The notes beneath the pieces were generated by a model that worked only from the letters and a program-made list of their open reading frames with translations, was not told where the DNA came from and did no database searches. A DNA stretch of 64,000 nucleotides from Clostridia bacterium. GTDB taxonomy: Bacteria; Bacillota; Clostridia; Monoglobales; Monoglobaceae. Position numbers and translations under genes: made by a program. Positions 1 through 64,000 of this stretch are shown here, piece by piece (position 1 is the first letter of the stretch; each line of letters opens with the position of its first letter). The stretch is taken from the NCBI GenBank assembly GCA_017456605.1, contig JAFTJA010000013.1:62001-126000 (forward strand), given 5' to 3'.

Positions 1-319
1 CCTTGCGCTTGATTTCTATCTCGCGATTGACAATTCCTTTTTTCTCCTGAATTTCCTGCTCTGCATCCTGGCGCATAGTTTCAGCCGTTTTCTTTGCATC
101 ATCAACAATTTCTTTTGCATGCTTTTCAGCAAGCTGAAGAACACTGACAACAGCATCACGGTTTGCCTCAAGCTCTGCAACCTTTGTACGGAGCTCCTGA
201 ATTTCTTTGTCCTTTTCAGCCAACTTTTCAGCAGCTTTAGCATCCATTTCTTCAATGAACGAATAAACATCCTTCTTCTTAAAACCAAACAGGCGGCTCC
301 TGAGTTTTCTTGCTAACAT
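1..319 (-). CDS. DivIVA-like coiled-coil protein, 3' end outside window
   Basis: The gene starts at an ATG whose complement is 317-319 and runs off the left edge with 106 codons visible. A GGAGGT ribosome site (327-332) lies 7 nt upstream. The N-terminus has basic and hydrophobic residues (MLARKLRSRLFGFKKKDVYSFI), followed from about residue 25 by a long charged heptad-like region rich in Glu, Lys and Ala that reads as coiled coil. This resembles the DivIVA/GpsB family, whose short N-terminal domain binds curved membrane and whose coiled coil oligomerises to recruit division or cell-wall proteins. The family call rests on the FKKKDVYSFI segment plus coiled coil only; another membrane-associated coiled-coil protein is possible. 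Confidence 0.6.
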   Translation of the reverse strand, partial: MLARKLRSRLFGFKKKDVYSFIEEMDAKAAEKLAEKDKEIQELRTKVAELEANRDAVVSVLQLAEKHAKEIVDDAKKTAETMRQDAEQEIQEKKGIVNREIEIKRK

Positions 320-359
320 TTCGAATACCTCCAAAAAACACCATAATATCCTATTTAGT

Positions 360-388
360 ATTATAACTTTTTTTATTCCGCACGTCAA
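360..388 (-). promoter_or_regulatory. Promoter of the divIVA-like gene
   Basis: On the minus strand TTGACG (388-383) is followed after 17 bp by TATAAT (365-360). This is a near-consensus vegetative promoter and leaves a leader of about 35 nt before the ATG at 319. Confidence 0.75.
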
Positions 389-430
389 CTGTTTTTAAAA
401 AAGATTTTTCGACAATAAAATATATAAAAA

Positions 431-474
431 CACCTCCCAAAAATCGGCATACAAATACAGCCGTTTCAGGAGGT
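431..474 (-). terminator. Hairpin followed by U-rich tract (leftward terminator candidate)
   Basis: ACCTCC near 431 pairs with GGAGGT near 474, and an inner stem AAATCGGC/GCCGTTT pairs with one bulged base. Reading leftward the hairpin is followed by GTTTTTATATATTTT, as in an intrinsic terminator. It would stop leftward transcripts before the divIVA-like promoter. The only leftward gene upstream is the small one at 922-1050, so such a transcript would run antisense through the gene at 569-919. Confidence 0.45.
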
Positions 475-568
475 ATTCAATCATCGTCTTTCATTTTTAC
501 CTTCTTTCCGCCTTGTCACCAAACCTCGTAAAAACGCATATACTCAAAACAAAAGGAGGTCTCCCCTT

Positions 569-919
569 ATGCAGGAAATATGCGTGTTTTTATTTTTGCT
601 GTTTTTTTTGTTTCTTATTCTTATTTTTGTTTCAAAAACAATAGAACCAAAACCGGTTCCATTTTTGTATGAAACACCCGTGCACATAGTGTTTGGCGTC
701 AAGGACAGCGAAAATACCATCGAATATTTTTTGAGAACTTTGTCATGGCAAATCAAAAATGCTCATAGTCAAACGTTTATGCAGCCTGAAGAACTTATTG
801 TTGTTGACTTAGGTTCCAGTGACAAAACCTTTGAAATAATACAAAGGTTATCCCATGAATACCCCTTTATCCATCCAATGACTCTGGGTGAATATAAATC
901 CTTCTTGAACCAACACTAA
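569..919 (+). CDS. Small membrane-anchored protein with a GT2-like motif
   Basis: 116 residues starting at an ATG 8 nt after a strong AAAGGAGGT site (552-560). Residues 5-23 are one long hydrophobic segment (FLFLLFFLFLILIFV) that should anchor the N-terminus. The soluble remainder contains EELIVVDLGSSDKTFEII (about residues 74-91), which resembles the nucleotide-sugar binding strand and loop of family 2 glycosyltransferases (IVVDDGSTDGT). The catalytic DxD and acceptor regions of a full GT2 enzyme (over 220 residues) are absent, so activity is doubtful; it may be a stand-alone regulatory or structural derivative. The stop codon is 2 nt from the stop of the convergent gene at 922. I do not recognise an exact family. 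Confidence 0.7.
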   Translation: MQEICVFLFLLFFLFLILIFVSKTIEPKPVPFLYETPVHIVFGVKDSENTIEYFLRTLSWQIKNAHSQTFMQPEELIVVDLGSSDKTFEIIQRLSHEYPFIHPMTLGEYKSFLNQH

Positions 920-921
920 AG

Positions 922-1050
922 CTATATAAGCATCGCAAGCACAAGCGCACCGGTGATATTTCCGTTTTCTGCAAAAGCACCCACAAGAAGAATTGACACA
1001 AAAAACATAAACTTGAAAAACTTCTTACTGTTAAATTTTACCTTTGTCAT
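922..1050 (-). CDS. 42-residue single-pass membrane peptide
   Basis: An ATG at 1050 preceded by AAAAGGAG (10 nt spacing) opens a 42-codon frame ending in TAG at 922-924. The product has a basic N-terminus (MTKVKFNSKKFFKF) and one hydrophobic stretch (about residues 14-27, MFFVSILLVGAFA), then GNITGALVLAMLI. It could be a one- or two-pass membrane peptide or a short secreted peptide; FAEN resembles a signal peptidase site. It has a consensus promoter with a repressor-type operator in its spacer, which is the main reason to treat it as a real gene. It is divergent from the S24 repressor gene and convergent, almost end to end, with the gene at 569. Function unknown; stress-induced membrane peptides of toxin or division-inhibitor type are an analogy only. 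Confidence 0.6.
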   Translation of the reverse strand: MTKVKFNSKKFFKFMFFVSILLVGAFAENGNITGALVLAMLI

Positions 1051-1069
1051 AAAAAAACATCTCCTTTTT

Positions 1070-1189
1070 CGAAACTTTTTTGAGAATTTTGTTTCGTTTT
1101 CTGTAACTTTTTCTTAATGATAGCACATATTTGTTTCGTTGTCAATAACTTTTTTAAAATTTTTTAAAATATTTTCACGAATTCGAAAC
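1070..1189. promoter_or_regulatory. Four GTTTCG/CGAAAC operator candidates
   Basis: The hexamer GTTTCG or its complement CGAAAC occurs at 1070-1075, 1091-1096, 1133-1138 and 1184-1189, between the peptide gene and the repressor gene. The copy at 1133 sits immediately after the -35 box of the peptide promoter, the copies at 1070 and 1091 are downstream of its expected start, and the copy at 1184 lies just upstream of the repressor -35 box. This is the layout expected for a repressor that shuts off a divergent target and senses its own level. Confidence 0.55.
1117..1145 (-). promoter_or_regulatory. Promoter of the 42-residue peptide gene
   Basis: Minus-strand TTGACA (1145-1140), a 17-bp spacer and TATCAT (1122-1117): close to the vegetative consensus. 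The spacer contains a CGAAAC operator candidate, so a bound repressor would exclude RNA polymerase. Confidence 0.8.
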
Positions 1190-1197
1190 TTTTCTCT

Positions 1198-1227
1198 TGC
1201 AATTTGGAAAAAAGTATGTTATATTAT
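1198..1227 (+). promoter_or_regulatory. Promoter of the XRE-S24 repressor gene
   Basis: TTGCAA (1198-1203) followed by an overlapping TATATT (1220-1225, spacer 16) or TATTAT (1222-1227, spacer 18). This places the start of transcription at about 1233, upstream of the ATG at 1264. Confidence 0.55.
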
Positions 1228-1263
1228 TATTGTAATAAAATTTTTCAGAAAATAGGTGATGGG

Positions 1264-1917
1264 ATGTATAATTTGGGAGATAAACTCAAGGAATGTAGAA
1301 AAGCAAAAGGTCTCACCCTTGAAGAGCTTGCTTTCAAATATAACAGACGCTTTGACGGCGGTATGAGCAAGGGAACGCTTTCAAAATACGAAAATAACAA
1401 ACAAGAGCCGTTGGTAAGTGTTATTACAAATCTTACAGAGCTTTTGGATGTTTCTTCTGACTATTTGCTGGGCAGAACAGATATTCCTAATGTGGAAATT
1501 GACAATACTCCTCAATCACAGGAAAACATTTATCAAATCCCGGTTTACAACAGTGTGTCTGCAGGGCTTGGCCGTCTGGCGGATACAACACCCGATGATT
1601 TTATTCCCACCTTCCTCCCTTATGGCGCAAACCCCGAAAAATATATAAGAGTGAACGTTTCGGGCGACAGTATGTCCCCTCTTATTGATGACGGGAGCCA
1701 AATCCTTGTGAGACTTCAGTCATCGGTTGAAAGCGGTGCCATCGCCGTTGTTACAGTTGACGGTGATGAAGCATTTGTGAAAAAGCTCAACATCGGCAGC
1801 AACTGGATTGAGCTTGAATCCATAAATCCCTATTATCCCGCCCGACGCTTTGAAAACTCTGAAGCTTCAAGAGTTTCTGTGTTGGGACTTGTGAAAGAAG
1901 TCACCAAATACTTATAA
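1264..1917 (+). CDS. XRE-family repressor with S24 (LexA/CI-type) self-cleavage domain
   Basis: 217 residues from the ATG at 1264, which follows AGGTG at 6 nt. The in-frame ATG at 1204 lies in the promoter and is rejected. Residues about 3-70 form an XRE helix-turn-helix (LGDKLKECRKAKGLTLEEL, then GTLSKYENNKQEP). Residues about 95-215 form an S24 peptidase: candidate cleavage site Ala100-Gly101 in SVSAGLG, nucleophile Ser136 in SGDSMSP and general base Lys173 in AFVKKL. Proteins of this design repress stress or phage genes and inactivate themselves on RecA filaments or another signal. It probably acts on the four GTTTCG sites next to it and so on the 42-residue peptide gene. No other phage genes are present, so it looks like a free-standing switch, not part of a prophage. 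Confidence 0.9.
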   Translation: MYNLGDKLKECRKAKGLTLEELAFKYNRRFDGGMSKGTLSKYENNKQEPLVSVITNLTELLDVSSDYLLGRTDIPNVEIDNTPQSQENIYQIPVYNSVSAGLGRLADTTPDDFIPTFLPYGANPEKYIRVNVSGDSMSPLIDDGSQILVRLQSSVESGAIAVVTVDGDEAFVKKLNIGSNWIELESINPYYPARRFENSEASRVSVLGLVKEVTKYL

Positions 1918-1926
1918 AATACAAAA

Positions 1927-1965
1927 AAATCCTTGAAACAGCACTTCAAGGATTTTTATTTTTCT
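1927..1965 (+). terminator. Intrinsic terminator of the repressor gene
   Basis: Stem AAATCCTTGAA (1928-1938) with TTCAAGGATTT (1945-1955), followed by TTATTTTT on the plus strand. An A-rich stretch on the other side could let it serve the convergent gene at 1975 as well. Confidence 0.85.
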
Positions 1966-1974
1966 AAAGCCACC

Positions 1975-3126
1975 TTAATATTTGATAATCGACTTGTCAT
2001 AGCCGTCAAAGGTCATATCCACCATATTCCTGAAGCGTTCCACACTTACATCTCCGTCATGAGGTGCAACACCATGAAGTGCTGCAAGACCATCGTCATA
2101 TTCCGCAAGGCGATAAACAGTAAATTCGTTGTAGTCCCTATTGTAATGAGTGACAATAGGAACAAAGGAATATTCCGAAATGCCCACACTTTCGCCGTCA
2201 TACAAAAGATTCACCTTTGCCAGTGCACCAAGGAGGTTTCTTGCTTCCTTTTGTCTTGATACAAAATTTCCAAGCGAATAATATACCAGCATACGATTTC
2301 CGTTTTCACTTTGTATCCACTCCACTGGCTGAATAACATGCGGATGCGAGCCGATAATCAAATCAACGCCCCAATCGCACATTTTTTGTGCCAGATTCTT
2401 TTGAAAATCATCAGGATAGCTTGCATATTCAGTGCCCCAATGCATAAAAGCAATGGTGAAATCTGCGTTGTCTTCAGCATATCGACAGTCCGAATTTATT
2501 TTGTCTTCATCTATAAGATTTACCAAATACTCCTTTCCCTCAGGCAAGGGAATGCCGTTTGTTCCGTATGTATAATTGAGCAAGGCGATTTTTGCGCCTT
2601 TTTCTTCTATAATATCAATGGTATTCTTATCCATTTCGCTTTCGTTAATCCCAAGAACTGCGATTTGGGGATAGTCGCGCCAAAAATCAAGGGTATTTTC
2701 CACGCCTTTTCCAAGCTTGTCCAAAACGTGATTTGACGCATGTAGCACAACATCAAAGCCCTCGTTCACTAAGGTTTTGCCCATATCAGACGGCGAGTTA
2801 AAAAGCGGATACCCTGAATAACCCATTTCATTTCCGCCGAAAACAGTTTCCTGACCTATTGCAGCGATGTCAGCATTCCTTATTTCAGGCCGAAGCTTTT
2901 CGAATATGGGCGAAAAATCATAGCTTCCATCGTCTTTTTTTCCGCTGTTTATCACCGGCATATGCAAAAGGATGTCACCAGCCGCAAGAATGGAAATTGT
3001 CTCATTTTTTTCTACTACAAAATCAACACTTGCATCTTCTGAAGGCTTATGACAACAGCCCGAAAAAAGCACCGAAAACCCCAGAATAAATATAAAAATA
3101 AACTTTGCAACTCTGCTGTATTTCAC
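1975..3126 (-). CDS. CapA-family lipoprotein (metallophosphatase fold)
   Basis: 383 residues from a GTG at 3126 with an AAGGGG site upstream. A lipoprotein signal ends in the lipobox LFSGC (Cys at about 23), so the protein should be anchored on the outer face of the membrane. The body carries the CapA/PgsA signature blocks: ILAAGDILLHMPVI, AIGQETVFGG, LHASNHVLDKLGKG, FMHWGTEY, IIGSHPHVIQP and YYSLGNFVS. The Asp, Asn and His residues in these are those of the calcineurin-like metallophosphatase fold. Characterised relatives take part in poly-gamma-glutamate capsule export, but most lipoproteins of this type stand alone and their substrate is unknown. No capB or capC neighbour is present, so a poly-glutamate role is not supported here. 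Confidence 0.85.
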   Translation of the reverse strand: MKYSRVAKFIFIFILGFSVLFSGCCHKPSEDASVDFVVEKNETISILAAGDILLHMPVINSGKKDDGSYDFSPIFEKLRPEIRNADIAAIGQETVFGGNEMGYSGYPLFNSPSDMGKTLVNEGFDVVLHASNHVLDKLGKGVENTLDFWRDYPQIAVLGINESEMDKNTIDIIEEKGAKIALLNYTYGTNGIPLPEGKEYLVNLIDEDKINSDCRYAEDNADFTIAFMHWGTEYASYPDDFQKNLAQKMCDWGVDLIIGSHPHVIQPVEWIQSENGNRMLVYYSLGNFVSRQKEARNLLGALAKVNLLYDGESVGISEYSFVPIVTHYNRDYNEFTVYRLAEYDDGLAALHGVAPHDGDVSVERFRNMVDMTFDGYDKSIIKY

Positions 3127-3190
3127 CCCAAAATCCCCTTCTCAATAATTTTGCAACAATATATTATCACATTTTCTTCGCTTTGTCTAC

Positions 3191-3230
3191 AAAAAAACAT
3201 CGGATGCATTATCGCATCCGATGTTTGATT
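3191..3230 (-). terminator. Bidirectional intrinsic terminator
   Basis: A perfect stem ACATCGGATGC (3198-3208) / GCATCCGATGT (3214-3224) is flanked by A7 on the left and a long T run on the right, so it can end transcription in both directions. It closes the leftward surface-protein gene that ends at 3239. Confidence 0.9.
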
Positions 3231-3238
3231 TTTTTTTG

Positions 3239-6200
3239 TTATGCAAGGTTGTCTATTGAAAGCTGGAACATATCAATTGACGGTGCCTTGTAAAGAACAG
3301 CATATGAATCTTCTGTTTCATTCATCGCCTTGCCGTAAATTTCGGCAAGTGTCTTGATGTCAAGATATCCGCCAACAAGAACAGGAGTTTCAGCTGTACC
3401 TGCTGTGCCGTTTACGTCATAGCTGGTAGAATTTTCAGTAAAGGTAACCTTTCCGTCTCCCATAGTGAGCGTTACTGTTGAGCCTGATTTTTTAGCCTCA
3501 ACACCAAATACCTTTTCGATTGTGTCAAGGTCGTATCTGCCATCTTTTGCCATTACCTGATAATAGTCACCATAAATCCATGCCTCGCCGCTTTCTTTGG
3601 GAAGTACACAGTGATCTTGTGCACCTGTTGCAACGACGTCATAACCCTGGAAAAGTCTGTAGTGGAGCTGAGGATATCTTTTGAGAGTCTTCATCTTTGA
3701 AATATCCTGTGCACCAATTACACATCCGGGGAGATTGTGCTGGTAGTTTGTTGCACGCCAGTAGATTACGCCGTTTATGAAATTCATCATAAAGTCAGAG
3801 GTATGAAGAGTCGGCTCATCATTTGCTTCCATAAGGTCTGCAATAAATTCCCAGTTTTTCATTCCGTCATAGCTTACTGCAAGAGCAAGTCTGTTTCTGG
3901 GCTGCTGAATCCACTGGAAGTCCGCTGTCTGAGTGTCAGAGTTAAATACTGCATAATATGTGTTTGGATTTTCCCAGTCACGTACAACGCGGTAACAGCA
4001 CTGTGTATGAGGAAGTCCAAGGTTATGCGGTGTCAGGTCAAAGCTCTTGCCGTTGTCATAAGAAATAAAGTAAGCTATGAATCCTGAATTTGAACGGCAA
4101 AGCAACCAGATTTCGTTTTCTCTTGGTGTATCAACGCACATTGCCTCGTTCATAACAATGCCTGTATTAAAGGTGTTTACCTCTGTCTCTGACTGGTGCC
4201 AGGTAATACCGTCATCCGAATAGAACACCGTCTGACGGCCAAAGTCTTCATCACCGCGGGTACCGGGGTAGAAAAGTCTTCCGTCCATTGTACATATAAG
4301 TCGGCTACCTGCACCTACATACCAACCGTCACCAAAGGGATAGCTTTCGCTCCAGGTTGCACCCTGGTCTTTTGAAATCTGTGATACAAAACCTGTTCCT
4401 GCACCTGTAACCCTTACCCAAGTTCCGTCAGGCATAATTGTAAACTGTGCAGTTCCGATGCTGGGACCGCTGCCCACTTTCCAGGTCTTTCCACCGTCAG
4501 TTGATTCAAGCTCGGAAGTACCATAGGTAGAGATAACGCCCTCGCGCTTTTCATAGTATCCAAACGGTGATTTATAGTTAGCGTCTGTAGACCATTCGTG
4601 TGTAAATGAATATGTTCCGCCGGGTACAACACGGTTTTTGCCCACGTATTCAAAGTCATCAAAGGCATATCCTCCGTTTTCAACGCCCATACCCATACGT
4701 CCGTACCAAATAATTTTGAGGTTGTTTTCAAGGTCAACAGAATAAACCTCTTTGCCATTTTGGAGAACAGTTACGTTGAGTCCCTCGGTAACAAGCTCGT
4801 AATCATACCACTTGCCGGTTTGAATTGCATCCTTTGCCGATTTTGTATCAGAGAATTTAAGTACGTTTTCACCATCACGGATTTCCATAAACCATTCACT
4901 GTTGTCAAAATCGTATCCAACACGGGTACGTGCATCACCATAGGAACGTCTCATCTGTACATAAACCTTGCCGGAAGCTTTTTCAGCCATACCGCGCCAC
5001 TTTATGCTTGGGTGATTGTCAATTGCATTTGCCAAAAGTACGCCGCTTCCATTTAAGCTCATATAGTGATTGCCTGTTCTGGTATCAGTTTTCACCTCGG
5101 TATCAAGTGACAGTGAAGATGTAAGGCGATAGTTTTCAGCCTTGGTCATCCAATATTCGGTATAAGGGTATTCTGTATCGCCCTCAAAGGTCTCTTTGTA
5201 ATAGAACACGTCATCGCTGTTTTTGAAAGCAACAAAGGTTGAAGCCTTGGGGTTTGACATCTTTCTGGTTATCTGGGTCTTTCCGCCCTGAAGCATTGCT
5301 CTGAACCAGCCAACAGTTTTGTTGTTGCAGGTCAGCTGTGCAATACCAAGACCAACTGTAAGTCTGTAGTAACCGGGCTCAAAAGAGTCTGCAAGCTTAT
5401 CTTCTGTTTTGTGACCATGTGTAAGTGTGAGGTCACGCATTGCATAAACGCCGTCCTCACGGAAAGAAATTGTTGATGCAAATGTACTGTCGCAGAAGTA
5501 GAATTCTTCGGGTGATGTATCAGTTTTGTCAAACTCGATTGCATAATATTTTGTTTCGGGAAGTGCCCCTGAATCATAAAATTCTTCGCCCTTCCACTCA
5601 TCCGAGAAAAGCTGAGCCTTTACTCCTGAGCCTTTGATTGTAACATTCGAAAGACCTGAGTCTGTGGTTGACTGCTTGTATGTGGGTTCATAAGGAAGGA
5701 GAACAGACTCAAGATACTGATTCTTCCAGTAAACATCTGCATGACCCGAATCAACAACAATCTTATAATCACCATAGCCAATGCCCTTATAGGTCTTTTC
5801 ACCATCCATTGTCTTGTAGGTAACGCCATCCTTGGTATGCTTCATTGAAAGTGTGAAGTATCCGTCATTCAGATAAAAGCTGCCGTTACCTGATTTATAA
5901 TCGTAATTTACCTCATATTCACGTCCAATATCAAGAGCCTTGCCCTTTACATAGTCAACCTTGACAAGCGCATTGTCGGTTGTCACAACCATACCGTTTG
6001 CGTTGTAAACCTTGGCGTTTACAGCACCTGTACCAACCTGAAATCCTGAAAGTGTAGCAGTAAATGGCGCTGATGTATCGGTTGCAACAAGCTTTCCGTT
6101 AATGAAAAATTCAGCCTTTGTTGCCTTGTCCTTTTCTGTTATAGACTCTGCCTTTACTGTTGCCACAACCTTGTCGCCGTAATTGATTGATTCTTTATTT

Positions 6201-7648
6201 AGGCTTACTGATGCGTTCATACCGGGCTTTACGACAAAGCACTGGTCGCCTGTTTCAGCGTTTTCTATCTTTGCTGTCAGTGAATATGTACCAACCTTTG
6301 CATCCTTTAAGGTATAAAGATAGTCATCCTTTTTGTAGCCGGAACCAACATAAACATCGTTTATGTAGTAGTCAATTTTTTCAGCATCTGAGGGCGTTTC
6401 GGCTTTGATTTCAATATCGCCGCCTGCGGCAAATTCCGAGTTACCGATAGGTGCCACAAGCTTGACCTCATCCTCAAAGTAAGGTGTGTATTTTACCCAG
6501 TCAAGCATAACCTCGTTTGAAAGAGTAGATGCCTGCTGAGAGAATATTGAAACGTGCCATACATTGTTGGCAGCGGTGTTTATTTTGTATCTTGAAACAA
6601 GCTTTTTGCCATCGATGAACCATTCAATAGAGTCCCCTCTCACCTCTGCCTTAAGGGTAAACCAGTCATGACCGTAAGTATAAGGCAGTGCATTCTGCGG
6701 ACCTTCATAAAGGGGGTCCTCACCATCCATACTGTAGTTATTAAACACAATCTTTGTACCAGTTCGGAAGGTTATCCATGCATGGCGGTTGCCCGTTGAA
6801 ATCTGGAACTTTGTATTTCCTGGATTCATGTGTTCAGGCAGTTCCGGGAACCTTGCCCTGAACTCCATATCAAAGTTCGTGGGCGGTCTAAGTGGTCTTT
6901 CAATGCTTCGGTAGGTAAGGTTTTCACCAAAGGTTGTTGTAAGCTTGATAAGACCTTCTTCGGGATAGTGTGTTACAAAGGGAGCCTGTTCAACTCTCCA
7001 GCCGCCGATTTCATTCCAATCCTGGAAGAAAGGCTCGGTGTATTCCTTAGTAAGCTTGAGTTCATCAGGTGCAAAGTATATACTGTCCTCATTTGTGCTG
7101 ATGTGAACATCCGTTACATAAGCCGTGCCCCCATTTGCAGCCCAGAAGTACACCGCCGCTGTTTCCCAGCCTTCATCTCGCATTTCTTGAGTACCAACAT
7201 ACTCGTCATCAAAGTAGACATCCTGAACATTCTTATTATAGTCAACTTCTATGCGGTAATCATGCCATCCGCTCTCGTTAGGAACAGCAATCGCCTGACC
7301 TCCGCCAAATATTGAAACCGCACCTGATTGTATATAATAACCAGCACGCTGGTGTCCTTCAAAGTGAACCTGCACGCCCAGTGAGTTTGATGCTGTTTCA
7401 ATCATATATGAAAATGAAACCGTAAACTTGTCAGCATAGATAGCTCTTGCCTGAAGCATAGGAGCACCATCCGGCAAATATACCGAGCCGTCAGACATAC
7501 GCTTTGCACCACCTGAAATCGACCATGCCGAAGCGCTTTGCTTGTACCAATCATCTTTGGCTGCCGCCTGAGCCGTAATTACAGACATAGGTGCAACCAA
7601 TGAGCAGATAAGAGCAAGCATACAAACAAATGAAATAATTTTTTTCAT
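3239..7648 (-). CDS. Very large secreted sialidase-like (BNR) multidomain protein
   Basis: 1469 residues with a signal peptide (MKKIISFVCMLALICSLV, cleavage near AQAAA). Residues about 35-395 contain two concanavalin/LamG-like modules, residues about 405-560 Ig-like modules (FINGKLVATDTSAPF), and residues about 800-1000 another LamG-like module. Residues about 1015-1365 carry five Asp-box repeats at about 1047 (STDGGKTW), 1093 (SKDQGATW), 1145 (SDDGITW), 1200 (SYDNGKSF) and 1262 (SYDGMKNW), typical of the six-bladed propeller of sialidases. The last 100 residues look like a copper-amine-oxidase N-terminal (stalk) domain. It probably binds or cleaves host or plant glycans outside the cell. I could not confirm the sialidase Arg triad and Tyr/Glu nucleophile, so it may be a non-enzymatic propeller. 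The AGAAAGGA site supports the start. It follows two SLH genes on the same strand. Confidence 0.8.
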   Translation of the reverse strand: MKKIISFVCMLALICSLVAPMSVITAQAAAKDDWYKQSASAWSISGGAKRMSDGSVYLPDGAPMLQARAIYADKFTVSFSYMIETASNSLGVQVHFEGHQRAGYYIQSGAVSIFGGGQAIAVPNESGWHDYRIEVDYNKNVQDVYFDDEYVGTQEMRDEGWETAAVYFWAANGGTAYVTDVHISTNEDSIYFAPDELKLTKEYTEPFFQDWNEIGGWRVEQAPFVTHYPEEGLIKLTTTFGENLTYRSIERPLRPPTNFDMEFRARFPELPEHMNPGNTKFQISTGNRHAWITFRTGTKIVFNNYSMDGEDPLYEGPQNALPYTYGHDWFTLKAEVRGDSIEWFIDGKKLVSRYKINTAANNVWHVSIFSQQASTLSNEVMLDWVKYTPYFEDEVKLVAPIGNSEFAAGGDIEIKAETPSDAEKIDYYINDVYVGSGYKKDDYLYTLKDAKVGTYSLTAKIENAETGDQCFVVKPGMNASVSLNKESINYGDKVVATVKAESITEKDKATKAEFFINGKLVATDTSAPFTATLSGFQVGTGAVNAKVYNANGMVVTTDNALVKVDYVKGKALDIGREYEVNYDYKSGNGSFYLNDGYFTLSMKHTKDGVTYKTMDGEKTYKGIGYGDYKIVVDSGHADVYWKNQYLESVLLPYEPTYKQSTTDSGLSNVTIKGSGVKAQLFSDEWKGEEFYDSGALPETKYYAIEFDKTDTSPEEFYFCDSTFASTISFREDGVYAMRDLTLTHGHKTEDKLADSFEPGYYRLTVGLGIAQLTCNNKTVGWFRAMLQGGKTQITRKMSNPKASTFVAFKNSDDVFYYKETFEGDTEYPYTEYWMTKAENYRLTSSLSLDTEVKTDTRTGNHYMSLNGSGVLLANAIDNHPSIKWRGMAEKASGKVYVQMRRSYGDARTRVGYDFDNSEWFMEIRDGENVLKFSDTKSAKDAIQTGKWYDYELVTEGLNVTVLQNGKEVYSVDLENNLKIIWYGRMGMGVENGGYAFDDFEYVGKNRVVPGGTYSFTHEWSTDANYKSPFGYYEKREGVISTYGTSELESTDGGKTWKVGSGPSIGTAQFTIMPDGTWVRVTGAGTGFVSQISKDQGATWSESYPFGDGWYVGAGSRLICTMDGRLFYPGTRGDEDFGRQTVFYSDDGITWHQSETEVNTFNTGIVMNEAMCVDTPRENEIWLLCRSNSGFIAYFISYDNGKSFDLTPHNLGLPHTQCCYRVVRDWENPNTYYAVFNSDTQTADFQWIQQPRNRLALAVSYDGMKNWEFIADLMEANDEPTLHTSDFMMNFINGVIYWRATNYQHNLPGCVIGAQDISKMKTLKRYPQLHYRLFQGYDVVATGAQDHCVLPKESGEAWIYGDYYQVMAKDGRYDLDTIEKVFGVEAKKSGSTVTLTMGDGKVTFTENSTSYDVNGTAGTAETPVLVGGYLDIKTLAEIYGKAMNETEDSYAVLYKAPSIDMFQLSIDNLA

Positions 7649-7783
7649 AATCTTAAAAATCCTTTCTCTGCTTATTTTTTAGTGTGGCACAAAAGGGAAA
7701 ATGTTCCCCCTCTTGCGCAATTGGAACTTTGGTTCCTGACAAGCCCCTGCTGACCGCAAAGGCCTGTCAAAAAACATCTTGCG
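7649..7783 (-). other. Intergenic region with three successive hairpins
   Basis: Reading leftward: GACAGGCC/GGCTTGTC (about 7767-7737), GGAAC-CAAA-GTTCC (about 7736-7723), then GGGAA-CATT-TTCCC followed by TTTTG (about 7710-7692). The last has a short U tract and could be a weak terminator or attenuator; stem-loops here could also stabilise the 3' end of the upstream SLH message. No promoter of good quality was seen. Confidence 0.4.
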
Positions 7784-10579
7784 TTAGTTATCAATAATTA
7801 CAATTTGTTCAAGGCTTCCTCTTAACACAAGCATAACTTCAGAAGGATTGTTGAGGTCCTGTGAAGCGGTAACCGCATCTGCCATAGAGGCTTTCTCAAT
7901 CTTATCTCCGCGATTTGTGGAATACTTGTATATAGTAGCATTTGTTGTAGCATAATATTCGATATATTCATGGGCATTGCCATGATCTTTACAATCAGTC
8001 GGTCTCTTCAAGCAAACCTTTATGTATCCGCCTTCATTGTGAAGAAGTGTGCCCCTCAAAACACCGCATCCAAGCTCTGACAATGCCTCAGTGACACTAT
8101 TTATATCCCTAATTTCACTGTTATCCGCATCAGCAGCGTCAAATGTACCTGCATACCATTCTACACAATTAGCCGCATTTTCGATGCTATAAACCTTTGT
8201 GTTATGAACTATCTTGTTGTTCTTATCAGCAACAAACAACCAAACATCTCCAATTTTCATAGTGCTAAAAATATCGTCGTCACAAGTAAATTTAAACTCT
8301 GTGCTACCTTGGTATGCACTAACAATATTTTCAACGTCACCATTATTGTTCAGTTCCTGATAAAGTTCCGAAATAAGATATGGACTGCTCCATCTCATTT
8401 CATATCTGTTAAAGTCATTATTTTCATAAATGAAAATTGCATCACAAATAGCGCTGACCTCATTCACGTTAACTAGATCCACTACCATTCTGGCAGCATT
8501 GCGCATTCTTCCAACCGTGTACAAATTCTCACTGTATCTGTCATAGTAGTCCATTGTCAAAATTTCTGTTCCCCCAGTGGGAATCGCAATCGGCGTCCAG
8601 AGTGCAGTTGTGCTAGTGGTTTTGTTGTATATAATTTTATTACCGGAAGAATACTGAATATCTGCATTTGAAGGAGTCACCAGCTTTGTGAATTGGCTGT
8701 CGGTGTTTGTATCCAGAGTGTTAGCATCACCACTTACAGCCAAGGTATCAATTTTGTTTACTTCGCCATTACTGTTAAAGCCAATCATAATCGGCTGAGC
8801 CACAGCACCTGCTATATTTCCTGCAGAATGCGTAGCAGAATTCAGCAAATGACCTTTTGCATTGCCCGCATTTTCAAAGCGTACATCATCAATAAAAATC
8901 TTTTCTGCTCCGTCATAGATATAGTAGTTTCCTTCCATATCAACCACAGCAAGCTTTGCCTCAGGTGAACCAAAGGTTTGGTCAACCGCAACAAAATCTA
9001 CGAGATATGCATAAGTCATACCTGCCTTGTCGCCTTTAATAACTGCAACAACCTCATCCTCGAAAACAAACAGGTTATATGCTCTGCCCAGTTCAAGTGT
9101 ATTGCTAGACCATTTCTGTGTTAAATCATTTGTCAATGACAAGTATTTCCACGGAGTATATGTGGTACCGCCTGCAACAAAATAATTTGTGCCGGTTGAT
9201 GTAACCTCTACATTCGTTTTAGTTGCTTTGGCTACTGCGATGGTGGTCTTTTTGTAGGTGGCGTTTTTACCACTTTCCTTCACTGCCATAAGGTTTTTAG
9301 CTCTAACTTTGTCAAAGCCAACTTCTTCACCATCTGAGAAAAATTTATAAGCATCGTCATCAGATAGGTCGATGATGCCTTTTTCACCATAGGTATCAGT
9401 ATAAATCTTTTCGCCCTTATTATCAACGTTTGAGCTGATATAGAATTTGTAACTGTCAATCTTCACTACATCATAGGCAGCGTCGCTGTCGTTATTGATG
9501 AAGGTAACCTTACCAAATTTCGGTACCATTTCATTTGTTTCATAGGTGGGGTTTGCAATATCATTGAAGATAATTCTGGTGCCGCTGGAAATTCCAATTT
9601 TCTTTATGCTGTTATTTTTTTCGTATGAATAAACACCATTTGTGAAACCTACCAGTTCATTATGCGTCAAAACAAACTCTTTGTTTTTGTCAGATTTATA
9701 GATATAAATTATTTCTTTTATGCCATTCTTGTTGTCGCGGTAAAAGTAATTTATTTTGTAACCTAAAAGGTCTGTTACATCCACACCATACTTGTATGTA
9801 ATGCCCGAAATTCCGATTTGATCTTCACCAAGTCCGCTTTTTGACTCTTTGAGAGTTGTACCTGGAAGCGAATCCAGAATACCGATTTCGTGCTTAATAC
9901 CATCAAGGTGCTCAAAACCAAGATAAGATTCATCAATCACGTATCCAACATCAACAGTGCCATCACTCAAAATCTTGTATGAATTTGGTCGTACTGCTGG
10001 TGAATTGTAAGCGTTAAAAAGCATTCTCAGCATCTGTGCTTGAGTAACTGTGCTGCCAACAGGGATACCATCTAAAATGTCTGTATCAAGCAAAATTTTG
10101 TCAACACCAAGAACATCAATATATGGTTTCCAGCCAAGAGCCCTCAAAAGAACTGTTGCAGCTTCTTTTGTTGTAACATAATTATTGGGGCGGAAAGTTC
10201 CATCCGGATAACCGTTCATATATCCAGCATTAACAACAGCCTTAATTTCTCCGTAATATTCATGTTCTGAGGACAAATCCTTAAAAAGTGTCTCATAGCT
10301 TTGCGGATAATCAACAGTGATATTTGCAAAGCGGCATGTATACCATGCAATAAAGTGTCTTGTAAGTAATTCTTCGTGACGTGCACCCAAATCATTTATA
10401 TTTGTCCAATGTGTGATGCCGAGTTTGTTAAGCATATACATCATATCTTGTGTAACATATTCATTTGTTGTGTACTCATTTTCTTCCTGAAAGCCGTAGT
10501 GATTGGCAAAAACAGGAGCACTAACTGCTGAAAGTACCATTATCACAGACAAAATGCTTGCCAAAAATCTTTTATTCAT
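7784..10579 (-). CDS. SLH-domain surface protein, N-terminal SLH repeats
   Basis: 931 residues from the ATG at 10579, which lies 9 nt after AAAGGA; an ATG at 10588 touches that site with no spacing and is less likely. A signal peptide (MNKRFLASILSVIMVLSAV, cleavage near VFA) is followed by S-layer homology repeats in residues about 25-205, the clearest being IKAVVNAGYMNGYPDGTFRP and the KEAATVLLRALGW block. SLH repeats bind pyruvylated secondary cell-wall polymer, so the protein should be displayed on the wall. The other 700 or so residues are beta-rich, polar and low in Cys, with no family I recognise; their length and position suggest an S-layer-type subunit or assembly factor. It lies 26 nt downstream of another SLH gene and is probably co-transcribed with it. 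Confidence 0.85.
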   Translation of the reverse strand: MNKRFLASILSVIMVLSAVSAPVFANHYGFQEENEYTTNEYVTQDMMYMLNKLGITHWTNINDLGARHEELLTRHFIAWYTCRFANITVDYPQSYETLFKDLSSEHEYYGEIKAVVNAGYMNGYPDGTFRPNNYVTTKEAATVLLRALGWKPYIDVLGVDKILLDTDILDGIPVGSTVTQAQMLRMLFNAYNSPAVRPNSYKILSDGTVDVGYVIDESYLGFEHLDGIKHEIGILDSLPGTTLKESKSGLGEDQIGISGITYKYGVDVTDLLGYKINYFYRDNKNGIKEIIYIYKSDKNKEFVLTHNELVGFTNGVYSYEKNNSIKKIGISSGTRIIFNDIANPTYETNEMVPKFGKVTFINNDSDAAYDVVKIDSYKFYISSNVDNKGEKIYTDTYGEKGIIDLSDDDAYKFFSDGEEVGFDKVRAKNLMAVKESGKNATYKKTTIAVAKATKTNVEVTSTGTNYFVAGGTTYTPWKYLSLTNDLTQKWSSNTLELGRAYNLFVFEDEVVAVIKGDKAGMTYAYLVDFVAVDQTFGSPEAKLAVVDMEGNYYIYDGAEKIFIDDVRFENAGNAKGHLLNSATHSAGNIAGAVAQPIMIGFNSNGEVNKIDTLAVSGDANTLDTNTDSQFTKLVTPSNADIQYSSGNKIIYNKTTSTTALWTPIAIPTGGTEILTMDYYDRYSENLYTVGRMRNAARMVVDLVNVNEVSAICDAIFIYENNDFNRYEMRWSSPYLISELYQELNNNGDVENIVSAYQGSTEFKFTCDDDIFSTMKIGDVWLFVADKNNKIVHNTKVYSIENAANCVEWYAGTFDAADADNSEIRDINSVTEALSELGCGVLRGTLLHNEGGYIKVCLKRPTDCKDHGNAHEYIEYYATTNATIYKYSTNRGDKIEKASMADAVTASQDLNNPSEVMLVLRGSLEQIVIIDN

Positions 10580-10614
10580 ATTCTCCATTCCTTTCTACAG
10601 TAGTTTTTAATTTA

Positions 10615-13600
10615 TCAATTTACATAAGAACCTGAATAAAGTTCATCGTTCCATGAATAGAAGTGCATACCGCTAAGCTGTTTGAATATTGAGTGAAGTG
10701 CAACTGCACTTTCTGCACGGGTAAGCTTTTCAAGCGGATTATACATACCATAATCGTCACCCTGAACAAGTCCTGCCTGCTGGAGCTTCACTACTGCGTT
10801 GTATGCATAATCGGGGATATCGGTGTAATCTTTAAACACAAAACCTTTTTCCTCGGTTGCAATATCCACACCCATTACCTGAAGAGCACGTACAATCATA
10901 ACTGCCATGTCGGCACGGAGTACTTCATCGCCTATGCCGAATCTTCCATCAGGATAGCCATTCACTATACCCTTTTTGCAGGCGGTTGCAACAACACCCG
11001 CATACCACTCACCCTTCTTCACGTCAGAGAAGTTTGCATCTGTTTCGGTAATTTCAATTTCAAAAACATTGAGAAGAATTGAAAGGAATTCCTCACGGCT
11101 GATGCTGTCGCCAGGGCGGAACTTACCGTTTCCGTCACCCTTAACAATATTAAATTCGCGAAGCATTGAAATGGGTTCCTTTGCCCAAGCATAGTCAGCG
11201 GTAATATCAGTAAAAGGCTCCACAGGATGACCCTCTTTGTCAAGAACAACCTGTGATTCATTGCTGTTGTTGATTATATGACCTTCTGTGTCATCATCTT
11301 TTGAAGCATCGTTTCCGGCAGTTACCTTACCATCAGAACCATTGACAGTACTTCCGCCGCCACCACCGCTAGAACCGGAGTCGGAGCCGGAACCGGGTGC
11401 TGGGTTAGCAGCCGCTTCATAATCAGTTTTGATATCACTTACGTATCTGTATGGTTTTGCTAACATGGCGCCATAGGTAGCCTCAGCATCTGATACTGAG
11501 CTTGGCGCAGTAGTAAAGGTTATGTATCCATTGTTATGTGCGTTCTGTATAGCTGTTTGAACACGGCCATAATAACCTGTTTCACTAGGTTGACCAAAGG
11601 GGTCATTCGCAGCACTGTGAACGCTGTCAATAGCCTTTACTACATTCACTATATCAGCATCTTTTGTTTCAGCAGCTGCAAGAGTTGCAGCAGTAATAGT
11701 TCCATTAGCAAAAAGGTCAGCAAGTCTATCAGTTGTCTTGTCGCTTCCGGCGCTTCCGGAAACAGTATTGTCGTCAAGGTATTTAACTGTTGCATCTGCA
11801 AGTGCGATGCTGAGAGGACTGGTTATATTATCATCCAGAGCGAAAATATTTTTGATTGCATTCCATTCAGCCTCTGCTCCTGATGCTGATGCTGTGTCTA
11901 CAGCGTAAGCCCAAGACTTGTATGCTGTAAGATAATTCATAAGGAATTCTACATCTGTAATTACAGCAGCAGAGTCCGTAGACGTAGGAGGCGTTGTATA
12001 TGATGTATCGTCAAATCCTTTTTCATCATATGCACTAAACATAATATGATAGTCAAGGCCATCGAAAGCAGGAACACTTACGCCCAACTGTGCATATTCG
12101 CCATCAATAAATTCTTTAAGAGCAGTTGCACTATTTATTTCATCTCTAAACGGTTCAACAATTGTCGCTTCTGCACTCTGCTGTGCGCCTTTCAATTCAT
12201 AAAATGCATTATAAATTTCCGCGATGGCGTCCACGTCTGCATCCGGCTTATTTAACAATTCTCTATAAACCGCATCTATGTTCGCAAGACCGCTCAAATC
12301 AAACAAGTCATAGCCAAAACGTTCGTTGACACCCTCTATCGCAGCGCTTACAGCTGCAATAGTTTGAGTCACAGTTTTTGCATTTGTAAATTCTGCAACA
12401 AAATCATCAACCTTTGCAACATCTTCTGTGATGATAGCAATAAGCGCATCAATAACATCTCCAACTTTTTCAACATCACCGTACTCGCCGTATTTCGCCA
12501 AAAATCCAATTTGAGCATACTTCTCGTCCAAAGCTGCAGTACCGAAATCAATAAACTCTGAAGCAGCATCAGTTGCATCAGTTGCAAAATATTCGAAATA
12601 TGACTGACCATATGTAGTAAGGAAAGTTTCTGCAGAACTATCTGTACCATCGATGTTATTAAAATCAGTTACGATAGTACTCCATCCGCTCTTTGCAGGA
12701 ATAGCAAATGAACGAGTATTTGTATCAAAGCCTGCAAGTGTCACTGTGATATCTTCGTCAGCAGCAATTTTAGCAGGGTCAATCACAATCTTCTTTGTAA
12801 AGCTTCCGTCAGCAGTGGTCTCAAACTGTGTCGCATAAACAACAGTGCCGGATGTATCGCCCTTTGCAACAAGAGTTACAAGAGCAGCTTCTCCTGAGTC
12901 ATGTTTTCCGACTACAGTGATTTCGTTTGCCTTGGTTGTTCTGCCAAGGTTTGCAAAGCTACCTGTCTTTCCTGTACCTGAAGTACCAAGTGTAGCGCTT
13001 GTTTCAGAAGCAGTTACCGCATCAGCAGTACCAAGAACACCGCCCCTGCCAATGGGCATCGTTCCATCTTCAGAACCCCAAAGAAATGCTTCAACTCTGC
13101 CAAAATTATCACTCCAGGTGACAGGATTACCGCTCAGGATAATATCGCCCGTACCGAGAGAGCTGTATGTACTGCGATAAAGTTCAGTCATTTCACCGTT
13201 TGTGTTATATACAGCAGTCATCACTGTTGCATTCTCCAAGCCGCCACCATTAAACAAAGAAATCTTTGGAGTAACGGTTGTACCGTTTGAAGGCTCACTT
13301 CCATCAGCAGGAGCTCCTTCGAAAGTAACACTACTCACACAAGTAGCATCAGTCCGTTTGATTTTTACATAGTCAACCTGATAAACAAGTGAGCTGTGGT
13401 TACCTATGCCAACATTTGCAGCCAATGCTGAAATAGTACGGATGTTAAATCCATACCAAGGGTCATCACCGTTAGCATAGTTACCACTATAGAAGGTGGC
13501 GTCTTCTCTTTGCCACTTGCCTTCCGCCCAGCTACTACTGTTTACCAAAGTTACAGGAGAACCATCGCCATCCTTGACAGTTACATCCGAAAACAATCCA

Positions 13601-14088
13601 GCTGTTGTTTCGTCAACAGTGAATTTGTATGTACGAACAGTACCAACAGGAAATCCGCCAAAAGGCAAAACAATACCATAAGCATCAAGGTTAGAATTAC
13701 TTGCATTGCATGCTCTCTTTGCACCAAAAGCAAAGACATAATCGCCTTCGTTTTCTTGATAAGCGTCGGCAATCTTCTTTACTGCAATTTCAACTTCGTA
13801 TTTCTTAACTGTGAAGTTTGAAACATCCGGTGCATGAAGAAGTGTAGCACCTGTATTATTCTTAGCTGATACCTGAACATAACCGTCCCCGACTTCTACG
13901 GCGCCTGAAACAGTTGCAAGAGTTTGTGTGAAGTTTAATGTCGTAGCATCATCAAACTCTTCATTGACAGCATAGCCGTCCAAAACAATGTTCGGAGTGG
14001 GTGCAGCACTCACCGGCACATAATGTACTATGCATGAGGGTAAAACCAGTGCCACACAAAGCATAATGCATAAAATCTTCTTTAACAT
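10615..14088 (-). CDS. Large SLH-domain surface protein, C-terminal SLH repeats
   Basis: 1157 residues starting at an ATG preceded by TTAGGAGG. A signal peptide (MLKKILCIMLCVALVLPSC) is present; the Cys may make it a lipoprotein, though no good lipobox is visible. Residues about 30-250 form a LamG-like beta-sandwich, followed by Ig-like and helical Ala-rich segments. A Gly/Ser linker at about residues 895-915 (GSGSDSGSSGGGGGS) leads to three SLH repeats at the C-terminus: FTDITADYAWAKEPISML, FSDVKKGEWYAGVVATA and FKDYTDIPDYAYNAVVKL, with REEF, RADMAV and RAESAVA helices. It should be tethered to the wall by these repeats. It is first in a leftward run of three secreted-protein genes with a complex upstream control region. 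Confidence 0.88.
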   Translation of the reverse strand: MLKKILCIMLCVALVLPSCIVHYVPVSAAPTPNIVLDGYAVNEEFDDATTLNFTQTLATVSGAVEVGDGYVQVSAKNNTGATLLHAPDVSNFTVKKYEVEIAVKKIADAYQENEGDYVFAFGAKRACNASNSNLDAYGIVLPFGGFPVGTVRTYKFTVDETTAGLFSDVTVKDGDGSPVTLVNSSSWAEGKWQREDATFYSGNYANGDDPWYGFNIRTISALAANVGIGNHSSLVYQVDYVKIKRTDATCVSSVTFEGAPADGSEPSNGTTVTPKISLFNGGGLENATVMTAVYNTNGEMTELYRSTYSSLGTGDIILSGNPVTWSDNFGRVEAFLWGSEDGTMPIGRGGVLGTADAVTASETSATLGTSGTGKTGSFANLGRTTKANEITVVGKHDSGEAALVTLVAKGDTSGTVVYATQFETTADGSFTKKIVIDPAKIAADEDITVTLAGFDTNTRSFAIPAKSGWSTIVTDFNNIDGTDSSAETFLTTYGQSYFEYFATDATDAASEFIDFGTAALDEKYAQIGFLAKYGEYGDVEKVGDVIDALIAIITEDVAKVDDFVAEFTNAKTVTQTIAAVSAAIEGVNERFGYDLFDLSGLANIDAVYRELLNKPDADVDAIAEIYNAFYELKGAQQSAEATIVEPFRDEINSATALKEFIDGEYAQLGVSVPAFDGLDYHIMFSAYDEKGFDDTSYTTPPTSTDSAAVITDVEFLMNYLTAYKSWAYAVDTASASGAEAEWNAIKNIFALDDNITSPLSIALADATVKYLDDNTVSGSAGSDKTTDRLADLFANGTITAATLAAAETKDADIVNVVKAIDSVHSAANDPFGQPSETGYYGRVQTAIQNAHNNGYITFTTAPSSVSDAEATYGAMLAKPYRYVSDIKTDYEAAANPAPGSGSDSGSSGGGGGSTVNGSDGKVTAGNDASKDDDTEGHIINNSNESQVVLDKEGHPVEPFTDITADYAWAKEPISMLREFNIVKGDGNGKFRPGDSISREEFLSILLNVFEIEITETDANFSDVKKGEWYAGVVATACKKGIVNGYPDGRFGIGDEVLRADMAVMIVRALQVMGVDIATEEKGFVFKDYTDIPDYAYNAVVKLQQAGLVQGDDYGMYNPLEKLTRAESAVALHSIFKQLSGMHFYSWNDELYSGSYVN

Positions 14089-14362
14089 TTTTATTCCTCC
14101 TAAACTTTAGATGAAAATATATGTAAATTTTAATAATTTATCTTTTTTGAAGCTCGCTATCAAGCCGAATATACCAAATGCTTTTATACAAAAAAACACT
14201 ATGATACACTATCATTATAATCGTATATTTTCCCTGTGTCTTGGACAATATTCGCATTTTTTAGTATAATATTCGCAATAAGCAATTTTTTTCACTATAA
14301 ATATATTCTATCACAGATGTAAAACTATTGAAACAAGAAATTTTTTCTAAATCAAGTCAAAT
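14089..14362 (-). promoter_or_regulatory. Control region of the surface-protein operon
   Basis: This AT-rich stretch holds a minus-strand TATAAT (14219-14214) with a poor -35 (AAGACA, 17-bp spacing), giving a start near 14207 and a leader of about 120 nt. Upstream, the 10-mer AATATTCGCA is repeated exactly at 14247-14256 and 14268-14277, a 21-bp period or two helical turns, at about -40 and -61. ATGATA-CAC-TATCAT (14201-14215) is an inverted repeat over the start site. A weak -35 plus phased direct repeats suggests activation by a dimeric response regulator. Nothing else was seen here. Confidence 0.5.
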
Positions 14363-14393
14363 AGAAAAACGGCTGACAGTAAAACTGCCGCCG
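14363..14393 (-). terminator. Intrinsic terminator of dpaAB
   Basis: Reading leftward CGGC-GGCAG (14393-14385), loop, CTGTC-A-GCCG (14380-14370), followed by TTTTTCTATTT. It lies just after the dpaB stop at 14400. Confidence 0.8.
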
Positions 14394-14399
14394 CTTTTT

Positions 14400-14987
14400 T
14401 CATTCATAAACTTTGATTACCGGTTGAAGCTGTTTTCCCTCGAGAGCCGCCTCGATTGAAGGAACTATCTGCTCCATTTCTGCAACCAGAGAGTTTTCTT
14501 TGTTTTTGAAATCATCCTGACCAAAGGGAACAAAAAAAATATTTTTCATATTGCTTAATATTCCTATGTTTTTTGCGTTGTTGCCAAGCCCGTCATTGGT
14601 TGATACAGCAATCACCACCGGTCTTTTATTCCGGAGATGTGCTTTCACCGCCAAAGTCACCGAAGAATCTGCAATCCCGGTGGCAATTTTCGCAAGGGAG
14701 TTCCCCGTACAGGGTGCAACAACAAGAACATCTAAGATTTCTTTCGGTCCTATGGGCTCTGCATCCCGGATGCTTGCTATAACTTTTTCTTTTGTCATTT
14801 CTTCAAGCTTTCTTATATGTTCTTCTGCCTTTCCGAATCGTGTATCCGTCGTATAACTTGTTTCTGACATAATGGGAATAACCTTTGCACCTGCCTCCAC
14901 AAGTTTTTTAATCTGGGGAAAGACTTTTTTAAACGTACAAAACGAACCGGTTATGGCAAAGCCCACCGTCTTGTTTTTCAGATTCAT
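14400..14987 (-). CDS. dpaB: Dipicolinate synthase subunit B
   Basis: 195 residues (the Bacillus protein is about 200) from the ATG at 14987, which overlaps the dpaA stop as ATGA and has GGAGA upstream. It is a flavoprotein-fold protein: VGFAITGSFCTFKKVFPQI at the N-terminus, the VVAPCTGNSLAKIATGIADS block and VIAVSTNDGLGNNAKNIG match the family that includes SpoVFB. With DpaA it converts the condensation product of the lysine pathway into dipicolinic acid in the mother cell, which is then loaded into the spore core with calcium. Translational coupling with dpaA is clear. Its presence shows that the organism makes dipicolinate through DpaAB and need not rely on the EtfA route used by some clostridia. 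Confidence 0.95.
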   Translation of the reverse strand: MNLKNKTVGFAITGSFCTFKKVFPQIKKLVEAGAKVIPIMSETSYTTDTRFGKAEEHIRKLEEMTKEKVIASIRDAEPIGPKEILDVLVVAPCTGNSLAKIATGIADSSVTLAVKAHLRNKRPVVIAVSTNDGLGNNAKNIGILSNMKNIFFVPFGQDDFKNKENSLVAEMEQIVPSIEAALEGKQLQPVIKVYE

Positions 14988-15886
14988 CCATTCATCTCCA
15001 TTTCCTCCAGTATATTGAATATTGTACTGCAAATAATATCACCTGCTGTATTCGGCGCCACCTTACCCGGGAGTGAAAGCGCCCAAATCACCTTTATCCC
15101 CCGGCGTCTTGCTTCGTCAAAATCCACCCCGCCGGGTTTTGATGCCAAATCAATTATCAGAGTTTTTTTGCTGATTTTTGAAAGCAAATCGAAATCCAAA
15201 ATCATACTTGGTACGGTGTTGAAAATAATATCAAATTTGCCTATTTCGCCACTTAGCTGTGAAATTGGTACTGTCTCAAAGCCCATAGCCATTCCATATG
15301 CCAAATCTCTGTTTTTTCTTGCTGAAACCGTGACTTTTGCGCCTATTCCGTCAAGCATTTTTGAAAGAATTTTGCCTATTCTGCCACAGCCGATAACCAG
15401 ACAATTTGATGCGTGCAATGTAAACGGTGTTTCTTCCATAGCAATCTGTATTGCACCTTCTGCCGTCGGCACTGCATTCAGCATAGCAAGCTCTTCACGG
15501 CAGGAATAATCAACAAGGGTTATTCCGTGGGTTTCTGCCATTGTTTTTATTCTTGCATCGCATCGTCCGGCAAGAACTTTATTTTTCGGTGAAATATTTT
15601 CAAACACTTCTGTGAGCATAATTTTTCGCTCAAATAGTGGCGTGTTGAGACTTTTTCCGTCTGTGGTGTAGGGAAGCGGCAATACAACAGCGTGATATGT
15701 ATCATCACTCTCTGAAAAATCATCTATTATTCTGACATCTTCCCATAGCTTTTGGGTACACTCTCCGCCAAACCCCAAAGCGTACACAGTATTTCCAAGC
15801 TTTGATGCTTCATTTATCGCTCTTATTTGCCTGAGGTCTCCCCCGACAAATAATAATTTTTTTGTTTTGGTGGAACTTTTCATCAT
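14984..15886 (-). CDS. dpaA: Dipicolinate synthase subunit A
   Basis: About 301 residues from the ATG at 15886 (an ATG at 15883 is equally possible); GGAGG lies 5-8 nt upstream, while the GTG at 15898 would leave no ribosome site. The N-terminal part (LLFVGGDLRQIRAINEAS, YALGFGG) and the dinucleotide-binding half (CLVIGCGRIGKILSKML, GAKVTVSARK) fit the dipicolinate synthase A family, a Rossmann dehydrogenase-like subunit. It acts in the mother cell late in sporulation with DpaB. A sigma-K-like promoter (15917-15943) lies about 30 nt upstream, in line with the control of spoVF in Bacillus. The gene follows a strong terminator, so it is an independent two-gene operon. Confidence 0.95.
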   Translation of the reverse strand: MMKSSTKTKKLLFVGGDLRQIRAINEASKLGNTVYALGFGGECTQKLWEDVRIIDDFSESDDTYHAVVLPLPYTTDGKSLNTPLFERKIMLTEVFENISPKNKVLAGRCDARIKTMAETHGITLVDYSCREELAMLNAVPTAEGAIQIAMEETPFTLHASNCLVIGCGRIGKILSKMLDGIGAKVTVSARKNRDLAYGMAMGFETVPISQLSGEIGKFDIIFNTVPSMILDFDLLSKISKKTLIIDLASKPGGVDFDEARRRGIKVIWALSLPGKVAPNTAGDIICSTIFNILEEMEMNG

Positions 15887-15916
15887 TACTTCCTCCACAT
15901 TACGAATTTTATATTA

Positions 15917-15943
15917 TATATTATGTAAAATCAGCTGTTTTGT
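15917..15943 (-). promoter_or_regulatory. Sigma-K-like promoter of dpaAB
   Basis: Minus strand: AC at 15943-15942, 16 bp, then CATAATATA (15925-15917). This fits the Bacillus sigma-K pattern AC, 16-17 bp, CATAnnnTA. The match is short and in AT-rich DNA, but the spacing and the gene agree with the known regulon. Confidence 0.5.
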
Positions 15944-15957
15944 GTTAAATATAGGTA

Positions 15958-15994
15958 TAAAAAAACCGCCAAAGCTATTTGCTTTGGCGGTTTT
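15958..15994 (-). terminator. Terminator of the tig-clpP-clpX-lipoprotein operon
   Basis: AAAACCGCCAAAGC (15962-15975) pairs with GCTTTGGCGGTTTT (15981-15994), and the leftward strand continues into a T run. It sits 11 nt after the stop of the lipoprotein gene. Confidence 0.92.
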
Positions 15995-16005
15995 CGATTT
16001 CGATA

Positions 16006-16572
16006 TTAATATTCCGGAATTGATGAAAAACGTCTGTTTGTTCCGGCAACGGTGGCCTCCGACGAGTCATAAGCCGAAAGCTTCGCATATCCGCTTTCAT
16101 CCTCTGAGAACGTATAGCTCGTCAGAGAAAAGCCCGAAGAGGTTGAAACTATGACATTTATTCCCGGCTGTGCACCGTCTTCCATATAAAAGTCAAGAAC
16201 TTCAAAGTATACGCTGCCTGCGTTTAAATATTCATTCAGCAAAAGATAAGTTTCGCCACGGTCTTCAACATACAAAGCCCAGTTCTGTCCATCGTTCCAG
16301 AAGAACTCACCGTCTTCGTCATATTCAGCAGAGGTCAGCAACACAACATTTTCATCACTGCCGTCCCCATCGGTGTCACCGGTGTATCTTGTCACCTCGT
16401 GCCAAAGCGAAAGTTCCTCAGGTAAGGTATCAGCCAAAATGACTTCCTGCTGTTTATCAGGCGTTTCTGTGCTTGAGATTTCGCCGTTTTGCACGTTTTT
16501 ATTATTCGTGCCGCAGGCTGAAAGCAGCATAACCGAAACAAACACAGCAATCAACGCTTTAAATTTTTTCAT
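16006..16572 (-). CDS. Small lipoprotein of unknown function
   Basis: 188 residues starting at an ATG with AAAGGATG upstream. The signal peptide ends in the lipobox LLSAC (Cys20), followed by a Ser/Thr/Gln-rich linker and a compact domain with DTDGDGSDENVVL (about residues 67-79), an EF-hand or dockerin-like calcium loop also seen in integrin-like (VCBS/FG-GAP) proteins. The sequence probably folds as a small beta-propeller blade or similar outer-surface domain. It lies 28 nt after clpX and ends at a strong terminator, so it may be read with tig-clpP-clpX, though nothing in the sequence links it functionally to proteolysis. I do not recognise a named family. Confidence 0.8.
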   Translation of the reverse strand: MKKFKALIAVFVSVMLLSACGTNNKNVQNGEISSTETPDKQQEVILADTLPEELSLWHEVTRYTGDTDGDGSDENVVLLTSAEYDEDGEFFWNDGQNWALYVEDRGETYLLLNEYLNAGSVYFEVLDFYMEDGAQPGINVIVSTSSGFSLTSYTFSEDESGYAKLSAYDSSEATVAGTNRRFSSIPEY

Positions 16573-16600
16573 AACAACTCATCCTTTCGGTGCCGAATTC

Positions 16601-17905
16601 TCAGCACGCAGATTTATCATCAGTAATAACCGTTTGTGTCCGTGGTTTTTTTACCGTTTTGCGTTCTTCACGCTCTATTGTCGGAAGTGCTTTTTTCGTA
16701 ACACATTCCTTTGTCACGGTTACCTTTTTGATTGCAGAATCCGAGGGTATCTCAAACATAATATCCTGCATTATATCTTCAAGAATGGTACGGAGACCCC
16801 TTGCACCGGTATTTCGCTTTATTGCCTTTTCAGCAACAGCATCAACGGCTTCATCAGAAAATTCAAGCTCAACATTGTCCATCTCAAAAAGCTTTTTATA
16901 CTGTTTCACAAGGGCATTTTTCGGCTCTATAAGTATCATTTTGAGAGCTTCTTTGTCAAGTGACTCAAGGGTTGTAATAACCGGAACACGACCGATAAAT
17001 TCAGGGATAAGACCAAACTTGAGTAAGTCATCGGGAATCAGGTTTTTGAGAACATCGCCACGGTTTTTCTCTTTTTTGCTTTCAACCTTGGCGCCAAACC
17101 CCAAAGAACAGGTATTTATGCGACTTTCGATTATCTTGTCAATGCCTTCAAAAGCACCGCCGCAAATGAAAAGAATATTTGTGGTGTCTATCTGAATAAA
17201 TTCCTGATGCGGATGTTTTCTTCCACCCGTAGGAGGCACCGACGCAACAGTGCCCTCAAGAATTTTGAGAAGTGTCTGCTGAACACCCTCACCGCTAACA
17301 TCACGGGTAATAGACGGGTTTTCGGATTTTCGTGAAATCTTGTCGATTTCATCGATATAAATAATACCTTTTTCAGCCCTTTGAATATCATAATCTGCCG
17401 CCTGAATGAGTTTTAAGAGAATGTTCTCAACATCCTCGCCCACATATCCCGCCTCGGTAAGAGAGGTCGCATCCGCAATAACAAAGGGAACATTCATCAT
17501 CTTTGCCAGCGTCTGGGCAAGGAATGTCTTTCCCACACCAGTCGGGCCAAGAAGCAGAATGTTGCTCTTTTGAAGCTCAATGTCATCATTTTGATCGTTA
17601 TAGCCTATTCTCTTATAATGATTGTAAATAGCAACAGAAAGTGCGCGTTTAGCCGCATCCTGACCTACAATATAGTCATCAAGAAAAGCTTTGATTTCTT
17701 TGGGCTTTGGGAGTTCGCCCGCTTCGGTTTCTTCCGAAGCATAACTCATTTCTTCAAACTCGTCCTCAACGATTTCAAAGCATAGGTCAACACATTCGTT
17801 GCAGATATATACACCCGGTCCCTCGATGAGTTTTTTTACCTGGTCTTCGGTTTTGCCGCAAAAAGAACAGCGGAGCTGTCTTATATCATTGTTTTTAGTG
17901 GACAT
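16601..17905 (-). CDS. clpX: ATP-dependent unfoldase subunit of ClpXP
   Basis: 434 residues, ATG preceded by AAGGAGA. The N-terminal zinc-binding domain has paired cysteines ([14 protein letters not shown], residues about 11-38). Walker A is GPTGVGKT (residues about 121-128), Walker [10 protein letters not shown], the GYVGEDVE pore loop follows, and sensor and arginine-finger segments are present ([14 protein letters not shown]). ClpX recognises tagged or damaged proteins, unfolds them with ATP and feeds them into ClpP. It lies 27 nt downstream of clpP in a tig-clpP-clpX operon, a common Firmicutes arrangement. Confidence 0.98.
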
Positions 17906-17932
17906 ATTCTGTCTCCTTCTGGAAAAAATAAC

Positions 17933-18520
17933 TTATCTCTTTTCAACGATTTTGTCGATAAGTCCGTATTTGAGTGCTTCTTCAGCCGACATAAAGTTGT
18001 CACGTTCAGTATCCTTTTGGATAACCTCAAGGGGCTGACCTGTGTGGTCTGCAAGCATACGATTGAGCTTATCTTTCATTTTGATGATTCGCTCTGCGTG
18101 AATTTGAATGTCTGTTGCCTGACCTTTCGCTCCTCCGAGCGGCTGATGTATCATAATTTCGCTGTTGGGAAGTGCAAATCTCTTTCCTTTCGCACCTGCT
18201 GACAGAAGAAATGCTCCCATAGATGCCGCCATACCAACACAAATGGTAGAAACATCCGCTTTTGTATATTTCATAGTGTCATAAATTGCCATACCGGCAG
18301 TAATAGAACCGCCAGGGCTGTTGATGTAAAGGTTTATGTCCTTATCAGGATCTTCACTGTCAAGGAACAAAAGCTGTGCAACAACAAGACTTGCCGTAGC
18401 ATCATTCACTTCGTCTGACAAAAAGATTATTCTGTCTTTCAAAAGGCGTGAAAATATGTCATAAGACCGTTCGCCTCTGCTGGTTTGTTCGATCACATAA
18501 GGTACCAAGCTGTTATTCAT
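17933..18520 (-). CDS. clpP: ATP-dependent Clp protease proteolytic subunit
   Basis: 196 residues from the ATG at 18520, which has GGAGG at 7 nt; the frame is open further upstream but without a ribosome site. The catalytic triad is visible as Ser100 (GMAASMGA), His125 (IMIHQP) and Asp174 (TERDNF). The first residues ([20 protein letters not shown]) match mature ClpP, with little or no propeptide. Fourteen subunits form the barrel that degrades substrates supplied by ClpX. It lies between tig and clpX. Confidence 0.98.
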
Positions 18521-18571
18521 TTGTTTTTCCTCCATTTTTCTTAAAAATTCGACATTTGCCCCAAAACGCAA

Positions 18572-18601
18572 GCAAGGTTAACCGAAATGATTAACCTTTG
18601 C
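18572..18601 (-). other. Hairpin between tig and clpP
   Basis: GCAAGGTTAA (18572-18581) pairs with TTAACC-TTTGC (18591-18601) with one bulge. There is no long U tract after it, so it is more likely a processing site or partial attenuator than a full terminator. Confidence 0.45.
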
Positions 18602-18619
18602 TTTATATTTGAAGCAATA

Positions 18620-19894
18620 TTATTTAACTGATGCATTCTTAACAACAAATTCGATTGTCTTTTCAACAATTTTGCTGTCTTTGATGTCGTCAACGTTAAC
18701 ATATTTTTTGATGTCTTCAACTGACATTTTGCTCTGCTCTGCCATTTTTTCAAGCTCTTTTTCGATTTCCTTGTCAGAAACCTCGATGTTTTCAACCTTT
18801 GCAATCTTTTCAAGAACCAAAGATGTCTTGACTCTTTTTTCTGCATCAGGTCTTATCTGAGCTTTCATAGCATCAAGGGTAATACCTGTGTACTGAGCGT
18901 ACTGTTCGATGTTCATACCCTGATACTGAAGCTGCATAGCAAATTCACGTATCTGGTTGTTAACTGCTGTTTCAAACATAGCTTCAGGAATATCAATTTC
19001 TGTGTTATTGCATATTGTTTCCACTATTTTGTTTTCCAATTCCTGCTTTGACTTTGCTTTGTTCTTTTCTTTGAGTTTTTTTGTCAAATCAGCTTTGAAT
19101 TCTTCAAAGGTGTCAAATTCGCTGACGTCTTTTGCAAACTCATCGTCAAGTTCAGGAAGCTCCTGAGCTTTGATGCTGTTGATTTTTACTTTGAACAAAG
19201 CATCCTTGCCCTTGAGGTTTTCTGCGTGATATTCCTTGGGGAATGTAACATTCACGTCAACCTCGTCGCCTGTGTTTTTGCCCACAAGCTGTTCTTCAAA
19301 GCCGGGAATAAACTGACCTGAGCCAAGCTTCAAGTCAAAGTTCTCGCCCTTGCCGCCTTCAAATGCAACTCCGTCAGCAAAGCCTTCAAAGTCAATGTTT
19401 GCTGTATCGCCAAGCTCTGCACTTCTGTCTTCAACAGTAACAAGTCTTGCGTTTCTCTCGCGGATTTTTTCAATCTCGCCGTTGATTTCTTTTTCGGTTG
19501 TTCTGTGGGTAACCTTTGAAACCTCAACGCCCTTGTACTGACCAAGTTCAAATTCAGGTTTAACAGCAACCTCGGCGGTAAACACAACACCATTTTCTCT
19601 TGAAATTTCTTTTACATCAATTTCAGGCTGAGCAATAGCTTCGATTTTCTGTTCGTCGATTGCTTTATCATATGCATCCGGAAGAACAATGTTGACAGCA
19701 TCTTCAAAGAAAACCTCACTGCCATAATATCTTTCGATAATCTGACGTGGTGCTTTGCCGCGTCTGAATCCCTGAATATTGATTTTGCCTACATTCTTTT
19801 TGTAAGCTTTTTCAATAGCAGCTCTGAATTCTTCACCGCTTACTGAAAATTCAAATTTCACAACGTTCTTTTCTTTTTTTTCTACTGTACTCAT
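18620..19894 (-). CDS. tig: Trigger factor, ribosome-bound chaperone
   Basis: 424 residues. The N-terminal ribosome-binding domain contains the signature loop GFRRGKAPRQIIE (about residues 43-55). A middle FKBP-type prolyl isomerase domain (residues about 150-240; GDTANIDFEGFADG and the FIPGFEEQLVG block) precedes a long helical C-terminal chaperone domain. Trigger factor meets nascent chains at the ribosome exit. The start has GAGAGGA upstream and a clear vegetative promoter lies 70 nt away, so tig leads the operon. Confidence 0.97.
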   Translation of the reverse strand: MSTVEKKEKNVVKFEFSVSGEEFRAAIEKAYKKNVGKINIQGFRRGKAPRQIIERYYGSEVFFEDAVNIVLPDAYDKAIDEQKIEAIAQPEIDVKEISRENGVVFTAEVAVKPEFELGQYKGVEVSKVTHRTTEKEINGEIEKIRERNARLVTVEDRSAELGDTANIDFEGFADGVAFEGGKGENFDLKLGSGQFIPGFEEQLVGKNTGDEVDVNVTFPKEYHAENLKGKDALFKVKINSIKAQELPELDDEFAKDVSEFDTFEEFKADLTKKLKEKNKAKSKQELENKIVETICNNTEIDIPEAMFETAVNNQIREFAMQLQYQGMNIEQYAQYTGITLDAMKAQIRPDAEKRVKTSLVLEKIAKVENIEVSDKEIEKELEKMAEQSKMSVEDIKKYVNVDDIKDSKIVEKTIEFVVKNASVK

Positions 19895-19960
19895 TTAAAC
19901 ATTCCTCTCTGAAACTATTGAAGGCATAAATTGCCCATATTAGTCATTTAAACACACAAT

Positions 19961-19989
19961 ATTATAGCACAAGTCTTCTTGCTTGACAA
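19961..19989 (-). promoter_or_regulatory. Promoter of tig-clpP-clpX
   Basis: Minus-strand TTGTCA (19989-19984), 17 bp, TATAAT (19966-19961). No CtsR-type heptanucleotide repeat or CIRCE element was seen next to it. Confidence 0.85.
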
Positions 19990-20057
19990 TAGGCATTTTA
20001 ATATTTTTTTTATATTAAAAGAAAATTTTTTTATGCATTATAATGAAGATTTGGGAG

Positions 20058-20753
20058 TTATCCAATCAAAACCGGCTTAAAATCCACAAAATCTCCTGCT
20101 ACAAGGCTAAGATTTATGCCGCCCAAATCGCCCTCCACCGCGTTTTTGTGGGCAAAAGAATGAAGATGCCCATAAACACAAGTGTCAACGTTATAATTCC
20201 GCATTATTTCAAGAAAACCGTTTTCCTGACCTGCGTAATCAAAGGGCGGATAGTGAATTCCCACAATCAGGCGCTCTTTTTTCAGCTTCACAGCTTCTTC
20301 AAGAGCAAGCACCAGTCGCTTTCTTTCACGGTCAATTATTTTCAAATCGTCTTCATCGTTCTTTTCTTGAACCGACCAACCGCGGGTCCCGCAAATCGCA
20401 GCATCACCAAAGCTGATAGCTGTGTTGTTGAGAATTTTTATGGATTTGAAATTGTTTTCTTCAAGAAACTCATCCATTTTTTTGAGGGTTGTCCACCAGT
20501 AATCGTGATTTCCTTTGATGATTACCTTTTTGCCGTTGAGCTTTTCAATAAACTCAAAATCGCGTTTTGCATCATCGAGATAAGTAGCCCATGACACATC
20601 ACCGGGGATAATTACCAAATCGTCTTGGGAAACAATGCTTTGCCAGTTATCATAGATTTTTTCGGTATAATTTTCCCACTTGCTTCCAAAGACATCCATA
20701 GGCTTGTCTGTCCCGAAAGACAAATGTAAATCCCCCAAAGCAAAAATAGCCAC
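20058..20753 (-). CDS. Calcineurin-like metallophosphoesterase
   Basis: 231 residues from a GTG at 20753 preceded by GGAGGTGAT. All metallophosphoesterase blocks are present in order: GDLHLSF (metal Asp and His), IIPGDVSWA, KGNHDYWW, GIHYPPF and VYGHLHS. A two-metal phosphoesterase on a cytosolic substrate is certain at the fold level; the substrate is not predictable. No signal peptide or membrane segment is visible. It lies 61 nt downstream of thrC with a hairpin between them. Confidence 0.92.
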   Translation of the reverse strand: MAIFALGDLHLSFGTDKPMDVFGSKWENYTEKIYDNWQSIVSQDDLVIIPGDVSWATYLDDAKRDFEFIEKLNGKKVIIKGNHDYWWTTLKKMDEFLEENNFKSIKILNNTAISFGDAAICGTRGWSVQEKNDEDDLKIIDRERKRLVLALEEAVKLKKERLIVGIHYPPFDYAGQENGFLEIMRNYNVDTCVYGHLHSFAHKNAVEGDLGGINLSLVAGDFVDFKPVLIG

Positions 20754-20782
20754 AAAGCATCACCTCCGTTTTCAATGAATAC

Positions 20783-20804
20783 GGCTCACAATCAAGTGTG
20801 AGCC
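20783..20804 (-). other. Perfect hairpin between thrC and the phosphoesterase gene
   Basis: GGCTCACA (20783-20790) and TGTGAGCC (20797-20804) with a 6-nt loop. In the leftward direction there is no U tract, so it is at most a partial terminator; T-rich sequence follows only on the plus strand. Confidence 0.5.
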
Positions 20805-20814
20805 ATATAAAAGA

Positions 20815-22317
20815 TTATTTTTTATCTAAAAAGCTGTTTACTGTCATCAAGAGTTCACTTTTTTCACACACATTTTCAAATCTCTTCTTTTTGTTTTTAA
20901 GGGTGCCAAGGGACTTTGGAATTTCCATTTTTGAAACCGATGACAAAATTTCAAGAAGCTCAAAATCATCTTTTCCGACAATTTCTTTGTCCTTACCGAG
21001 AGCCGAAAGAACACTCTGGTTGAACTTGAACGGACTTGCTGTTGATGCAATTACCGTAGGAGTCACATCCTTTGTTTCGTCCTTATACTGTTCATATACA
21101 TCAATAGCAACCGCTGTATGCGTATCAGCAGTATAACCGTGTTCGGTGTAGGTTTTGTAGATGCGTTCCTTTGTGAAATAATCATCGCAACAACCCGCCC
21201 AGAATATTTCAGCAACCTTTTCCTTCACGTCATCTGACACCTTATATTCGCCTTTTTCCTTAAGGTCTGCCATCCATTTGTTTACCTTTTTGTCGTCATT
21301 TCCCGAAAGGTCAAACAAAAGTCTTTCAAGATTGCTTGAAATAAGAATATCCATAGACGGCGAAATGGTTGTGTGGAAGTCGCGGTTTTTGTTGTATTCA
21401 CCACTCTTTATGAAATCGGTAAGCACATTATTCTGGTTTGACGCACATATAAGCTTGTTCACCGGAAGACCCATACGTTTTGCATAATATGCAGCCAGGA
21501 TATTTCCGAAATTTCCAGTGGGGACGCAGATATTGATTTTGTCGCCAAGGGCAACCTCGCCCGATGCCACCATATCACAATAAGCCGAGATGTAATAGAT
21601 TATCTGCGGAACAAGTCTGCCCCAGTTTATAGAATTGGCAGATGACATTGTGCAGCCTTTTTTGAGGAATTCAATGTTCGCTTCTTCATCGGTAAATATT
21701 GTCTTCACGCCTGATTGAGCATCGTCAAAATTGCCTTTGATACCCGAGACGAAAACATTTTTACCCTCCTGGGTAATCATCTGGAGTTTTTGAATGTTGC
21801 TTACACCCTCGCTAGGATAAAAAACGACAATCTTTGTGCCGGCAACATCCTTAAAGCCTTCAAGGGCTGCCTTTCCTGTGTCGCCGGATGTGGCAACAAG
21901 AATAACAACAGTCTTGTCTTCTCCGGTTTTCTGCATAGATTTTGTAAGAAAATGCGGCAAAATCTGAAGTGCCATATCCTTAAACGCACAAGTCGGACCA
22001 TGCCACAGTTCAAGGATGTTATACTTCTTACCGACATTCACCACGGGAGCGGGATTTTCTGTGGAAAATTTTCCTCCGCCATAGGCATTTTCGGCACACT
22101 CACGAAGCTCCTTAACCAGAAAGTCTGTGAGATATTTCTTCAAAACAAAGACTGCCCGTTCTATATAGCTTTTATCTATAAGCTTTTTGATATCTTCAAG
22201 GTCAATCTGAGGAATTTCCACGGGTACAAAAAGTCCACCTTCATCGGATAAACCTTTCTTTATAGCAGTAGCGGATTTAACCTTTATACTGCTGTTTCTT
22301 GTGCTCATATACTGCAT
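20815..22317 (-). CDS. thrC: Threonine synthase
   Basis: 500 residues. It converts O-phosphohomoserine to threonine with pyridoxal phosphate. The N-terminal blocks (STRNSSIKVKSATAIKKGLS, DEGGLFVP), the PLP-lysine motif GPTCAFKDMALQ, VATSGDTGKAALEGF and NICVPTGNFGNILAAY are those of the long threonine synthase type. Start choice is not secure: ATG at 22317 and ATG at 22308 both lie downstream of AAAGG. No T-box leader fits in the 114 nt upstream, most of which is the terminator of the previous gene. No other threonine-pathway genes (hom, thrB) are nearby. Confidence 0.95.
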   Translation of the reverse strand: MQYMSTRNSSIKVKSATAIKKGLSDEGGLFVPVEIPQIDLEDIKKLIDKSYIERAVFVLKKYLTDFLVKELRECAENAYGGGKFSTENPAPVVNVGKKYNILELWHGPTCAFKDMALQILPHFLTKSMQKTGEDKTVVILVATSGDTGKAALEGFKDVAGTKIVVFYPSEGVSNIQKLQMITQEGKNVFVSGIKGNFDDAQSGVKTIFTDEEANIEFLKKGCTMSSANSINWGRLVPQIIYYISAYCDMVASGEVALGDKINICVPTGNFGNILAAYYAKRMGLPVNKLICASNQNNVLTDFIKSGEYNKNRDFHTTISPSMDILISSNLERLLFDLSGNDDKKVNKWMADLKEKGEYKVSDDVKEKVAEIFWAGCCDDYFTKERIYKTYTEHGYTADTHTAVAIDVYEQYKDETKDVTPTVIASTASPFKFNQSVLSALGKDKEIVGKDDFELLEILSSVSKMEIPKSLGTLKNKKKRFENVCEKSELLMTVNSFLDKK

Positions 22318-22361
22318 AACGCTTTCATAACCTTTCTTCCGTAAACTCTAATATAATTAAA

Positions 22362-22406
22362 CACAGAAAGGAGCAAAGCCGATTTTAGCAATCAACCGGC
22401 TGCTCC
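22362..22406 (-). terminator. Terminator of the small P-loop gene
   Basis: Reading leftward GGAGCAGCCG (22406-22397) pairs with CGGC-TT-TGCTCC (22381-22370), followed by TTTCTGTGTTTAATT. Confidence 0.8.
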
Positions 22407-22431
22407 CCTCAGATTTCAAAATCGAAACTTG

Positions 22432-22845
22432 CTAAGCGATGTACTTTTTAACCAAATCTGTTGATTCAGCAACATCAGCACTTACCATAAGAGTAAATGA
22501 TGTGCCAAACTGAGCCTCAAGCTTTTCGATGGTGGCAATAAGTTCATCAATGTTTGCCATAGATGCACTGGGAACACTCTTGAACACACTGTCGATAAAG
22601 ATATGTGTAACGTCAAAGTCCTGTGCGATAATTCCGCAAAGGAGACCTGAGAACATATCAAAGTTCTTTATATCAAACTGTTCTGTGTTAATCATTCTGG
22701 CATCTCTGTCGATATCATGCATCAGGCGATTTCCCTCAGTGATGCATACAACGTTACCTTTTTCCAAAGAAATTGCGCCGTTTACATCATCTATAAGTTT
22801 TTTGGTTTTTCCGCTGCCTTTAAGGCCAATGTGAATTTTAATCAT
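22432..22845 (-). CDS. Small stand-alone P-loop ATPase, function unknown
   Basis: 137 residues from the ATG at 22845 (GGGCGG 7 nt upstream). A Walker A motif GLKGSGKT sits at residues about 6-13. The hhhhD strand IFIDSVF (about residues 83-89) is a candidate Walker B. The domain is short and compact, with no insertions, no membrane segment and no DNA-binding motif. Proteins of this size are sometimes labelled PilT-like in clostridial genomes, but nothing here supports a motility role. It has its own promoter (22904-22932) and terminator, so it is a monocistronic gene between thrC and pgi. Confidence 0.75.
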   Translation of the reverse strand: MIKIHIGLKGSGKTKKLIDDVNGAISLEKGNVVCITEGNRLMHDIDRDARMINTEQFDIKNFDMFSGLLCGIIAQDFDVTHIFIDSVFKSVPSASMANIDELIATIEKLEAQFGTSFTLMVSADVAESTDLVKKYIA

Positions 22846-22903
22846 AAGCAATACCGCCCTTCTTTATATTCATACACACAAAGTGTATTTTTTTCTTATG
22901 GTA

Positions 22904-22932
22904 ATTATATCATATATTTTTTAATTTAACAA
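22904..22932 (-). promoter_or_regulatory. Promoter of the small P-loop gene
   Basis: Minus-strand TTGTTA (22932-22927), 17 bp, TATAAT (22909-22904). The -35 hexamer lies just past the pgi stop codon. Confidence 0.75.
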
Positions 22933-22945
22933 TACTTTTTTTGAA

Positions 22946-24280
22946 TTATTTCAATCTTTTTTCAAGAGCCTCTTTTTCAGCTTCATAACCCGGCTTTCCG
23001 AGAAGTGCAAACATATTCTTTTTGTAGCTTTCAACACCAGGCTGATTGAAAGGATTTACCCCAAGCATATAGCCGCTTATTCCGCACGCCTTTTCAAAGA
23101 AATAGAAAAGTTGTCCCAAAGTATATTCATCAAGAGCCTTGATTTTTATAACAAGATTGGGAACTCCGCCGTCAGTATGTGCAAGCAATGTGCCCTCAAA
23201 AGCTTTTTTGTTGACAAAATCAACGGTTTTTCCACTCAAGAAATTGAGCCCGTCAACATTTTCAGGGTCTGTTCCGATAACAATGTCTTCCTTTGTATTT
23301 TCCACATAAATGACCGTTTCAAAGAGGTTTCTGAGTCCGTCCTGAATATACTGTCCCATAGAATGAAGGTCTGTTGAAAAGCTTGCTCCTGACGGGAAAA
23401 TACCTTTTTTGTCCTTGCCCTCACTCTCGCCAAAGAGCTGCTTCCACCATTCAATGAAATATTGAAGCTCCGGTTCATAATTCACCAGCATCTCAACTGT
23501 CTTGCCCTTGCGATAGAGAATGTTTCGTATTGCTGCATATTTGTAGCAATCGTTTTCTTCCACGTTCTCGTTTGCATAAAGCTCTGCAGCGTCCTTTGCG
23601 CCCTCCATAAGCTTATCAATATCCGCACCGCAAACAGCGATAGGCAAAAGTCCCACAGCGGTGAGCACTGAATATCTTCCGCCTACATCATCCGGCACAA
23701 CAAAGGTTTCATAACCCTCTTTGTCAGCAAGGTTTTTGAGCGCGCCCTTTTCTTTGTCGGTGGTGGCAAAAATTCTTTTCCTTGCTTCTTCCTTGCCATA
23801 TTTATTTTCAAGATATTCTTTGAAAATTCTGAAAGCAATGGCAGGCTCGGTGGTTGTTCCTGATTTTGAAATTATATTCACCGAAACATCTTTGCCCTCG
23901 ATAGATTTAAGCAACCCATTGATATAGTTGGGGCTTATGCTGTTTCCTGCAAACAAAATCTGTGTATCAGCAGTGTAATTAAAGAATGGTCCGGTCAGAA
24001 AATCAATAGCCGCCTTTGCGCCAAGATATGAGCCGCCAATGCCTATAACAACCAAAACATCTGAGTTTTCCCTGATGCGCTGTGCCGCTTTCTTTATTCT
24101 CGCAAATTCTTCCTTGTCATAATCAACTGGAAGATTTACCCAGCCCAGAAAATCACTTCCGGCACCGGTTTTGCCGTGAAGTGTGTTGTGTGCGTCCTTG
24201 ACTTGTCCCTTTATATTCAAAATTTCTTCTTCAGAAAAAAAGTCAAGTCCGGCTTTATAATCAAGTGTAATGTTTTTCAT
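22946..24280 (-). CDS. pgi: Glucose-6-phosphate isomerase
   Basis: 444 residues from the ATG at 24280, preceded by AGGGGTG. It interconverts glucose 6-phosphate and fructose 6-phosphate in glycolysis. Family blocks are clear: [54 protein letters not shown] and the C-terminal block with [16 protein letters not shown]. The length matches the Gram-positive type of PGI (about 445-450). It is divergent from spoIIGA and has its own promoter. Confidence 0.97.
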
Positions 24281-24311
24281 ATATAGCACCCCTATCAAGT
24301 TTGTTTATCTT

Positions 24312-24340
24312 ATAATATCACAATTTCGAAAATATTTCAA
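24312..24340 (-). promoter_or_regulatory. Promoter of pgi
   Basis: Minus-strand TTGAAA (24340-24335), 17 bp, TATTAT (24317-24312). Confidence 0.7.
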
Positions 24341-24384
24341 CAATGAATTTTGTAATTTATCGTTTGTTTTTGGCAATTACCAAA

Positions 24385-24418
24385 TGCGACAAAAAATTTG
24401 GTGCTTGTAAAGTATAAT
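24385..24418 (+). promoter_or_regulatory. spoIIG promoter with Spo0A-box candidate
   Basis: TATAAT (24413-24418) has no -35 hexamer at 17 bp. Instead, the reverse strand over 24386-24394 reads TTTGTCGCA, one mismatch from the Spo0A box TTGTCGAA, positioned about 22 bp upstream of the -10. Bacillus spoIIG has just this unusual wide spacing with Spo0A bound over the -35 region. The match is by eye. Confidence 0.5.
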
Positions 24419-24454
24419 AGCTTTTAAGTAATACACTATGAAAGGAATTTATGT

Positions 24455-25396
24455 GTGAAGCCAATCGTATATCTTGATATGCTGTTTCTGATGAATTTTC
24501 TTATGGACACCCTTGTTCTTTTTGGAACGGCATTCCTCATCAAAAATTCTTTACATATATGGCGAATTGTGTTGAGTGCATCGCTTTCTTCCCTTTATTC
24601 AACAGTAATGTTTTTTCCGCAAATTTCTTTTTTATTTTCGGTAGCTTTTAAATGCATTTTTCTGTTTTTTGCGGTATGGATAGCTTTCCCAGCCAATTCT
24701 CTCAGAACTTTGCTTAAAAATGCTGTTATGTTTTTCGCCACCAATCTCATATTTGGCGGAATAATATTCTTGCTGATATTCACTACTGATTTTGGCACAT
24801 CGGCACACGCCTTCGTATCAAACGGAGAAATTTATTTTGATATAAGCTCAAAAACACTGATTTTTTCAATAATTCTTGCCTATCTAGTCATATACTCCAT
24901 TTCTTATATCAAGAAACAAAATCTAAAAATTCTGGCAAAACAAGTTGAAATAACAGTCTATTTTGACTCATCAAAAATCACCCTCAAATCCCTTTGTGAC
25001 ACAGGCTGCACGTTACGCGACCCCATAAGCAACTTTCCCGCATTAATAATTTCACAAAAAGCTGCAAAGCAGCTTTTTCCAAAGTTGTTGCTGGATGCAA
25101 TCAAAAAAAATCAGATTCCACCTGGGTTTGAAACAAAGCTTCGTATTCTACCCTTTTCAACCCTTGGCAATAGTCTTAAAATTATGTATGGCATCATTCC
25201 GGATAAAGTTTTTATCAAAAATCAGGAAATAAAAAATGTGATTGTCGCCATCTCCACCACAGATTTTGAAAAAAAATCAGGTTTTTCTGGGATTTTAAAC
25301 CCCGATATGCTAGATTTTGAAAATAATGAAAACTCAAACGCTCAGAATTTAAGAGCAGAAAGGTCTGAAAATGAAACTGAAATACTTGAATTTTAA
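24455..25396 (+). CDS. spoIIGA: Sporulation sigma-E factor processing peptidase
   Basis: 313 residues from a GTG at 24455, 8 nt after AAAGGA. The N-terminal half has about five membrane helices (residues about 5-155). The cytosolic C-terminal half is an aspartic protease domain with catalytic Asp182 in [11 protein letters not shown], in the place of the Bacillus D183. Two subunits form the active site in the septal membrane and cleave the pro-peptide of sigma-E in the mother cell after signalling from the forespore by SpoIIR. The gene overlaps sigE by 26 bp, as expected for a coupled pair. DTGC in place of the more usual DTGN is a small deviation. Confidence 0.95.
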
Positions 25397-26102
25397 AAAT
25401 GTTGTTGCACAAATTATTTCATTATTCAAGGAAAGCACATCCGTTTTCTACATAGGCGGAACAGACACCCTGCCACCGCCACTTTCCACCGAAGAAGAAG
25501 AACGCCTGATTGAAAATCTGCGTCTTTCCGTGGACACCGAAAGTACAAAGGCGCGGCTTATTGAACACAATCTTCGCCTTGTCGTATATATTGCAAAAAA
25601 ATTTGAAAGCACGGGCATCGGCGTTGAAGACCTTATTTCAATCGGCACCATTGGGCTTATAAAAGCAATAAACACTTTCCGGCCTGACAAAAACATAAAG
25701 CTTGCAACATATGCCTCAAGATGCATAGAAAACGAAATTCTTATGTATTTGAGAAAGAATAATTCCAACAAGCTGAGTATTTCAATCGATGAGCCACTCA
25801 ATGTTGACTGGGACGGAAATGAGCTTTTGCTTTCGGATATTTTGGGCACCGACAACGATATAACGCAGCGGAGAATTGAGGACAAGGTTGACAAGGAACT
25901 TCTGGGAATTGCTATGCAAAAGCTTTCCGAACGTGAACAGAAAATTATGACTCTTCGGTTTGGTATAAACGGCTCCGGTGAAGAAAAAACCCAAAAGCAG
26001 GTTGCGGATATGCTGGGAATTTCACAATCATACATATCACGCCTTGAAAAAAGAATAATGTCACGCCTCAAACGTGATATCAATAAAATGATTAACGGCT
26101 GA
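25371..26102 (+). CDS. sigE: RNA polymerase sigma-E, early mother-cell sporulation factor
   Basis: 243 residues from an ATG inside spoIIGA preceded by AAAGG. Residues 1-27 form the amphipathic pro-sequence; the block [14 protein letters not shown] marks the processing point as in Bacillus (YIGG...LPPPLS). Region 2 ([46 protein letters not shown]) and region 4 ([34 protein letters not shown]) are complete. It should switch on the early mother-cell programme, including the cwlD and spoIVF promoters found in this window. Confidence 0.97.
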
Positions 26103-26811
26103 GGTATTTTGTTATCCCATCATAAATCCCCTTAGCAACTTTTTTCTGATAATCCGGGGTTTTCAAAAGATTTGCTTCCTCCGTATTTGACAAAAAGCCA
26201 CATTCAATGAGTGCCGACGGGACTTTGTTGTCGCGAAGCACAAAAATACTGTCCCCGGTAGCTTTTGCCACCCTTTTGTTACCATCCTGCAGGATATTTT
26301 TGAGGGACTCCTGAATTGCCTCGGCAAGAGCTTTGTTTTCTTCGGAATCGTTGTCATAAAAGACCTGTGCACCTCTGTATTTTGACTGTTCAAACTTATT
26401 CATATGGATACTGATGAAAATATCTGCTTTATATTTTTCAATATCGGCTTTTCTCATTTTTAAATCCGACATTTTTTGAGTAACATTTTTCGGGCGATTT
26501 GGGTCTGCTGTGTTGGTATCAGTTTCACGGGTCATATACGCTGCGTGACCCCCTGCCTCTATATATTCTTTCAAGTATTGTGCCACCGTAAGGTTGATTT
26601 CCTTTTCTACCGCATCGTTGGCAGAAGCACCCGCATCCCGACCACCATGACCGGGGTCAATCAAAACAACTTTTTTAGTCTTTGATTCTGAAAAAACATT
26701 CTTTGCAGTAAACTCCGACATAAAATTCCAACAACACATCAAAAGTGCTGCAACCAAAAATCCCACAAAGACCGCAGTCCGTTTTTTTACAAAAAACACT
26801 TTGAATTTCAC
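26092..26811 (-). CDS. cwlD: Germination-specific N-acetylmuramoyl-L-alanine amidase (CwlD type)
   Basis: About 239 residues. GTG at 26811 is chosen because AGGTG lies 7 nt upstream; the ATG at 26817 lies almost on that site. An N-terminal membrane segment ([17 protein letters not shown]) is followed by an Amidase_3 zinc domain: [11 protein letters not shown] (zinc His), EKEINLT (zinc Glu), ISIHMNKF (zinc His) and LIECGFLSN (catalytic Glu). CwlD removes side chains from muramic acid in the spore cortex as the first step in muramic-lactam formation. Length and lack of SLH, LysM or SPOR domains match CwlD better than general autolysins. The gene end overlaps the convergent sigE end by 11 bp, and a sigma-E-like promoter lies upstream. 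Confidence 0.85.
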
Positions 26812-26830
26812 GCACATTCACCTCTCGAAA

Positions 26831-26859
26831 TGTTTATGAAATCAATATGAAAAATATGA
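26831..26859 (-). promoter_or_regulatory. Sigma-E-like promoter of cwlD
   Basis: Minus strand: TCATATT (26859-26853), 14 bp, CATAAACA (26838-26831). The Bacillus sigma-E consensus is kmATATT, 14 bp, CATACAnT, so the -35 and spacing fit well and the -10 is one base off. The leader would be very short. Confidence 0.45.
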
Positions 26860-26867
26860 ATTGCGCA

Positions 26868-26897
26868 GCAAAAATCCCCGCATCGTTGCGGGGATTT
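26868..26897 (-). terminator. Terminator of the topoisomerase operon
   Basis: AAATCCCCGCA (26872-26882) pairs perfectly with TGCGGGGATTT (26887-26897), followed by T-rich DNA in the leftward direction. Confidence 0.92.
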
Positions 26898-26900
26898 GGT

Positions 26901-29084
26901 TTATTCAAAAAGTGTCAGCTGAGGTGTTTCAGCATCTTCAGGTCTTATTACAGCGCCCTTTGCAGGAATGTTCTTCGTCCGGTAATGCTTGACATCCTTT
27001 ATTCCCGTTTCTGAAATGAGTCTTACATCCGAAAGCTTGCTGTTTTTGGTGGGAAGCATAACATTCACGCCCTGAGAGTTTTTCGTAGTTTTCAGCGCAA
27101 TCTGCTCTGAATTAAACACCAGCGCCTTGCCGATATTGCTGATTGCAACAAGCTCAGTATCTTCAGGCAAAAACATAACTTTCACAAGGGGCGATGCCAT
27201 TGAATATGCATTTGTGAGCTTCTTTCTGTTCTGTTTGGTTTCATAGCCCTTGATGTCAACCTTTGCAATCTTGCCGTTTTCAAAACAGAAAAGAATGTTT
27301 CCTTTGTATTCTTTGGTGATAACCACACCTACTACACGCTCGCCCTCACCCATAGAAAGGATATTGGGAAGATATTCACCCAAAAGGCTTGCCTTGCTGT
27401 CAGGGATTTCGTGGGCTTTTGTCTTATAGACCTCACCTGAGGTAGAAAATACCAGAATTTCAGCCGTGTTGTCAGTATCAACACACTGCACAATTTCGTC
27501 ATTTTCTTTCACCTTTTGTTCTCCGCTGAACCTCAGCGACAAGTGGGAAATTTTCTTGATATATCCATCTTTTGTGCAGAAAATAAACACAGGATAATTT
27601 TCTATTTTTTCTTCAATTTCCACTTCGATTTCGCTATCAGAAACAATAGCACTTTTTCTCGGCACACCGAACTTTTTCGATATTTCTTTCAGCTCTTTTT
27701 CAATTATCTTTTCAATTTTTTTGTTCTTTTCAAGGGTATCCCGAAGCTCTTCGATTTCTTCAGCCAATGACTTGATTTCGGCGGTACGCTTCAAAATATA
27801 CTCTTTGTTTAGGTTTCTCAGCTTAATTTCTGCGACAAATTCCGCCTGAATCTCATCAATACCAAAGCCCGACATAAGATTCGGCACAACAAGTGCATCT
27901 TCTTCTGTTTCTCGAACAATTTTTATCGCTTTGTCAATATCAAGAAGAATCTTTTCAAGCCCTTCAAGCAGATGAAGCTTTGCACTCTTTTTATCAATGT
28001 CATACCTAATACCGCGCTTTATACAATTCTTTCTGAAACGCAGCCATTCACAAATTATATCATTTACACCAAGAACCATAGGCGAGCCCTCAACCAGAAT
28101 ATTGAAGTTGCATCCAAAGCTGTCTTGAAGTGGTGTCATCTTGAAAAGCTTTGCCATAAGCTTTTCGGGATCAGTGCCTTTTTTGACATCAATGGTGATT
28201 TTAAGACCGCCAAGGTCGGTTTCGTCACGGATATCCGAAACCTCTTTCAGCTTTCCTGCCTTGATAAGTTCAATAATCTTTTCGATTATTGCTTCAACCG
28301 TTGTGGTATAAGGAATTTCCTTGATATCAATGCAATGTGCCTTTTTGTCATACTCATATTTTGCACGGATTTTGAAGGACCCTCTTCCTGTGCGGTAAAT
28401 CTCGCGCATTTCTTCCTGATTAAGTAAAATTTCACCGCCGGTAGAAAAGTCAGGAGCCAGCAAAACATCCATAATATCCGCGTCTGGGTCTTTCATAAGC
28501 TTGATTGTTGCCTCGCATATTTCAGAAAGATTGAAGCTGCATATATTTGATGCCATACCAACAGCAATACCCTGATTTGGGTTGACCAGAATGTTGGGGA
28601 AAGTCACCGGAAGAAGTGTAGGCTCTTTCAGTGTCCCGTCATAGTTGTCCACCAAGTCAACTGTTTCTTTGTCGATGTCCCCAAAAATTTCGGTACATAT
28701 TTTCGAAAGCTTTACCTCTGTGTAACGTGCAGCGGCATACGCCATATCACGTGAATACTGGCGACCAAAGTTACCCTTTGAATCAACAAGTGGGTGAAGC
28801 AGTGCCTGATGACCCTCAGTAAGACGCACCATTGTTTCATAAATAGCAGCATCACCGTGAGGATTGAGCTTCATTGTCTGACCTACCACGTTTGCAGATT
28901 TTGTTCTTCCGCCGTTTAACAGCCCCATTTTATACATAGTATAAAGGAGCTTTCTGTGAGAGGGCTTGAAGCCGTCAATTTCAGGAATAGCACGGGAAAT
29001 AATAACGCTCATAGCGTATGGCATATAGTTGTTTTGGAGTGTATCGGTTATATTCTGATATTCAATAATTGGATTTTTAGCCAT
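26901..29084 (-). CDS. Type IIA DNA topoisomerase subunit A, divergent (ParC/GyrA family)
   Basis: 727 residues, ATG after AAGGAGGAA. The breakage-reunion domain is present: PYAMSVIISRAIPEIDGFKP, the LNPHGDAAIYETMVRL quinolone-pocket region and the catalytic Tyr121 in YAAARYTEVKL. A coiled-coil gate (about residues 420-490) and beta-pinwheel repeats at the C-terminus follow. The protein is shorter than GyrA (about 800-860), has an IDGFKPSHRK block in place of the usual RDGLKPVHRR, and I see no GyrA-box, which argues against a gyrase and for a decatenating or accessory enzyme. It lies 16 nt after the partner B-subunit gene. Family certain; whether it is Topo IV or a second clostridial topoisomerase is inferred. 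Confidence 0.85.
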   Translation of the reverse strand: MAKNPIIEYQNITDTLQNNYMPYAMSVIISRAIPEIDGFKPSHRKLLYTMYKMGLLNGGRTKSANVVGQTMKLNPHGDAAIYETMVRLTEGHQALLHPLVDSKGNFGRQYSRDMAYAAARYTEVKLSKICTEIFGDIDKETVDLVDNYDGTLKEPTLLPVTFPNILVNPNQGIAVGMASNICSFNLSEICEATIKLMKDPDADIMDVLLAPDFSTGGEILLNQEEMREIYRTGRGSFKIRAKYEYDKKAHCIDIKEIPYTTTVEAIIEKIIELIKAGKLKEVSDIRDETDLGGLKITIDVKKGTDPEKLMAKLFKMTPLQDSFGCNFNILVEGSPMVLGVNDIICEWLRFRKNCIKRGIRYDIDKKSAKLHLLEGLEKILLDIDKAIKIVRETEEDALVVPNLMSGFGIDEIQAEFVAEIKLRNLNKEYILKRTAEIKSLAEEIEELRDTLEKNKKIEKIIEKELKEISKKFGVPRKSAIVSDSEIEVEIEEKIENYPVFIFCTKDGYIKKISHLSLRFSGEQKVKENDEIVQCVDTDNTAEILVFSTSGEVYKTKAHEIPDSKASLLGEYLPNILSMGEGERVVGVVITKEYKGNILFCFENGKIAKVDIKGYETKQNRKKLTNAYSMASPLVKVMFLPEDTELVAISNIGKALVFNSEQIALKTTKNSQGVNVMLPTKNSKLSDVRLISETGIKDVKHYRTKNIPAKGAVIRPEDAETPQLTLFE

Positions 29085-29100
29085 TTTATTTCCTCCTTCC

Positions 29101-31080
29101 CTACATTACGTCAGTAAGCTCAATATATTTGTGCCCATTTTCAGCAATATGTTCTTTTCTGCCTGCCAAGTTATCACCAAGCAAAAGCTCAAATACTTCA
29201 CGGGTCTTGTCCACATCCTCAGGCATAACCTTGATAAGCCGGCGCGTTTCGGGATTCATAGTTGTTTCCCACATCATATCCGGCTGGTTTTCACCAAGAC
29301 CCTTGCTTCGCTGAATTGTGTATTTTTTATCACCAATCTTTGCAAGAATATCCGCCTTTTCTTTTTCGTCAAAAGCAAAATACGTCTTGTCTTTTACAGT
29401 TATTTCATAAAGGGGAGATTCTGCAATATACACATACCCCTCTTCAATCAATGTGGGCGTGAGCCGATAAAGCATTGTGAGCACCAACGTTCTTATCTGA
29501 AATCCGTCAACGTCGGCATCTGTACAAATGATGATTTTGTTCCATCTCAAGTTGTTTATATCAAATGAGCTTAGCTCCTTGTTTTGTTTTGCGTTTATCT
29601 CAACACCACAACCAAGAACTTTGAGAAGGTCAACAATAATTTCACTTTTAAAAATTTTGTCATAATCTGCTTTCAGGCAGTTGAGAATTTTACCACGGAT
29701 TGCCATAATCGCCTGAAATTCACTGTCACGGCCAAGCTTACAAGAACCTAGCGCAGAGTCACCCTCCACGATATAAACCTCACGCCGTTCAATATCTTTG
29801 GTACGGCAGTCAACAAATTTTTTGACACGGTTCACCGCATCCATCTTGACATCAAGCTTCTTTTTTAGAGTTGTCCTTGTCTTTTCAGCTGTTTCACGGC
29901 TTCGTTTGTTGATAAGCACCTGGTCTGCAATCTTTTCTGCATCCATTTTGTTTTCAATGAAATAAACATCAAGCTGTTCCCTCAAAAATTCAGTCATTGC
30001 ATCCTGAATAAACTTGTTTGTAATGGCTTTTTTCGTCTGATTCTCATAGCTTGTCATGGTCGAAAACGAATTGCTGATAAGACAAAGGCTGTCCTGAACA
30101 TCAGTAAAAAGAATTTTTGATTCATTCTTTGAATACTTTCCGTTTGCCTTAAGATATTTGTCAATGGCATAAACAAAGGCATTCCTCACTGCTTTATCAG
30201 GGGATCCGCCATATTCAAGAAAGCTTGAGTTGTGATAATATTCGATAACATTCACGTCGTTGTTGAAGCAAAATGCAAAGCTCATCTTTACTTTATAATC
30301 TTCCTTATCCTCACGGTCACGGCCCACGCGCTCTGCCTCGATGTAATAAGGCATAGTCTTTTCTTTTCCGCCGGAAAGCTCTTTTAAGTAATCAGTTATA
30401 CCGTTATCATAATAAAATTCAAATTCTTCAAACTTGCCCGGGGCGGTTTCGTTGTAGAGTACAAACTTGACCCCCGAATTCACAACCGCCTGCTTTTTGA
30501 GCACGTCCAGATAATATTCAAGGGAAATATCAATATCCGTAAAAACCTCTGTATCCGGCTTCCAGTGAATTTTTGTTCCGGTGTGACGATGTTTGAAGGG
30601 CTCTTTGCTGAGTCCTCCTATATTTTCGCCTTTTTCAAAATGAAGTCTAAATTTATGCCCGTCACGAAGCACCTCGACATCCATAAATTCCGAGCTGTAC
30701 TGAGTAGCACAAGTGCCAAGACCATTAAGTCCAAGGCTGAATTCATAGTTTTCGCCGGAGTTGTTTTTATACTTACCGCCGGCATACATTTCGCAAAAGA
30801 CCAATTCCCAGTTGAAGCGTTCTTCACGCTGGTTATAGTCCACCGGGATTCCGCGTCCTTGGTCTTCTATTTCAACAGAGCGGTCCAAAAATCTGCGAAC
30901 GGTAATAAGCCTGCCATATCCCTCGCGGGCCTCGTCAATAGAGTTTGAAAGTATTTCAAAAACAGAATGCTGGCAGCCCTCTATGCCGTCCGAGCCAAAA
31001 ATAACAGCCGGACGCTTTCTTACCCTGTCCGCACCTTTCAGTGCAACGATGCTGTCGTCGTTGTAACTTTTTGCACACAT
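29101..31080 (-). CDS. Type IIA DNA topoisomerase subunit B, divergent (ParE/GyrB family)
   Basis: 659 residues; a GGAGG site is upstream of the ATG. The GHKL ATPase blocks are EILSNSIDEA, VEIEDQGRGIPV, YAGGKYK and LGLNGLGTCA. The TOPRIM domain carries a changed nucleotide-binding motif: EGDSALGSCKLGRD (about residue 436) instead of the near-universal EGDSAGGSAKQGRD, while the second acidic cluster DADVDG (about 521) is intact. The C-terminal Toprim core continues with RSKGLGENQPDMMWETTM. It pairs with the A-subunit gene immediately downstream and has its own promoter. The divergence is in the same gene pair, so the two subunits probably coevolved as a dedicated enzyme distinct from housekeeping gyrase. 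Confidence 0.85.
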   Translation of the reverse strand: MCAKSYNDDSIVALKGADRVRKRPAVIFGSDGIEGCQHSVFEILSNSIDEAREGYGRLITVRRFLDRSVEIEDQGRGIPVDYNQREERFNWELVFCEMYAGGKYKNNSGENYEFSLGLNGLGTCATQYSSEFMDVEVLRDGHKFRLHFEKGENIGGLSKEPFKHRHTGTKIHWKPDTEVFTDIDISLEYYLDVLKKQAVVNSGVKFVLYNETAPGKFEEFEFYYDNGITDYLKELSGGKEKTMPYYIEAERVGRDREDKEDYKVKMSFAFCFNNDVNVIEYYHNSSFLEYGGSPDKAVRNAFVYAIDKYLKANGKYSKNESKILFTDVQDSLCLISNSFSTMTSYENQTKKAITNKFIQDAMTEFLREQLDVYFIENKMDAEKIADQVLINKRSRETAEKTRTTLKKKLDVKMDAVNRVKKFVDCRTKDIERREVYIVEGDSALGSCKLGRDSEFQAIMAIRGKILNCLKADYDKIFKSEIIVDLLKVLGCGVEINAKQNKELSSFDINNLRWNKIIICTDADVDGFQIRTLVLTMLYRLTPTLIEEGYVYIAESPLYEITVKDKTYFAFDEKEKADILAKIGDKKYTIQRSKGLGENQPDMMWETTMNPETRRLIKVMPEDVDKTREVFELLLGDNLAGRKEHIAENGHKYIELTDVM

Positions 31081-31152
31081 ATCTCAAAAATACCTCCGTA
31101 TATAAATTAACAACAATATGTAGTAGATTTTGTAAACATTTCCACAAAATAC

Positions 31153-31181
31153 AGTATAACAAAAAAAATTTGCAATGTAAA
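31153..31181 (-). promoter_or_regulatory. Promoter of the topoisomerase pair
   Basis: Minus-strand TTTACA (31181-31176), 17 bp, TATACT (31158-31153). Its -35 lies in the loop of the upstream terminator hairpin. Confidence 0.7.
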
Positions 31182-31199
31182 GTGTATTTTTGCAAATTT
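31161..31199 (-). terminator. Terminator of the rplU-rpmA-obgE operon
   Basis: A perfect 10-bp stem AAATTTGCAA (31199-31190 leftward) / TTGCAAATTT (31175-31166) with a 14-nt loop, followed by TTTTTTG. It ends the obgE transcript 20 nt after its stop and physically overlaps the next promoter. Confidence 0.85.
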
Positions 31200-31218
31200 T
31201 TTCTGGTTTATTCAATTC

Positions 31219-32490
31219 TTATTTTATATAATCAAATTCAATGCCGTACATATGAACAGTATCGCCCTCTTTGATGCCCTTTTCTTCAAGCATATCAATC
31301 ACTCCGCTCTTTCTGAGAGCTCGCTGGAAATACTGAAGGGATTCATAATCATCAAAGTTTGTAGAGCCCACAATTTTTCTCACATACATACCCTCGACAA
31401 TATATACACCGTCTTCCACCGTGATTTCAATGCTGTCTGTGTTTCTTTCTTCGTCAAGGTCAAGATATTCATAGTCATCTTCATCATCCAGGGGCAACTC
31501 ATCCAGCATTTTCGCTGTATAATAGATAACATCATCAATTCCCTTTCGGGTTGCGGCAGATATTGCAAAAACAGTATACCCCTCGTCCTCCATTTGTGCT
31601 TTGAATTTTTCAAAGTTTTCATCAAAAGACGGAATATCCATTTTGTTTGCTACAATAATTTGGGGCTTTTCAGCCAGTTTTTCGCTGTATTTGAAAAGCT
31701 CCTCATTGATTGTATGCACATCTTCAATGGGGTCTCTGCCCTCGCATCCTGAAACATCAACAACGTGAAGCAAAACCCTTGTTCTTTCAACATGTCTGAG
31801 GAACGCATGTCCAAGACCAACGCCCTCATGTGCACCTTCAATGATTCCCGGAATATCCGCCATAACAAAGCCTTTTCCGCCGTCAATGCGAACAACACCA
31901 AGATTGGGGATAAGGGTTGTGAAATGATAGTTTGCAATCTTTGGACGAGCCTCGCTGACTATTGACAAAAGGGTAGATTTTCCCACATTGGGAAAGCCCA
32001 AAAGACCTACATCCGCAATCAATTTTAGTTCAAGTGTAATTTCTCTCTCATCGCCGGGAAGTCCCGCTTTTGCAAATTTCGGCGTCTGACGTGTTGCTGT
32101 TGCAAACCTTGCATTTCCCCAGCCGCCGCTGCCGCCTTTGGCAATAACAAAGCGTTCGCCGTCTGTTTTCAGATCACAAATAACCTTTTCCGACTCGCTG
32201 TCACGGATTATCGTCCCACAGGGAACTTTGAGGAAAAAATCTTCACCGTTTTTGCCGCTTCGTCTGCCGTCACGGCCGTTTGCACCGCTTTCGGCAACGT
32301 ATTTCTTTTTATAACGAAAATCAAGGAGTGTACTCATATCTTTGCTGGCAATGGCAACAATATTACCGCCGTTTCCGCCATCACCGCCGTCGGGACCGCC
32401 TGCTGCAACATATTTTTCACGATGGAACGTAACGGCTCCGTCGCCGCCTTTGCCGGCCTGTATGAAAATTTTTGCTGTATCAATAAACAT
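31219..32490 (-). CDS. obgE: Obg family GTPase
   Basis: 423 residues from the ATG at 32490 (GAGG upstream). The Gly-rich Obg fold (KGGDGAVTFHREK, GGDGGNGGNIV) occupies residues 1-158, then the G domain with GFPNVGKSTLL, DIPGIIEGAHEG, NKMD and the SAATRKG motif. A C-terminal OCT domain (about residues 345-423) is present, as in most Firmicutes Obg. Obg binds the large ribosomal subunit and helps its late assembly, and in Bacillus it is needed for sporulation initiation. The gene follows rplU and rpmA, a conserved order. Confidence 0.97.
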   Translation of the reverse strand: MFIDTAKIFIQAGKGGDGAVTFHREKYVAAGGPDGGDGGNGGNIVAIASKDMSTLLDFRYKKKYVAESGANGRDGRRSGKNGEDFFLKVPCGTIIRDSESEKVICDLKTDGERFVIAKGGSGGWGNARFATATRQTPKFAKAGLPGDEREITLELKLIADVGLLGFPNVGKSTLLSIVSEARPKIANYHFTTLIPNLGVVRIDGGKGFVMADIPGIIEGAHEGVGLGHAFLRHVERTRVLLHVVDVSGCEGRDPIEDVHTINEELFKYSEKLAEKPQIIVANKMDIPSFDENFEKFKAQMEDEGYTVFAISAATRKGIDDVIYYTAKMLDELPLDDEDDYEYLDLDEERNTDSIEITVEDGVYIVEGMYVRKIVGSTNFDDYESLQYFQRALRKSGVIDMLEEKGIKEGDTVHMYGIEFDYIK

Positions 32491-32572
32491 AAGAATTAAC
32501 CTCTTTTTAAAATTCTTCCGGATAGAAACAAAGTGCACGCATCGCGTGCACTTTGTGTTTATTTGGCATAAA

Positions 32573-32833
32573 TTACTGAACGATTTCGTAAACAGAAACC
32601 TGTTTCTTGTCCTTACCTTTTCTTTCGAACTTAACCTGACCGTTTACCAAAGCAAACAAAGTATCATCACTGCCCTTGCCTACGTTGATTCCGGGATATA
32701 TTTTTGTTCCACGCTGTCTAACGAGGATGTTGCCTGCCAAAACGTGCTGACCGTCACCCTTTTTAGCACCCAGTCGTTTGGACTCAGAATCTCTGCCGTT
32801 CTTAGTACTGCCGACACCTTTCTTATGAGCCAT
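32573..32833 (-). CDS. rpmA: Ribosomal protein bL27, without the Prp-cleaved extension
   Basis: 86 residues beginning [16 protein letters not shown] from the ATG at 32833, with AGAGGTG at a good distance. Most Firmicutes L27 proteins start with a short extension (FFASKKG or similar) removed by the protease Prp (YsxB). Here the mature-type N-terminus is encoded directly. The prp gene that normally sits between rplU and rpmA is also missing; the gap is 39 nt. L27 reaches the peptidyl-transferase centre with its N-terminus, so this start matters functionally. Confidence 0.95.
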
Positions 32834-32872
32834 TATGTTCACCTCTCTTAAAAATTATTCAATAAAAAACAA

Positions 32873-33184
32873 TTAGCCACAAATCTTCTTGATTTCAAGC
32901 TTTGTATAAGGCTGTCTGTGGCCCTGCTTTTTGTGATAGCCCTTCTTTGCCTTGTACTTGTAAACAATGATTTTCTTTTCTTTGCCGTTTTTGATAGCTT
33001 CAGCTTCAACAGTAGCACCCTCAACGTAAGGAGCACCAACTTTAAAATCACCGTCGTTTTCTACAACCAAAACCTTGTCGATTGTAACTGTGCTGCCAGC
33101 TTCAACGTCAAGCTTTTCAACGAAAACAACATCGCCTTCTGAAACCTTGTACTGTTTTCCGCCAGTTTCGATAATTGCGTACAT
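32873..33184 (-). CDS. rplU: Ribosomal protein bL21
   Basis: 103 residues, GGAGGGATTACGAGT before the ATG. The start ([20 protein letters not shown]), the KVLVVENDG block and the C-terminal [19 protein letters not shown] are those of bL21. It leads the rplU-rpmA-obgE operon behind a consensus promoter and an 84-nt leader. Confidence 0.97.
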
Positions 33185-33268
33185 ACTCGTAATCCCTCCT
33201 ATTACCCAAGACTCGCCAAATGAGGTGCTGAAAATTCAGACTTTGAAAACCCTTCTCGCGCGGTTACC
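33185..33268 (-). ncRNA. Leader of rplU, possible L21-leader autoregulatory element
   Basis: The 84-nt leader contains GGTAACC, a small hairpin CTGAA-TT-TTCAG and several C- and G-rich blocks that could pair (ACCTC, GGCGAG, GGAGG). Bacillus rplU has a structured leader (L21 leader) thought to bind the protein. The location fits, but I cannot confirm the consensus by eye. Confidence 0.3.
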
Positions 33269-33273
33269 GTAAT

Positions 33274-33302
33274 ATGATAACACAAAAATCTTTGCTTGTC
33301 AA
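33274..33302 (-). promoter_or_regulatory. Promoter of rplU-rpmA-obgE
   Basis: Minus-strand TTGACA (33302-33297), 17 bp, TATCAT (33279-33274). The -35 box overlaps the stop codon of the DUF2344 gene. Confidence 0.85.
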
Positions 33303-33964
33303 CAGAAACTTTCTATTTTTTTATCATTGTCAAAAAATATCTCCGTTCGGTGAATGTCAACGCTTTCAAATTCGCCTTTGTTTAGAAATTCTTCCAGCTT
33401 TTTAGTCACAATATCAGGCTTTATATTTGCTTCGCCACCCGCCGACAAAAGTGCGTCAAGCCTGAAGCAATTTCCTTTTGCAGAAAGCACATTTACATCC
33501 TTAATGAAATCTTTGAGGTTAATCTCTTTTTCGCCCTTTTTGGTCTTTTTGGTGGCGCAAATATTGCTTTGCGCAAAAAAGCTTTCGATTTCTTCCTTTG
33601 ACACGCCATCCGTTGAAGTTATGTCAATTATATATCTTGCCGAAACAATGTCACGTGCCTTGCAAACCGGTTGCGAAACCTTCAAAATTCTTATATCCGG
33701 CGGAAGATTTTCGTTGAGTCTCATCAATATCTCATCAGACGAAACTGTATCCTCAAAATCAATATCAACAAACTCCGTCTCGCTTGTGACACCAAGTGCC
33801 AGTGGGAGCGAAAATGTTATAAGCTGATGAGGATTAAATCCCTGACTATACCTGACGGGCAAATCAGCACGATGAATGGATCGGGTGAACGTTCTTAAAA
33901 GGTCAAGGTGAGAAATATATTTGCCCATACCAAGCTTTGAAAACTTAAGTCGCCATTTACTCAA
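33299..33964 (-). CDS. DUF2344 / TIGR03936 radical-SAM-linked protein
   Basis: 221 residues from a TTG at 33964 that lies 8 nt after GGAGGAGG inside the end of the upstream gene; the two genes overlap by 8 nt. An upstream in-frame ATG at 34042 would place 26 extra residues in the overlap and lacks a good site. The family signature is visible at the start (SKWRLKFSKLGMGKYISHLDLLRTF, positions 1-25) with RYSQGFNPHQLITFSLPLALGV. Its members are found next to or fused with the radical-SAM protein TIGR03960 but the reaction is unknown. A cold TTG start and overlap suggest tight translational coupling. Confidence 0.88.
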   Translation of the reverse strand: MSKWRLKFSKLGMGKYISHLDLLRTFTRSIHRADLPVRYSQGFNPHQLITFSLPLALGVTSETEFVDIDFEDTVSSDEILMRLNENLPPDIRILKVSQPVCKARDIVSARYIIDITSTDGVSKEEIESFFAQSNICATKKTKKGEKEINLKDFIKDVNVLSAKGNCFRLDALLSAGGEANIKPDIVTKKLEEFLNKGEFESVDIHRTEIFFDNDKKIESFC

Positions 33965-35807
33965 AGCAAACACCTCCTCCAAAAGATGTTGCGCCACAAC
34001 CGCTGCATTTTTCACGGCAGGAAGGCGTTGTTTTCTCCTCATATGCCTTGTCGTGTTCTTTCATAAGAAACTGTTTCGACACACCGATATCAATATGGTC
34101 CCAGGGCAGAATTTCGCTGTGGTCAATCTTTCTGTATGCATAAAACTCGGGGTCAACACCGCAGGTTGAAAATGCTTCCAGCCATTTTTCATAATCAAAG
34201 TGTTCATCCCATCCGTCAAAACGACAGCCAAGTTTTTGAGCCTTAATCAAAACATCGCCAAGCCGTCTGTCACCTTTTGCAAATACAGCTTCCAAAAAAC
34301 TGACATGACTTTGGTGCCAGTTGTATGAAATATTTCTGGTCTTTATACTTTCTTTAAGAAGCTTTTGTTTTGAAACCAAATCTTCAATCCTGTTTTGTGG
34401 TTCCCATTGGAAAGGAGTAAAAGGCTTTGGCACAAAGGAAGATGTGCTGACTGTCACCGTCACCGATCTTCCCTTTCTTATTTCCTTTGGTATCTGATAA
34501 AAGATACCTATTACCTTTTCGGCAAGGTCGGCAATTCCCTCAACGTCTTCCTGGGTTTCAGTAGGTAGACCTATCATAAAATAAAGCTTTATGCGATTAT
34601 ATCCACCGCCAAAGGCAATCCCCGCCGTCCGCAAAAGGTCTTCTTCAAGCACGTTTTTGTTTATAACGTCACGAAGTCTTTGTGTTCCCGCCTCCGGTGC
34701 AAAGGTAAGTCCGCTTTTTTTCACGGTTTGCACCTTTTCCATAAGCTCCATAGAAAAGTTATCAACACGAAGTGACGGCAAAGAAAGATTTATCCGCTTG
34801 TCAACAGTTATTTCAAGAAGTCTGTCTACAAGCTCCTGAAGGCAGGTGAAATCACTTGTACTGAGTGACGACAGCGACATTTCCTCGTATCCAGTATTGT
34901 CAATCATTTTTTGTGCAGTTTCAATCAGCTTGTCCACCGAATGTTCCCTCACCGGTCTGTAAAGATACCCCGCCTGACAAAATCTGCAGCCCCGGATGCA
35001 CCCTCTGAAAATTTCAAGTGTTATGCGGTCATGAACAATATCCATAAAAGGTACTATCATCTTGTCGAGGATATAGCTGTTGTCAAGTTCCTTTACTATT
35101 CGCTTTTTTATTTTCTCGGACACACCGCTGCGATTTGGTTTAACCTCCTCGATAGTTCCGTCATTTTTATATTCCACATCATAAAAGGACGGAACATAAA
35201 CACCCTCAATCTTTGAAATCCTTTCAAGGTATGAAATCCTGTCCTCGCCTGATGTTTTCCATTCTTTGAATGCATCAATAATCTCGTTGTTAACTTCTTC
35301 GCCCTCACCAAGGATAAAAAAGTCAATAATATCGGCAAGAGGCTCACCATTGTACGCACACGGGCCACCCGCGCACACAAACGGCGCATCTTCTCCTCTT
35401 TCACTTGATTTTAGCGGAATACCCGAAAGGTCAAGCATATTGAGGATGTTTGAATAGCTCATCTCATACTGGAGCGTAAAACCAACAATATCAAAATCTG
35501 AAACCGGTCGATGACTTTCCAGAGACAAAAGGGGAATATCATTTTTTCTGAGTTCTTCCTCCATATCCACCCAGGGGGCAAAAACCCTTTCGCACACAGT
35601 GTCAGATCTCTCATTCATCATATGATAAAGAATTTTCATACCAAGATGGGACATACCCACCTCATAAACATCAGGGAAACAAAATGCGAATTTAACAAGC
35701 CCATCAAAATTTTCCTTGTGGACGCTGTTAAATTCATTTCCTATATAACGAGCCGGCTTTTGGATTTTCTTTAGTGCCTGCTCAAATTTTCTCTCATAAA
35801 TATTCAT
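33957..35807 (-). CDS. TIGR03960-type radical SAM protein with B12-binding-like N-terminus
   Basis: 616 residues from the ATG at 35807 (AAGGG upstream). Residues about 40-190 form a B12-binding-like domain (PDVYEVGMSHLGMKILYHMM). The radical-SAM core starts near residue 245 with FRGCIRGCRFCQAG, a CX3CX2C cluster motif. The C-terminus carries a second Cys group (CREKCSGCG, CFE). The family is conserved in Firmicutes and always paired with DUF2344; it has been proposed to modify RNA or a ribosomal component, but that is unproven. In many clostridia the pair is followed by an RNase G gene and then rplU; here rplU follows directly. Confidence 0.9.
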   Translation of the reverse strand: MNIYERKFEQALKKIQKPARYIGNEFNSVHKENFDGLVKFAFCFPDVYEVGMSHLGMKILYHMMNERSDTVCERVFAPWVDMEEELRKNDIPLLSLESHRPVSDFDIVGFTLQYEMSYSNILNMLDLSGIPLKSSERGEDAPFVCAGGPCAYNGEPLADIIDFFILGEGEEVNNEIIDAFKEWKTSGEDRISYLERISKIEGVYVPSFYDVEYKNDGTIEEVKPNRSGVSEKIKKRIVKELDNSYILDKMIVPFMDIVHDRITLEIFRGCIRGCRFCQAGYLYRPVREHSVDKLIETAQKMIDNTGYEEMSLSSLSTSDFTCLQELVDRLLEITVDKRINLSLPSLRVDNFSMELMEKVQTVKKSGLTFAPEAGTQRLRDVINKNVLEEDLLRTAGIAFGGGYNRIKLYFMIGLPTETQEDVEGIADLAEKVIGIFYQIPKEIRKGRSVTVTVSTSSFVPKPFTPFQWEPQNRIEDLVSKQKLLKESIKTRNISYNWHQSHVSFLEAVFAKGDRRLGDVLIKAQKLGCRFDGWDEHFDYEKWLEAFSTCGVDPEFYAYRKIDHSEILPWDHIDIGVSKQFLMKEHDKAYEEKTTPSCREKCSGCGATSFGGGVCFE

Positions 35808-35843
35808 AAACAAAATACCCTTCAAAAAATAAATTACCCATAT

Positions 35844-35872
35844 ATAATACACCAAAGCGACATTTTTTTCAA
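35844..35872 (-). promoter_or_regulatory. Promoter of the radical-SAM/DUF2344 pair
   Basis: Minus-strand TTGAAA (35872-35867), 17 bp, TATTAT (35849-35844). Confidence 0.7.
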
Positions 35873-35901
35873 GCATAATAGCAAAAAACAGTTAATACAA
35901 T
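35873..35901 (+). promoter_or_regulatory. Sigma-E-like promoter of spoIVFA-spoIVFB
   Basis: GCATAAT (35873-35879), 14 bp, AATACAAT (35894-35901). Sigma-E consensus is kmATATT, 14 bp, CATACAnT: one base differs in each box. No vegetative -35/-10 pair was seen for this direction. Confidence 0.45.
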
Positions 35902-35938
35902 TTTACAAATACTCTTTTTTGAAAGGACAAACATTTAA

Positions 35939-36256
35939 ATGGCAAGAGAATATAAAGAATACCGCTCTGTGCGAGCACCGCATCCAAAAGAAAATAAAAG
36001 AAAACACCGGTTTTTGAGAAAAATTTTCAAACAGTTTGTTTTCGCTATAATAATTTTTTCTGCAATATATTTTTTCAGGCTTTCAGCATCAGAAAAAATC
36101 AACGATTATATTAAAAACGCATTTCTGTATGATCCAGACACCACCTTCATCACCGATACAGTAAAGAACATTCTGAAAACCACCGCTAAAGACACAAAGA
36201 AAGAAGGTGCTCAAAATGAAAGCACTCAGGAAACTCTGGCTGAGGAAGTTTTATAA
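35939..36256 (+). CDS. SpoIVFA-like membrane protein, short form
   Basis: 105 residues from an ATG with GAAAGGA upstream. The basic cytosolic N-terminus (HPKENKRKHRFLRKIFKQ) leads to one membrane helix (FVFAIIIFSAIYFF, about residues 33-47) and a short extracytoplasmic tail. It lies directly before and overlaps spoIVFB by 41 nt, the place of spoIVFA in Bacillus. Bacillus SpoIVFA (about 264 residues) has in addition a LytM-like domain cleaved by SpoIVB; that domain is absent here. It may hold SpoIVFB inactive or in place, but the role is inferred from position and topology only. Confidence 0.7.
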   Translation: MAREYKEYRSVRAPHPKENKRKHRFLRKIFKQFVFAIIIFSAIYFFRLSASEKINDYIKNAFLYDPDTTFITDTVKNILKTTAKDTKKEGAQNESTQETLAEEVL

Positions 36257-37106
36257 GATAAAACTTGGGAAGCATATTTTTATAAACATCTGGTTTTTCC
36301 CGGTAGCTCTCTGCTCGTTTTTGGGCGGGTACTGGAAGTTCTTTTTCACAGGGTTTCTTGTTGCACTTATGCACGAACTAGCGCACGTAGCATGTGCATT
36401 GGCGCTTAAAATCCCGGTTTCACACATAACAATTTTTCCTTTTGGTATAAATGCTAAGCTGAAAACAGAATACATAAAAAATTCCGGAAAGGAATTCTTC
36501 ATTGCCTTCTCCGGACCTTTTTTAAATCTATTTCTTTTTTGGATAGCCACCGCTATATCCATTTTTGTATCAAACGAAATCGTGAGCTTTTTTGCAGACA
36601 TAAATCTTGCCATTTGTGTGATAAATCTCATTCCAGCTCTACCCCTTGATGGTGGCAGAATGCTGAAATCCATTGTCGCGTCAAAGTACGGCATCATTCC
36701 CGCTCACAACTTTGTGCACAAAATGAGCAAAATAAGCATATTCCTGATTGGGATTTTCACCATAATAATTCTCTTTGCCGGCAAGTTTAATTTCTCACTG
36801 GTGCTGATTTTTTCGTTTTTACTCAACAATCTGAGCTATGAAGAGTCCCTTATTTCGCACATTGCTTTCAAAGAAATAATCAAAAATCATTGCAAGCTAA
36901 AAGACTCCCAAATTCTCCCAGCAAAAATCTTCTGCGCAACCGAAGATTCCTTTGCCTCAGGTATAATAAGGCGTTTAGGCTGTGATTATTTTCTGATTGT
37001 TCATGTAAACAACCACGACTCAAAAATCGTCAAAACACTCACCGAAACACAAATTCTTTCTGCACTTACGGCTCACGGAATACGAATACGTTATAAAGAC
37101 ATATAA
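36216..37106 (+). CDS. spoIVFB: Site-2-type membrane metalloprotease SpoIVFB (pro-sigma-K processing)
   Basis: 296 residues from the ATG at 36216 with AAGGTG 6 nt upstream; it overlaps the preceding gene. Zinc site: HELAH in ALMHELAHVACALALK (about residues 47-62) and the second-Asp block LPALPLDGGRMLKSI. About six membrane helices span residues 15-210. A C-terminal region of about 75 residues looks like a single CBS-type ATP-sensing domain, as in Bacillus SpoIVFB. This enzyme releases sigma-K in the mother cell; the sigma-K-like promoter of dpaAB is in the same window. It is convergent with the next gene with a 1-nt gap and no visible terminator. Confidence 0.92.
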   Translation: MKALRKLWLRKFYKIKLGKHIFINIWFFPVALCSFLGGYWKFFFTGFLVALMHELAHVACALALKIPVSHITIFPFGINAKLKTEYIKNSGKEFFIAFSGPFLNLFLFWIATAISIFVSNEIVSFFADINLAICVINLIPALPLDGGRMLKSIVASKYGIIPAHNFVHKMSKISIFLIGIFTIIILFAGKFNFSLVLIFSFLLNNLSYEESLISHIAFKEIIKNHCKLKDSQILPAKIFCATEDSFASGIIRRLGCDYFLIVHVNNHDSKIVKTLTETQILSALTAHGIRIRYKDI

Positions 37107-37107
37107 A

Positions 37108-38733
37108 TTATCCATTTATGATTTTGAAATACCGCCTTGCCTCATCGCCGTAAATCAAAAGTCTCCTGAGCAGATTTTTAAGCAACGTATCACTGCTTTT
37201 TGAAATTTGATTTGCTGCATAATCCCTCACGCTGTATTTGTCAATATCACTGTATTTGTAAGTATTTCCTACCTTTGTATAAACTCTTGCATACACGTTG
37301 TCAAACATTTTACTTGACACTATATTATCAAAGGTATATATTTTGTACCTATCGCTTATTGCATAATCCTTTACGACAAAAGACTGCGTTCCCGCTATAT
37401 GAGAATTGGTTTTTTTGTAACTGTCCTCCGTCCAGAAAAGCACACCCATTTCATCAACATTTTTTTCATCTGAAACATAATAATTTATTGAAATATCACC
37501 TTCAAGCGACAATGTTTTTCCAATAATTTGGGCATTACACTTGCCGTTTCTGGTTTTTTCTTCGATGGTTTTTGCCTGACTTACATATAATTTTGTGAAA
37601 TCCATTACCTTTTCCGTTTCGGCCAGAATACTGTTGGCAGGCTTTCTATCCGAGCCGAAATACTCTTGAGCCGCCGCACCATAATTGAGCATTTTAACAA
37701 GCAAGGGCCTCAGCTGCTGATTTGTCATCATATTTTCGGCATAAGTCACTATGCTGTATCCCACATACGGCACACTTCCATACACGGTGTTTCCGTTATT
37801 GTCCTTTGCAACAATTCTTGCATATATTTTTTTATTCATATCCACAGATGAAATATTGTCATATTCAAAGCGGTAACCGTTTGCATCGCTTCCGCTGTAT
37901 TCAACAACCCTTTGGGCTGTTTCCAAAGTATATTCATCCTGAGGGGAATCCCAAAAAAGCATCCTGGCCGTGCTTGCTTTTACACCTTCAAGAGAAGCAT
38001 AAAAAATCATCGAAATTGTCCCTTGCAAATCAAGAGTTCTGCCGGTAATCATAACTACTACGCCCTCTGAGAACAAAATCCTTTCTTTGCTTGATACTTG
38101 ACATCCTATTGCTCCGTTTTCGGTTGTTGACTTTTTGAAAATAACCGCAGAGCCGTTTACTGAATAAAGTTGTACATTGTTATTCTCTCCGGCAATATAA
38201 GGAATTTCGATATTGAATTTTTTTGTAATAGGTATTTCTTCTTGAATCTGATTTTCAAAGCTACAACTTACCTCAAATTTTCCGCTACTCATTTTCTTCA
38301 TTATATCTTCGCTGAGATTATCGTTTTTTTTCAGCACAAGAAAAACTTCCTGTTTAGGAATCACACTTCTAAGTTCGCGTATAATATTCTTATTCAAAAT
38401 AACTTTCACAAAATCCGAAACCACATAAACTTCTGGCATCTTCTCACCAAGAGCTATAGCTTTATTGACAACATCTGTTATATTAAGTCTCAAACTACTA
38501 TAAGCTGACCATGTAGAACGGGCATCTATTTCATAAGCCTTGAGAATATTCTCCTCATCAAGCACAGCTTCAATACTTATATCAAGCCCTCCGGTATCAC
38601 TTTTTCCCACAATAGCCGGAATTATAACTCCCGCTTTTTCTGTACCTTGAGTGTCATTTGCAAATACAACAGAAAAAGGGCCTACATTTAATGCAATAAA
38701 AAAGCACAATAAAAATGTCACAATTCTTTTCAT
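37108..38733 (-). CDS. Secreted protein with a duplicated domain of unknown function
   Basis: 541 residues with a signal peptide (MKRIVTFLLCFFIALNV, cleavage near VFA). Two copies of one module lie at about residues 225-365 and 400-540: GRTLDLQGTISMIFYAS...LFWD...YARIVAK...YGAAAQEYFG and GKTLSLEGDISINYYVS...LFWT...YARVYTK...YGDEARRYFK. Similar modules occur in extracellular proteins of gut clostridia, but I know of no function. The N-terminal 200 residues are beta-rich. No SLH, LPXTG or lipobox is seen, so it may be freely secreted. It lies 14 nt after thiN at the end of the housekeeping operon. Confidence 0.75.
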   Translation of the reverse strand: MKRIVTFLLCFFIALNVGPFSVVFANDTQGTEKAGVIIPAIVGKSDTGGLDISIEAVLDEENILKAYEIDARSTWSAYSSLRLNITDVVNKAIALGEKMPEVYVVSDFVKVILNKNIIRELRSVIPKQEVFLVLKKNDNLSEDIMKKMSSGKFEVSCSFENQIQEEIPITKKFNIEIPYIAGENNNVQLYSVNGSAVIFKKSTTENGAIGCQVSSKERILFSEGVVVMITGRTLDLQGTISMIFYASLEGVKASTARMLFWDSPQDEYTLETAQRVVEYSGSDANGYRFEYDNISSVDMNKKIYARIVAKDNNGNTVYGSVPYVGYSIVTYAENMMTNQQLRPLLVKMLNYGAAAQEYFGSDRKPANSILAETEKVMDFTKLYVSQAKTIEEKTRNGKCNAQIIGKTLSLEGDISINYYVSDEKNVDEMGVLFWTEDSYKKTNSHIAGTQSFVVKDYAISDRYKIYTFDNIVSSKMFDNVYARVYTKVGNTYKYSDIDKYSVRDYAANQISKSSDTLLKNLLRRLLIYGDEARRYFKIING

Positions 38734-38747
38734 AACACACCTCTATT

Positions 38748-39380
38748 TTATATAGCACAATCATTTGACCTTATGACCAGGACATAACCTGACGAAAAAC
38801 TTATTTCGCCCTTTTTTTTCCCAACAAAACAGTTACTGCTTGCCTGGACTTCACCGCATACAAGATGCATGTTTTCCGCTTCGTAGCACAGCCCTTTGAC
38901 AGTAAAATCTTTGACATCTCCCCCAAACGGAAAAAATGAAATATACTTTTTGTCATCGGGAAAAACAGAAAAATTCTTGTTTTCCATAGTAATTTCGTTT
39001 TTATCGTTTAGCAGCACACCTCTGCCACCATTATCAAGTATTTTTTTTAGCAGGCAAAAATGCGAAAATTCGTGGTCAAGACGTCCACCAAGGGCACCGA
39101 GAATTATAATTTCTTTATACCCCCGATTTAGTGCCTCCATAACTGCAAGGTCTGTGTCTGTATTATCTTTTTTTTCAGGAAATGTAATGATTTCCTTTGC
39201 CTCTATATCCTTTATTGCAAACGAATCACCGTCACCCAGCCACAAATCAGGCACAAGGCCCAGTTTTTCGGCGTGACAATATCCGCCATCAGCACAAATC
39301 ACAAAGTTATTGTCAAAATCCAAATCCTTTAGAAAATCATACGACCCTATTCTGGCGGAGCAAAAAATAAAACATTTCAT
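38748..39380 (-). CDS. thiN: Thiamine pyrophosphokinase
   Basis: 210 residues, ATGA-overlapped with rpe. Family blocks: FVICADGGYCHAEKLG, LWLGDGDSF, KKDNTDTDLAVMEAL and LGALGGRLDHEFSH. It transfers pyrophosphate from ATP to thiamine to give the cofactor directly. The last enzyme-encoding gene of the cluster, the same place as in Bacillus (yloS). Confidence 0.95.
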   Translation of the reverse strand: MKCFIFCSARIGSYDFLKDLDFDNNFVICADGGYCHAEKLGLVPDLWLGDGDSFAIKDIEAKEIITFPEKKDNTDTDLAVMEALNRGYKEIIILGALGGRLDHEFSHFCLLKKILDNGGRGVLLNDKNEITMENKNFSVFPDDKKYISFFPFGGDVKDFTVKGLCYEAENMHLVCGEVQASSNCFVGKKKGEISFSSGYVLVIRSNDCAI

Positions 39381-40036
39381 TTTGCATTTTCCCTCATTTC
39401 AGCAATAACAGCTTTGACGTCCGGAGCCCTAAAAACAGTTGAACCTGCGACAAGAACATCCGCTCCGCATTTCACCGCCGTTGAAACATTCTCCACAGTC
39501 ACACCGCCATCAATTTCAAGCTCAATATTTTTTCCTGATTTGTCAATCAAAGACCTTGTTTTCTTTATTTTCTCATTCATACTTTCGATATAAGACTGTC
39601 CGCCAAAGCCCGGCTCAACCGTCATAATGAGAACGAGGTCAAATTTATCAATATCCTTTTCAAGCTTTTCAATGGGTGTGTTGGGTTTTACTGAAATACC
39701 CGCCTTCACGCCAAAGCTATGTATAAAATCTGCCATCTCGGCATAATCATCTGTCACTTCCTCATGAACTGTGATAATATCCGCTCCGGCTTTAACAAAT
39801 GCTTCAATATATTTTTTAGGCTCTGATATCATAAGGTGCACATCAAAAGGCAGTTTTGACACTTTTCTTAGTGCCCTTACAATATCCGGTGAATATGCAA
39901 GATTTGGAACAAAATGTCCGTCCATAACGTCAACGTGTACATAATCAGCACCTGCTTCTTCAATTTTTTTAAGCTCTGCACCCAGCTGCACCGGGTCTGC
40001 CGCTAAGATTGACGGTGCAATCTTGATTTTGTTCAT
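39377..40036 (-). CDS. rpe: Ribulose-phosphate 3-epimerase
   Basis: 219 residues, GGAAGAGGGTT before the ATG. TIM-barrel blocks with metal ligands: SILAADPVQLGAEL, YVHVDVMDGHFVPNLA, DVHLMISEP, TVEPGFGGQSYIESM and EIDGGVTVENV. It interconverts ribulose and xylulose 5-phosphates. Conserved between rsgA and thiN. Confidence 0.97.
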   Translation of the reverse strand: MNKIKIAPSILAADPVQLGAELKKIEEAGADYVHVDVMDGHFVPNLAYSPDIVRALRKVSKLPFDVHLMISEPKKYIEAFVKAGADIITVHEEVTDDYAEMADFIHSFGVKAGISVKPNTPIEKLEKDIDKFDLVLIMTVEPGFGGQSYIESMNEKIKKTRSLIDKSGKNIELEIDGGVTVENVSTAVKCGADVLVAGSTVFRAPDVKAVIAEMRENAK

Positions 40037-40059
40037 AACCCTCTTCCTTTCACAATGTC

Positions 40060-40932
40060 TTATAACTGATTTGCTTCTTTTATTTCGCGGTAAAGCTGGA
40101 TATAGCTTTCATGCCGGCTTTTTGAAATTTCACCATTTTCAACCCGCCTGATAACATCACAATCCGGCTCAACCGTGTGGCTACAGTCCAAAAATCTGCA
40201 ACAGCCAAGAGAATTTTCAAATTCCCTGAACATAAGAGCAAGTTCACTTGATGGTATTTTGTTGACATCAAAAGAACTGAACCCAGGTGTATCAACAATA
40301 TACCCGCCAAAGGGAAGACTCACAAGTTCAGAATGTCTTGTGGTATGCTTTCCCCGTTCCAATCTTTCGCTCACCACTCCTGTTTCAAACATTTCTCTGC
40401 CCATAACAGCATTCAAAAGGCTTGATTTTCCTACTCCGGAGTTACCCGCAAAAACCGTAGTTTCATTTTTCAAAACTTCTTTCAGTTTTTCAATTCCGGC
40501 ATTAAGAGTCGCACTTGTTTCAATAACCTCAAATCCCGCATCCTCATAAGTTTTTATAATTTCAGCATTTTCCTCAAGGTCTGATTTGTTGAAGCATATC
40601 GCAATTTTGAGCTTCACAAATTCTGCAGACGCAATCAACTTATCAAGAACATAAAGATTTGGAGCGGGGCTTGACTGCGCCACAACCACCACCATCTGGG
40701 TAACGTTTGCCACTGCAGGTCTCACAAGCTCGCAGGTTCTTGGCAAAATCTCACTGACATAACCTTGCACGCTATCTTCATCAAATGAAATAACCACTCT
40801 GTCACCCACAAGGGGAGTAAAGCCTTTCTTTCTGAAAAGACCGCGTGCACGGCACTCAATGATATCCCTCCCGGTATCAACGTAATAAAACCCGCCGATA
40901 CCTTTCACTATAACGCCACTAAGTTCTTTCAT
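40060..40932 (-). CDS. rsgA: Ribosome small-subunit-dependent GTPase A
   Basis: 290 residues. N-terminal OB fold, then a circularly permuted GTPase order: CFNKSDL (G4) before GNSGVGKSSLLNAVM (G1) and DTPGFSS (G3). A C-terminal zinc motif CCRFLDCSH...C follows. RsgA checks late 30S maturation. GAGGTG precedes the ATG. Confidence 0.97.
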   Translation of the reverse strand: MKELSGVIVKGIGGFYYVDTGRDIIECRARGLFRKKGFTPLVGDRVVISFDEDSVQGYVSEILPRTCELVRPAVANVTQMVVVVAQSSPAPNLYVLDKLIASAEFVKLKIAICFNKSDLEENAEIIKTYEDAGFEVIETSATLNAGIEKLKEVLKNETTVFAGNSGVGKSSLLNAVMGREMFETGVVSERLERGKHTTRHSELVSLPFGGYIVDTPGFSSFDVNKIPSSELALMFREFENSLGCCRFLDCSHTVEPDCDVIRRVENGEISKSRHESYIQLYREIKEANQL

Positions 40933-40942
40933 CCGGCACCTC

Positions 40943-42820
40943 TTAATGTAGTCTTACTGTACCCTTTTGCTGGGAAACACCGTCATGAAAAATTTCAATT
41001 TCAACCGAATTCGATGTGCCCTCAAGTTTAACCACATCGCTTTCGCCCTTATTTAATGTTTCGCTGTATACATTTTTTCCGTTTACGTTTACCTGAACCA
41101 GGGCGCTTGCCTTATCTTTCGGTCCATAAAGTGTCAGCATCGAACTCTTCTTCTGCGGTTCGGGCTGCTGTTCCTGATTTGGTTCATCGCTGTTTTGATT
41201 ATTCTCAGGCTTTTTGTCTTCTTGTCCGTTTGTTTCAGGCTCTTTTTCGGGGCCGCGACTCACATAGAAAGTAATAACATCACCCGGCTTGACAAAGGAA
41301 CCTGACTGAGGCTCTTGTTTAATAATCGCACCTGTTGGAATATCATCACTGAACTCCTCAATGAATTCTGCTTCAAGTCCAAGGTCTTTCACAGCAATTT
41401 CAACTTCCCGAGAATCCTGATATTTTGTATAGTTCTTAAGCCTGAACTCGTTGTTTCCTTCGCTGATTTCAACGGTGATTACTATCACCTCTGATTTTTT
41501 GACTTTTGTGCCCGCTGCAGGGTCCTGAGCAAGGATTGTGCCTTCCTCTTCGTCACTTTCAACAGTCTTTCCCTTGATAATGTTAAAAGTATATTCCGCA
41601 TTTTCGTCAGCATTTTCAACATACTTTTCTATCGCTTCATCATAGAGCATACCCTCGATTTCGGGTATTTCAACATTTCCGCCGGATGCAAAAAGTCCGC
41701 CCATACCGGTGATGGACATGAATCCCGCAGAAATAATCAAAATCAATGCTATGGCGCTGAAAATTGCAAAAGCAATAACTTTTCTTTCTTTCTTTTTATC
41801 TACCGCTTGTGCATTCTTTTTTGAAGAATTTTTCGGCAATTCCTTTTCCTCCCGGTCATTAGTTTCAACAGTCTTTTCCTGCTTTGGTGCGTCTTCTTTT
41901 TTGATATCATTGATATTTACCGCCGGCATAACTATTGTCTGACCGATATTTTCGCTGTCCGCTTTTTCTGTTTCTTCAGGAGCAATCTCACGGCTTGGGT
42001 CGTGAAGTACACTAAGCAGCTCATCAATCATTTCTGATGCGGTTTTGTATCTCGCAGACACCTCTTTTGACATAGCTTTGAGCACAATCCGCTCCAGGGC
42101 AAGAGGAATGCTAAGATTATATTCTCTCGGCATAACTGGTTTTTCCTGAAGATGCATTATTGCAACAGTAACCGGTCTTTCGCTGTCAAAGGGAACCTTT
42201 CCCGTGAGCATCTCATAAAGAACAACACCAAGTGAATATATATCCGAGCGTTCATCGGTATAGCCGCCCCTTGCCTGCTCAGGTGAAATATAATGCACCG
42301 AGCCAATAGCACTGTCTTCACAAGTGACAGTAGCCTGAACATTTGCTCTTGCAATACCGAAATCGGTAACTTTCATAATGCCGTCAGCTGTCATAATGAT
42401 ATTGTGAGGCTTTATATCACGGTGAATTATGGAATTTTTGTGAGCCTGTTCAAGACCTTTCGCTATCTGCACAGCATAATCAACAGCTTCTCGCCAGGGC
42501 AGTATAAACTTTTCTTCGATATATTCTTTCAGGGTTTTTCCCTCAATATATTCCATAACGATGTAATGAAGCCCCTCATCATTTCCTACATCATAGATTG
42601 AAACAATGTTTGGATGAGTAAGACTTGCTGCAGCCTGGGCTTCCACATTGAAACGACGAACAAATTCGCTGTCATTCTGAAGGTCAGGGCGCAGCACCTT
42701 TACAGCCACAAATCTGTTGAGCAACTGACACTTTGCTTTGTAAACAACAGCCATACCGCCGCTGCCTACCTTTTCAATTATCTCATATCTTCCTGCAAGA
42801 ACCTTGCCTATCAAAGTCAT
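40943..42820 (-). CDS. prkC: PASTA-domain Ser/Thr protein kinase
   Basis: 625 residues. Kinase domain (1-270) with VGSGGMAVVYKA, FVAVKVLR, IHRDIKPHNIIM and VTDFGIARA; a juxtamembrane linker; one membrane helix near residues 345-370; then two PASTA domains (about 380-450 and 455-520) and a C-terminal beta-rich tail (SMLTLYGPKDK...). Two PASTA copies is fewer than Bacillus PrkC (three). The extracellular part senses muropeptides and cell-wall synthesis; in Bacillus PrkC promotes spore germination. The start ATG overlaps the prpC stop (ATGA), coupling kinase and phosphatase. Confidence 0.96.
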   Translation of the reverse strand: MTLIGKVLAGRYEIIEKVGSGGMAVVYKAKCQLLNRFVAVKVLRPDLQNDSEFVRRFNVEAQAAASLTHPNIVSIYDVGNDEGLHYIVMEYIEGKTLKEYIEEKFILPWREAVDYAVQIAKGLEQAHKNSIIHRDIKPHNIIMTADGIMKVTDFGIARANVQATVTCEDSAIGSVHYISPEQARGGYTDERSDIYSLGVVLYEMLTGKVPFDSERPVTVAIMHLQEKPVMPREYNLSIPLALERIVLKAMSKEVSARYKTASEMIDELLSVLHDPSREIAPEETEKADSENIGQTIVMPAVNINDIKKEDAPKQEKTVETNDREEKELPKNSSKKNAQAVDKKKERKVIAFAIFSAIALILIISAGFMSITGMGGLFASGGNVEIPEIEGMLYDEAIEKYVENADENAEYTFNIIKGKTVESDEEEGTILAQDPAAGTKVKKSEVIVITVEISEGNNEFRLKNYTKYQDSREVEIAVKDLGLEAEFIEEFSDDIPTGAIIKQEPQSGSFVKPGDVITFYVSRGPEKEPETNGQEDKKPENNQNSDEPNQEQQPEPQKKSSMLTLYGPKDKASALVQVNVNGKNVYSETLNKGESDVVKLEGTSNSVEIEIFHDGVSQQKGTVRLH

Positions 42821-43575
42821 ACCCTTTCCTCCTTCTGGGCACGTATAACAACAACTGTTATGTTGTCAACTCCGCCATTTTTGTTGGCTTCAGCAACCAA
42901 GCTTTCGGCTACCGTGTTTACATCTTCGTTTTCGTTTATAATTTCTTTTATTCTTTCATCAGTAACAGTCTCCGTCAGTCCGTCGCTGCACAAAATAACA
43001 GTTTCTCCCTCTGACAAGTTGTAATCATAAAAGTCTGCATCAACAAATTCTTCGGTACCAAGGGCTCTTGTTATAATATTCTTGTCGGGATGATTTCTTG
43101 CCTCCTGACGGGTTATGCTGCCCCGCTGAACCAGTTCTTCAACCACCGAATGGTCAACAGTAATTTTCTGAATTTGGGTTTTTGAAACAACATATGCACA
43201 ACTGTCACCGATGTTTGCAATTCTCACAAGTGAATCTTTCACATACGCCACAACAAGTGTAGTACCCATACCCGATTGTTCACGGCTTCTTAAAGAACGT
43301 TCAAAAACGCTTGAGTTTGCAAAATCAATAGCCTCTGCCATATTCAGTGTGATTTTGCTGTCATCTGATTCATCCAGGGCCTCAAGGAGCTCATTTGTCA
43401 CAATATCCGCTGCCATACTGCTGGCAATCTCACCAGCATTGTGACCGCCCATACCATCAGCCAGCACACATACACCCAATGGCTTTCCGTCCAAAAATCC
43501 GCCAAGTCTAAAGCTGTCCTCATTAAGTTCGCGATGCTTTCCTATGTCCGTTAAGCCGCATACTTCTATAACCAT
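42817..43575 (-). CDS. prpC: PPM-type Ser/Thr phosphatase partner of PrkC
   Basis: 252 residues. PP2C blocks with metal aspartates: GKHRELNEDSF, VLADGMGGHNAGEIAS, IANIGDSCAYVV, VLCSDGLTETV and GGVDNITVVVI. It removes phosphates placed by PrkC. A hairpin GCCTGA/TCAGGC lies in the 72-nt gap before its ATG. Confidence 0.96.
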   Translation of the reverse strand: MVIEVCGLTDIGKHRELNEDSFRLGGFLDGKPLGVCVLADGMGGHNAGEIASSMAADIVTNELLEALDESDDSKITLNMAEAIDFANSSVFERSLRSREQSGMGTTLVVAYVKDSLVRIANIGDSCAYVVSKTQIQKITVDHSVVEELVQRGSITRQEARNHPDKNIITRALGTEEFVDADFYDYNLSEGETVILCSDGLTETVTDERIKEIINENEDVNTVAESLVAEANKNGGVDNITVVVIRAQKEERV

Positions 43576-43647
43576 AATATCATAGCCTTTCTGCCTGATT
43601 TTTCAGGCTTTTAATTCTGTCCGCTTTTGTATCAGGACCAAAATCCG

Positions 43648-44676
43648 TCATTGTTTTGATTTTTTGTTTCGAAGCTGTCCGCAGGCTGCGTTTATATCAC
43701 TGCCCATCTCGCGGCGGATCGTTGCCACCACTCCGTGCTTTTCAAGCCTTGCTTTAAATTCTTCAATTCTTGCCTTGCTGCTTTTTGAAAAGCCGCTTTC
43801 CTCAACCTTGTTAACTGGAATAAGGTTCACGTGACAAAGCTTTCCCTTTATGAGAGACGCAAGCATATCCGCCTCTTCCAAAGTATCGTTCACCCCTGAA
43901 ATAAGGGTATATTCAAAAGAAATCCGTCTGCCCGTTTCTTTTATGTAAAAATCACAAGCCGACATAAGCTCATCAATCCCAAATCTGTTGTTTATCGGCA
44001 TAATCTGTGACCGGCGTTCATCATTGGGGGCATGAAGGGATATAAGGAGAGTTATCTGCAGTTTCATTTTCGCAAGTGTCCTTATCCTGTCTGCAAGACC
44101 ACAGGTTGAAACCGAAATATGCCTTTGTCCAATCCCAAGTCCGTCAGGGGAATTCATAAGCTGTATTGATCTGAGCACATTTTCAAAATTGTCAAAGGGC
44201 TCACCAATGCCCATCATAACCACATTTGAAATTCTCTGTCCCAAATCCTTCTGCACACAAAGAATCTGACCGATGATTTCACCGGGAGTAAGGTTTCTCA
44301 CCCAACCGTTCACAGTGGACGCACAAAATTTGCAGCCCATCCGGCAGCCCACCTGAGAAGAAACGCAAACAGTACATCCATACTCATATTTCATAAGCAC
44401 AGTTTCAATAAAGTTTCCGTCATTTAATTGTAACAGATACTTGCGTGTTTCGTCAATCTTTGAAAGGTATTTTTCAGATATTGTCATTCCGCCAAGAAAG
44501 CTTTTTTCAGAAAGTTTTTCCCGAAGACTTTTCGGGATATTGGTCATATCATCAAAGCTCTCTGCGCCACGGTACATCCATTCAAAAATCTGTTTTCCCC
44601 GAAACGCCGGTTCTCCAAGCTCTTTGACAAACGTTTTAAGTTCATCAAGGCTTAAATCAAAAAGATTTGTTTTCAT
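43648..44676 (-). CDS. rlmN: 23S rRNA A2503 / tRNA A37 C2-methyltransferase
   Basis: 342 residues. Radical-SAM cluster motif CRMGCKFCAST and the C-terminal methyl-accepting Cys in AACGQL. It methylates A2503 at the peptidyl transferase centre. It is separated from rsmB by 3 nt. The cfr-type resistance variant is not suggested by position or context. Confidence 0.96.
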   Translation of the reverse strand: MKTNLFDLSLDELKTFVKELGEPAFRGKQIFEWMYRGAESFDDMTNIPKSLREKLSEKSFLGGMTISEKYLSKIDETRKYLLQLNDGNFIETVLMKYEYGCTVCVSSQVGCRMGCKFCASTVNGWVRNLTPGEIIGQILCVQKDLGQRISNVVMMGIGEPFDNFENVLRSIQLMNSPDGLGIGQRHISVSTCGLADRIRTLAKMKLQITLLISLHAPNDERRSQIMPINNRFGIDELMSACDFYIKETGRRISFEYTLISGVNDTLEEADMLASLIKGKLCHVNLIPVNKVEESGFSKSSKARIEEFKARLEKHGVVATIRREMGSDINAACGQLRNKKSKQ

Positions 44677-44679
44677 AGT

Positions 44680-45963
44680 CTATTCCTTTATCATTTTGCA
44701 AATATAAAAGCCGCTTTCACCATTTTTTGTGGTAAGAATTTGTTCATCAAAAACCTTGTTATATTCGCTGTGGTTTTTCAAAAATTCATCAATTTGCAGC
44801 CTGTTTTCTTCCGGCAATATTGTGCATGTGCTGTAAACGAGAACGCCGCCCTTTTTTACATATGAACTAGCGGTTTCAAGAATATCCTGCTGCAACCGAC
44901 AAAGCTCCGGGATATCCATTTCCTTTCGTCTCCATTTTATGTCAGGCTTTTTATGTATGACACCAAGCCCTGAGCACGGCACATCTGCCAAAACCTTGTC
45001 CGCTTTTTCCACAAGCTCTTCTAGTTTTTCTGCTGCATCATGTACTTTTGGCATTATGATATCAATTCCAAGTCTTTTCGCTGATTTCTCAATAAGCTCC
45101 ACCTTGTGCGAAAAAACATCAAAGGAGAAAACTTTGCCCTGATTTTTCATGCACTCCGCTATGGCGCAGCTTTTTCCTCCCGGTGCTGCACACATATCGA
45201 CCACCGTATCATCCGGCTTTGGCTCAAGGGCGGCTACCGCCCGCTGTGACGAAATATTCTGCAAGGAATAAAGTCCATCTTGATACGCCAAGGATTCTTC
45301 AACATTCAATCGCCCTGTGATTTTCAGGCAATTCTCAACCTTCGTTTTTTCGCAAGCAACCCCCTCTTTTTCAAGAATAGCGACAAGTTCTTCCTTTGTC
45401 GTCTTTAAAGAATTCACTCTTATAAACAAGCCATGGGCTTTAGCATTTTCTTCAAAAATAGCTTCGCAAGTTTCTTCGCCATATTCCCGGATAAGCTTTT
45501 CAGTCATCCAAAACGGGTATGAATATTTAAGGGACAAATATTCAGCTGTTCCCTTATTTTTGGGAAACTGAAATGAATCCTTTTCCTTTGAAACCGTTCT
45601 CAGCACACCATTCACAAATCCCGAGCCTGCTCGGTGTGAATATTTGTTGGCAAGCTTTACTGACTCGTTGCACGCCGCGCTGGGCGGTATTTTGTCCATA
45701 AAATGCAGCTGAAAAACTCCCATTCTCAGGATATTCAAAACCCAGGGTGTCATTTTTTTGATTTTTACCTTTGAATATGATGAAATAATAAAATCAATAG
45801 CAGTCTTATTGGCAGTAACGCCATATATCAACTCGGTAACAAAGCCTCTGTCCGCAGAAGATAAATCCCCCGCAGAAAGTGCCTCTTTAAGTGCCGCATT
45901 TATATAAGTTCCTTTGGTTTCAATATCAACGAGTGCCTTGAGTACAATTTCTCTTGCGTTCAT
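44680..45963 (-). CDS. rsmB: 16S rRNA m5C967 methyltransferase
   Basis: 427 residues. The N-terminal NusB-like RNA-binding domain (residues 1-140) is joined to a Rossmann methyltransferase with DMCAAPGGKSCAIAE, DVPCSGLG (PC motif) and YSTCTILPEEN (catalytic Cys). It starts at the ATG at 45963 after GAAATT with no strong site, translation being probably coupled. Confidence 0.95.
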   Translation of the reverse strand: MNAREIVLKALVDIETKGTYINAALKEALSAGDLSSADRGFVTELIYGVTANKTAIDFIISSYSKVKIKKMTPWVLNILRMGVFQLHFMDKIPPSAACNESVKLANKYSHRAGSGFVNGVLRTVSKEKDSFQFPKNKGTAEYLSLKYSYPFWMTEKLIREYGEETCEAIFEENAKAHGLFIRVNSLKTTKEELVAILEKEGVACEKTKVENCLKITGRLNVEESLAYQDGLYSLQNISSQRAVAALEPKPDDTVVDMCAAPGGKSCAIAECMKNQGKVFSFDVFSHKVELIEKSAKRLGIDIIMPKVHDAAEKLEELVEKADKVLADVPCSGLGVIHKKPDIKWRRKEMDIPELCRLQQDILETASSYVKKGGVLVYSTCTILPEENRLQIDEFLKNHSEYNKVFDEQILTTKNGESGFYICKMIKE

Positions 45964-45980
45964 AATTTCACGTCCGTTTT

Positions 45981-46688
45981 TTAATCTCTGTTTCGTCCCA
46001 CGCCGGTAATGGCAAGGAGTCTCAAAAGGTTGGCAATAGCCACAACCGCTGATGCAACATATGTCATAGCAGCAGCAGAAAGCACCGATTTTGATGCTTT
46101 CAGTTCTTCGCCGTTTAAAATTGCGTTTGATTCCAGCGTTTTAAGTGCTCTTGACGATGCATTGAATTCCACCGGAAGTGTTATAATCTGAAAAAGAACT
46201 ACCGCACCAAACAGTAGCACCCCAAAGGTCGCAAGACCCGAAAAGCTGAACAAAATACCAAAAATAGCCAGCGGCCAGGCAGCATATGACGCTATCTGCA
46301 CCACCGGAACAATAGCATTTCTCACCTTTATAGGAGCATACCCCTCAGCATGCTGGACGGCGTGTCCCACCTCATGTGCCGCAACACCGATTGCTGCAAC
46401 AGAAGTGCTTGAATATGTGGAATCAGAAAGCCTTACCACATTTGCCTTTGGGTCAAAATGGTCGGTAAGATTTCCACCAACGCGTTCAATAATCACACCC
46501 TGAAGTCCGTTCATATCAAGAATTTTTCTGGCAACATCCGCTCCGGTAAGACCTTTGCTGTTTCCAACAGTACGATATTTGTTGAATGTTGTGTTCACCT
46601 TTGACTGTGCATACATAGCAAAAATAAGTGCCGGCATTACCAAAATAATATATGTCATATCAATTCCATAAAAATATCCAAGTCCCAT
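45981..46688 (-). CDS. Membrane zinc metallopeptidase (YugP/DUF family)
   Basis: 235 residues with a zinc motif HEVGHAVQH (in VAAHEVGHAVQHAEGY) and four membrane helices (residues about 8-25, 122-165, 170-190, 210-230). The family (PF04298, Bacillus YugP) is common in Firmicutes but its substrates are unknown. Its place between fmt and rsmB is an insertion into the Bacillus-type order; in many clostridia the same insertion is seen. AGAAAGGCG lies before the ATG. Confidence 0.9.
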   Translation of the reverse strand: MGLGYFYGIDMTYIILVMPALIFAMYAQSKVNTTFNKYRTVGNSKGLTGADVARKILDMNGLQGVIIERVGGNLTDHFDPKANVVRLSDSTYSSTSVAAIGVAAHEVGHAVQHAEGYAPIKVRNAIVPVVQIASYAAWPLAIFGILFSFSGLATFGVLLFGAVVLFQIITLPVEFNASSRALKTLESNAILNGEELKASKSVLSAAAMTYVASAVVAIANLLRLLAITGVGRNRD

Positions 46689-46745
46689 TTTTTCGCCTTT
46701 CTACCCATTGTTTTCTGCATATCCCGGGGTATGAGATATGTATTT

Positions 46746-47675
46746 TCAGCCTAAGATTTCTCCAACTGTTATTTGGTGACCGTTGAGATAATCCTTTACT
46801 TTCATAGCTTTTGAGCCTTTGAACTGAATTTCGTTTATAATTATTGTTTTGCCGTCACCACAAACAACCTCAATGCCCTTGTCGTCAGCTGATACAATTC
46901 TTCCACATTCGCCTTTTGCCGTATTTCCCAGCACAGCACGATAAACTTTCATAACTTCGCCCAAATATTTAGTGTGGGCAACCGGCCACGAATTCATTCC
47001 GCAAATAAGTTTTATTATTTCCCGCGCGGGCTTTGACCAGTCTATAAGTGCCATTTCTTTTGAAATCATAGGTGCATAGCTTGACTCTGCATCGTTCTGT
47101 TTTTCGGGCTTTAATGTGCCGTCTTTCAGTGCCGCTATGGTTTTGCTTAGCAACTCCGCGCCCATAACCATCAATCTATCATGAAGCTCGCTTGCCGTCT
47201 CATATTCACCAATTTCGGTTTCGCACTTAAGCAGCATATCCCCGGTATCAAGACCTTTTTCCATAAGCATAGAAGTGACGCCCGTATTTTTTTCTCCATT
47301 TAGAACCGACCACTGAATTGGTCCTGCGCCACGATACTTTGGAAGAAGTGACGCATGCATATTTATACAACCATACTTTGGAAAATTCAATATATATTCA
47401 GGGAGAATTTTGCCGTATGCCACAACGATTATAAGGTCAGGATTGAGTTTTTCAAGCTGTTCACTAAATGCAAAATCTTTGAGTGTTTCAGGCTGAAAAA
47501 CCTCTATGCCGTGTTCCTGTGCCAAGACCTTTACCGGTGGCGGTGTAAGGCGGTGTCCTCTTCCCGCTGGCTTGTCCGGCTGAGTAACCACTCCGCATAC
47601 AGAATCATCAGACTTTATCAGCACTGAAAGACACGGAACAGCAAACTCCGGTGTTCCCATAAAAAGTATATTCAT
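46746..47675 (-). CDS. fmt: Methionyl-tRNA formyltransferase
   Basis: 309 residues. N-terminal formyl transferase block GTPEFAVPCLSVL, the catalytic HASLLPKYRGAGPIQW with Asn/His, GVTSMLMEKGLDTGDM and a C-terminal tRNA-binding OB domain. It formylates initiator Met-tRNA and lies 18 nt after def. Confidence 0.96.
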   Translation of the reverse strand: MNILFMGTPEFAVPCLSVLIKSDDSVCGVVTQPDKPAGRGHRLTPPPVKVLAQEHGIEVFQPETLKDFAFSEQLEKLNPDLIIVVAYGKILPEYILNFPKYGCINMHASLLPKYRGAGPIQWSVLNGEKNTGVTSMLMEKGLDTGDMLLKCETEIGEYETASELHDRLMVMGAELLSKTIAALKDGTLKPEKQNDAESSYAPMISKEMALIDWSKPAREIIKLICGMNSWPVAHTKYLGEVMKVYRAVLGNTAKGECGRIVSADDKGIEVVCGDGKTIIINEIQFKGSKAMKVKDYLNGHQITVGEILG

Positions 47676-47693
47676 AGTAAAATGCCTCCGAAA

Positions 47694-48158
47694 TCAGTCT
47701 TCCTGTTCAACTTCAATCCACTCGCTCACCAAATCCATGAACATCTTTCCATCAAGATGCTCTGTCTCGTGACAAAAAGCCCTCGCCAGCAAATCTTCAC
47801 CGGTGTATTCGTGCCACTCGCCAAATCTGTCCTGAGCCCTCACCGTAACTTTTTGGGGACGAGACACAATCCCGTACTTTCCGGGGTTACTGAGACATCC
47901 CTCTGCCCCGGTTTGGGTGCCTTCGGTGTGAATTATCTCAGGGTTTACGAGCTCGATGGGGTCTCCGTCTATGTCAATAACAGCAACCCGTCTCAAAACT
48001 CCCACCTGAGGAGCAGCAAGCCCTGCGCCGCCTGATTCATAAAGTGTGTCAAACAAATCCTCCACAAGTGCAACGAGTCTCTCGTCAAACTTTTCAACCG
48101 CTCTGCACTTTTTGGTGAGAACGTCATCTCCCAAAGTAACTATATTTCTGATTGCCAT
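47694..48158 (-). CDS. def: Peptide deformylase
   Basis: 154 residues from the ATG at 48158, with AAAGGTAAGG upstream; the frame is open to 48182 but that start has no site. Motifs GAGLAAPQVG, EGCLSNPG and HETEHLDG give the metal Cys, two His and the catalytic Glu. It removes the formyl group added by Fmt. Confidence 0.97.
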   Translation of the reverse strand: MAIRNIVTLGDDVLTKKCRAVEKFDERLVALVEDLFDTLYESGGAGLAAPQVGVLRRVAVIDIDGDPIELVNPEIIHTEGTQTGAEGCLSNPGKYGIVSRPQKVTVRAQDRFGEWHEYTGEDLLARAFCHETEHLDGKMFMDLVSEWIEVEQED

Positions 48159-48178
48159 AATCAAAACCTTACCTTTCG

Positions 48179-50416
48179 TCAATACATATTTATCGGATTT
48201 ATGTCAATGGTCAAAAACACCGATTTTCTGCCCTTTTCATATTCTTCATAAATGCTTTTCAAGAGGGCGTGTGCCATATCCGCATCTTTGCATTTCATAA
48301 GTATTCTGTATCTGTAATTATTTTTAATTTTTGAAATAGGTGCTTCGCCCGGACCGGTCTTTGAAAAGATATTTCCGTCAATCTTTATTTCCTTGTCGAG
48401 ACGCTTTCCTATTCTTTCAATTTCTTCTTTAACTGCCTGCTCGTCTTCCCCCGTTGCCACTATATATATTATGTCACAAAACGGCGGATAATTCAACCTT
48501 TTTCTTTGGATAATCTCATTTTCATAGAAGCCAAGGTAATCGTGCTGTCTTGAGAATTTTATCGTGGAATTGAATGGTTGATAGGTCTGAATTATTGCTC
48601 TGCCCGAAAGGCTTCCCCGTCCTGCACGGCCACACACCTGAGTAAACAGCGAAAACCCTCTTTCACTTGCCCTGAAATCATCCACCGCCAAGGTAGTATC
48701 TGCCGCCAGAACCCCCACAAGCGTCACATCGTGAAAATCAAGGCCCTTGGTCACCATCTGTGTTCCAAGCAAAATATCTGCCTCGCCGTTTTTGAACTTA
48801 TCAAGAATTTTTTCGTGACCACCCTTTTCTGATGTAGTGTCAGTGTCCATCCTGAGAATTCTTGCGGCTGGAAAAAGTCTGTTTATTTCTTCCTCAATTT
48901 TTTGAGTACCCGTGCCGAAATATTTGACGTACGACGATCCACATGACGGACACTCACTGACATTTCGCACGGTATACCCGCAATAATGGCAGGATAACAA
49001 ATCTTTTCTCTTGTGATAGGTCAGCGCAATACTGCAGTCGGGGCAGTTTATAACTTCACCGCACTCACGACACGAAACAAATGTAGAGTATCCGCGACGA
49101 TTCAAAAACAAAATTGTCTTTTCTCCGTTGTCAAGGTTTTTTTGTATCTCTCTTTGAAGCCTCAGGCTTATTGGTGAACGGTTTTTGTTTTCAAAAAGCT
49201 CACCACGCATATCCACAACCTCAACGCTTGGCATCGCACCTTCGTTGTAACGTTTTGTCATTTCAAAAAGAGTATATTCACCCATCTTCGCCCTGTAAAA
49301 TTCGGACACCGATGGTGTCGCCGAGGCAAGCAGCAAAATACAGTTCTCATCTTCGGCTCTTTTTTCCGCCACGTCTATGGCGTGATATCTTGGCGTAGTC
49401 TCTGATTTATAACTGTTTTCGTGTTCTTCATCAAGGATTATTATACCGATATTTTTAAAAGGTGCAAAAATCGCCGACCTTGCGCCAACCACGACCTTGA
49501 CTTCGCCGTTTTTGATTTTGTTCCACTGGTCAAACCGCTCACCCTGAGATAGGGCACTGTGTATAACCGCAACCTGATTGCCGAACCTTGAGACAAAGCG
49601 TTCTACCATCTGGGGTGTAAGAGAAATTTCAGGTACCAGCATAATCGCATTTTTCCCTTTTTCAATAACTCTTTCTATCGCCTGCAAAAACACCTCAGTC
49701 TTTCCGCTTCCAGTAACTCCACGCAAAAGAATTTTTTCGTTTTTTTCTTCATCAATCACACTGTAAAGATGGTCAATAACCACTTTTTGTTCTGCTGTGG
49801 GTTTGTATGCACTGCTCTTTTGATATTTTTCTTCATCATAAGCATCTCTTGTGAGCTGTACTTCTTCAATCGTCAAAATTCCAAGCTTTTCAAGACTCCG
49901 GACAGCATCATAGCTTCCGCCCTTTTCCCTCACCAGTTTGGAAAGTGGCAGGCTCTCTGCCATCAAAAGTGCTTCCACAATTCTTGCTCTTGCTACCGCG
50001 CCTTTTTGCCGCATTTCGTCAGCCAGCGTGAAGGCTTCATCCCGTAAAACTGAAAGTCTTGCGACTTTCACCGTCTTTTCGCGGACACCCGATGCCATTC
50101 CCGGAGGTGTGGTAAGCTTGATTGCCTGATAAAGCGAGCAGAAATATTTTTCACTAACCCAAAGGCATAAGTCAAGCAGCCACGGCTGACAAACCGGCTC
50201 GTTTCCTAAGACCTTTTTTATCTCTTTGAGGTTTTTATATTCGCTTTTTTCGGTGACACTCACAACTATGCCGTCAACCATTCTGTTTCCAATGCCAAAG
50301 GGCACCAAAACACGCATACCCACCTGCGCTTTTTCTTCAAGCGCCATCGGTATGCTGTAATCAAAAACTTTGTCGATATTTTGCTCTTTATTGTTGATTA
50401 TAACCTTTGCAATCAT
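48179..50416 (-). CDS. priA: Primosomal replication restart helicase
   Basis: 745 residues from the ATG at 50416 (GGAGCAGGG upstream). N-terminal 3'-DNA-binding domain, Walker A GVTGSGKTEVFLQ, Walker B DEEH, zinc-binding Cys pairs (CRECGEVINCPDC, CHYCGYTV) and helicase motif VCGRAGR. The Bacillus order has coaBC between rpoZ and priA; here coaBC is absent and an 82-nt gap is left. Confidence 0.96.
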   Translation of the reverse strand: MIAKVIINNKEQNIDKVFDYSIPMALEEKAQVGMRVLVPFGIGNRMVDGIVVSVTEKSEYKNLKEIKKVLGNEPVCQPWLLDLCLWVSEKYFCSLYQAIKLTTPPGMASGVREKTVKVARLSVLRDEAFTLADEMRQKGAVARARIVEALLMAESLPLSKLVREKGGSYDAVRSLEKLGILTIEEVQLTRDAYDEEKYQKSSAYKPTAEQKVVIDHLYSVIDEEKNEKILLRGVTGSGKTEVFLQAIERVIEKGKNAIMLVPEISLTPQMVERFVSRFGNQVAVIHSALSQGERFDQWNKIKNGEVKVVVGARSAIFAPFKNIGIIILDEEHENSYKSETTPRYHAIDVAEKRAEDENCILLLASATPSVSEFYRAKMGEYTLFEMTKRYNEGAMPSVEVVDMRGELFENKNRSPISLRLQREIQKNLDNGEKTILFLNRRGYSTFVSCRECGEVINCPDCSIALTYHKRKDLLSCHYCGYTVRNVSECPSCGSSYVKYFGTGTQKIEEEINRLFPAARILRMDTDTTSEKGGHEKILDKFKNGEADILLGTQMVTKGLDFHDVTLVGVLAADTTLAVDDFRASERGFSLFTQVCGRAGRGSLSGRAIIQTYQPFNSTIKFSRQHDYLGFYENEIIQRKRLNYPPFCDIIYIVATGEDEQAVKEEIERIGKRLDKEIKIDGNIFSKTGPGEAPISKIKNNYRYRILMKCKDADMAHALLKSIYEEYEKGRKSVFLTIDINPINMY

Positions 50417-50498
50417 ATACCCTGCTCCGCAAAACAAACTGCAATTCCTCAAAAAAAAGTCAAAAGGACCACCCAAAGCAAGCAGTCCCAAAAGATAT

Positions 50499-50750
50499 TC
50501 AGCTGTTAAGTTGTTCTTCGCTTTGAAGGGATGCTTCGCCGCTTTCTGAATTTTCCACAGTCTTCACAGCTTCAACCTTACCTTCAAAAATTTCATTTAC
50601 CGCAACAGTAACATCTTTGAACGTTTCAACATTTGAAAGCCTTTCTGCACCGTCCACAAGCTGTCTTGTTCTCTTTGCCGTTTCAATAACCAAAGCATAT
50701 CTGCTTCCTGTTTTCTTCACAAGTTCCGTAATAGGGGGATAAATCATCAT
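50499..50750 (-). CDS. rpoZ: RNA polymerase omega subunit
   Basis: 83 residues, start after AAGGAGAAG, 2 nt from the gmk stop. The MIYPPITELVKKTGSRYALVIETAKRTRQL start matches omega ([27 protein letters not shown] type). The acidic Glu/Ser-rich C-terminus is variable in the family. Confidence 0.9.
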   Translation of the reverse strand: MMIYPPITELVKKTGSRYALVIETAKRTRQLVDGAERLSNVETFKDVTVAVNEIFEGKVEAVKTVENSESGEASLQSEEQLNS

Positions 50751-50752
50751 TT

Positions 50753-51322
50753 TTACATCTTCTCCTTTTGATTTTTCATTATATTTTCTATTTCACAAAC
50801 CGCAACGGACAAATCGTCGTTTATAACGACAAAATCGTATTTGCCTTTTTTTGAGAGTTCATCCTTTGCGGCATTTAATCTGTTTTTTATCTGTTCTTCT
50901 GTTTCGCTGCCGCGGTTTTTAAGCCGCACAAAAAGCGTTTCTTCATCGGGGGGTGCAATAAAAATCGAAACAGCGTCAGGACGTTTTTCCATAACCTTAA
51001 GCGCTCCCTGAACTTCGATTTCAAGAATTACATCTTCACCCATATCAAGCTTTTTGTTGACCGCATCAACGGGTGTACCATAATAATTCCCGTTGTATAC
51101 AGCCCATTCAAGAAACTTGTCGTCCTTTATCATTTTTTCAAACTCGTCTTTGGTTTTGAAAAAATAGGTTACGCCGTCAGTATCCTCTTGCCTTGGTGCT
51201 CTGGTTGTTGCAGAAACAGACACCGAAAGGTCATCGCGCTTTTTAACAAGCTGCTTGCAAATCGTCCCTTTTCCGACACCTGACGGACCTGACAGAATAT
51301 AAAGTGTACCTTTATTCTTCAT
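50753..51322 (-). CDS. gmk: Guanylate kinase
   Basis: 189 residues from the ATG at 51322 (GGGAGAAATCGAG before it). Walker [28 protein letters not shown], and the GMP-binding [13 protein letters not shown]. It overlaps the end of remA by 11 nt. Confidence 0.97.
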
Positions 51323-51596
51323 TCTCGATTTCTCCCTCATCCTTGGTGTCAGCAATATCTTCCTTGACCGCAGCACGACCCGCTATGGTTTCTGTCTGAA
51401 TAGCAGAGAGTATTATATGGTCGCTGTCGGTAATAATAACAGCACGGGTACGTCGTCCGCAGGATGCATCAATCAAAAGACCTTTGTCCCTTGCGTCCTG
51501 AACAATACGTTTAATAGGCGCTGATTCAGGACTTACTATCGCAACAACACGGTCGCCCGACACAATGTTTCCAAAGCCTATGTTTATAAGTTTCAT
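51312..51596 (-). CDS. remA: RemA-type DNA-binding regulator
   Basis: 94 residues. The conserved RemA core is complete: [50 protein letters not shown]. In Bacillus it activates matrix and osmoprotection genes as a multimeric ring on repeated DNA sites. The Gly/Arg block is intact; the acidic C-terminal tail (about 15 residues) is longer than usual. Same position between yicC and gmk as in Bacillus. Confidence 0.93.
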
Positions 51597-51640
51597 AAAT
51601 CTTTCATCCTTCCACCGGAATTCTTTTGTATAGCAGAAAA

Positions 51641-52516
51641 TTATTCTATATTTTGAATTTGTTCTCTGATTTTCTCGATTTCAGATTTCATATCAACAAT
51701 GATTTTTGATATTTCAACGTCATTTGCCTTTGAGCCCATAGTGTTGGTTTCACGATTCATCTCTTGAATCATAAAATCAAGCTTTTTGCCTATTGGCTGG
51801 TCGGTACCAAGTGCTTTTTTGAACTCTTTTATGTGGCTATTTAACCTGACAGTTTCTTCGCCAATATCGGTGCGTTCCGCGAAGATTGCAACCTCGGTGA
51901 CAATTCTTGCTTCGTCAATGTTCTTGTCCTCCAAAACCTCTGAAATTTTTCCTTTCAGGCGGTTTTTGTACTCCTCAACAATTTTCGGATAACGCTCTTC
52001 AACCAAAGCGAGCTTTTCTGCTAAAATTTCAAGATGCGACAAAATGTCTTTTTCCATATTCTTTCCTTCGTCAATTCGCATATTGACAAAATCTTCTGCC
52101 GCCGCTGAAAAAACTTCAAGCAACATAGCTGTAATCTTTTCTTCGTCTTCTTCATCGCTTTCAATCTTGAAAATGTCATGATACTGTGCAATGGTGGAAA
52201 TCTTCACATCATCCTCGATACCAAATTCTGCAAGACTTTTCAGGGCATCAATATAGTTTTTGGCAACAGCCTTGTCAATAGTGACAGACTTTCCGCTGCC
52301 TTCGGTGCGCTCCACAGAAACAAAAATCTCGATTTTTCCACGTGAAATGTATTTTGCGGCTGCCTGACGAATTTTGTCCTCCGCAAAGATATAATACTTG
52401 GGCAGACGGATTGATGCATCCATATATCGGTGGTTAACAGATTTTATGTTAACCTTGACCTCAAAATCATCAAACATCTTTTCGGCTCTGCCAAAGCCCG
52501 TCATACTTTTCAGCAT
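51641..52516 (-). CDS. YicC family endoribonuclease
   Basis: 291 residues from the ATG at 52516 with GAAGGAGGCG upstream. Family start [26 protein letters not shown] and the C-terminal DUF1732 block [22 protein letters not shown]. coli YicC is reported to act as a ribonuclease towards small RNA. Leads the housekeeping operon; Bacillus yloC is in the same place. Confidence 0.94.
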
Positions 52517-52593
52517 AAGTAATTGCGCCTCCTTCTGGGGCAAAGGGAAATATTTAAGCAATATTTCCGCTATTTTAAATTTTTATACAATAA

Positions 52594-52622
52594 AGTATAT
52601 CATATATTTTTAAAAAAATCAA
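52594..52622 (-). promoter_or_regulatory. Promoter of the yicC-remA-gmk operon
   Basis: Minus-strand TTGATT (52622-52617), 17 bp, TATACT (52599-52594). Confidence 0.75.
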
Positions 52623-52630
52623 ATAAATAT

Positions 52631-52659
52631 TTGAAAATTTTCAACTTTTGTTGTATACT
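52631..52659 (+). promoter_or_regulatory. Promoter of rqcH
   Basis: TTGAAA (52631-52636), 17 bp, TATACT (52654-52659); back-to-back with the yicC promoter, 8 bp apart. Confidence 0.8.
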
Positions 52660-52711
52660 GTTAAAGATTTGTTTTTTATACTTAAAATCTCCAACAAAGA
52701 AGGTGACGAAA

Positions 52712-54475
52712 GTGGCATTTGACGGATTTGTTACTTATGGCATTGTCAAAGAGCTGAACGAAAAACTGTCCGGCGGCAAAATCGATAAAATCCACCAACC
52801 CGAAAAGGATGAAATCATAATTTCAATCCGCACCCGGGAGGGTCTTTTTCGGTTGCTTATTTCTGCCGCAACCTCAAATCCGCGCATTCATCTGACAAAT
52901 ATATCCCGTGAAAATCCTCTTACCGCACCTCTTTTTTGTATGATTCTCAGAAAGCACCTTGGCGGCGGCAAAATAAAAGCCATACACCAGCTCGATTTTG
53001 ACCGTGTAATAAAAATTGATATTGAATGTTACACCGAGCTTGGTGACCTGACCGAAAAAAGCCTTATGGTTGAAATTATGGGAAAGCACAGCAACATAAC
53101 TCTCATCCAAAACGACAATAAGATTATTGACAGCATAAAGCACATAGACTTCACCACAAGTGCTGTGCGTCAGGTTTTGCCAGGGCTTATTTATGAACTT
53201 CCTCCAAAGCAGGATAAGGCATTACCCACTAAGTTTTCCGCATCCGATTTTACCGAAAAACTTATTGCTACTTCGGGTGACACCCCTCTTGACAAGTTCC
53301 TTGTGGCTGAATTTATGGGAATGAGCCCTCTTCTCGCAAGAGAAATTGTATATCGTGCCATGGGCAACACGAAGGCGTTTATTTCAGAAATTGACTCTGC
53401 AATTTTTTCAGCACAGACAGAAAAGTTTTTCAACGAGTTCTTTTCGACATCGCCTTGCGGCACTGTGGTTTTTGATTTAAGCACTGACAAGCCCCTTGCC
53501 TTTTCTGCAATAGCTCTTACCCAGTACACCAATCTTGGAAAAATAAGACAATACATCTCCCTCAGCGAAGCAGTCGAAACATTCTTTGCCGTTCGGGATA
53601 TGCAGGAACGGCTTTCTCAAAAAGCAGCAAGCACCATAAAACTTGTCAATAATAACATTGAACGTTGTGAGAAAAAAATTGCATTGCACACCGAAAGCAT
53701 CGAAAAAGCAAAAAACCGTGACAAATACAAAATGTATGGAGATTTGCTCACTGCAAATCTTTACAAGATAGACAAAAACGCCAAATCTACAACCGTGCAA
53801 AACTTCTTTTCAGAAGACCTTGAAGATATAAACATTCCCCTGAGTGAAGAACTTACACCGTCTCAGAACGCACAAAGATATTATAAGCTTTATGCAAAAT
53901 CAAAGACAGCTGAAGAACATTCGACACATCAGTTGGCTGAAGCGAAAACCGAAAAGGCATATCTTGAAACTGTTCTTGACAGCGTGACAAGGGCCCAAAC
54001 CCCTGTTGATATTTCTGAAATCCGCGAAGAACTTATGGAACAGGGATATATCTCTTCCGGAAACAAAAAAAAGAAAAAACAACAAAAGAAATCAAAGCCT
54101 ATGCGATTTTTATCAAGTGACGGTTTTGAAATTCTCATCGGCAGAAACAACAAACAAAACGACGAGCTCACAATAAAAACCGCATATTCAACAGATATGT
54201 GGCTGCATACAAAAAACATACCCGGCTCTCATGTTATCATCCGTACAAACGGCACCGGAGAAGTCCCTGACAACACACTTCTCGAAGCCGCATCTCTTGC
54301 TGCATATTTCAGCAAGGCGCAGAAATCAACCGGAGTAGCTGTGGATTATACATTGATTAAAAACATACGAAAACCAAACGGTTCAAGTCCCGGGTTTGTG
54401 ATTTTTGATACCAACTACACAGTTTTTGTGGACCCGGATGAAAAAATGGTCGAAAAATTAAGGATTGAGGAATAA
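52712..54475 (+). CDS. rqcH: RqcH/Rqc2 homologue, ribosome quality control (NFACT protein)
   Basis: 587 residues from a GTG at 52712 (AAGGTGA upstream); the frame is open further left across the promoter, which rules out earlier starts. NFACT-N domain 1-190 with the tRNA-contacting FDR in QLDFDRVIKI; helical coiled-coil middle about 290-440; Lys-rich linker KKKKKQQKK (about 450); NFACT-R core about 464-550 with FEILIGRNNKQNDELT and DMWLHTKNIPGSHVII. RqcH binds split 50S subunits with stalled peptidyl-tRNA and adds alanine tails. Formerly annotated as fibronectin-binding protein. The following transporter gene begins 2 nt after the stop. Confidence 0.93.
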   Translation: MAFDGFVTYGIVKELNEKLSGGKIDKIHQPEKDEIIISIRTREGLFRLLISAATSNPRIHLTNISRENPLTAPLFCMILRKHLGGGKIKAIHQLDFDRVIKIDIECYTELGDLTEKSLMVEIMGKHSNITLIQNDNKIIDSIKHIDFTTSAVRQVLPGLIYELPPKQDKALPTKFSASDFTEKLIATSGDTPLDKFLVAEFMGMSPLLAREIVYRAMGNTKAFISEIDSAIFSAQTEKFFNEFFSTSPCGTVVFDLSTDKPLAFSAIALTQYTNLGKIRQYISLSEAVETFFAVRDMQERLSQKAASTIKLVNNNIERCEKKIALHTESIEKAKNRDKYKMYGDLLTANLYKIDKNAKSTTVQNFFSEDLEDINIPLSEELTPSQNAQRYYKLYAKSKTAEEHSTHQLAEAKTEKAYLETVLDSVTRAQTPVDISEIREELMEQGYISSGNKKKKKQQKKSKPMRFLSSDGFEILIGRNNKQNDELTIKTAYSTDMWLHTKNIPGSHVIIRTNGTGEVPDNTLLEAASLAAYFSKAQKSTGVAVDYTLIKNIRKPNGSSPGFVIFDTNYTVFVDPDEKMVEKLRIEE

Positions 54476-54477
54476 TT

Positions 54478-55581
54478 ATGCTGACTTTTGTGAAAAAAAA
54501 TCCCGTTATGTGCATAGCCATCTCAGTTGCACTCATTTCTATGTTTTTTGTCCCGCCGGACAAGGAATACCTTTCTTACTTTGACTTCAAAACCCTGAGT
54601 TGTCTTTTTTGCACCCTGGCTGTTGTGTGTGCTTTCAAAAACATTTACTTATTCAGGATTATATCATCAAAAATCATAACAGTATTTACAACCGTCCGCT
54701 CAGCCGTTCTGGCTCTTGTTTACATAACCTTTATCGCATCTATGCTTATCGCAAACGATATGGCTTTAATCACATTTCTGCCTCTTGGTTATTATGTAAT
54801 AACATCCACCGACAACCACCGCTATCTTGCATTTACTTTTATAATGCAAAATATTGCCGCAAACCTCGGCGGGATGCTTACCCCCTTTGGAAATCCACAA
54901 AACCTTTATCTCTATAACTATTTCAATATTCCAACCGGTGAATTTGTAAGTATTATGCTGGTTCCGTTTTTGATTGCCGTAGCTATGATAACACTTTGCT
55001 GTATGTTTGTAAAAAACGAACCACTTTCAATCAGGCGAACATTTGATGCACATCTAAATGTCAAACGAACTGTTATCTACTGTGTATTGTTTGCTGTCTC
55101 AATCATAATAGTTTTTGGCATCATCCCGTATCTTGCAGGACTTTTGATAATTGTTTTTTCGCTTCTATTTCTTGATAAATCAGCCATTAAAATGGTTGAC
55201 TATCCACTGCTTGTAACATTTTGTGCGTTTTTTGTTTTTTCAGGGAACATCTCACGCATAAACGTCCTTCACACACTTTTGGATGCGGTGGTGAATAAAC
55301 ATACGCTGTTGGTTGGAGCCCTATCCTGTCAATTTTTGAGCAATGTCCCAAGCGGAATTTTGCTTTCTCACTTCACAGACAACTATTCAGCACTTCTTGT
55401 TGCAGTGAATATAGGCGGGACAGGAACACTCATTGCATCATTGGCAAGTCTCATCACCTTCAGAGAATACCTGAAAAATGACCCGCAGAACATCAGGGCT
55501 TACCTTAAAAAATTCACCCTATACAACTTTGGTTTCCTGATTTTTCTGCTTCTGATAATGGGTCTCATAATAGGTTTTTAA
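54478..55581 (+). CDS. Ion transporter of the ArsB/NhaD/citrate-transporter superfamily
   Basis: 367 residues with about ten membrane helices and almost no soluble part. Conserved IT-superfamily features: ASMLIANDMALITFLPLG (first hairpin) and MLTPFGNPQNLYLY, then near the C-terminus SNVPSGILLSHF with the second hairpin. Members move citrate, arsenite, Na+/H+ or dicarboxylates; no substrate can be assigned. Being co-transcribed with rqcH appears incidental. A bidirectional terminator follows. Confidence 0.8.
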   Translation: MLTFVKKNPVMCIAISVALISMFFVPPDKEYLSYFDFKTLSCLFCTLAVVCAFKNIYLFRIISSKIITVFTTVRSAVLALVYITFIASMLIANDMALITFLPLGYYVITSTDNHRYLAFTFIMQNIAANLGGMLTPFGNPQNLYLYNYFNIPTGEFVSIMLVPFLIAVAMITLCCMFVKNEPLSIRRTFDAHLNVKRTVIYCVLFAVSIIIVFGIIPYLAGLLIIVFSLLFLDKSAIKMVDYPLLVTFCAFFVFSGNISRINVLHTLLDAVVNKHTLLVGALSCQFLSNVPSGILLSHFTDNYSALLVAVNIGGTGTLIASLASLITFREYLKNDPQNIRAYLKKFTLYNFGFLIFLLLIMGLIIGF

Positions 55582-55625
55582 GAAATTGAAAATACAATTC
55601 TCTTATTTTTCACCGTCAAACAGCG

Positions 55626-55660
55626 AAGAAACAGCTTCAGAAAATCCAAAGCTGTTTCTT
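55626..55660. terminator. Bidirectional terminator
   Basis: AAGAAACAGCTT (55626-55637) pairs with AAGCTGTTTCTT (55649-55660), with T6 on the right and A-rich DNA on the left. It separates the two convergent transporter genes. Confidence 0.9.
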
Positions 55661-55662
55661 TT

Positions 55663-56916
55663 TTACCTTGTTTTTGTATCAATATATTCTTCTGTCAGCT
55701 TGGAATAAACAATCCTTTGGCTTTTGTAAAGTCCAAAGTATCCTGACATCATAAAGCTTACCGCACAGACTGCCGCAAAAACAAGCAACGATTCTGCACC
55801 AAAAGCCTCCACAGACAAGATAACGGACGCAATCGGACAATTCACCACGCCGCAGAACAATGCTACAAAGCCTATAACCGCTCCAAAACCGGGGTCAAGC
55901 CCCAAAAGTCCACCTGCCAAACAACCGAAAGTTGAACCAATAAAAAACGTCGGGACAATTTCGCCGCCTTTAAACCCTGCAGCGATAGTTATTGTTGTAA
56001 AAACAATTTTCAGCAAAAAGGCTTCCACCCTCGCTTCACCGCCCAATGCACGTTCTATGACACCCATTCCTGCACCGTTGTAGTCATATGTGCCAACCAA
56101 AACCGTCAGGATAACAATTATTCCTCCGCCCAAAAACGCACGCAAAAATACATTGGGACAAAAACGTTTTGCAAATTTTTCACACATCTTTATTGCTACA
56201 CAAAAAGCTATGCTGACAACAGCACAAAGCATCGCAAGCACTATGGCCTTTACCATAATTTCAATGGTCGGTGTCTGCAGATTTACAAAATCAAAATGTG
56301 TAGGAGAAATTCCAAACAGCAAAGCTGTTTTATATGCCACAAAGGCCGAAATTATACATGGGAGAAGTCCGGCATAATGAAAAATACCTACCGAAACTAC
56401 CTCCAACGAAAATATAGCCGCAGTAATCGGAGTACCAAAAAGAGCCGAAAAGACACTGCTCATTCCTGCCATAACAATAATATGAATATCTGTTTTGTTC
56501 AGTCTCAGTAGCTTTCCTATATTATAGCCAATGCTTCCACCAAGCTGAAGTGCCGCACCCTCGCGCCCTGCTGAGCCGCCAAGAAGATGGGTTATTGCTG
56601 TGCTGACAAAAATAAGTGGTGCCATAACAATGGGTACTTTCTCGTCGCTTGTGGTAGCTTCCAACACACGGTTTGTGTCAATGTGTCCTTTTTTTCTGCA
56701 TACCCAATAAATAAAGCTTATCACAAGTCCGCCAAGGGGCAACAAATATATTATCCAAGGGTTTGCCTCTCTCAGTTCTGTGACAAAATCAATACTTTTG
56801 TGGAAAACGCTACCAACAAGACCTCCAAGAAGTCCCAACAAAGACGAAATAACCAGCCATTTGAAAAAAGTTTTGATATAACCAAAAGGGGTTTTAAGTA
56901 TATTTTTAAAATCCAC
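55663..56916 (-). CDS. CLC-family anion transporter, possibly CLC-F (fluoride/H+) type
   Basis: 417 residues from the GTG at 56916; AGGAGGAGGG lies 6 nt upstream inside an otherwise open N-terminus. Motifs LLGGSAGREGAALQLGGSIG (selectivity and gating Glu) and GFKGGEIVPTFFIGSTFG are CLC hallmarks with at least ten membrane helices. The usual GSGIP block of Cl- channels is not found; in its place is CRKKGHIDTNRVLE, and HLLGGSAGREG resembles the CLC-F clade of fluoride exporters. No fluoride riboswitch was seen in the 46-nt gap. CLC family certain, fluoride specificity a hypothesis. Confidence 0.85.
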   Translation of the reverse strand: MDFKNILKTPFGYIKTFFKWLVISSLLGLLGGLVGSVFHKSIDFVTELREANPWIIYLLPLGGLVISFIYWVCRKKGHIDTNRVLEATTSDEKVPIVMAPLIFVSTAITHLLGGSAGREGAALQLGGSIGYNIGKLLRLNKTDIHIIVMAGMSSVFSALFGTPITAAIFSLEVVSVGIFHYAGLLPCIISAFVAYKTALLFGISPTHFDFVNLQTPTIEIMVKAIVLAMLCAVVSIAFCVAIKMCEKFAKRFCPNVFLRAFLGGGIIVILTVLVGTYDYNGAGMGVIERALGGEARVEAFLLKIVFTTITIAAGFKGGEIVPTFFIGSTFGCLAGGLLGLDPGFGAVIGFVALFCGVVNCPIASVILSVEAFGAESLLVFAAVCAVSFMMSGYFGLYKSQRIVYSKLTEEYIDTKTR

Positions 56917-56941
56917 CGTTTCCCTCCTCCTTTTGTCCAAG

Positions 56942-56976
56942 AAAAATCCGAATACCCTTGTAGCATCCGGATTTTT
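56942..56976 (-). terminator. Terminator after the cation/proton antiporter
   Basis: Perfect 9-bp AAAAATCCG (56942-56950) / CGGATTTTT (56968-56976). It lies 10 nt beyond the antiporter stop and just before the CLC gene start, so CLC may need its own promoter. Confidence 0.85.
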
Positions 56977-56986
56977 AAATTAACTT

Positions 56987-58294
56987 TTATCTGCCCGTTT
57001 TATTCTTTGCTTCTTCAAGCTTAACATGGCGACGATTCTTTACATGGTCAGGCATAGGCTTTATGTCACCTGCTGCAGTGAGTGCCTGACGGGTAAGGAG
57101 CGGGCCCACAAGCTCGTATATAAGAACTGCAAAAAGTGTGATATTTCGCACCAGTGCCCCCTGAGTGCCCATTTCCAAAGATGCCGCGACAATGGCACAC
57201 ATGCCAAGAGCAACTCCTGCCTGAGGGAACAATGTTATGCCTAAGTATTTGCATATCTGTGGTGCACAGTTTGTAGCCTTTGCACTCATAAACGTACCCA
57301 GATACTTACCGATACAACGGAACAGGATATAAACCAAGCCAATCACCACAATAGCCCAATCAGTAAATACGCTCAGTTCAAGTTCTGCACCACTGATAAC
57401 AAAGAACAATGCCAGAAGTGGTGATGTCCACTTATCTGATTTTTCCATCAAATCGTGAGAAAGGGGACAAATGTTGCAGAAAATTGTTCCAAGCATCATA
57501 CATACAAGCAATGATGAAAAACTGATATGAACACTTCCAATATGAAAGTCAGTCATAGAAAGTGCAACAGTAAGGAACACAAATGCAATGGTCATATTGA
57601 GACGATTGGTGTTTGAATTGAACATTTTTTCAAGCTGAGTAAGTATCCATCCCATAATTGCACCAAGGGTCAATGATAATACAATCTCAACCAAGGGATT
57701 TACAATTATTGAAACTAAGTCAAGATTGCCTGAAAGCATAGTCTTGGCAATCCCAAAAGATACCGCAAATATAATCAGTCCAACCGCATCATCAAGAGCA
57801 ACAATCGGCAAGAGAAGCTTTGTGAGAGGGCCGTCCGCCTTGTACTGACGTACAACCATCAAAGTGGCGGCTGGAGCTGTTGCTGTTGCTATTGCACCAA
57901 GTATAATTGCCTGCGGCACGGTGAGCTTGTCAGGCATCATAAGATGAACAGCAACAAGTGCCAAATCGACAAAAAGTGTAGCTGCAAGTGCCTGAAAAAT
58001 ACCAATAATAAACGCTTGCTTTCCTGTTTTTTTAAGGTCACTGAGTCTGAATTCACTTCCGATTGAAAAGGCAATAAAGCCAAGAGCCACCTCCGAAACA
58101 AGACCAAGTCGACCAACTGCTTCAGCTGAAGTAAAACCAATACCGTCAAAACCAAATCTGCCTATGCAATAAGGGCCAATCAAAACTCCGGCAATCAAAT
58201 AAGCCGTCACCGAAGGGAGTTTGAAGGGCTTGAAGACTCTGGTCATAAGAAGACCTGCAAGCAATGCAACTGAAACTGATAATAATGTACTCAT
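56987..58294 (-). CDS. Cation/proton antiporter (CPA2 type)
   Basis: 435 residues, about 12 helices. The ion-binding motif VALDDAVGLIIF (Asp-Asp pair of electrogenic antiporters such as NapA) and GAIATATAPAATLMVV are visible, as is the inverted-repeat GAELELSVFTDWAIV region. It exchanges Na+ or K+ for protons. No TrkA/RCK domain is attached. AAAAGGAAG precedes the ATG; it follows the GNAT-like gene at 44 nt and may be the last gene of its operon. Confidence 0.88.
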   Translation of the reverse strand: MSTLLSVSVALLAGLLMTRVFKPFKLPSVTAYLIAGVLIGPYCIGRFGFDGIGFTSAEAVGRLGLVSEVALGFIAFSIGSEFRLSDLKKTGKQAFIIGIFQALAATLFVDLALVAVHLMMPDKLTVPQAIILGAIATATAPAATLMVVRQYKADGPLTKLLLPIVALDDAVGLIIFAVSFGIAKTMLSGNLDLVSIIVNPLVEIVLSLTLGAIMGWILTQLEKMFNSNTNRLNMTIAFVFLTVALSMTDFHIGSVHISFSSLLVCMMLGTIFCNICPLSHDLMEKSDKWTSPLLALFFVISGAELELSVFTDWAIVVIGLVYILFRCIGKYLGTFMSAKATNCAPQICKYLGITLFPQAGVALGMCAIVAASLEMGTQGALVRNITLFAVLIYELVGPLLTRQALTAAGDIKPMPDHVKNRRHVKLEEAKNKTGR

Positions 58295-58338
58295 TTTTTT
58301 CGCTTCCTTTTCTTTATGTAATACTAAAATGCAACTTT

Positions 58339-59217
58339 TTATCTTGATGTAAGTATATTTTTTCCGTCAAACAGGATAAATCCTTTACCTTCACCATAGT
58401 CACTATTTTCTTTCAAGTATTCAACAAACGCTCTCTGGAGTGAAGTTTTCGTCGGAAGAACACTTGTATCATTTTTATAATCCATTCCAAAAACGCGCCA
58501 CGCATCCCAGAATCCCCCCTGGGTACTGCGGTTGAAAATCTCGAAATCCTTTGCAAAATCAGTTATATTCGCACTGACCTCAAAAGCTTTCTGGTATGGC
58601 GGAAACAAAAGCCATGAGCTGCAGTATATAGGCAAAATACCGTCACGGAATTTACCCTTAAAGAACTCATATGCCATACGGTATGATTCAACACAATCAC
58701 TGTGCCTGAGCGGGCCTGTACCTGGAATGTGACAGTTCAGTATAAAATCACCGTCTCTTATCACATAGTCCTTGAGGACAATATCGTCCCCGCTATGAAT
58801 TTTCGGTTCATACTGAAGTCTGCCCAAAGCAAACACTTTCATCCGGAAAAACAAATCATACCAACGCAAAACAAATGTGCCAAAAATTCCTTTGACATCA
58901 AAACATTCCTGGACTTTGCAGGTAATATCTTTCATTGTCTGAACAAATACTTCACTTGGTATTCCATCTTCCTCATAACGTTTTTCCAAAATGCCTGTGC
59001 ACTCCAAAATAAACATAAGATGAACTGTATGTTGATGAATTTCTTCTGTTTCAAAAGCCTTGAGCTCTTCAACAAGCTCGTTGTACTGAAGCTCTCCGCT
59101 CATATACCTTAAAACGCAATCACACATTCTGTCTTGGAGCAAAGTTTTATAACGTTTGTATTCATTTTTCATTTCTTCGGTAAACCCGATTTTCTCAAGC
59201 AAATTTTTCGCCAACAT
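58339..59217 (-). CDS. GNAT-like acyltransferase (NAT_N plus GNAT_C domains)
   Basis: 292 residues, AGAAAGGAAAAG before the ATG. Residues 1-125 are helical (NAT_N type); residues about 130-285 resemble the GNAT_C domain with ALGRLQYEPKIH, DFILNCHIPGTGPLR, CSSWLLFPPYQKAFE and LPTKTSLQRAFVEYLK. Family members are found in Firmicutes and annotated as acyltransferase-domain proteins; no substrate is established. It stands in an operon with acyl-CoA and sugar-deacetylase genes, so a cell-envelope acylation role is a possible but untested idea. Confidence 0.75.
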   Translation of the reverse strand: MLAKNLLEKIGFTEEMKNEYKRYKTLLQDRMCDCVLRYMSGELQYNELVEELKAFETEEIHQHTVHLMFILECTGILEKRYEEDGIPSEVFVQTMKDITCKVQECFDVKGIFGTFVLRWYDLFFRMKVFALGRLQYEPKIHSGDDIVLKDYVIRDGDFILNCHIPGTGPLRHSDCVESYRMAYEFFKGKFRDGILPIYCSSWLLFPPYQKAFEVSANITDFAKDFEIFNRSTQGGFWDAWRVFGMDYKNDTSVLPTKTSLQRAFVEYLKENSDYGEGKGFILFDGKNILTSR

Positions 59218-59253
59218 TTTATCTTTTCCTTTCTTAAAAACTCCTATTCAAAA

Positions 59254-60090
59254 TTATTTATACAGATAAAATCCGTTGCCCTTAATTCTCTGGGACTCGG
59301 AAAATACAATAAACGCGGTTTCATCTATTTCAAGCACCTTCTTTTGGAAAGTTTCTGCCTCACTTTCTTTGAGAGCACAAAAAAGCATTTGCTTGGGTGT
59401 ATTTGTATAAGCCCCCAACACATCGATAAGAGTAACCCCTCTTGGAGAGGTTGAAACAAGTTTATTGGCGATTTCTTCACCGCAATCTGTTATTACAAAA
59501 ACAAGGCGTGAAACGTTAAGCTTGCTTATTATATAATCTATCGAAAACGACGAAATGAAAAGCGTGATTATTCCATACAAAATAAGTTCAAGGTCACTGA
59601 ACACAACCCAGGACGTAGCAATAATAACTCCGTCAAGTGCCAGAAGAATCTTGCCGATAGGGAGGTGGCTAAACTTCGCTTGAACAATCCTGCCAAGTAT
59701 ATCCGTACCTCCGGTAGATGCCCCCGCCGCAAAGCTGAGTCCAATGCCAACTCCATACAAAACACCGCCGAAGACGGTTGCAAGCAAAAGATTTTCGACA
59801 TACACCGGAAGCATTGAAAACATTTGAACAAAAATCGACAACAACGTAGCTCCCAACAAAGTTTTGAGAATAAACTCCTTCCCCAAAACCCTTAATCCCA
59901 TCAGCAAAAACAAAATATTTATAGCAAAAAAGCTAACACCAGGCGGTATTTGCAGTGTATGAAAAAGTATGGTTGAAAGACCGGACGCACCGCCACTGAC
60001 AATTTTGTTGGGTGTCAGGAATGATCCAACTCCAAAACCGGTTATCATAGTCCCCAGAACGGTTAAAAAAATAGATTTTAATTTTTTCAT
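59254..60090 (-). CDS. YitT family membrane protein
   Basis: 278 residues, GGAGAAATT before the ATG. Five to six helices with the YitT glycine motifs (ITGFGVGSFLTPNKIVSGGASGLS, AAGASTGGTDILGRIV) followed by a C-terminal DUF2179 domain (IVFSESQRIKGNGFYLYK). Function in the family is unknown; several paralogues are usual in each Bacillus or Clostridium genome. Confidence 0.93.
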   Translation of the reverse strand: MKKLKSIFLTVLGTMITGFGVGSFLTPNKIVSGGASGLSTILFHTLQIPPGVSFFAINILFLLMGLRVLGKEFILKTLLGATLLSIFVQMFSMLPVYVENLLLATVFGGVLYGVGIGLSFAAGASTGGTDILGRIVQAKFSHLPIGKILLALDGVIIATSWVVFSDLELILYGIITLFISSFSIDYIISKLNVSRLVFVITDCGEEIANKLVSTSPRGVTLIDVLGAYTNTPKQMLFCALKESEAETFQKKVLEIDETAFIVFSESQRIKGNGFYLYK

Positions 60091-60117
60091 AATTTCTCCT
60101 TTATCAAGATGCTCTGA

Positions 60118-60825
60118 TTATCTTCCGGCAAGCAAGACCTCTTTGTTTGTACCATAAAAAATATCTTCTCTGTTTGATATGAGTTTGCAAAAATCTTCAA
60201 GCATACCCCACCGCTCCTCTGAATAATCAAACTCATAGCTGTGTCCCCATATATAGAAAATTTTAGGGGTATCGGTTTTAAGCTCAATAAACGCCTCAGC
60301 CAGCCTGAACCAGTTATCCATATCTGCCATACTGTGAACCGTGGGATTTACCTGATAAAGGTTATCCTGCAAATCAAAGCTCAGCGTCGAGGTTATTGTT
60401 CTTGCATATTTGATTTTGGTCTTTTCCCTTACAATTCTTGCCACCCGTTCATCATTGTTTATTCCACCGCAAGGATATGCCATGCCTACAACATCATAGC
60501 CCACAAGTGCTTCAAGAATTTTTCTATCTTCCTCCACCTGTCGCACAACCTCATCATCGCTGCAATCTATGAGATTTGGATGGGTAAGAGTATGCACCGC
60601 AACCTCGTGGTTCTTATAACGTTCTTTTACCTCATCCGCACGAACAAGGTCACGTTTTATTATCTTTCCGTCGATACTGAGATCCGGTTTTGTACCAAAA
60701 TTTCCTGCATTGAGGTTGAAAGTAGCCTTGAGATTATATTTATCAAGAATTTCTATCAATCTAACATCCTGCATAACGCCATCGTCATAACTGAATGTTA
60801 CCGCTTTCATTTTACCGTTGAACAC
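60118..60825 (-). CDS. Polysaccharide deacetylase family protein
   Basis: 235 residues from the GTG at 60825 (AAGGTG upstream); ATG at 60810 is an alternative. NodB motifs: TFSYDDGV (first Asp pair, with Tyr replacing the usual Asp-Asp spacing, as F-[ST]-x-D-D), EVAVHTLTHPNL (HxxxH) and GMAYPCGG (R/Y motif). It removes N- or O-acetyl groups from carbohydrate polymers; no signal peptide is visible, so it would act in the cytosol or be membrane-associated through a partner, unusual for this family. Confidence 0.88.
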   Translation of the reverse strand: MFNGKMKAVTFSYDDGVMQDVRLIEILDKYNLKATFNLNAGNFGTKPDLSIDGKIIKRDLVRADEVKERYKNHEVAVHTLTHPNLIDCSDDEVVRQVEEDRKILEALVGYDVVGMAYPCGGINNDERVARIVREKTKIKYARTITSTLSFDLQDNLYQVNPTVHSMADMDNWFRLAEAFIELKTDTPKIFYIWGHSYEFDYSEERWGMLEDFCKLISNREDIFYGTNKEVLLAGR

Positions 60826-60835
60826 TTTTATCACC

Positions 60836-62539
60836 TTATTTTGTCAATAATTTTTCCTCTTCCTCACGTTCAAGCTCGCGATAAGCAACCTTTCCTACCA
60901 AAGTTTTTGGCAAACTATCACGATATTCATATTCCCGTGGCAAAGCATATTTTGCAATATTTTTTTCGCAATGTGCCTTGATTGATTCCTTTATCTCGTC
61001 TGTGGCTGAAAAGCCGGGTTTCAACACAATAAACGCCTTTACGCGTTGTATCCGATAATCGTCTTTCACGCCGATAACAGTACTGAACATAACCGCTTCA
61101 TGTGAGTCAATAACGTTTTCAATCTGTGACGGATATACATTGTAGCCACTGGTAACAATCATACGTTTGAGCCGCTGCACAAAGTAAATAAATCCGTTCT
61201 CATCCATATAACCAAGATCACCGGTATGAAGATATGTCCTTCCGTCATCGTGAACTCTCAGGGTCTGACTTGTCTCCTTGGGATTGTTGATATATTCTTT
61301 CATGAGCGTCGGTCCGGAAATGCAAATCTCACCCATTTCGCCCACTGCTGCCTCTTCGTTGGTGTTGGGAACAACTATCTTATAAAAAGTATCAGGAAAA
61401 GGTATCCCAATACTTCCCTCGCGATAATAATCAATAGGAGTAAGACAGCTTGCAGTGACGCACTCTGTTGTTCCGTAACCCTCACGCACCTGAATATTGG
61501 CTCCGCCTTCTTTCAGGAATGCATCAACTTTTTTCTTGAGCTCAATCGAAAGGGAATCGCCACCGCTGAAAAGGCCTTTTAGGCACGAAAGGTCAGCTTT
61601 TTTCATATCCTCGTTTCGCATCATAGCTTCAAAAAGTGTTGGAACGCCCGCCATATAATTTGGTCTGTATTTTTTGAAAAGACCCGGAAACTCTTCTATG
61701 TTAAGTCTTGGAACAAGCACACAGCGTCCCGCATAGGCAAGAATTGTATGTATTCCTACTCCAAGCCCAAAGCCATGAAACACCGGCATTACAGAAAGCA
61801 TAGTGTCACCCGCCGCAAAGCACGAGGATGCCGCAGCCGTCTGCATAGCAAGCGCATTAAAATTGAGGTTTGTGAGCAAAATTCCCTTTGATGTACCTGT
61901 TGTACCGCCGCTGAACAGTATGACAGCTGCATCGTCGCCCTTTCCCTCAAAAGCGGTTTCTTCTTCAAAGTCTTTTGCATTTTCCAAAAAATCCGGCCAC
62001 GAAATAACCCATGGGTCATTTACAACCTTTGGCTCACGTCCAACAAACTTATAGAAAAAGCCTTTCACCGCAGGAAGTGCTTCCTCGATTTTGGTCACGA
62101 TAACCTTCTCCACCGGCGTTTTGCCTTTTATAGCCTCAAATTTATCGTAAAACTGACTGAGGGTTATCGCCATACGGCTGTTGCTTTCATTCAGATAAAA
62201 CATTATTTCGTTTTCAGCAGAAAGTGGATGCACCATGCTTGCAATCGCTCCTATTTTGTTGATTGCATAAAGCATAACAACAGCCTGAGGAACATTTGGC
62301 AAACACACGGTAACCGTATCACCGGCTTTGATACCCTGTTTAGTGAGAGCCTTTGCACAAACGTCAATTTCTTCCATCAACTTTTCGTAAGAAACCGCCC
62401 TTCCCATAAAATCATAGGCAATGTATGAGCCGTATTTTTCTTTTGAATGTTTTATCAGTTCATACATGGAAATGTCCGGATAATCAAGAGTATGCGGAAC
62501 ATCCCCATAATATTTGAACCATTTAGCCTCAGAATTCAA
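60836..62539 (-). CDS. AMP-forming acyl-CoA synthetase / acyl ligase
   Basis: 568 residues from a TTG at 62539 that follows GGAGG by 9 nt and lies in the end of the preceding gene (11-nt overlap). P-loop motif LFSGGTTGTSKGILLT, A8 region GDLGYMDENGFIYFVQRLKRMIVTSGYNVYP and the C-terminal catalytic Lys in LVGKVAYREL. It activates a carboxylic acid as acyl-AMP and probably transfers it to CoA; chain length is not predictable. Residue order is closer to medium/long-chain FadD-like proteins than to CoA ligases for aromatic acids. Confidence 0.92.
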   Translation of the reverse strand: MNSEAKWFKYYGDVPHTLDYPDISMYELIKHSKEKYGSYIAYDFMGRAVSYEKLMEEIDVCAKALTKQGIKAGDTVTVCLPNVPQAVVMLYAINKIGAIASMVHPLSAENEIMFYLNESNSRMAITLSQFYDKFEAIKGKTPVEKVIVTKIEEALPAVKGFFYKFVGREPKVVNDPWVISWPDFLENAKDFEEETAFEGKGDDAAVILFSGGTTGTSKGILLTNLNFNALAMQTAAASSCFAAGDTMLSVMPVFHGFGLGVGIHTILAYAGRCVLVPRLNIEEFPGLFKKYRPNYMAGVPTLFEAMMRNEDMKKADLSCLKGLFSGGDSLSIELKKKVDAFLKEGGANIQVREGYGTTECVTASCLTPIDYYREGSIGIPFPDTFYKIVVPNTNEEAAVGEMGEICISGPTLMKEYINNPKETSQTLRVHDDGRTYLHTGDLGYMDENGFIYFVQRLKRMIVTSGYNVYPSQIENVIDSHEAVMFSTVIGVKDDYRIQRVKAFIVLKPGFSATDEIKESIKAHCEKNIAKYALPREYEYRDSLPKTLVGKVAYRELEREEEEKLLTK

Positions 62540-63395
62540 AATCAATTTCCTCCCCAAGTGTTTTATCAAGAAGCTTTGGGTTTTTGAACAAATGCTTCAC
62601 AAGCTTCAATGAACGTGCAAAATAAAAACCGTCAGCAATACGCTCATCCAAAGTAACACCTATGTTCACCACATCACGAACCCTTGACTCGCCGTTTTCG
62701 TCAAAAAGCGGTTCTTTGTGTATTTCGCCGATTGTAATGACAATTCCATTTGTACCAAAGTTGTTGAGGTGATGATACACCGCGTCACATTTTATGCTGC
62801 CAAGGTTTGACAAAAGAACTGTCACATAATTTGTGTCAACACTACTGAAGGCTTTTGGCATAAGTCCGTTATTATCCGCAAACCTCATAAAAGCCATAAA
62901 GATATGCATAATGGGTTTTGGCAGTTTTTTGACAATATTTAGTATGTCGTCTACCTTTATGCCCTTATCCTCTCGCTTTGCCTCTGCAACTTTTGGAGAA
63001 AGGCGGTCTGTGATGGCAACAACATTTTCGTCATCCTTGGGGTGATAAATCATCAGCGTCTCTTCTGCATGGTCAGTGAATTTTTTCTTCACAGTAAATC
63101 CCATAGAAATATCATGACGCATATAATAATGCTTTCCCGATATATATCTGTTGAGAAGCGGACGCATTTTGATAGTTCTTGCCACAGCGGCAATCACACA
63201 ATGAAAAAGAGTAACCTTCCGCTCCCTGGTAGAATTTTTTTCTTTTATGTATTCGAGAAGCTCTGTAACATCAAGTTTTTCGTTTATGTACACCTCTGCC
63301 TGAGTTCTTTTTGGCATAAGATATGCCATATAAAAATGCACACCGTCAATATCCCTAACGCGATACGCGTCATTTCTGTCACCAAATTTTTTCAC
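62529..63395 (-). CDS. CAT-fold acyltransferase-like protein (E2 catalytic domain without lipoyl domain)
   Basis: 288 residues from a GTG at 63395 with AAGGAG 7 nt upstream. The fold of the dihydrolipoamide acyltransferase (E2) core is suggested by FHCVIAAVARTIKMRPLLNRYISG, YYMRHDISMGFTVKKKF and the C-terminal block NIGVTLDERIADGFYFARSLKLV. Catalytic E2 proteins have DHRxxDG here; this one reads DERIADG, so the general-base His is replaced by Glu. There is no lipoyl or E1/E3-binding domain. It probably binds CoA or acyl-CoA; it may be structural. Coupled to the acyl-CoA synthetase by overlap. Confidence 0.8.
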   Translation of the reverse strand: MKKFGDRNDAYRVRDIDGVHFYMAYLMPKRTQAEVYINEKLDVTELLEYIKEKNSTRERKVTLFHCVIAAVARTIKMRPLLNRYISGKHYYMRHDISMGFTVKKKFTDHAEETLMIYHPKDDENVVAITDRLSPKVAEAKREDKGIKVDDILNIVKKLPKPIMHIFMAFMRFADNNGLMPKAFSSVDTNYVTVLLSNLGSIKCDAVYHHLNNFGTNGIVITIGEIHKEPLFDENGESRVRDVVNIGVTLDERIADGFYFARSLKLVKHLFKNPKLLDKTLGEEIDFEF

Positions 63396-63446
63396 CAAAT
63401 CACTCCTTTGTTTTTCACTTTGTGATAAAAAACAACATACTAAAAT

Positions 63447-63475
63447 ATTATATCATATTCTTTTTAAAAAAGCAA
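63447..63475 (-). promoter_or_regulatory. Promoter of the acyl-transfer gene run
   Basis: Minus-strand TTGCTT (63475-63470), 17 bp, TATAAT (63452-63447). The leader to the GTG at 63395 is about 45 nt. Confidence 0.65.
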
Positions 63476-63512
63476 ACATTATAATCAACTTTTTGAAAGT
63501 TTTTAAGAAAAA

Positions 63513-63538
63513 ACCGACCGCCATAAAGGCGGTCGGTT
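63513..63538 (-). terminator. Strong intrinsic terminator
   Basis: ACCGACCGCC (63513-63522) pairs with GGCGGTCGGT (63528-63537), followed by TTTTTTC in the leftward direction. It separates the operon at 63.4 kb from the region to the right. Confidence 0.92.
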
Positions 63539-63540
63539 AA

Positions 63541-63722
63541 CATTCATATCATCTAAGCAAGCGGCTCATTGCAACCACCGATTTGTCTTTGGAAGAAATT
63601 TCAAAGCTTGTGTGCTACAGCTCATACAATGCTTTTTTTTTGACGCGTTCCATTCACAAACAGGCGAAACACCATCAAGCTATCGTCAATCTGTGCAAAA
63701 GAAACCCTCTGCAAAATCTTAA
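63541..63722 (+). pseudogene. Remnant of an AraC-type regulator C-terminus, frameshifted
   Basis: Frame 63541 reads SKRLIATTDLSLEEISKLVCY...SSYNAFF as far as a 9-T run (63633-63641). After the run another frame continues FDAFHSQTGETPSSYRQSVQ to a stop at 63720. Joined, these match the second helix-turn-helix of AraC/XylS regulators (DLSISEIAxxVGYSSxSYFxxxFKxxTGxTPSxYR). The beginning of the domain and all of the sensor domain are missing and the frames need +1 or -2 nt in the T run. It is a decayed gene, not a functional CDS. Confidence 0.65.
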
Positions 63723-63734
63723 ATAATCACGCAA

Positions 63735-63768
63735 AAAAGAACCTTCTCCCGAACAGAAAAGGCTCTTT
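63735..63768 (-). terminator. Terminator of the Gfo/Idh/MocA gene
   Basis: Leftward AAAGAGCCTT pairs with AAGGTTCTTT (one wobble) around a loop, followed by TTTTTTG; it lies 6 nt after the stop at 63774. Confidence 0.75.
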
Positions 63769-63773
63769 GATTT

Positions 63774-64000
63774 TTATACAGATTTTATATATTCATCCAT
63801 ATCAACAACGGTATTATTCAACCTTGAATCTTCTGCCGCAAAGCAAATCAAGTGGCTGAGACACGAAACAGATATATCTGAAATTGAATTTGACGGCTTA
63901 TCGTTTGCAATATAGTCATAAAGGTCCTGCATAATGCCCATATCACCGCCGCCGTGACCACCCGCAATAGTCTGGTCAAAGTCTTTATCCGCCTCATAAA
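63774..64000 (-). CDS. C-terminus of a Gfo/Idh/MocA-type oxidoreductase (partial)
   Basis: About 75 codons enter from the right edge and end with TAA at 63774-63776. The visible sequence has IAGGHGGGDMGIMQDLYDYI and LSHLICFAAEDSR..VDMDEY, which match the end of NAD-dependent sugar-oxidising enzymes related to GH109. The catalytic and Rossmann parts are outside the window. Confidence 0.75.
   Translation of the reverse strand, partial: YEADKDFDQTIAGGHGGGDMGIMQDLYDYIANDKPSNSISDISVSCLSHLICFAAEDSRLNNTVVDMDEYIKSV

Follow-up and report, generated by a model that had tools for sequence, protein, structure and literature searches.

The window analysed in this study, a 64,000-nucleotide stretch of Clostridia bacterium DNA, carries a minus-strand operon for three large surface proteins, and the intergenic region ahead of it raises the question of which regulatory protein might control these genes. 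A first-pass annotation had noted a 10-bp direct repeat in this region and had proposed that it is bound by a LytTR-type or some other response regulator acting as an activator, perhaps together with a repressor. The features most relevant to this question are collected in Table 1.

Architecture of the promoter region

The intergenic stretch before the operon comprises 311 bp and is 73% A+T. The 10-bp repeat AATATTCGCA occurs within it at positions 14247-14256 and 14268-14277, with a start-to-start spacing of exactly 21 bp, just as the first-pass annotation had stated. On the minus strand, and thus oriented toward the operon (14088-3239), the repeat reads TGCGAATATT (14277-14268 and 14256-14247). 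Dinucleotide shuffles of the 311-bp stretch yield a 10-bp direct repeat at any spacing in 458 of 2000 cases, at spacings of 20-22 bp in seven of 2000, and at exactly 21 bp in only two. The TATAAT with a poor -35 element that had been described downstream is also present on the minus strand (14219-14214, with AAGACA separated from it by a 17-bp spacer), and transcription of the operon would be expected to start near position 14207. The bare 10-bp repeats lie 11 bp apart, and the nearer copy ends 4 bp before the -35.

The inverted repeat that had been reported over the start site is likewise found at 14201-14215. However, 482 of 2000 dinucleotide shuffles contain 6-bp arms that pair perfectly across a 3-bp loop, which is chance level, and inspection by eye revealed none at the three other promoters that carry the composite site described below. 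With this element at chance level, the proposed repressor finds no support.

Table 1. Features of the operon, its control region and the four genomic sites (positions refer to the window)
Feature	Position	Strand	Description
Distal half-site TGCGAATATTATACTAAA	14260..14277	-	The -10 lies 58 bp downstream of its start; opens with the 10-bp repeat noted in the first-pass annotation
Proximal half-site TGCGAATATTGTCCAAGA	14239..14256	-	Starts 37 bp upstream of the -10
Weak -35 AAGACA	14237..14242	-	17-bp spacer to the -10
-10 TATAAT	14214..14219	-	Likely minus-strand promoter
Inverted repeat ATGATA-CAC-TATCAT	14201..14215	.	Spans the expected transcription start
Gene 1	10615..14088	-	1157 aa with three SLH stretches (best 958-1001); N-terminus signal-peptide-like by eye
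Gene 2	7784..10588	-	934 aa with a single SLH match; separated from gene 1 by 26 bp
Gene 3	3239..7648	-	1469 aa; BNR_2, 3keto-disac_hyd and Big_7 matches
Terminator-like site	3195..3226	-	Strong; 14-pair stem followed by a T run, just past gene 3 (consensus scan)
Window site	14088-3239 (operon)	-	Heads the three-gene SLH operon
C6 site			Heads a 597-aa protein without Pfam matches
C14 site			Heads a 2209-aa protein
C15 site			Heads a 529-aa solute-binding lipoprotein

Across the four genomic sites, the conserved unit is about 18 bp long rather than 10. A half-site with the consensus TGCGAAWATTRTnMTAnA is present twice as a direct repeat, 21 bp apart, in 4 of 4 genomic sites, and the subsites TGCGAA and RTnMTA, whose starts are 10 bp apart, are common to both half-sites. 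At positions 11-18, the two half-sites of a site agree in 18 of 32 cells, a value reached by only 0.125% of random draws from the intergenic DNA of the same promoters. The composite site also keeps a nearly invariant place in the promoter: measured from where the distal half-site starts, the -10 (TATAAT or TACAAT, with a weak -35) lies at 58, 58, 58 and 59 bp in the four promoters. In the window, the proximal half-site shares 4 bp (14239-14242) with the -35.

A promoter-like sequence, TGGACA-17-TATAAT (14242-14270), lies on the plus strand, where it overlaps the putative operator and would run antisense to dpaB. It agrees with the consensus at 11 of 12 positions, but no plus-strand open reading frame (ORF) of at least 100 aa begins between it and dpaB, and no comparable plus-strand -35 was seen by eye at the other three sites. 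That it is a real promoter making an antisense RNA seems extremely unlikely.

Genomic copies and the genes behind them

The first-pass annotation had suggested looking for the spaced repeat elsewhere in the genome, and the outcome is positive. The assembly (1.41 Mb in 20 contigs, 84.7% complete) holds four copies of the spaced-repeat pattern with at most two mismatches and a fifth with three, and a reversed control pattern yields zero. This fifth copy (C1; 12.2 bits by the model described next) looks unrelated, lies before a helix-turn-helix gene and was set aside. A sequence-only model of the four sites, with 150 of 1415 first-look candidates scored, assigns 61-66 bits to those four and 12.7 bits to the next match. 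These scores are not independent, as the model was built from the same four sites; its evidence is the score gap and the count, and the independent pattern search arrives at this count as well.

All four sites face genes whose products have, by eye, a signal-peptide-like N-terminus. The N-terminus of the 597-aa protein resembles that of the gene 1 product (23% over 169 aa, E 7e-9), and the 2209-aa protein is homologous to the gene 3 product (29% over 1294 aa, E 1e-112). The solute-binding protein has no BLAST similarity to the other downstream proteins at E 1e-3. The earlier view that surface proteins are the targets is borne out in part: large exported proteins lie behind three of the four promoters and a solute-binding lipoprotein behind the fourth, but only one SLH operon of the genome lies behind a site.

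Given that two of the three other downstream proteins resemble operon proteins, the four sites could descend from a single ancestral promoter that was duplicated together with the genes behind it, or the repeat could be due to chance. The two half-sites have mean pairwise identities of 0.77 and 0.86 among the four promoters, compared with 0.56 for the 3-bp gap between them and 0.48 for the ungapped -10 block. Values are lower elsewhere: 0.44 for the 40-bp upstream flank, 0.41 for the stretch from the second half-site to the -10, and 0.35 for the 40-bp downstream flank. Because conservation is concentrated in the half-sites in this way, the four promoters are not simply copies. Copying is also at odds with the solute-binding protein gene, whose product shows no such similarity to the others, and with the 2209-aa protein, which matches the product of the third operon gene and not that of the promoter-proximal one. 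We consider that chance or promoter copying has almost no likelihood of explaining the sites. The repeat is real, part of a small, apparently lineage-specific regulon of four promoters that is probably of the AraC type and serves exported proteins.

A consensus scan for terminators found none in the two gaps between the operon genes, and three weaker minus-strand sites inside genes. Heavy investment in surface proteins is suggested by the presence of at least 17 SLH-domain ORFs in this 1.4-Mb genome (our own count from 35 SLH matches), and the regulon offers an entry to the control of one SLH operon. An SLH-wide or S-layer-wide signal was rejected, since 15 of the 17 SLH ORFs are not behind a site and the other two belong to this one operon. 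Genes with likely roles in sporulation adjoin two of the regulated surface genes, namely SpoIIP (L006:10450-11700) and dpaA/dpaB-like genes (window 14400-15898). This proximity is probably a coincidence. The same genes would mark the bacterium as a spore-former.

The site seems to be narrowly distributed. At a threshold of E 0.001 (with stricter filters and 99 candidates scored per genome), the composite-site model recovered 0 matches in 50 further genomes from the order, and the pattern (W at position 7, at most two mismatches) gave 12 matches in 59 other genomes versus 17 for the control, which is chance level. In eight congeners, all of them incomplete genomes, the model revealed no comparable site, and the best match reached 17.4 bits. 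Among seven weak congener matches that were viewed, two precede typA-like genes, one precedes a ribosomal-protein gene and three lack clear promoter character; the remaining match, in G001, led to the operator of the AraC gene divergent from a PIG-L gene that is described below. Orthologs of the lipoprotein gene in G001, G002 and G005 have no such site just upstream (G019, G028, G032 and weaker homologs were left out), nor does a 14-kb region around the G005 gene hold a convincing one. A genus-wide signal was rejected, as the model and pattern searches of relatives were at chance or below the cut-off. The four-site regulon, with no comparable site in the eight incomplete congeners, suggests a gain within one genus.

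Regulator family and candidate regulators

The genome has eight AraC-family matches, all above cut-off, and a one-component activator of this family probably uses the composite site as its operator. Two 18-bp half-sites arranged as direct repeats 21 bp apart would lie on the same face of the helix, where an AraC-family dimer could bind such that the two helix-turn-helix motifs of each subunit read one half-site. With the proximal half-site overlapping the weak -35 by 4 bp, the bound dimer would contact RNA polymerase at sigma region 4, and this contact would turn the operon on. The proposal that an activator site precedes the surface-protein operon is well supported, as the four promoters share a fixed geometry to the -10 and a weak -35.

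The spacing of the bare 10-bp repeats (11 bp between them) and their distance to the -35 (4 bp) fit LytTR-regulated promoters, for which PMC6193735 gives repeats mostly 12 bp apart (11 or 13 in a minority) that precede the -35 by 4-11 bp in S. mutans and typically by 10 bp elsewhere. The HdrR/BrsR LytTR promoters covered there are alike in that their repeats, which lie close upstream of the -35, have starts about 21 bp apart, but differ in that their elements span 9-10 bp (PMC6193735), whereas conservation here runs to 18 bp in both copies. Furthermore, no LytTR domain was detected in this 84.7%-complete genome by a search that finds LytTR in 5 of 14 control genomes. It is the missing gene and the longer unit, and not the spacing, that cause the LytTR reading favored by the first-pass annotation to fall; we judge it to be very unlikely and AraC to fit better.

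DeoR-type, OmpR-type and MerR-like proteins also bind direct repeats. However, DeoR proteins mostly repress, and the placement of this site against the -35 points to activation. No 10-11-bp repeat is evident inside the site, and a periodicity of this size is what the relevant portion of PMC3870299 attributes to DeoR-type rhamnose regulators. A regulator from one of these other families is an unlikely explanation, albeit less so than a LytTR protein.

If the regulator is an AraC-family protein, which of the eight might it be? The strongest candidate is an AraC/RhaS-like protein at G000:C14 (L031:6057-6914), encoded divergently from fucI (L-fucose isomerase, above its NCBIfam cut-off). This protein combines AraC_binding and HTH_18 domains and comes closest to the AryK, RhaS, RhaR and AraC models, although it falls far below their cut-offs. 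Within the AraC reading, it is the single most likely regulator of the four promoters, with perhaps slightly less than an even chance of being correct. L-fucose or one of its derivatives would in that case act as the inducer, and the surface operon, the two large exported proteins and the sugar-binding lipoprotein would be tied to the sensing of a fucosylated glycan. This notion must be weighed against the fucose regulator FucR of C. bescii, which is read as a repressor at fucI in the part of PMC8579813 that concerns it.

Evidence for this candidate comes in part from the fucI promoters of relatives. In 5 of 5 orthologs with 54-63% identity (G005, G004, G008, G011 and G017), NCTGAAWATTRTTATA starts exactly 58 bp before a TATAAT on the fucI side, and a looser form, GGTGAATATTTTACTA, is found at 58 bp in G016 (34% identity). 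A second TATAAT lies at 45 bp in G008 and at 64 bp in G017, and the element is absent in G029 (40% identity). In the own-genome fucI/AraC intergenic region (L031:5919-6056), the element reads CGCGAATATTATTACAAT and is single, diverged and located at 68 bp, one helical turn further out. With 11.9 bits it outscores all other half-sites in the eight AraC leaders, of which the next reaches 9.4; its score is attained in 2 of 400 shuffles and exceeded at seven non-self places in 217 kb, all seven inside ORFs. Shuffles of the single ortholog elements reach the observed score in 12 to 168 of 400 cases, which is weak. The position at 58 bp is a stronger point for the fucI elements than these shuffle scores, yet it is common to other AraC loci.

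The second recognition helix is identical in the own-genome protein and the five orthologs and differs in G016, while the first reads T-K-Y-L in the own genome versus S/P/A-K-Y-F in the five orthologs. This first-helix change would be in step with the change of box A from CT to GC, an agreement that is suggestive only. One scenario that accommodates these observations is that an L-fucose-sensing AraC protein, whose site in relatives is at fucI, was rewired in this bacterium to control two giant exported proteins and a sugar-binding lipoprotein along with an operon of the S-layer type. Changes in the operator and in the first helix-turn-helix would have gone hand in hand, with no change in the second helix or box B. 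We offer this scenario tentatively and rate it as somewhat unlikely in its entirety. If it is true, the cell would remodel its surface on meeting a fucosylated glycan.

Possession of the candidate regulator does not coincide with the motif. Three congeners that carry its ortholog (G004, G005 and G008) have no such regulon by the model, whose best congener match is the 17.4-bit one given above; the presence of the regulator is thus not enough to predict the sites. No ortholog of either the fucI-divergent or the C2 regulator was found among the AraC genes of G001, G002, G003, G006 and G007 (31 of 33 places, plus two of G005). Because orthologs of the fucI-divergent regulator are present in G004, G005, G008, G011 and G017, the phylogenetic profile does not track the motif, and its use for picking the regulator was dropped.

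Other AraC loci of this lineage have similar operators. One AraC gene (L034:6250-7259) is divergent from a cluster of PIG-L deacetylase, PfkB kinase and M20 peptidase genes. The promoter on its PIG-L side has a 21-bp direct repeat that extends into the -35 and is placed relative to the -10 about as in the window; the repeat is conserved in six aligned orthologs (those with regulators at least 65% identical, from eleven upstream regions considered). A paralogous AraC gene at C8 (L030:6867-9886) is divergent from genes for a nucleotidyltransferase and an APH-type phosphotransferase, and it has a 21-bp direct repeat, TGTGATTTTTTTATAAA / AGTTATTTTTCGATAAA, at 59 and 38 bp from the -10. The geometry seen in the window is thus in use at AraC-type operators of this lineage, and it does not single out one regulator.

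The composite site might belong to a different AraC protein, such as the PIG-L-adjacent one, one at C8, or one encoded in the missing 15% of the genome. The PIG-L-divergent promoter carries an 11.8-bit half-site pair in promoter register, 37 bp before the -10, that ranks 12th among 434,038 positions. The 11 higher-ranking positions comprise eight that coincide or overlap with the four sites, two inside ORFs and the weak C1 match. In addition, one C8 AraC leader contains a 9.4-bit half-site, and an assembly that is 84.7% complete leaves room for a further AraC gene. Conversely, the PIG-L footprint (box B TGNTAAA) agrees in register with the four-site motif only in part, and conservation of both this regulator and its site extends to G001, G003, G002 and G007, where no copy of the four-site motif exceeds 17.4 bits. 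An AraC protein other than the fucI-divergent one is a serious possibility, though we would not bet on it. The four-promoter regulon can be read from sequence, and together with eight candidate regulators, the first of which is linked to fucose, it makes the inducer of one surface operon testable.

Comparison with known systems

The arrangement in the window has close counterparts among well-studied AraC-family activators. Direct half-sites about 21 bp apart, of which the proximal one overlaps the -35 by a few bp, are bound by E. coli AraC at araI1-I2 and by XylS at Pm. Both spacing and -35 overlap are shared with the site described here, and XylS half-sites begin with TGCA where these begin with TGCG. 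The half-site sequences are otherwise different, and no DNA loop or distal operator is established for the window promoter.

Several published systems, each considered here from a portion of the source, provide further points of reference. AraC-family rhamnose regulators of Bacillales, Bacteroides and Enterococcus use direct repeats with 21-bp periodicity (PMC3870299). These RhaR groups resemble the present case in regulator family and in having a sugar-related gene set, but they have another half-site sequence and catabolic targets in place of mainly large exported surface proteins (PMC3870299). SphR of Pseudomonas aeruginosa is an AraC-family protein that acts at few promoters through a direct repeat of a 15-bp half-site that starts with TG, with 6-8 bp between the copies (PMC3900636). 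It is alike in family, in the small number of promoters and in its TG-starting direct half-sites, and unlike in its response to sphingosine, its half-site sequence and its unrelated targets (PMC3900636). An overlap with the -35 is described for AggR (PMC6392122). In C. bescii, 4 of 4 single-component AraC regulators and 3 of 5 AraC-type two-component regulators have sites upstream of promoter elements, which are read as activator sites (PMC8579813).

A connection between AraC-type proteins and surface antigens is also implied by the model name of the YSIRK-adjacent regulators (NCBIfam TIGR04094). The DNA-binding end of the fucI-divergent protein matches this model at 56 bits, far below the cut-off of 200, and its gene is not next to the surface genes. 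Among the open-licence papers listed by literature searches, none has a title or abstract start that concerns AraC control of SLH proteins or an AraC regulator linked to both fucose and surface proteins. AraC sites with 21-bp periodicity have already been described, and thus the predicted switch would be ordinary in its design, whereas the set of genes placed under its control would be less usual.
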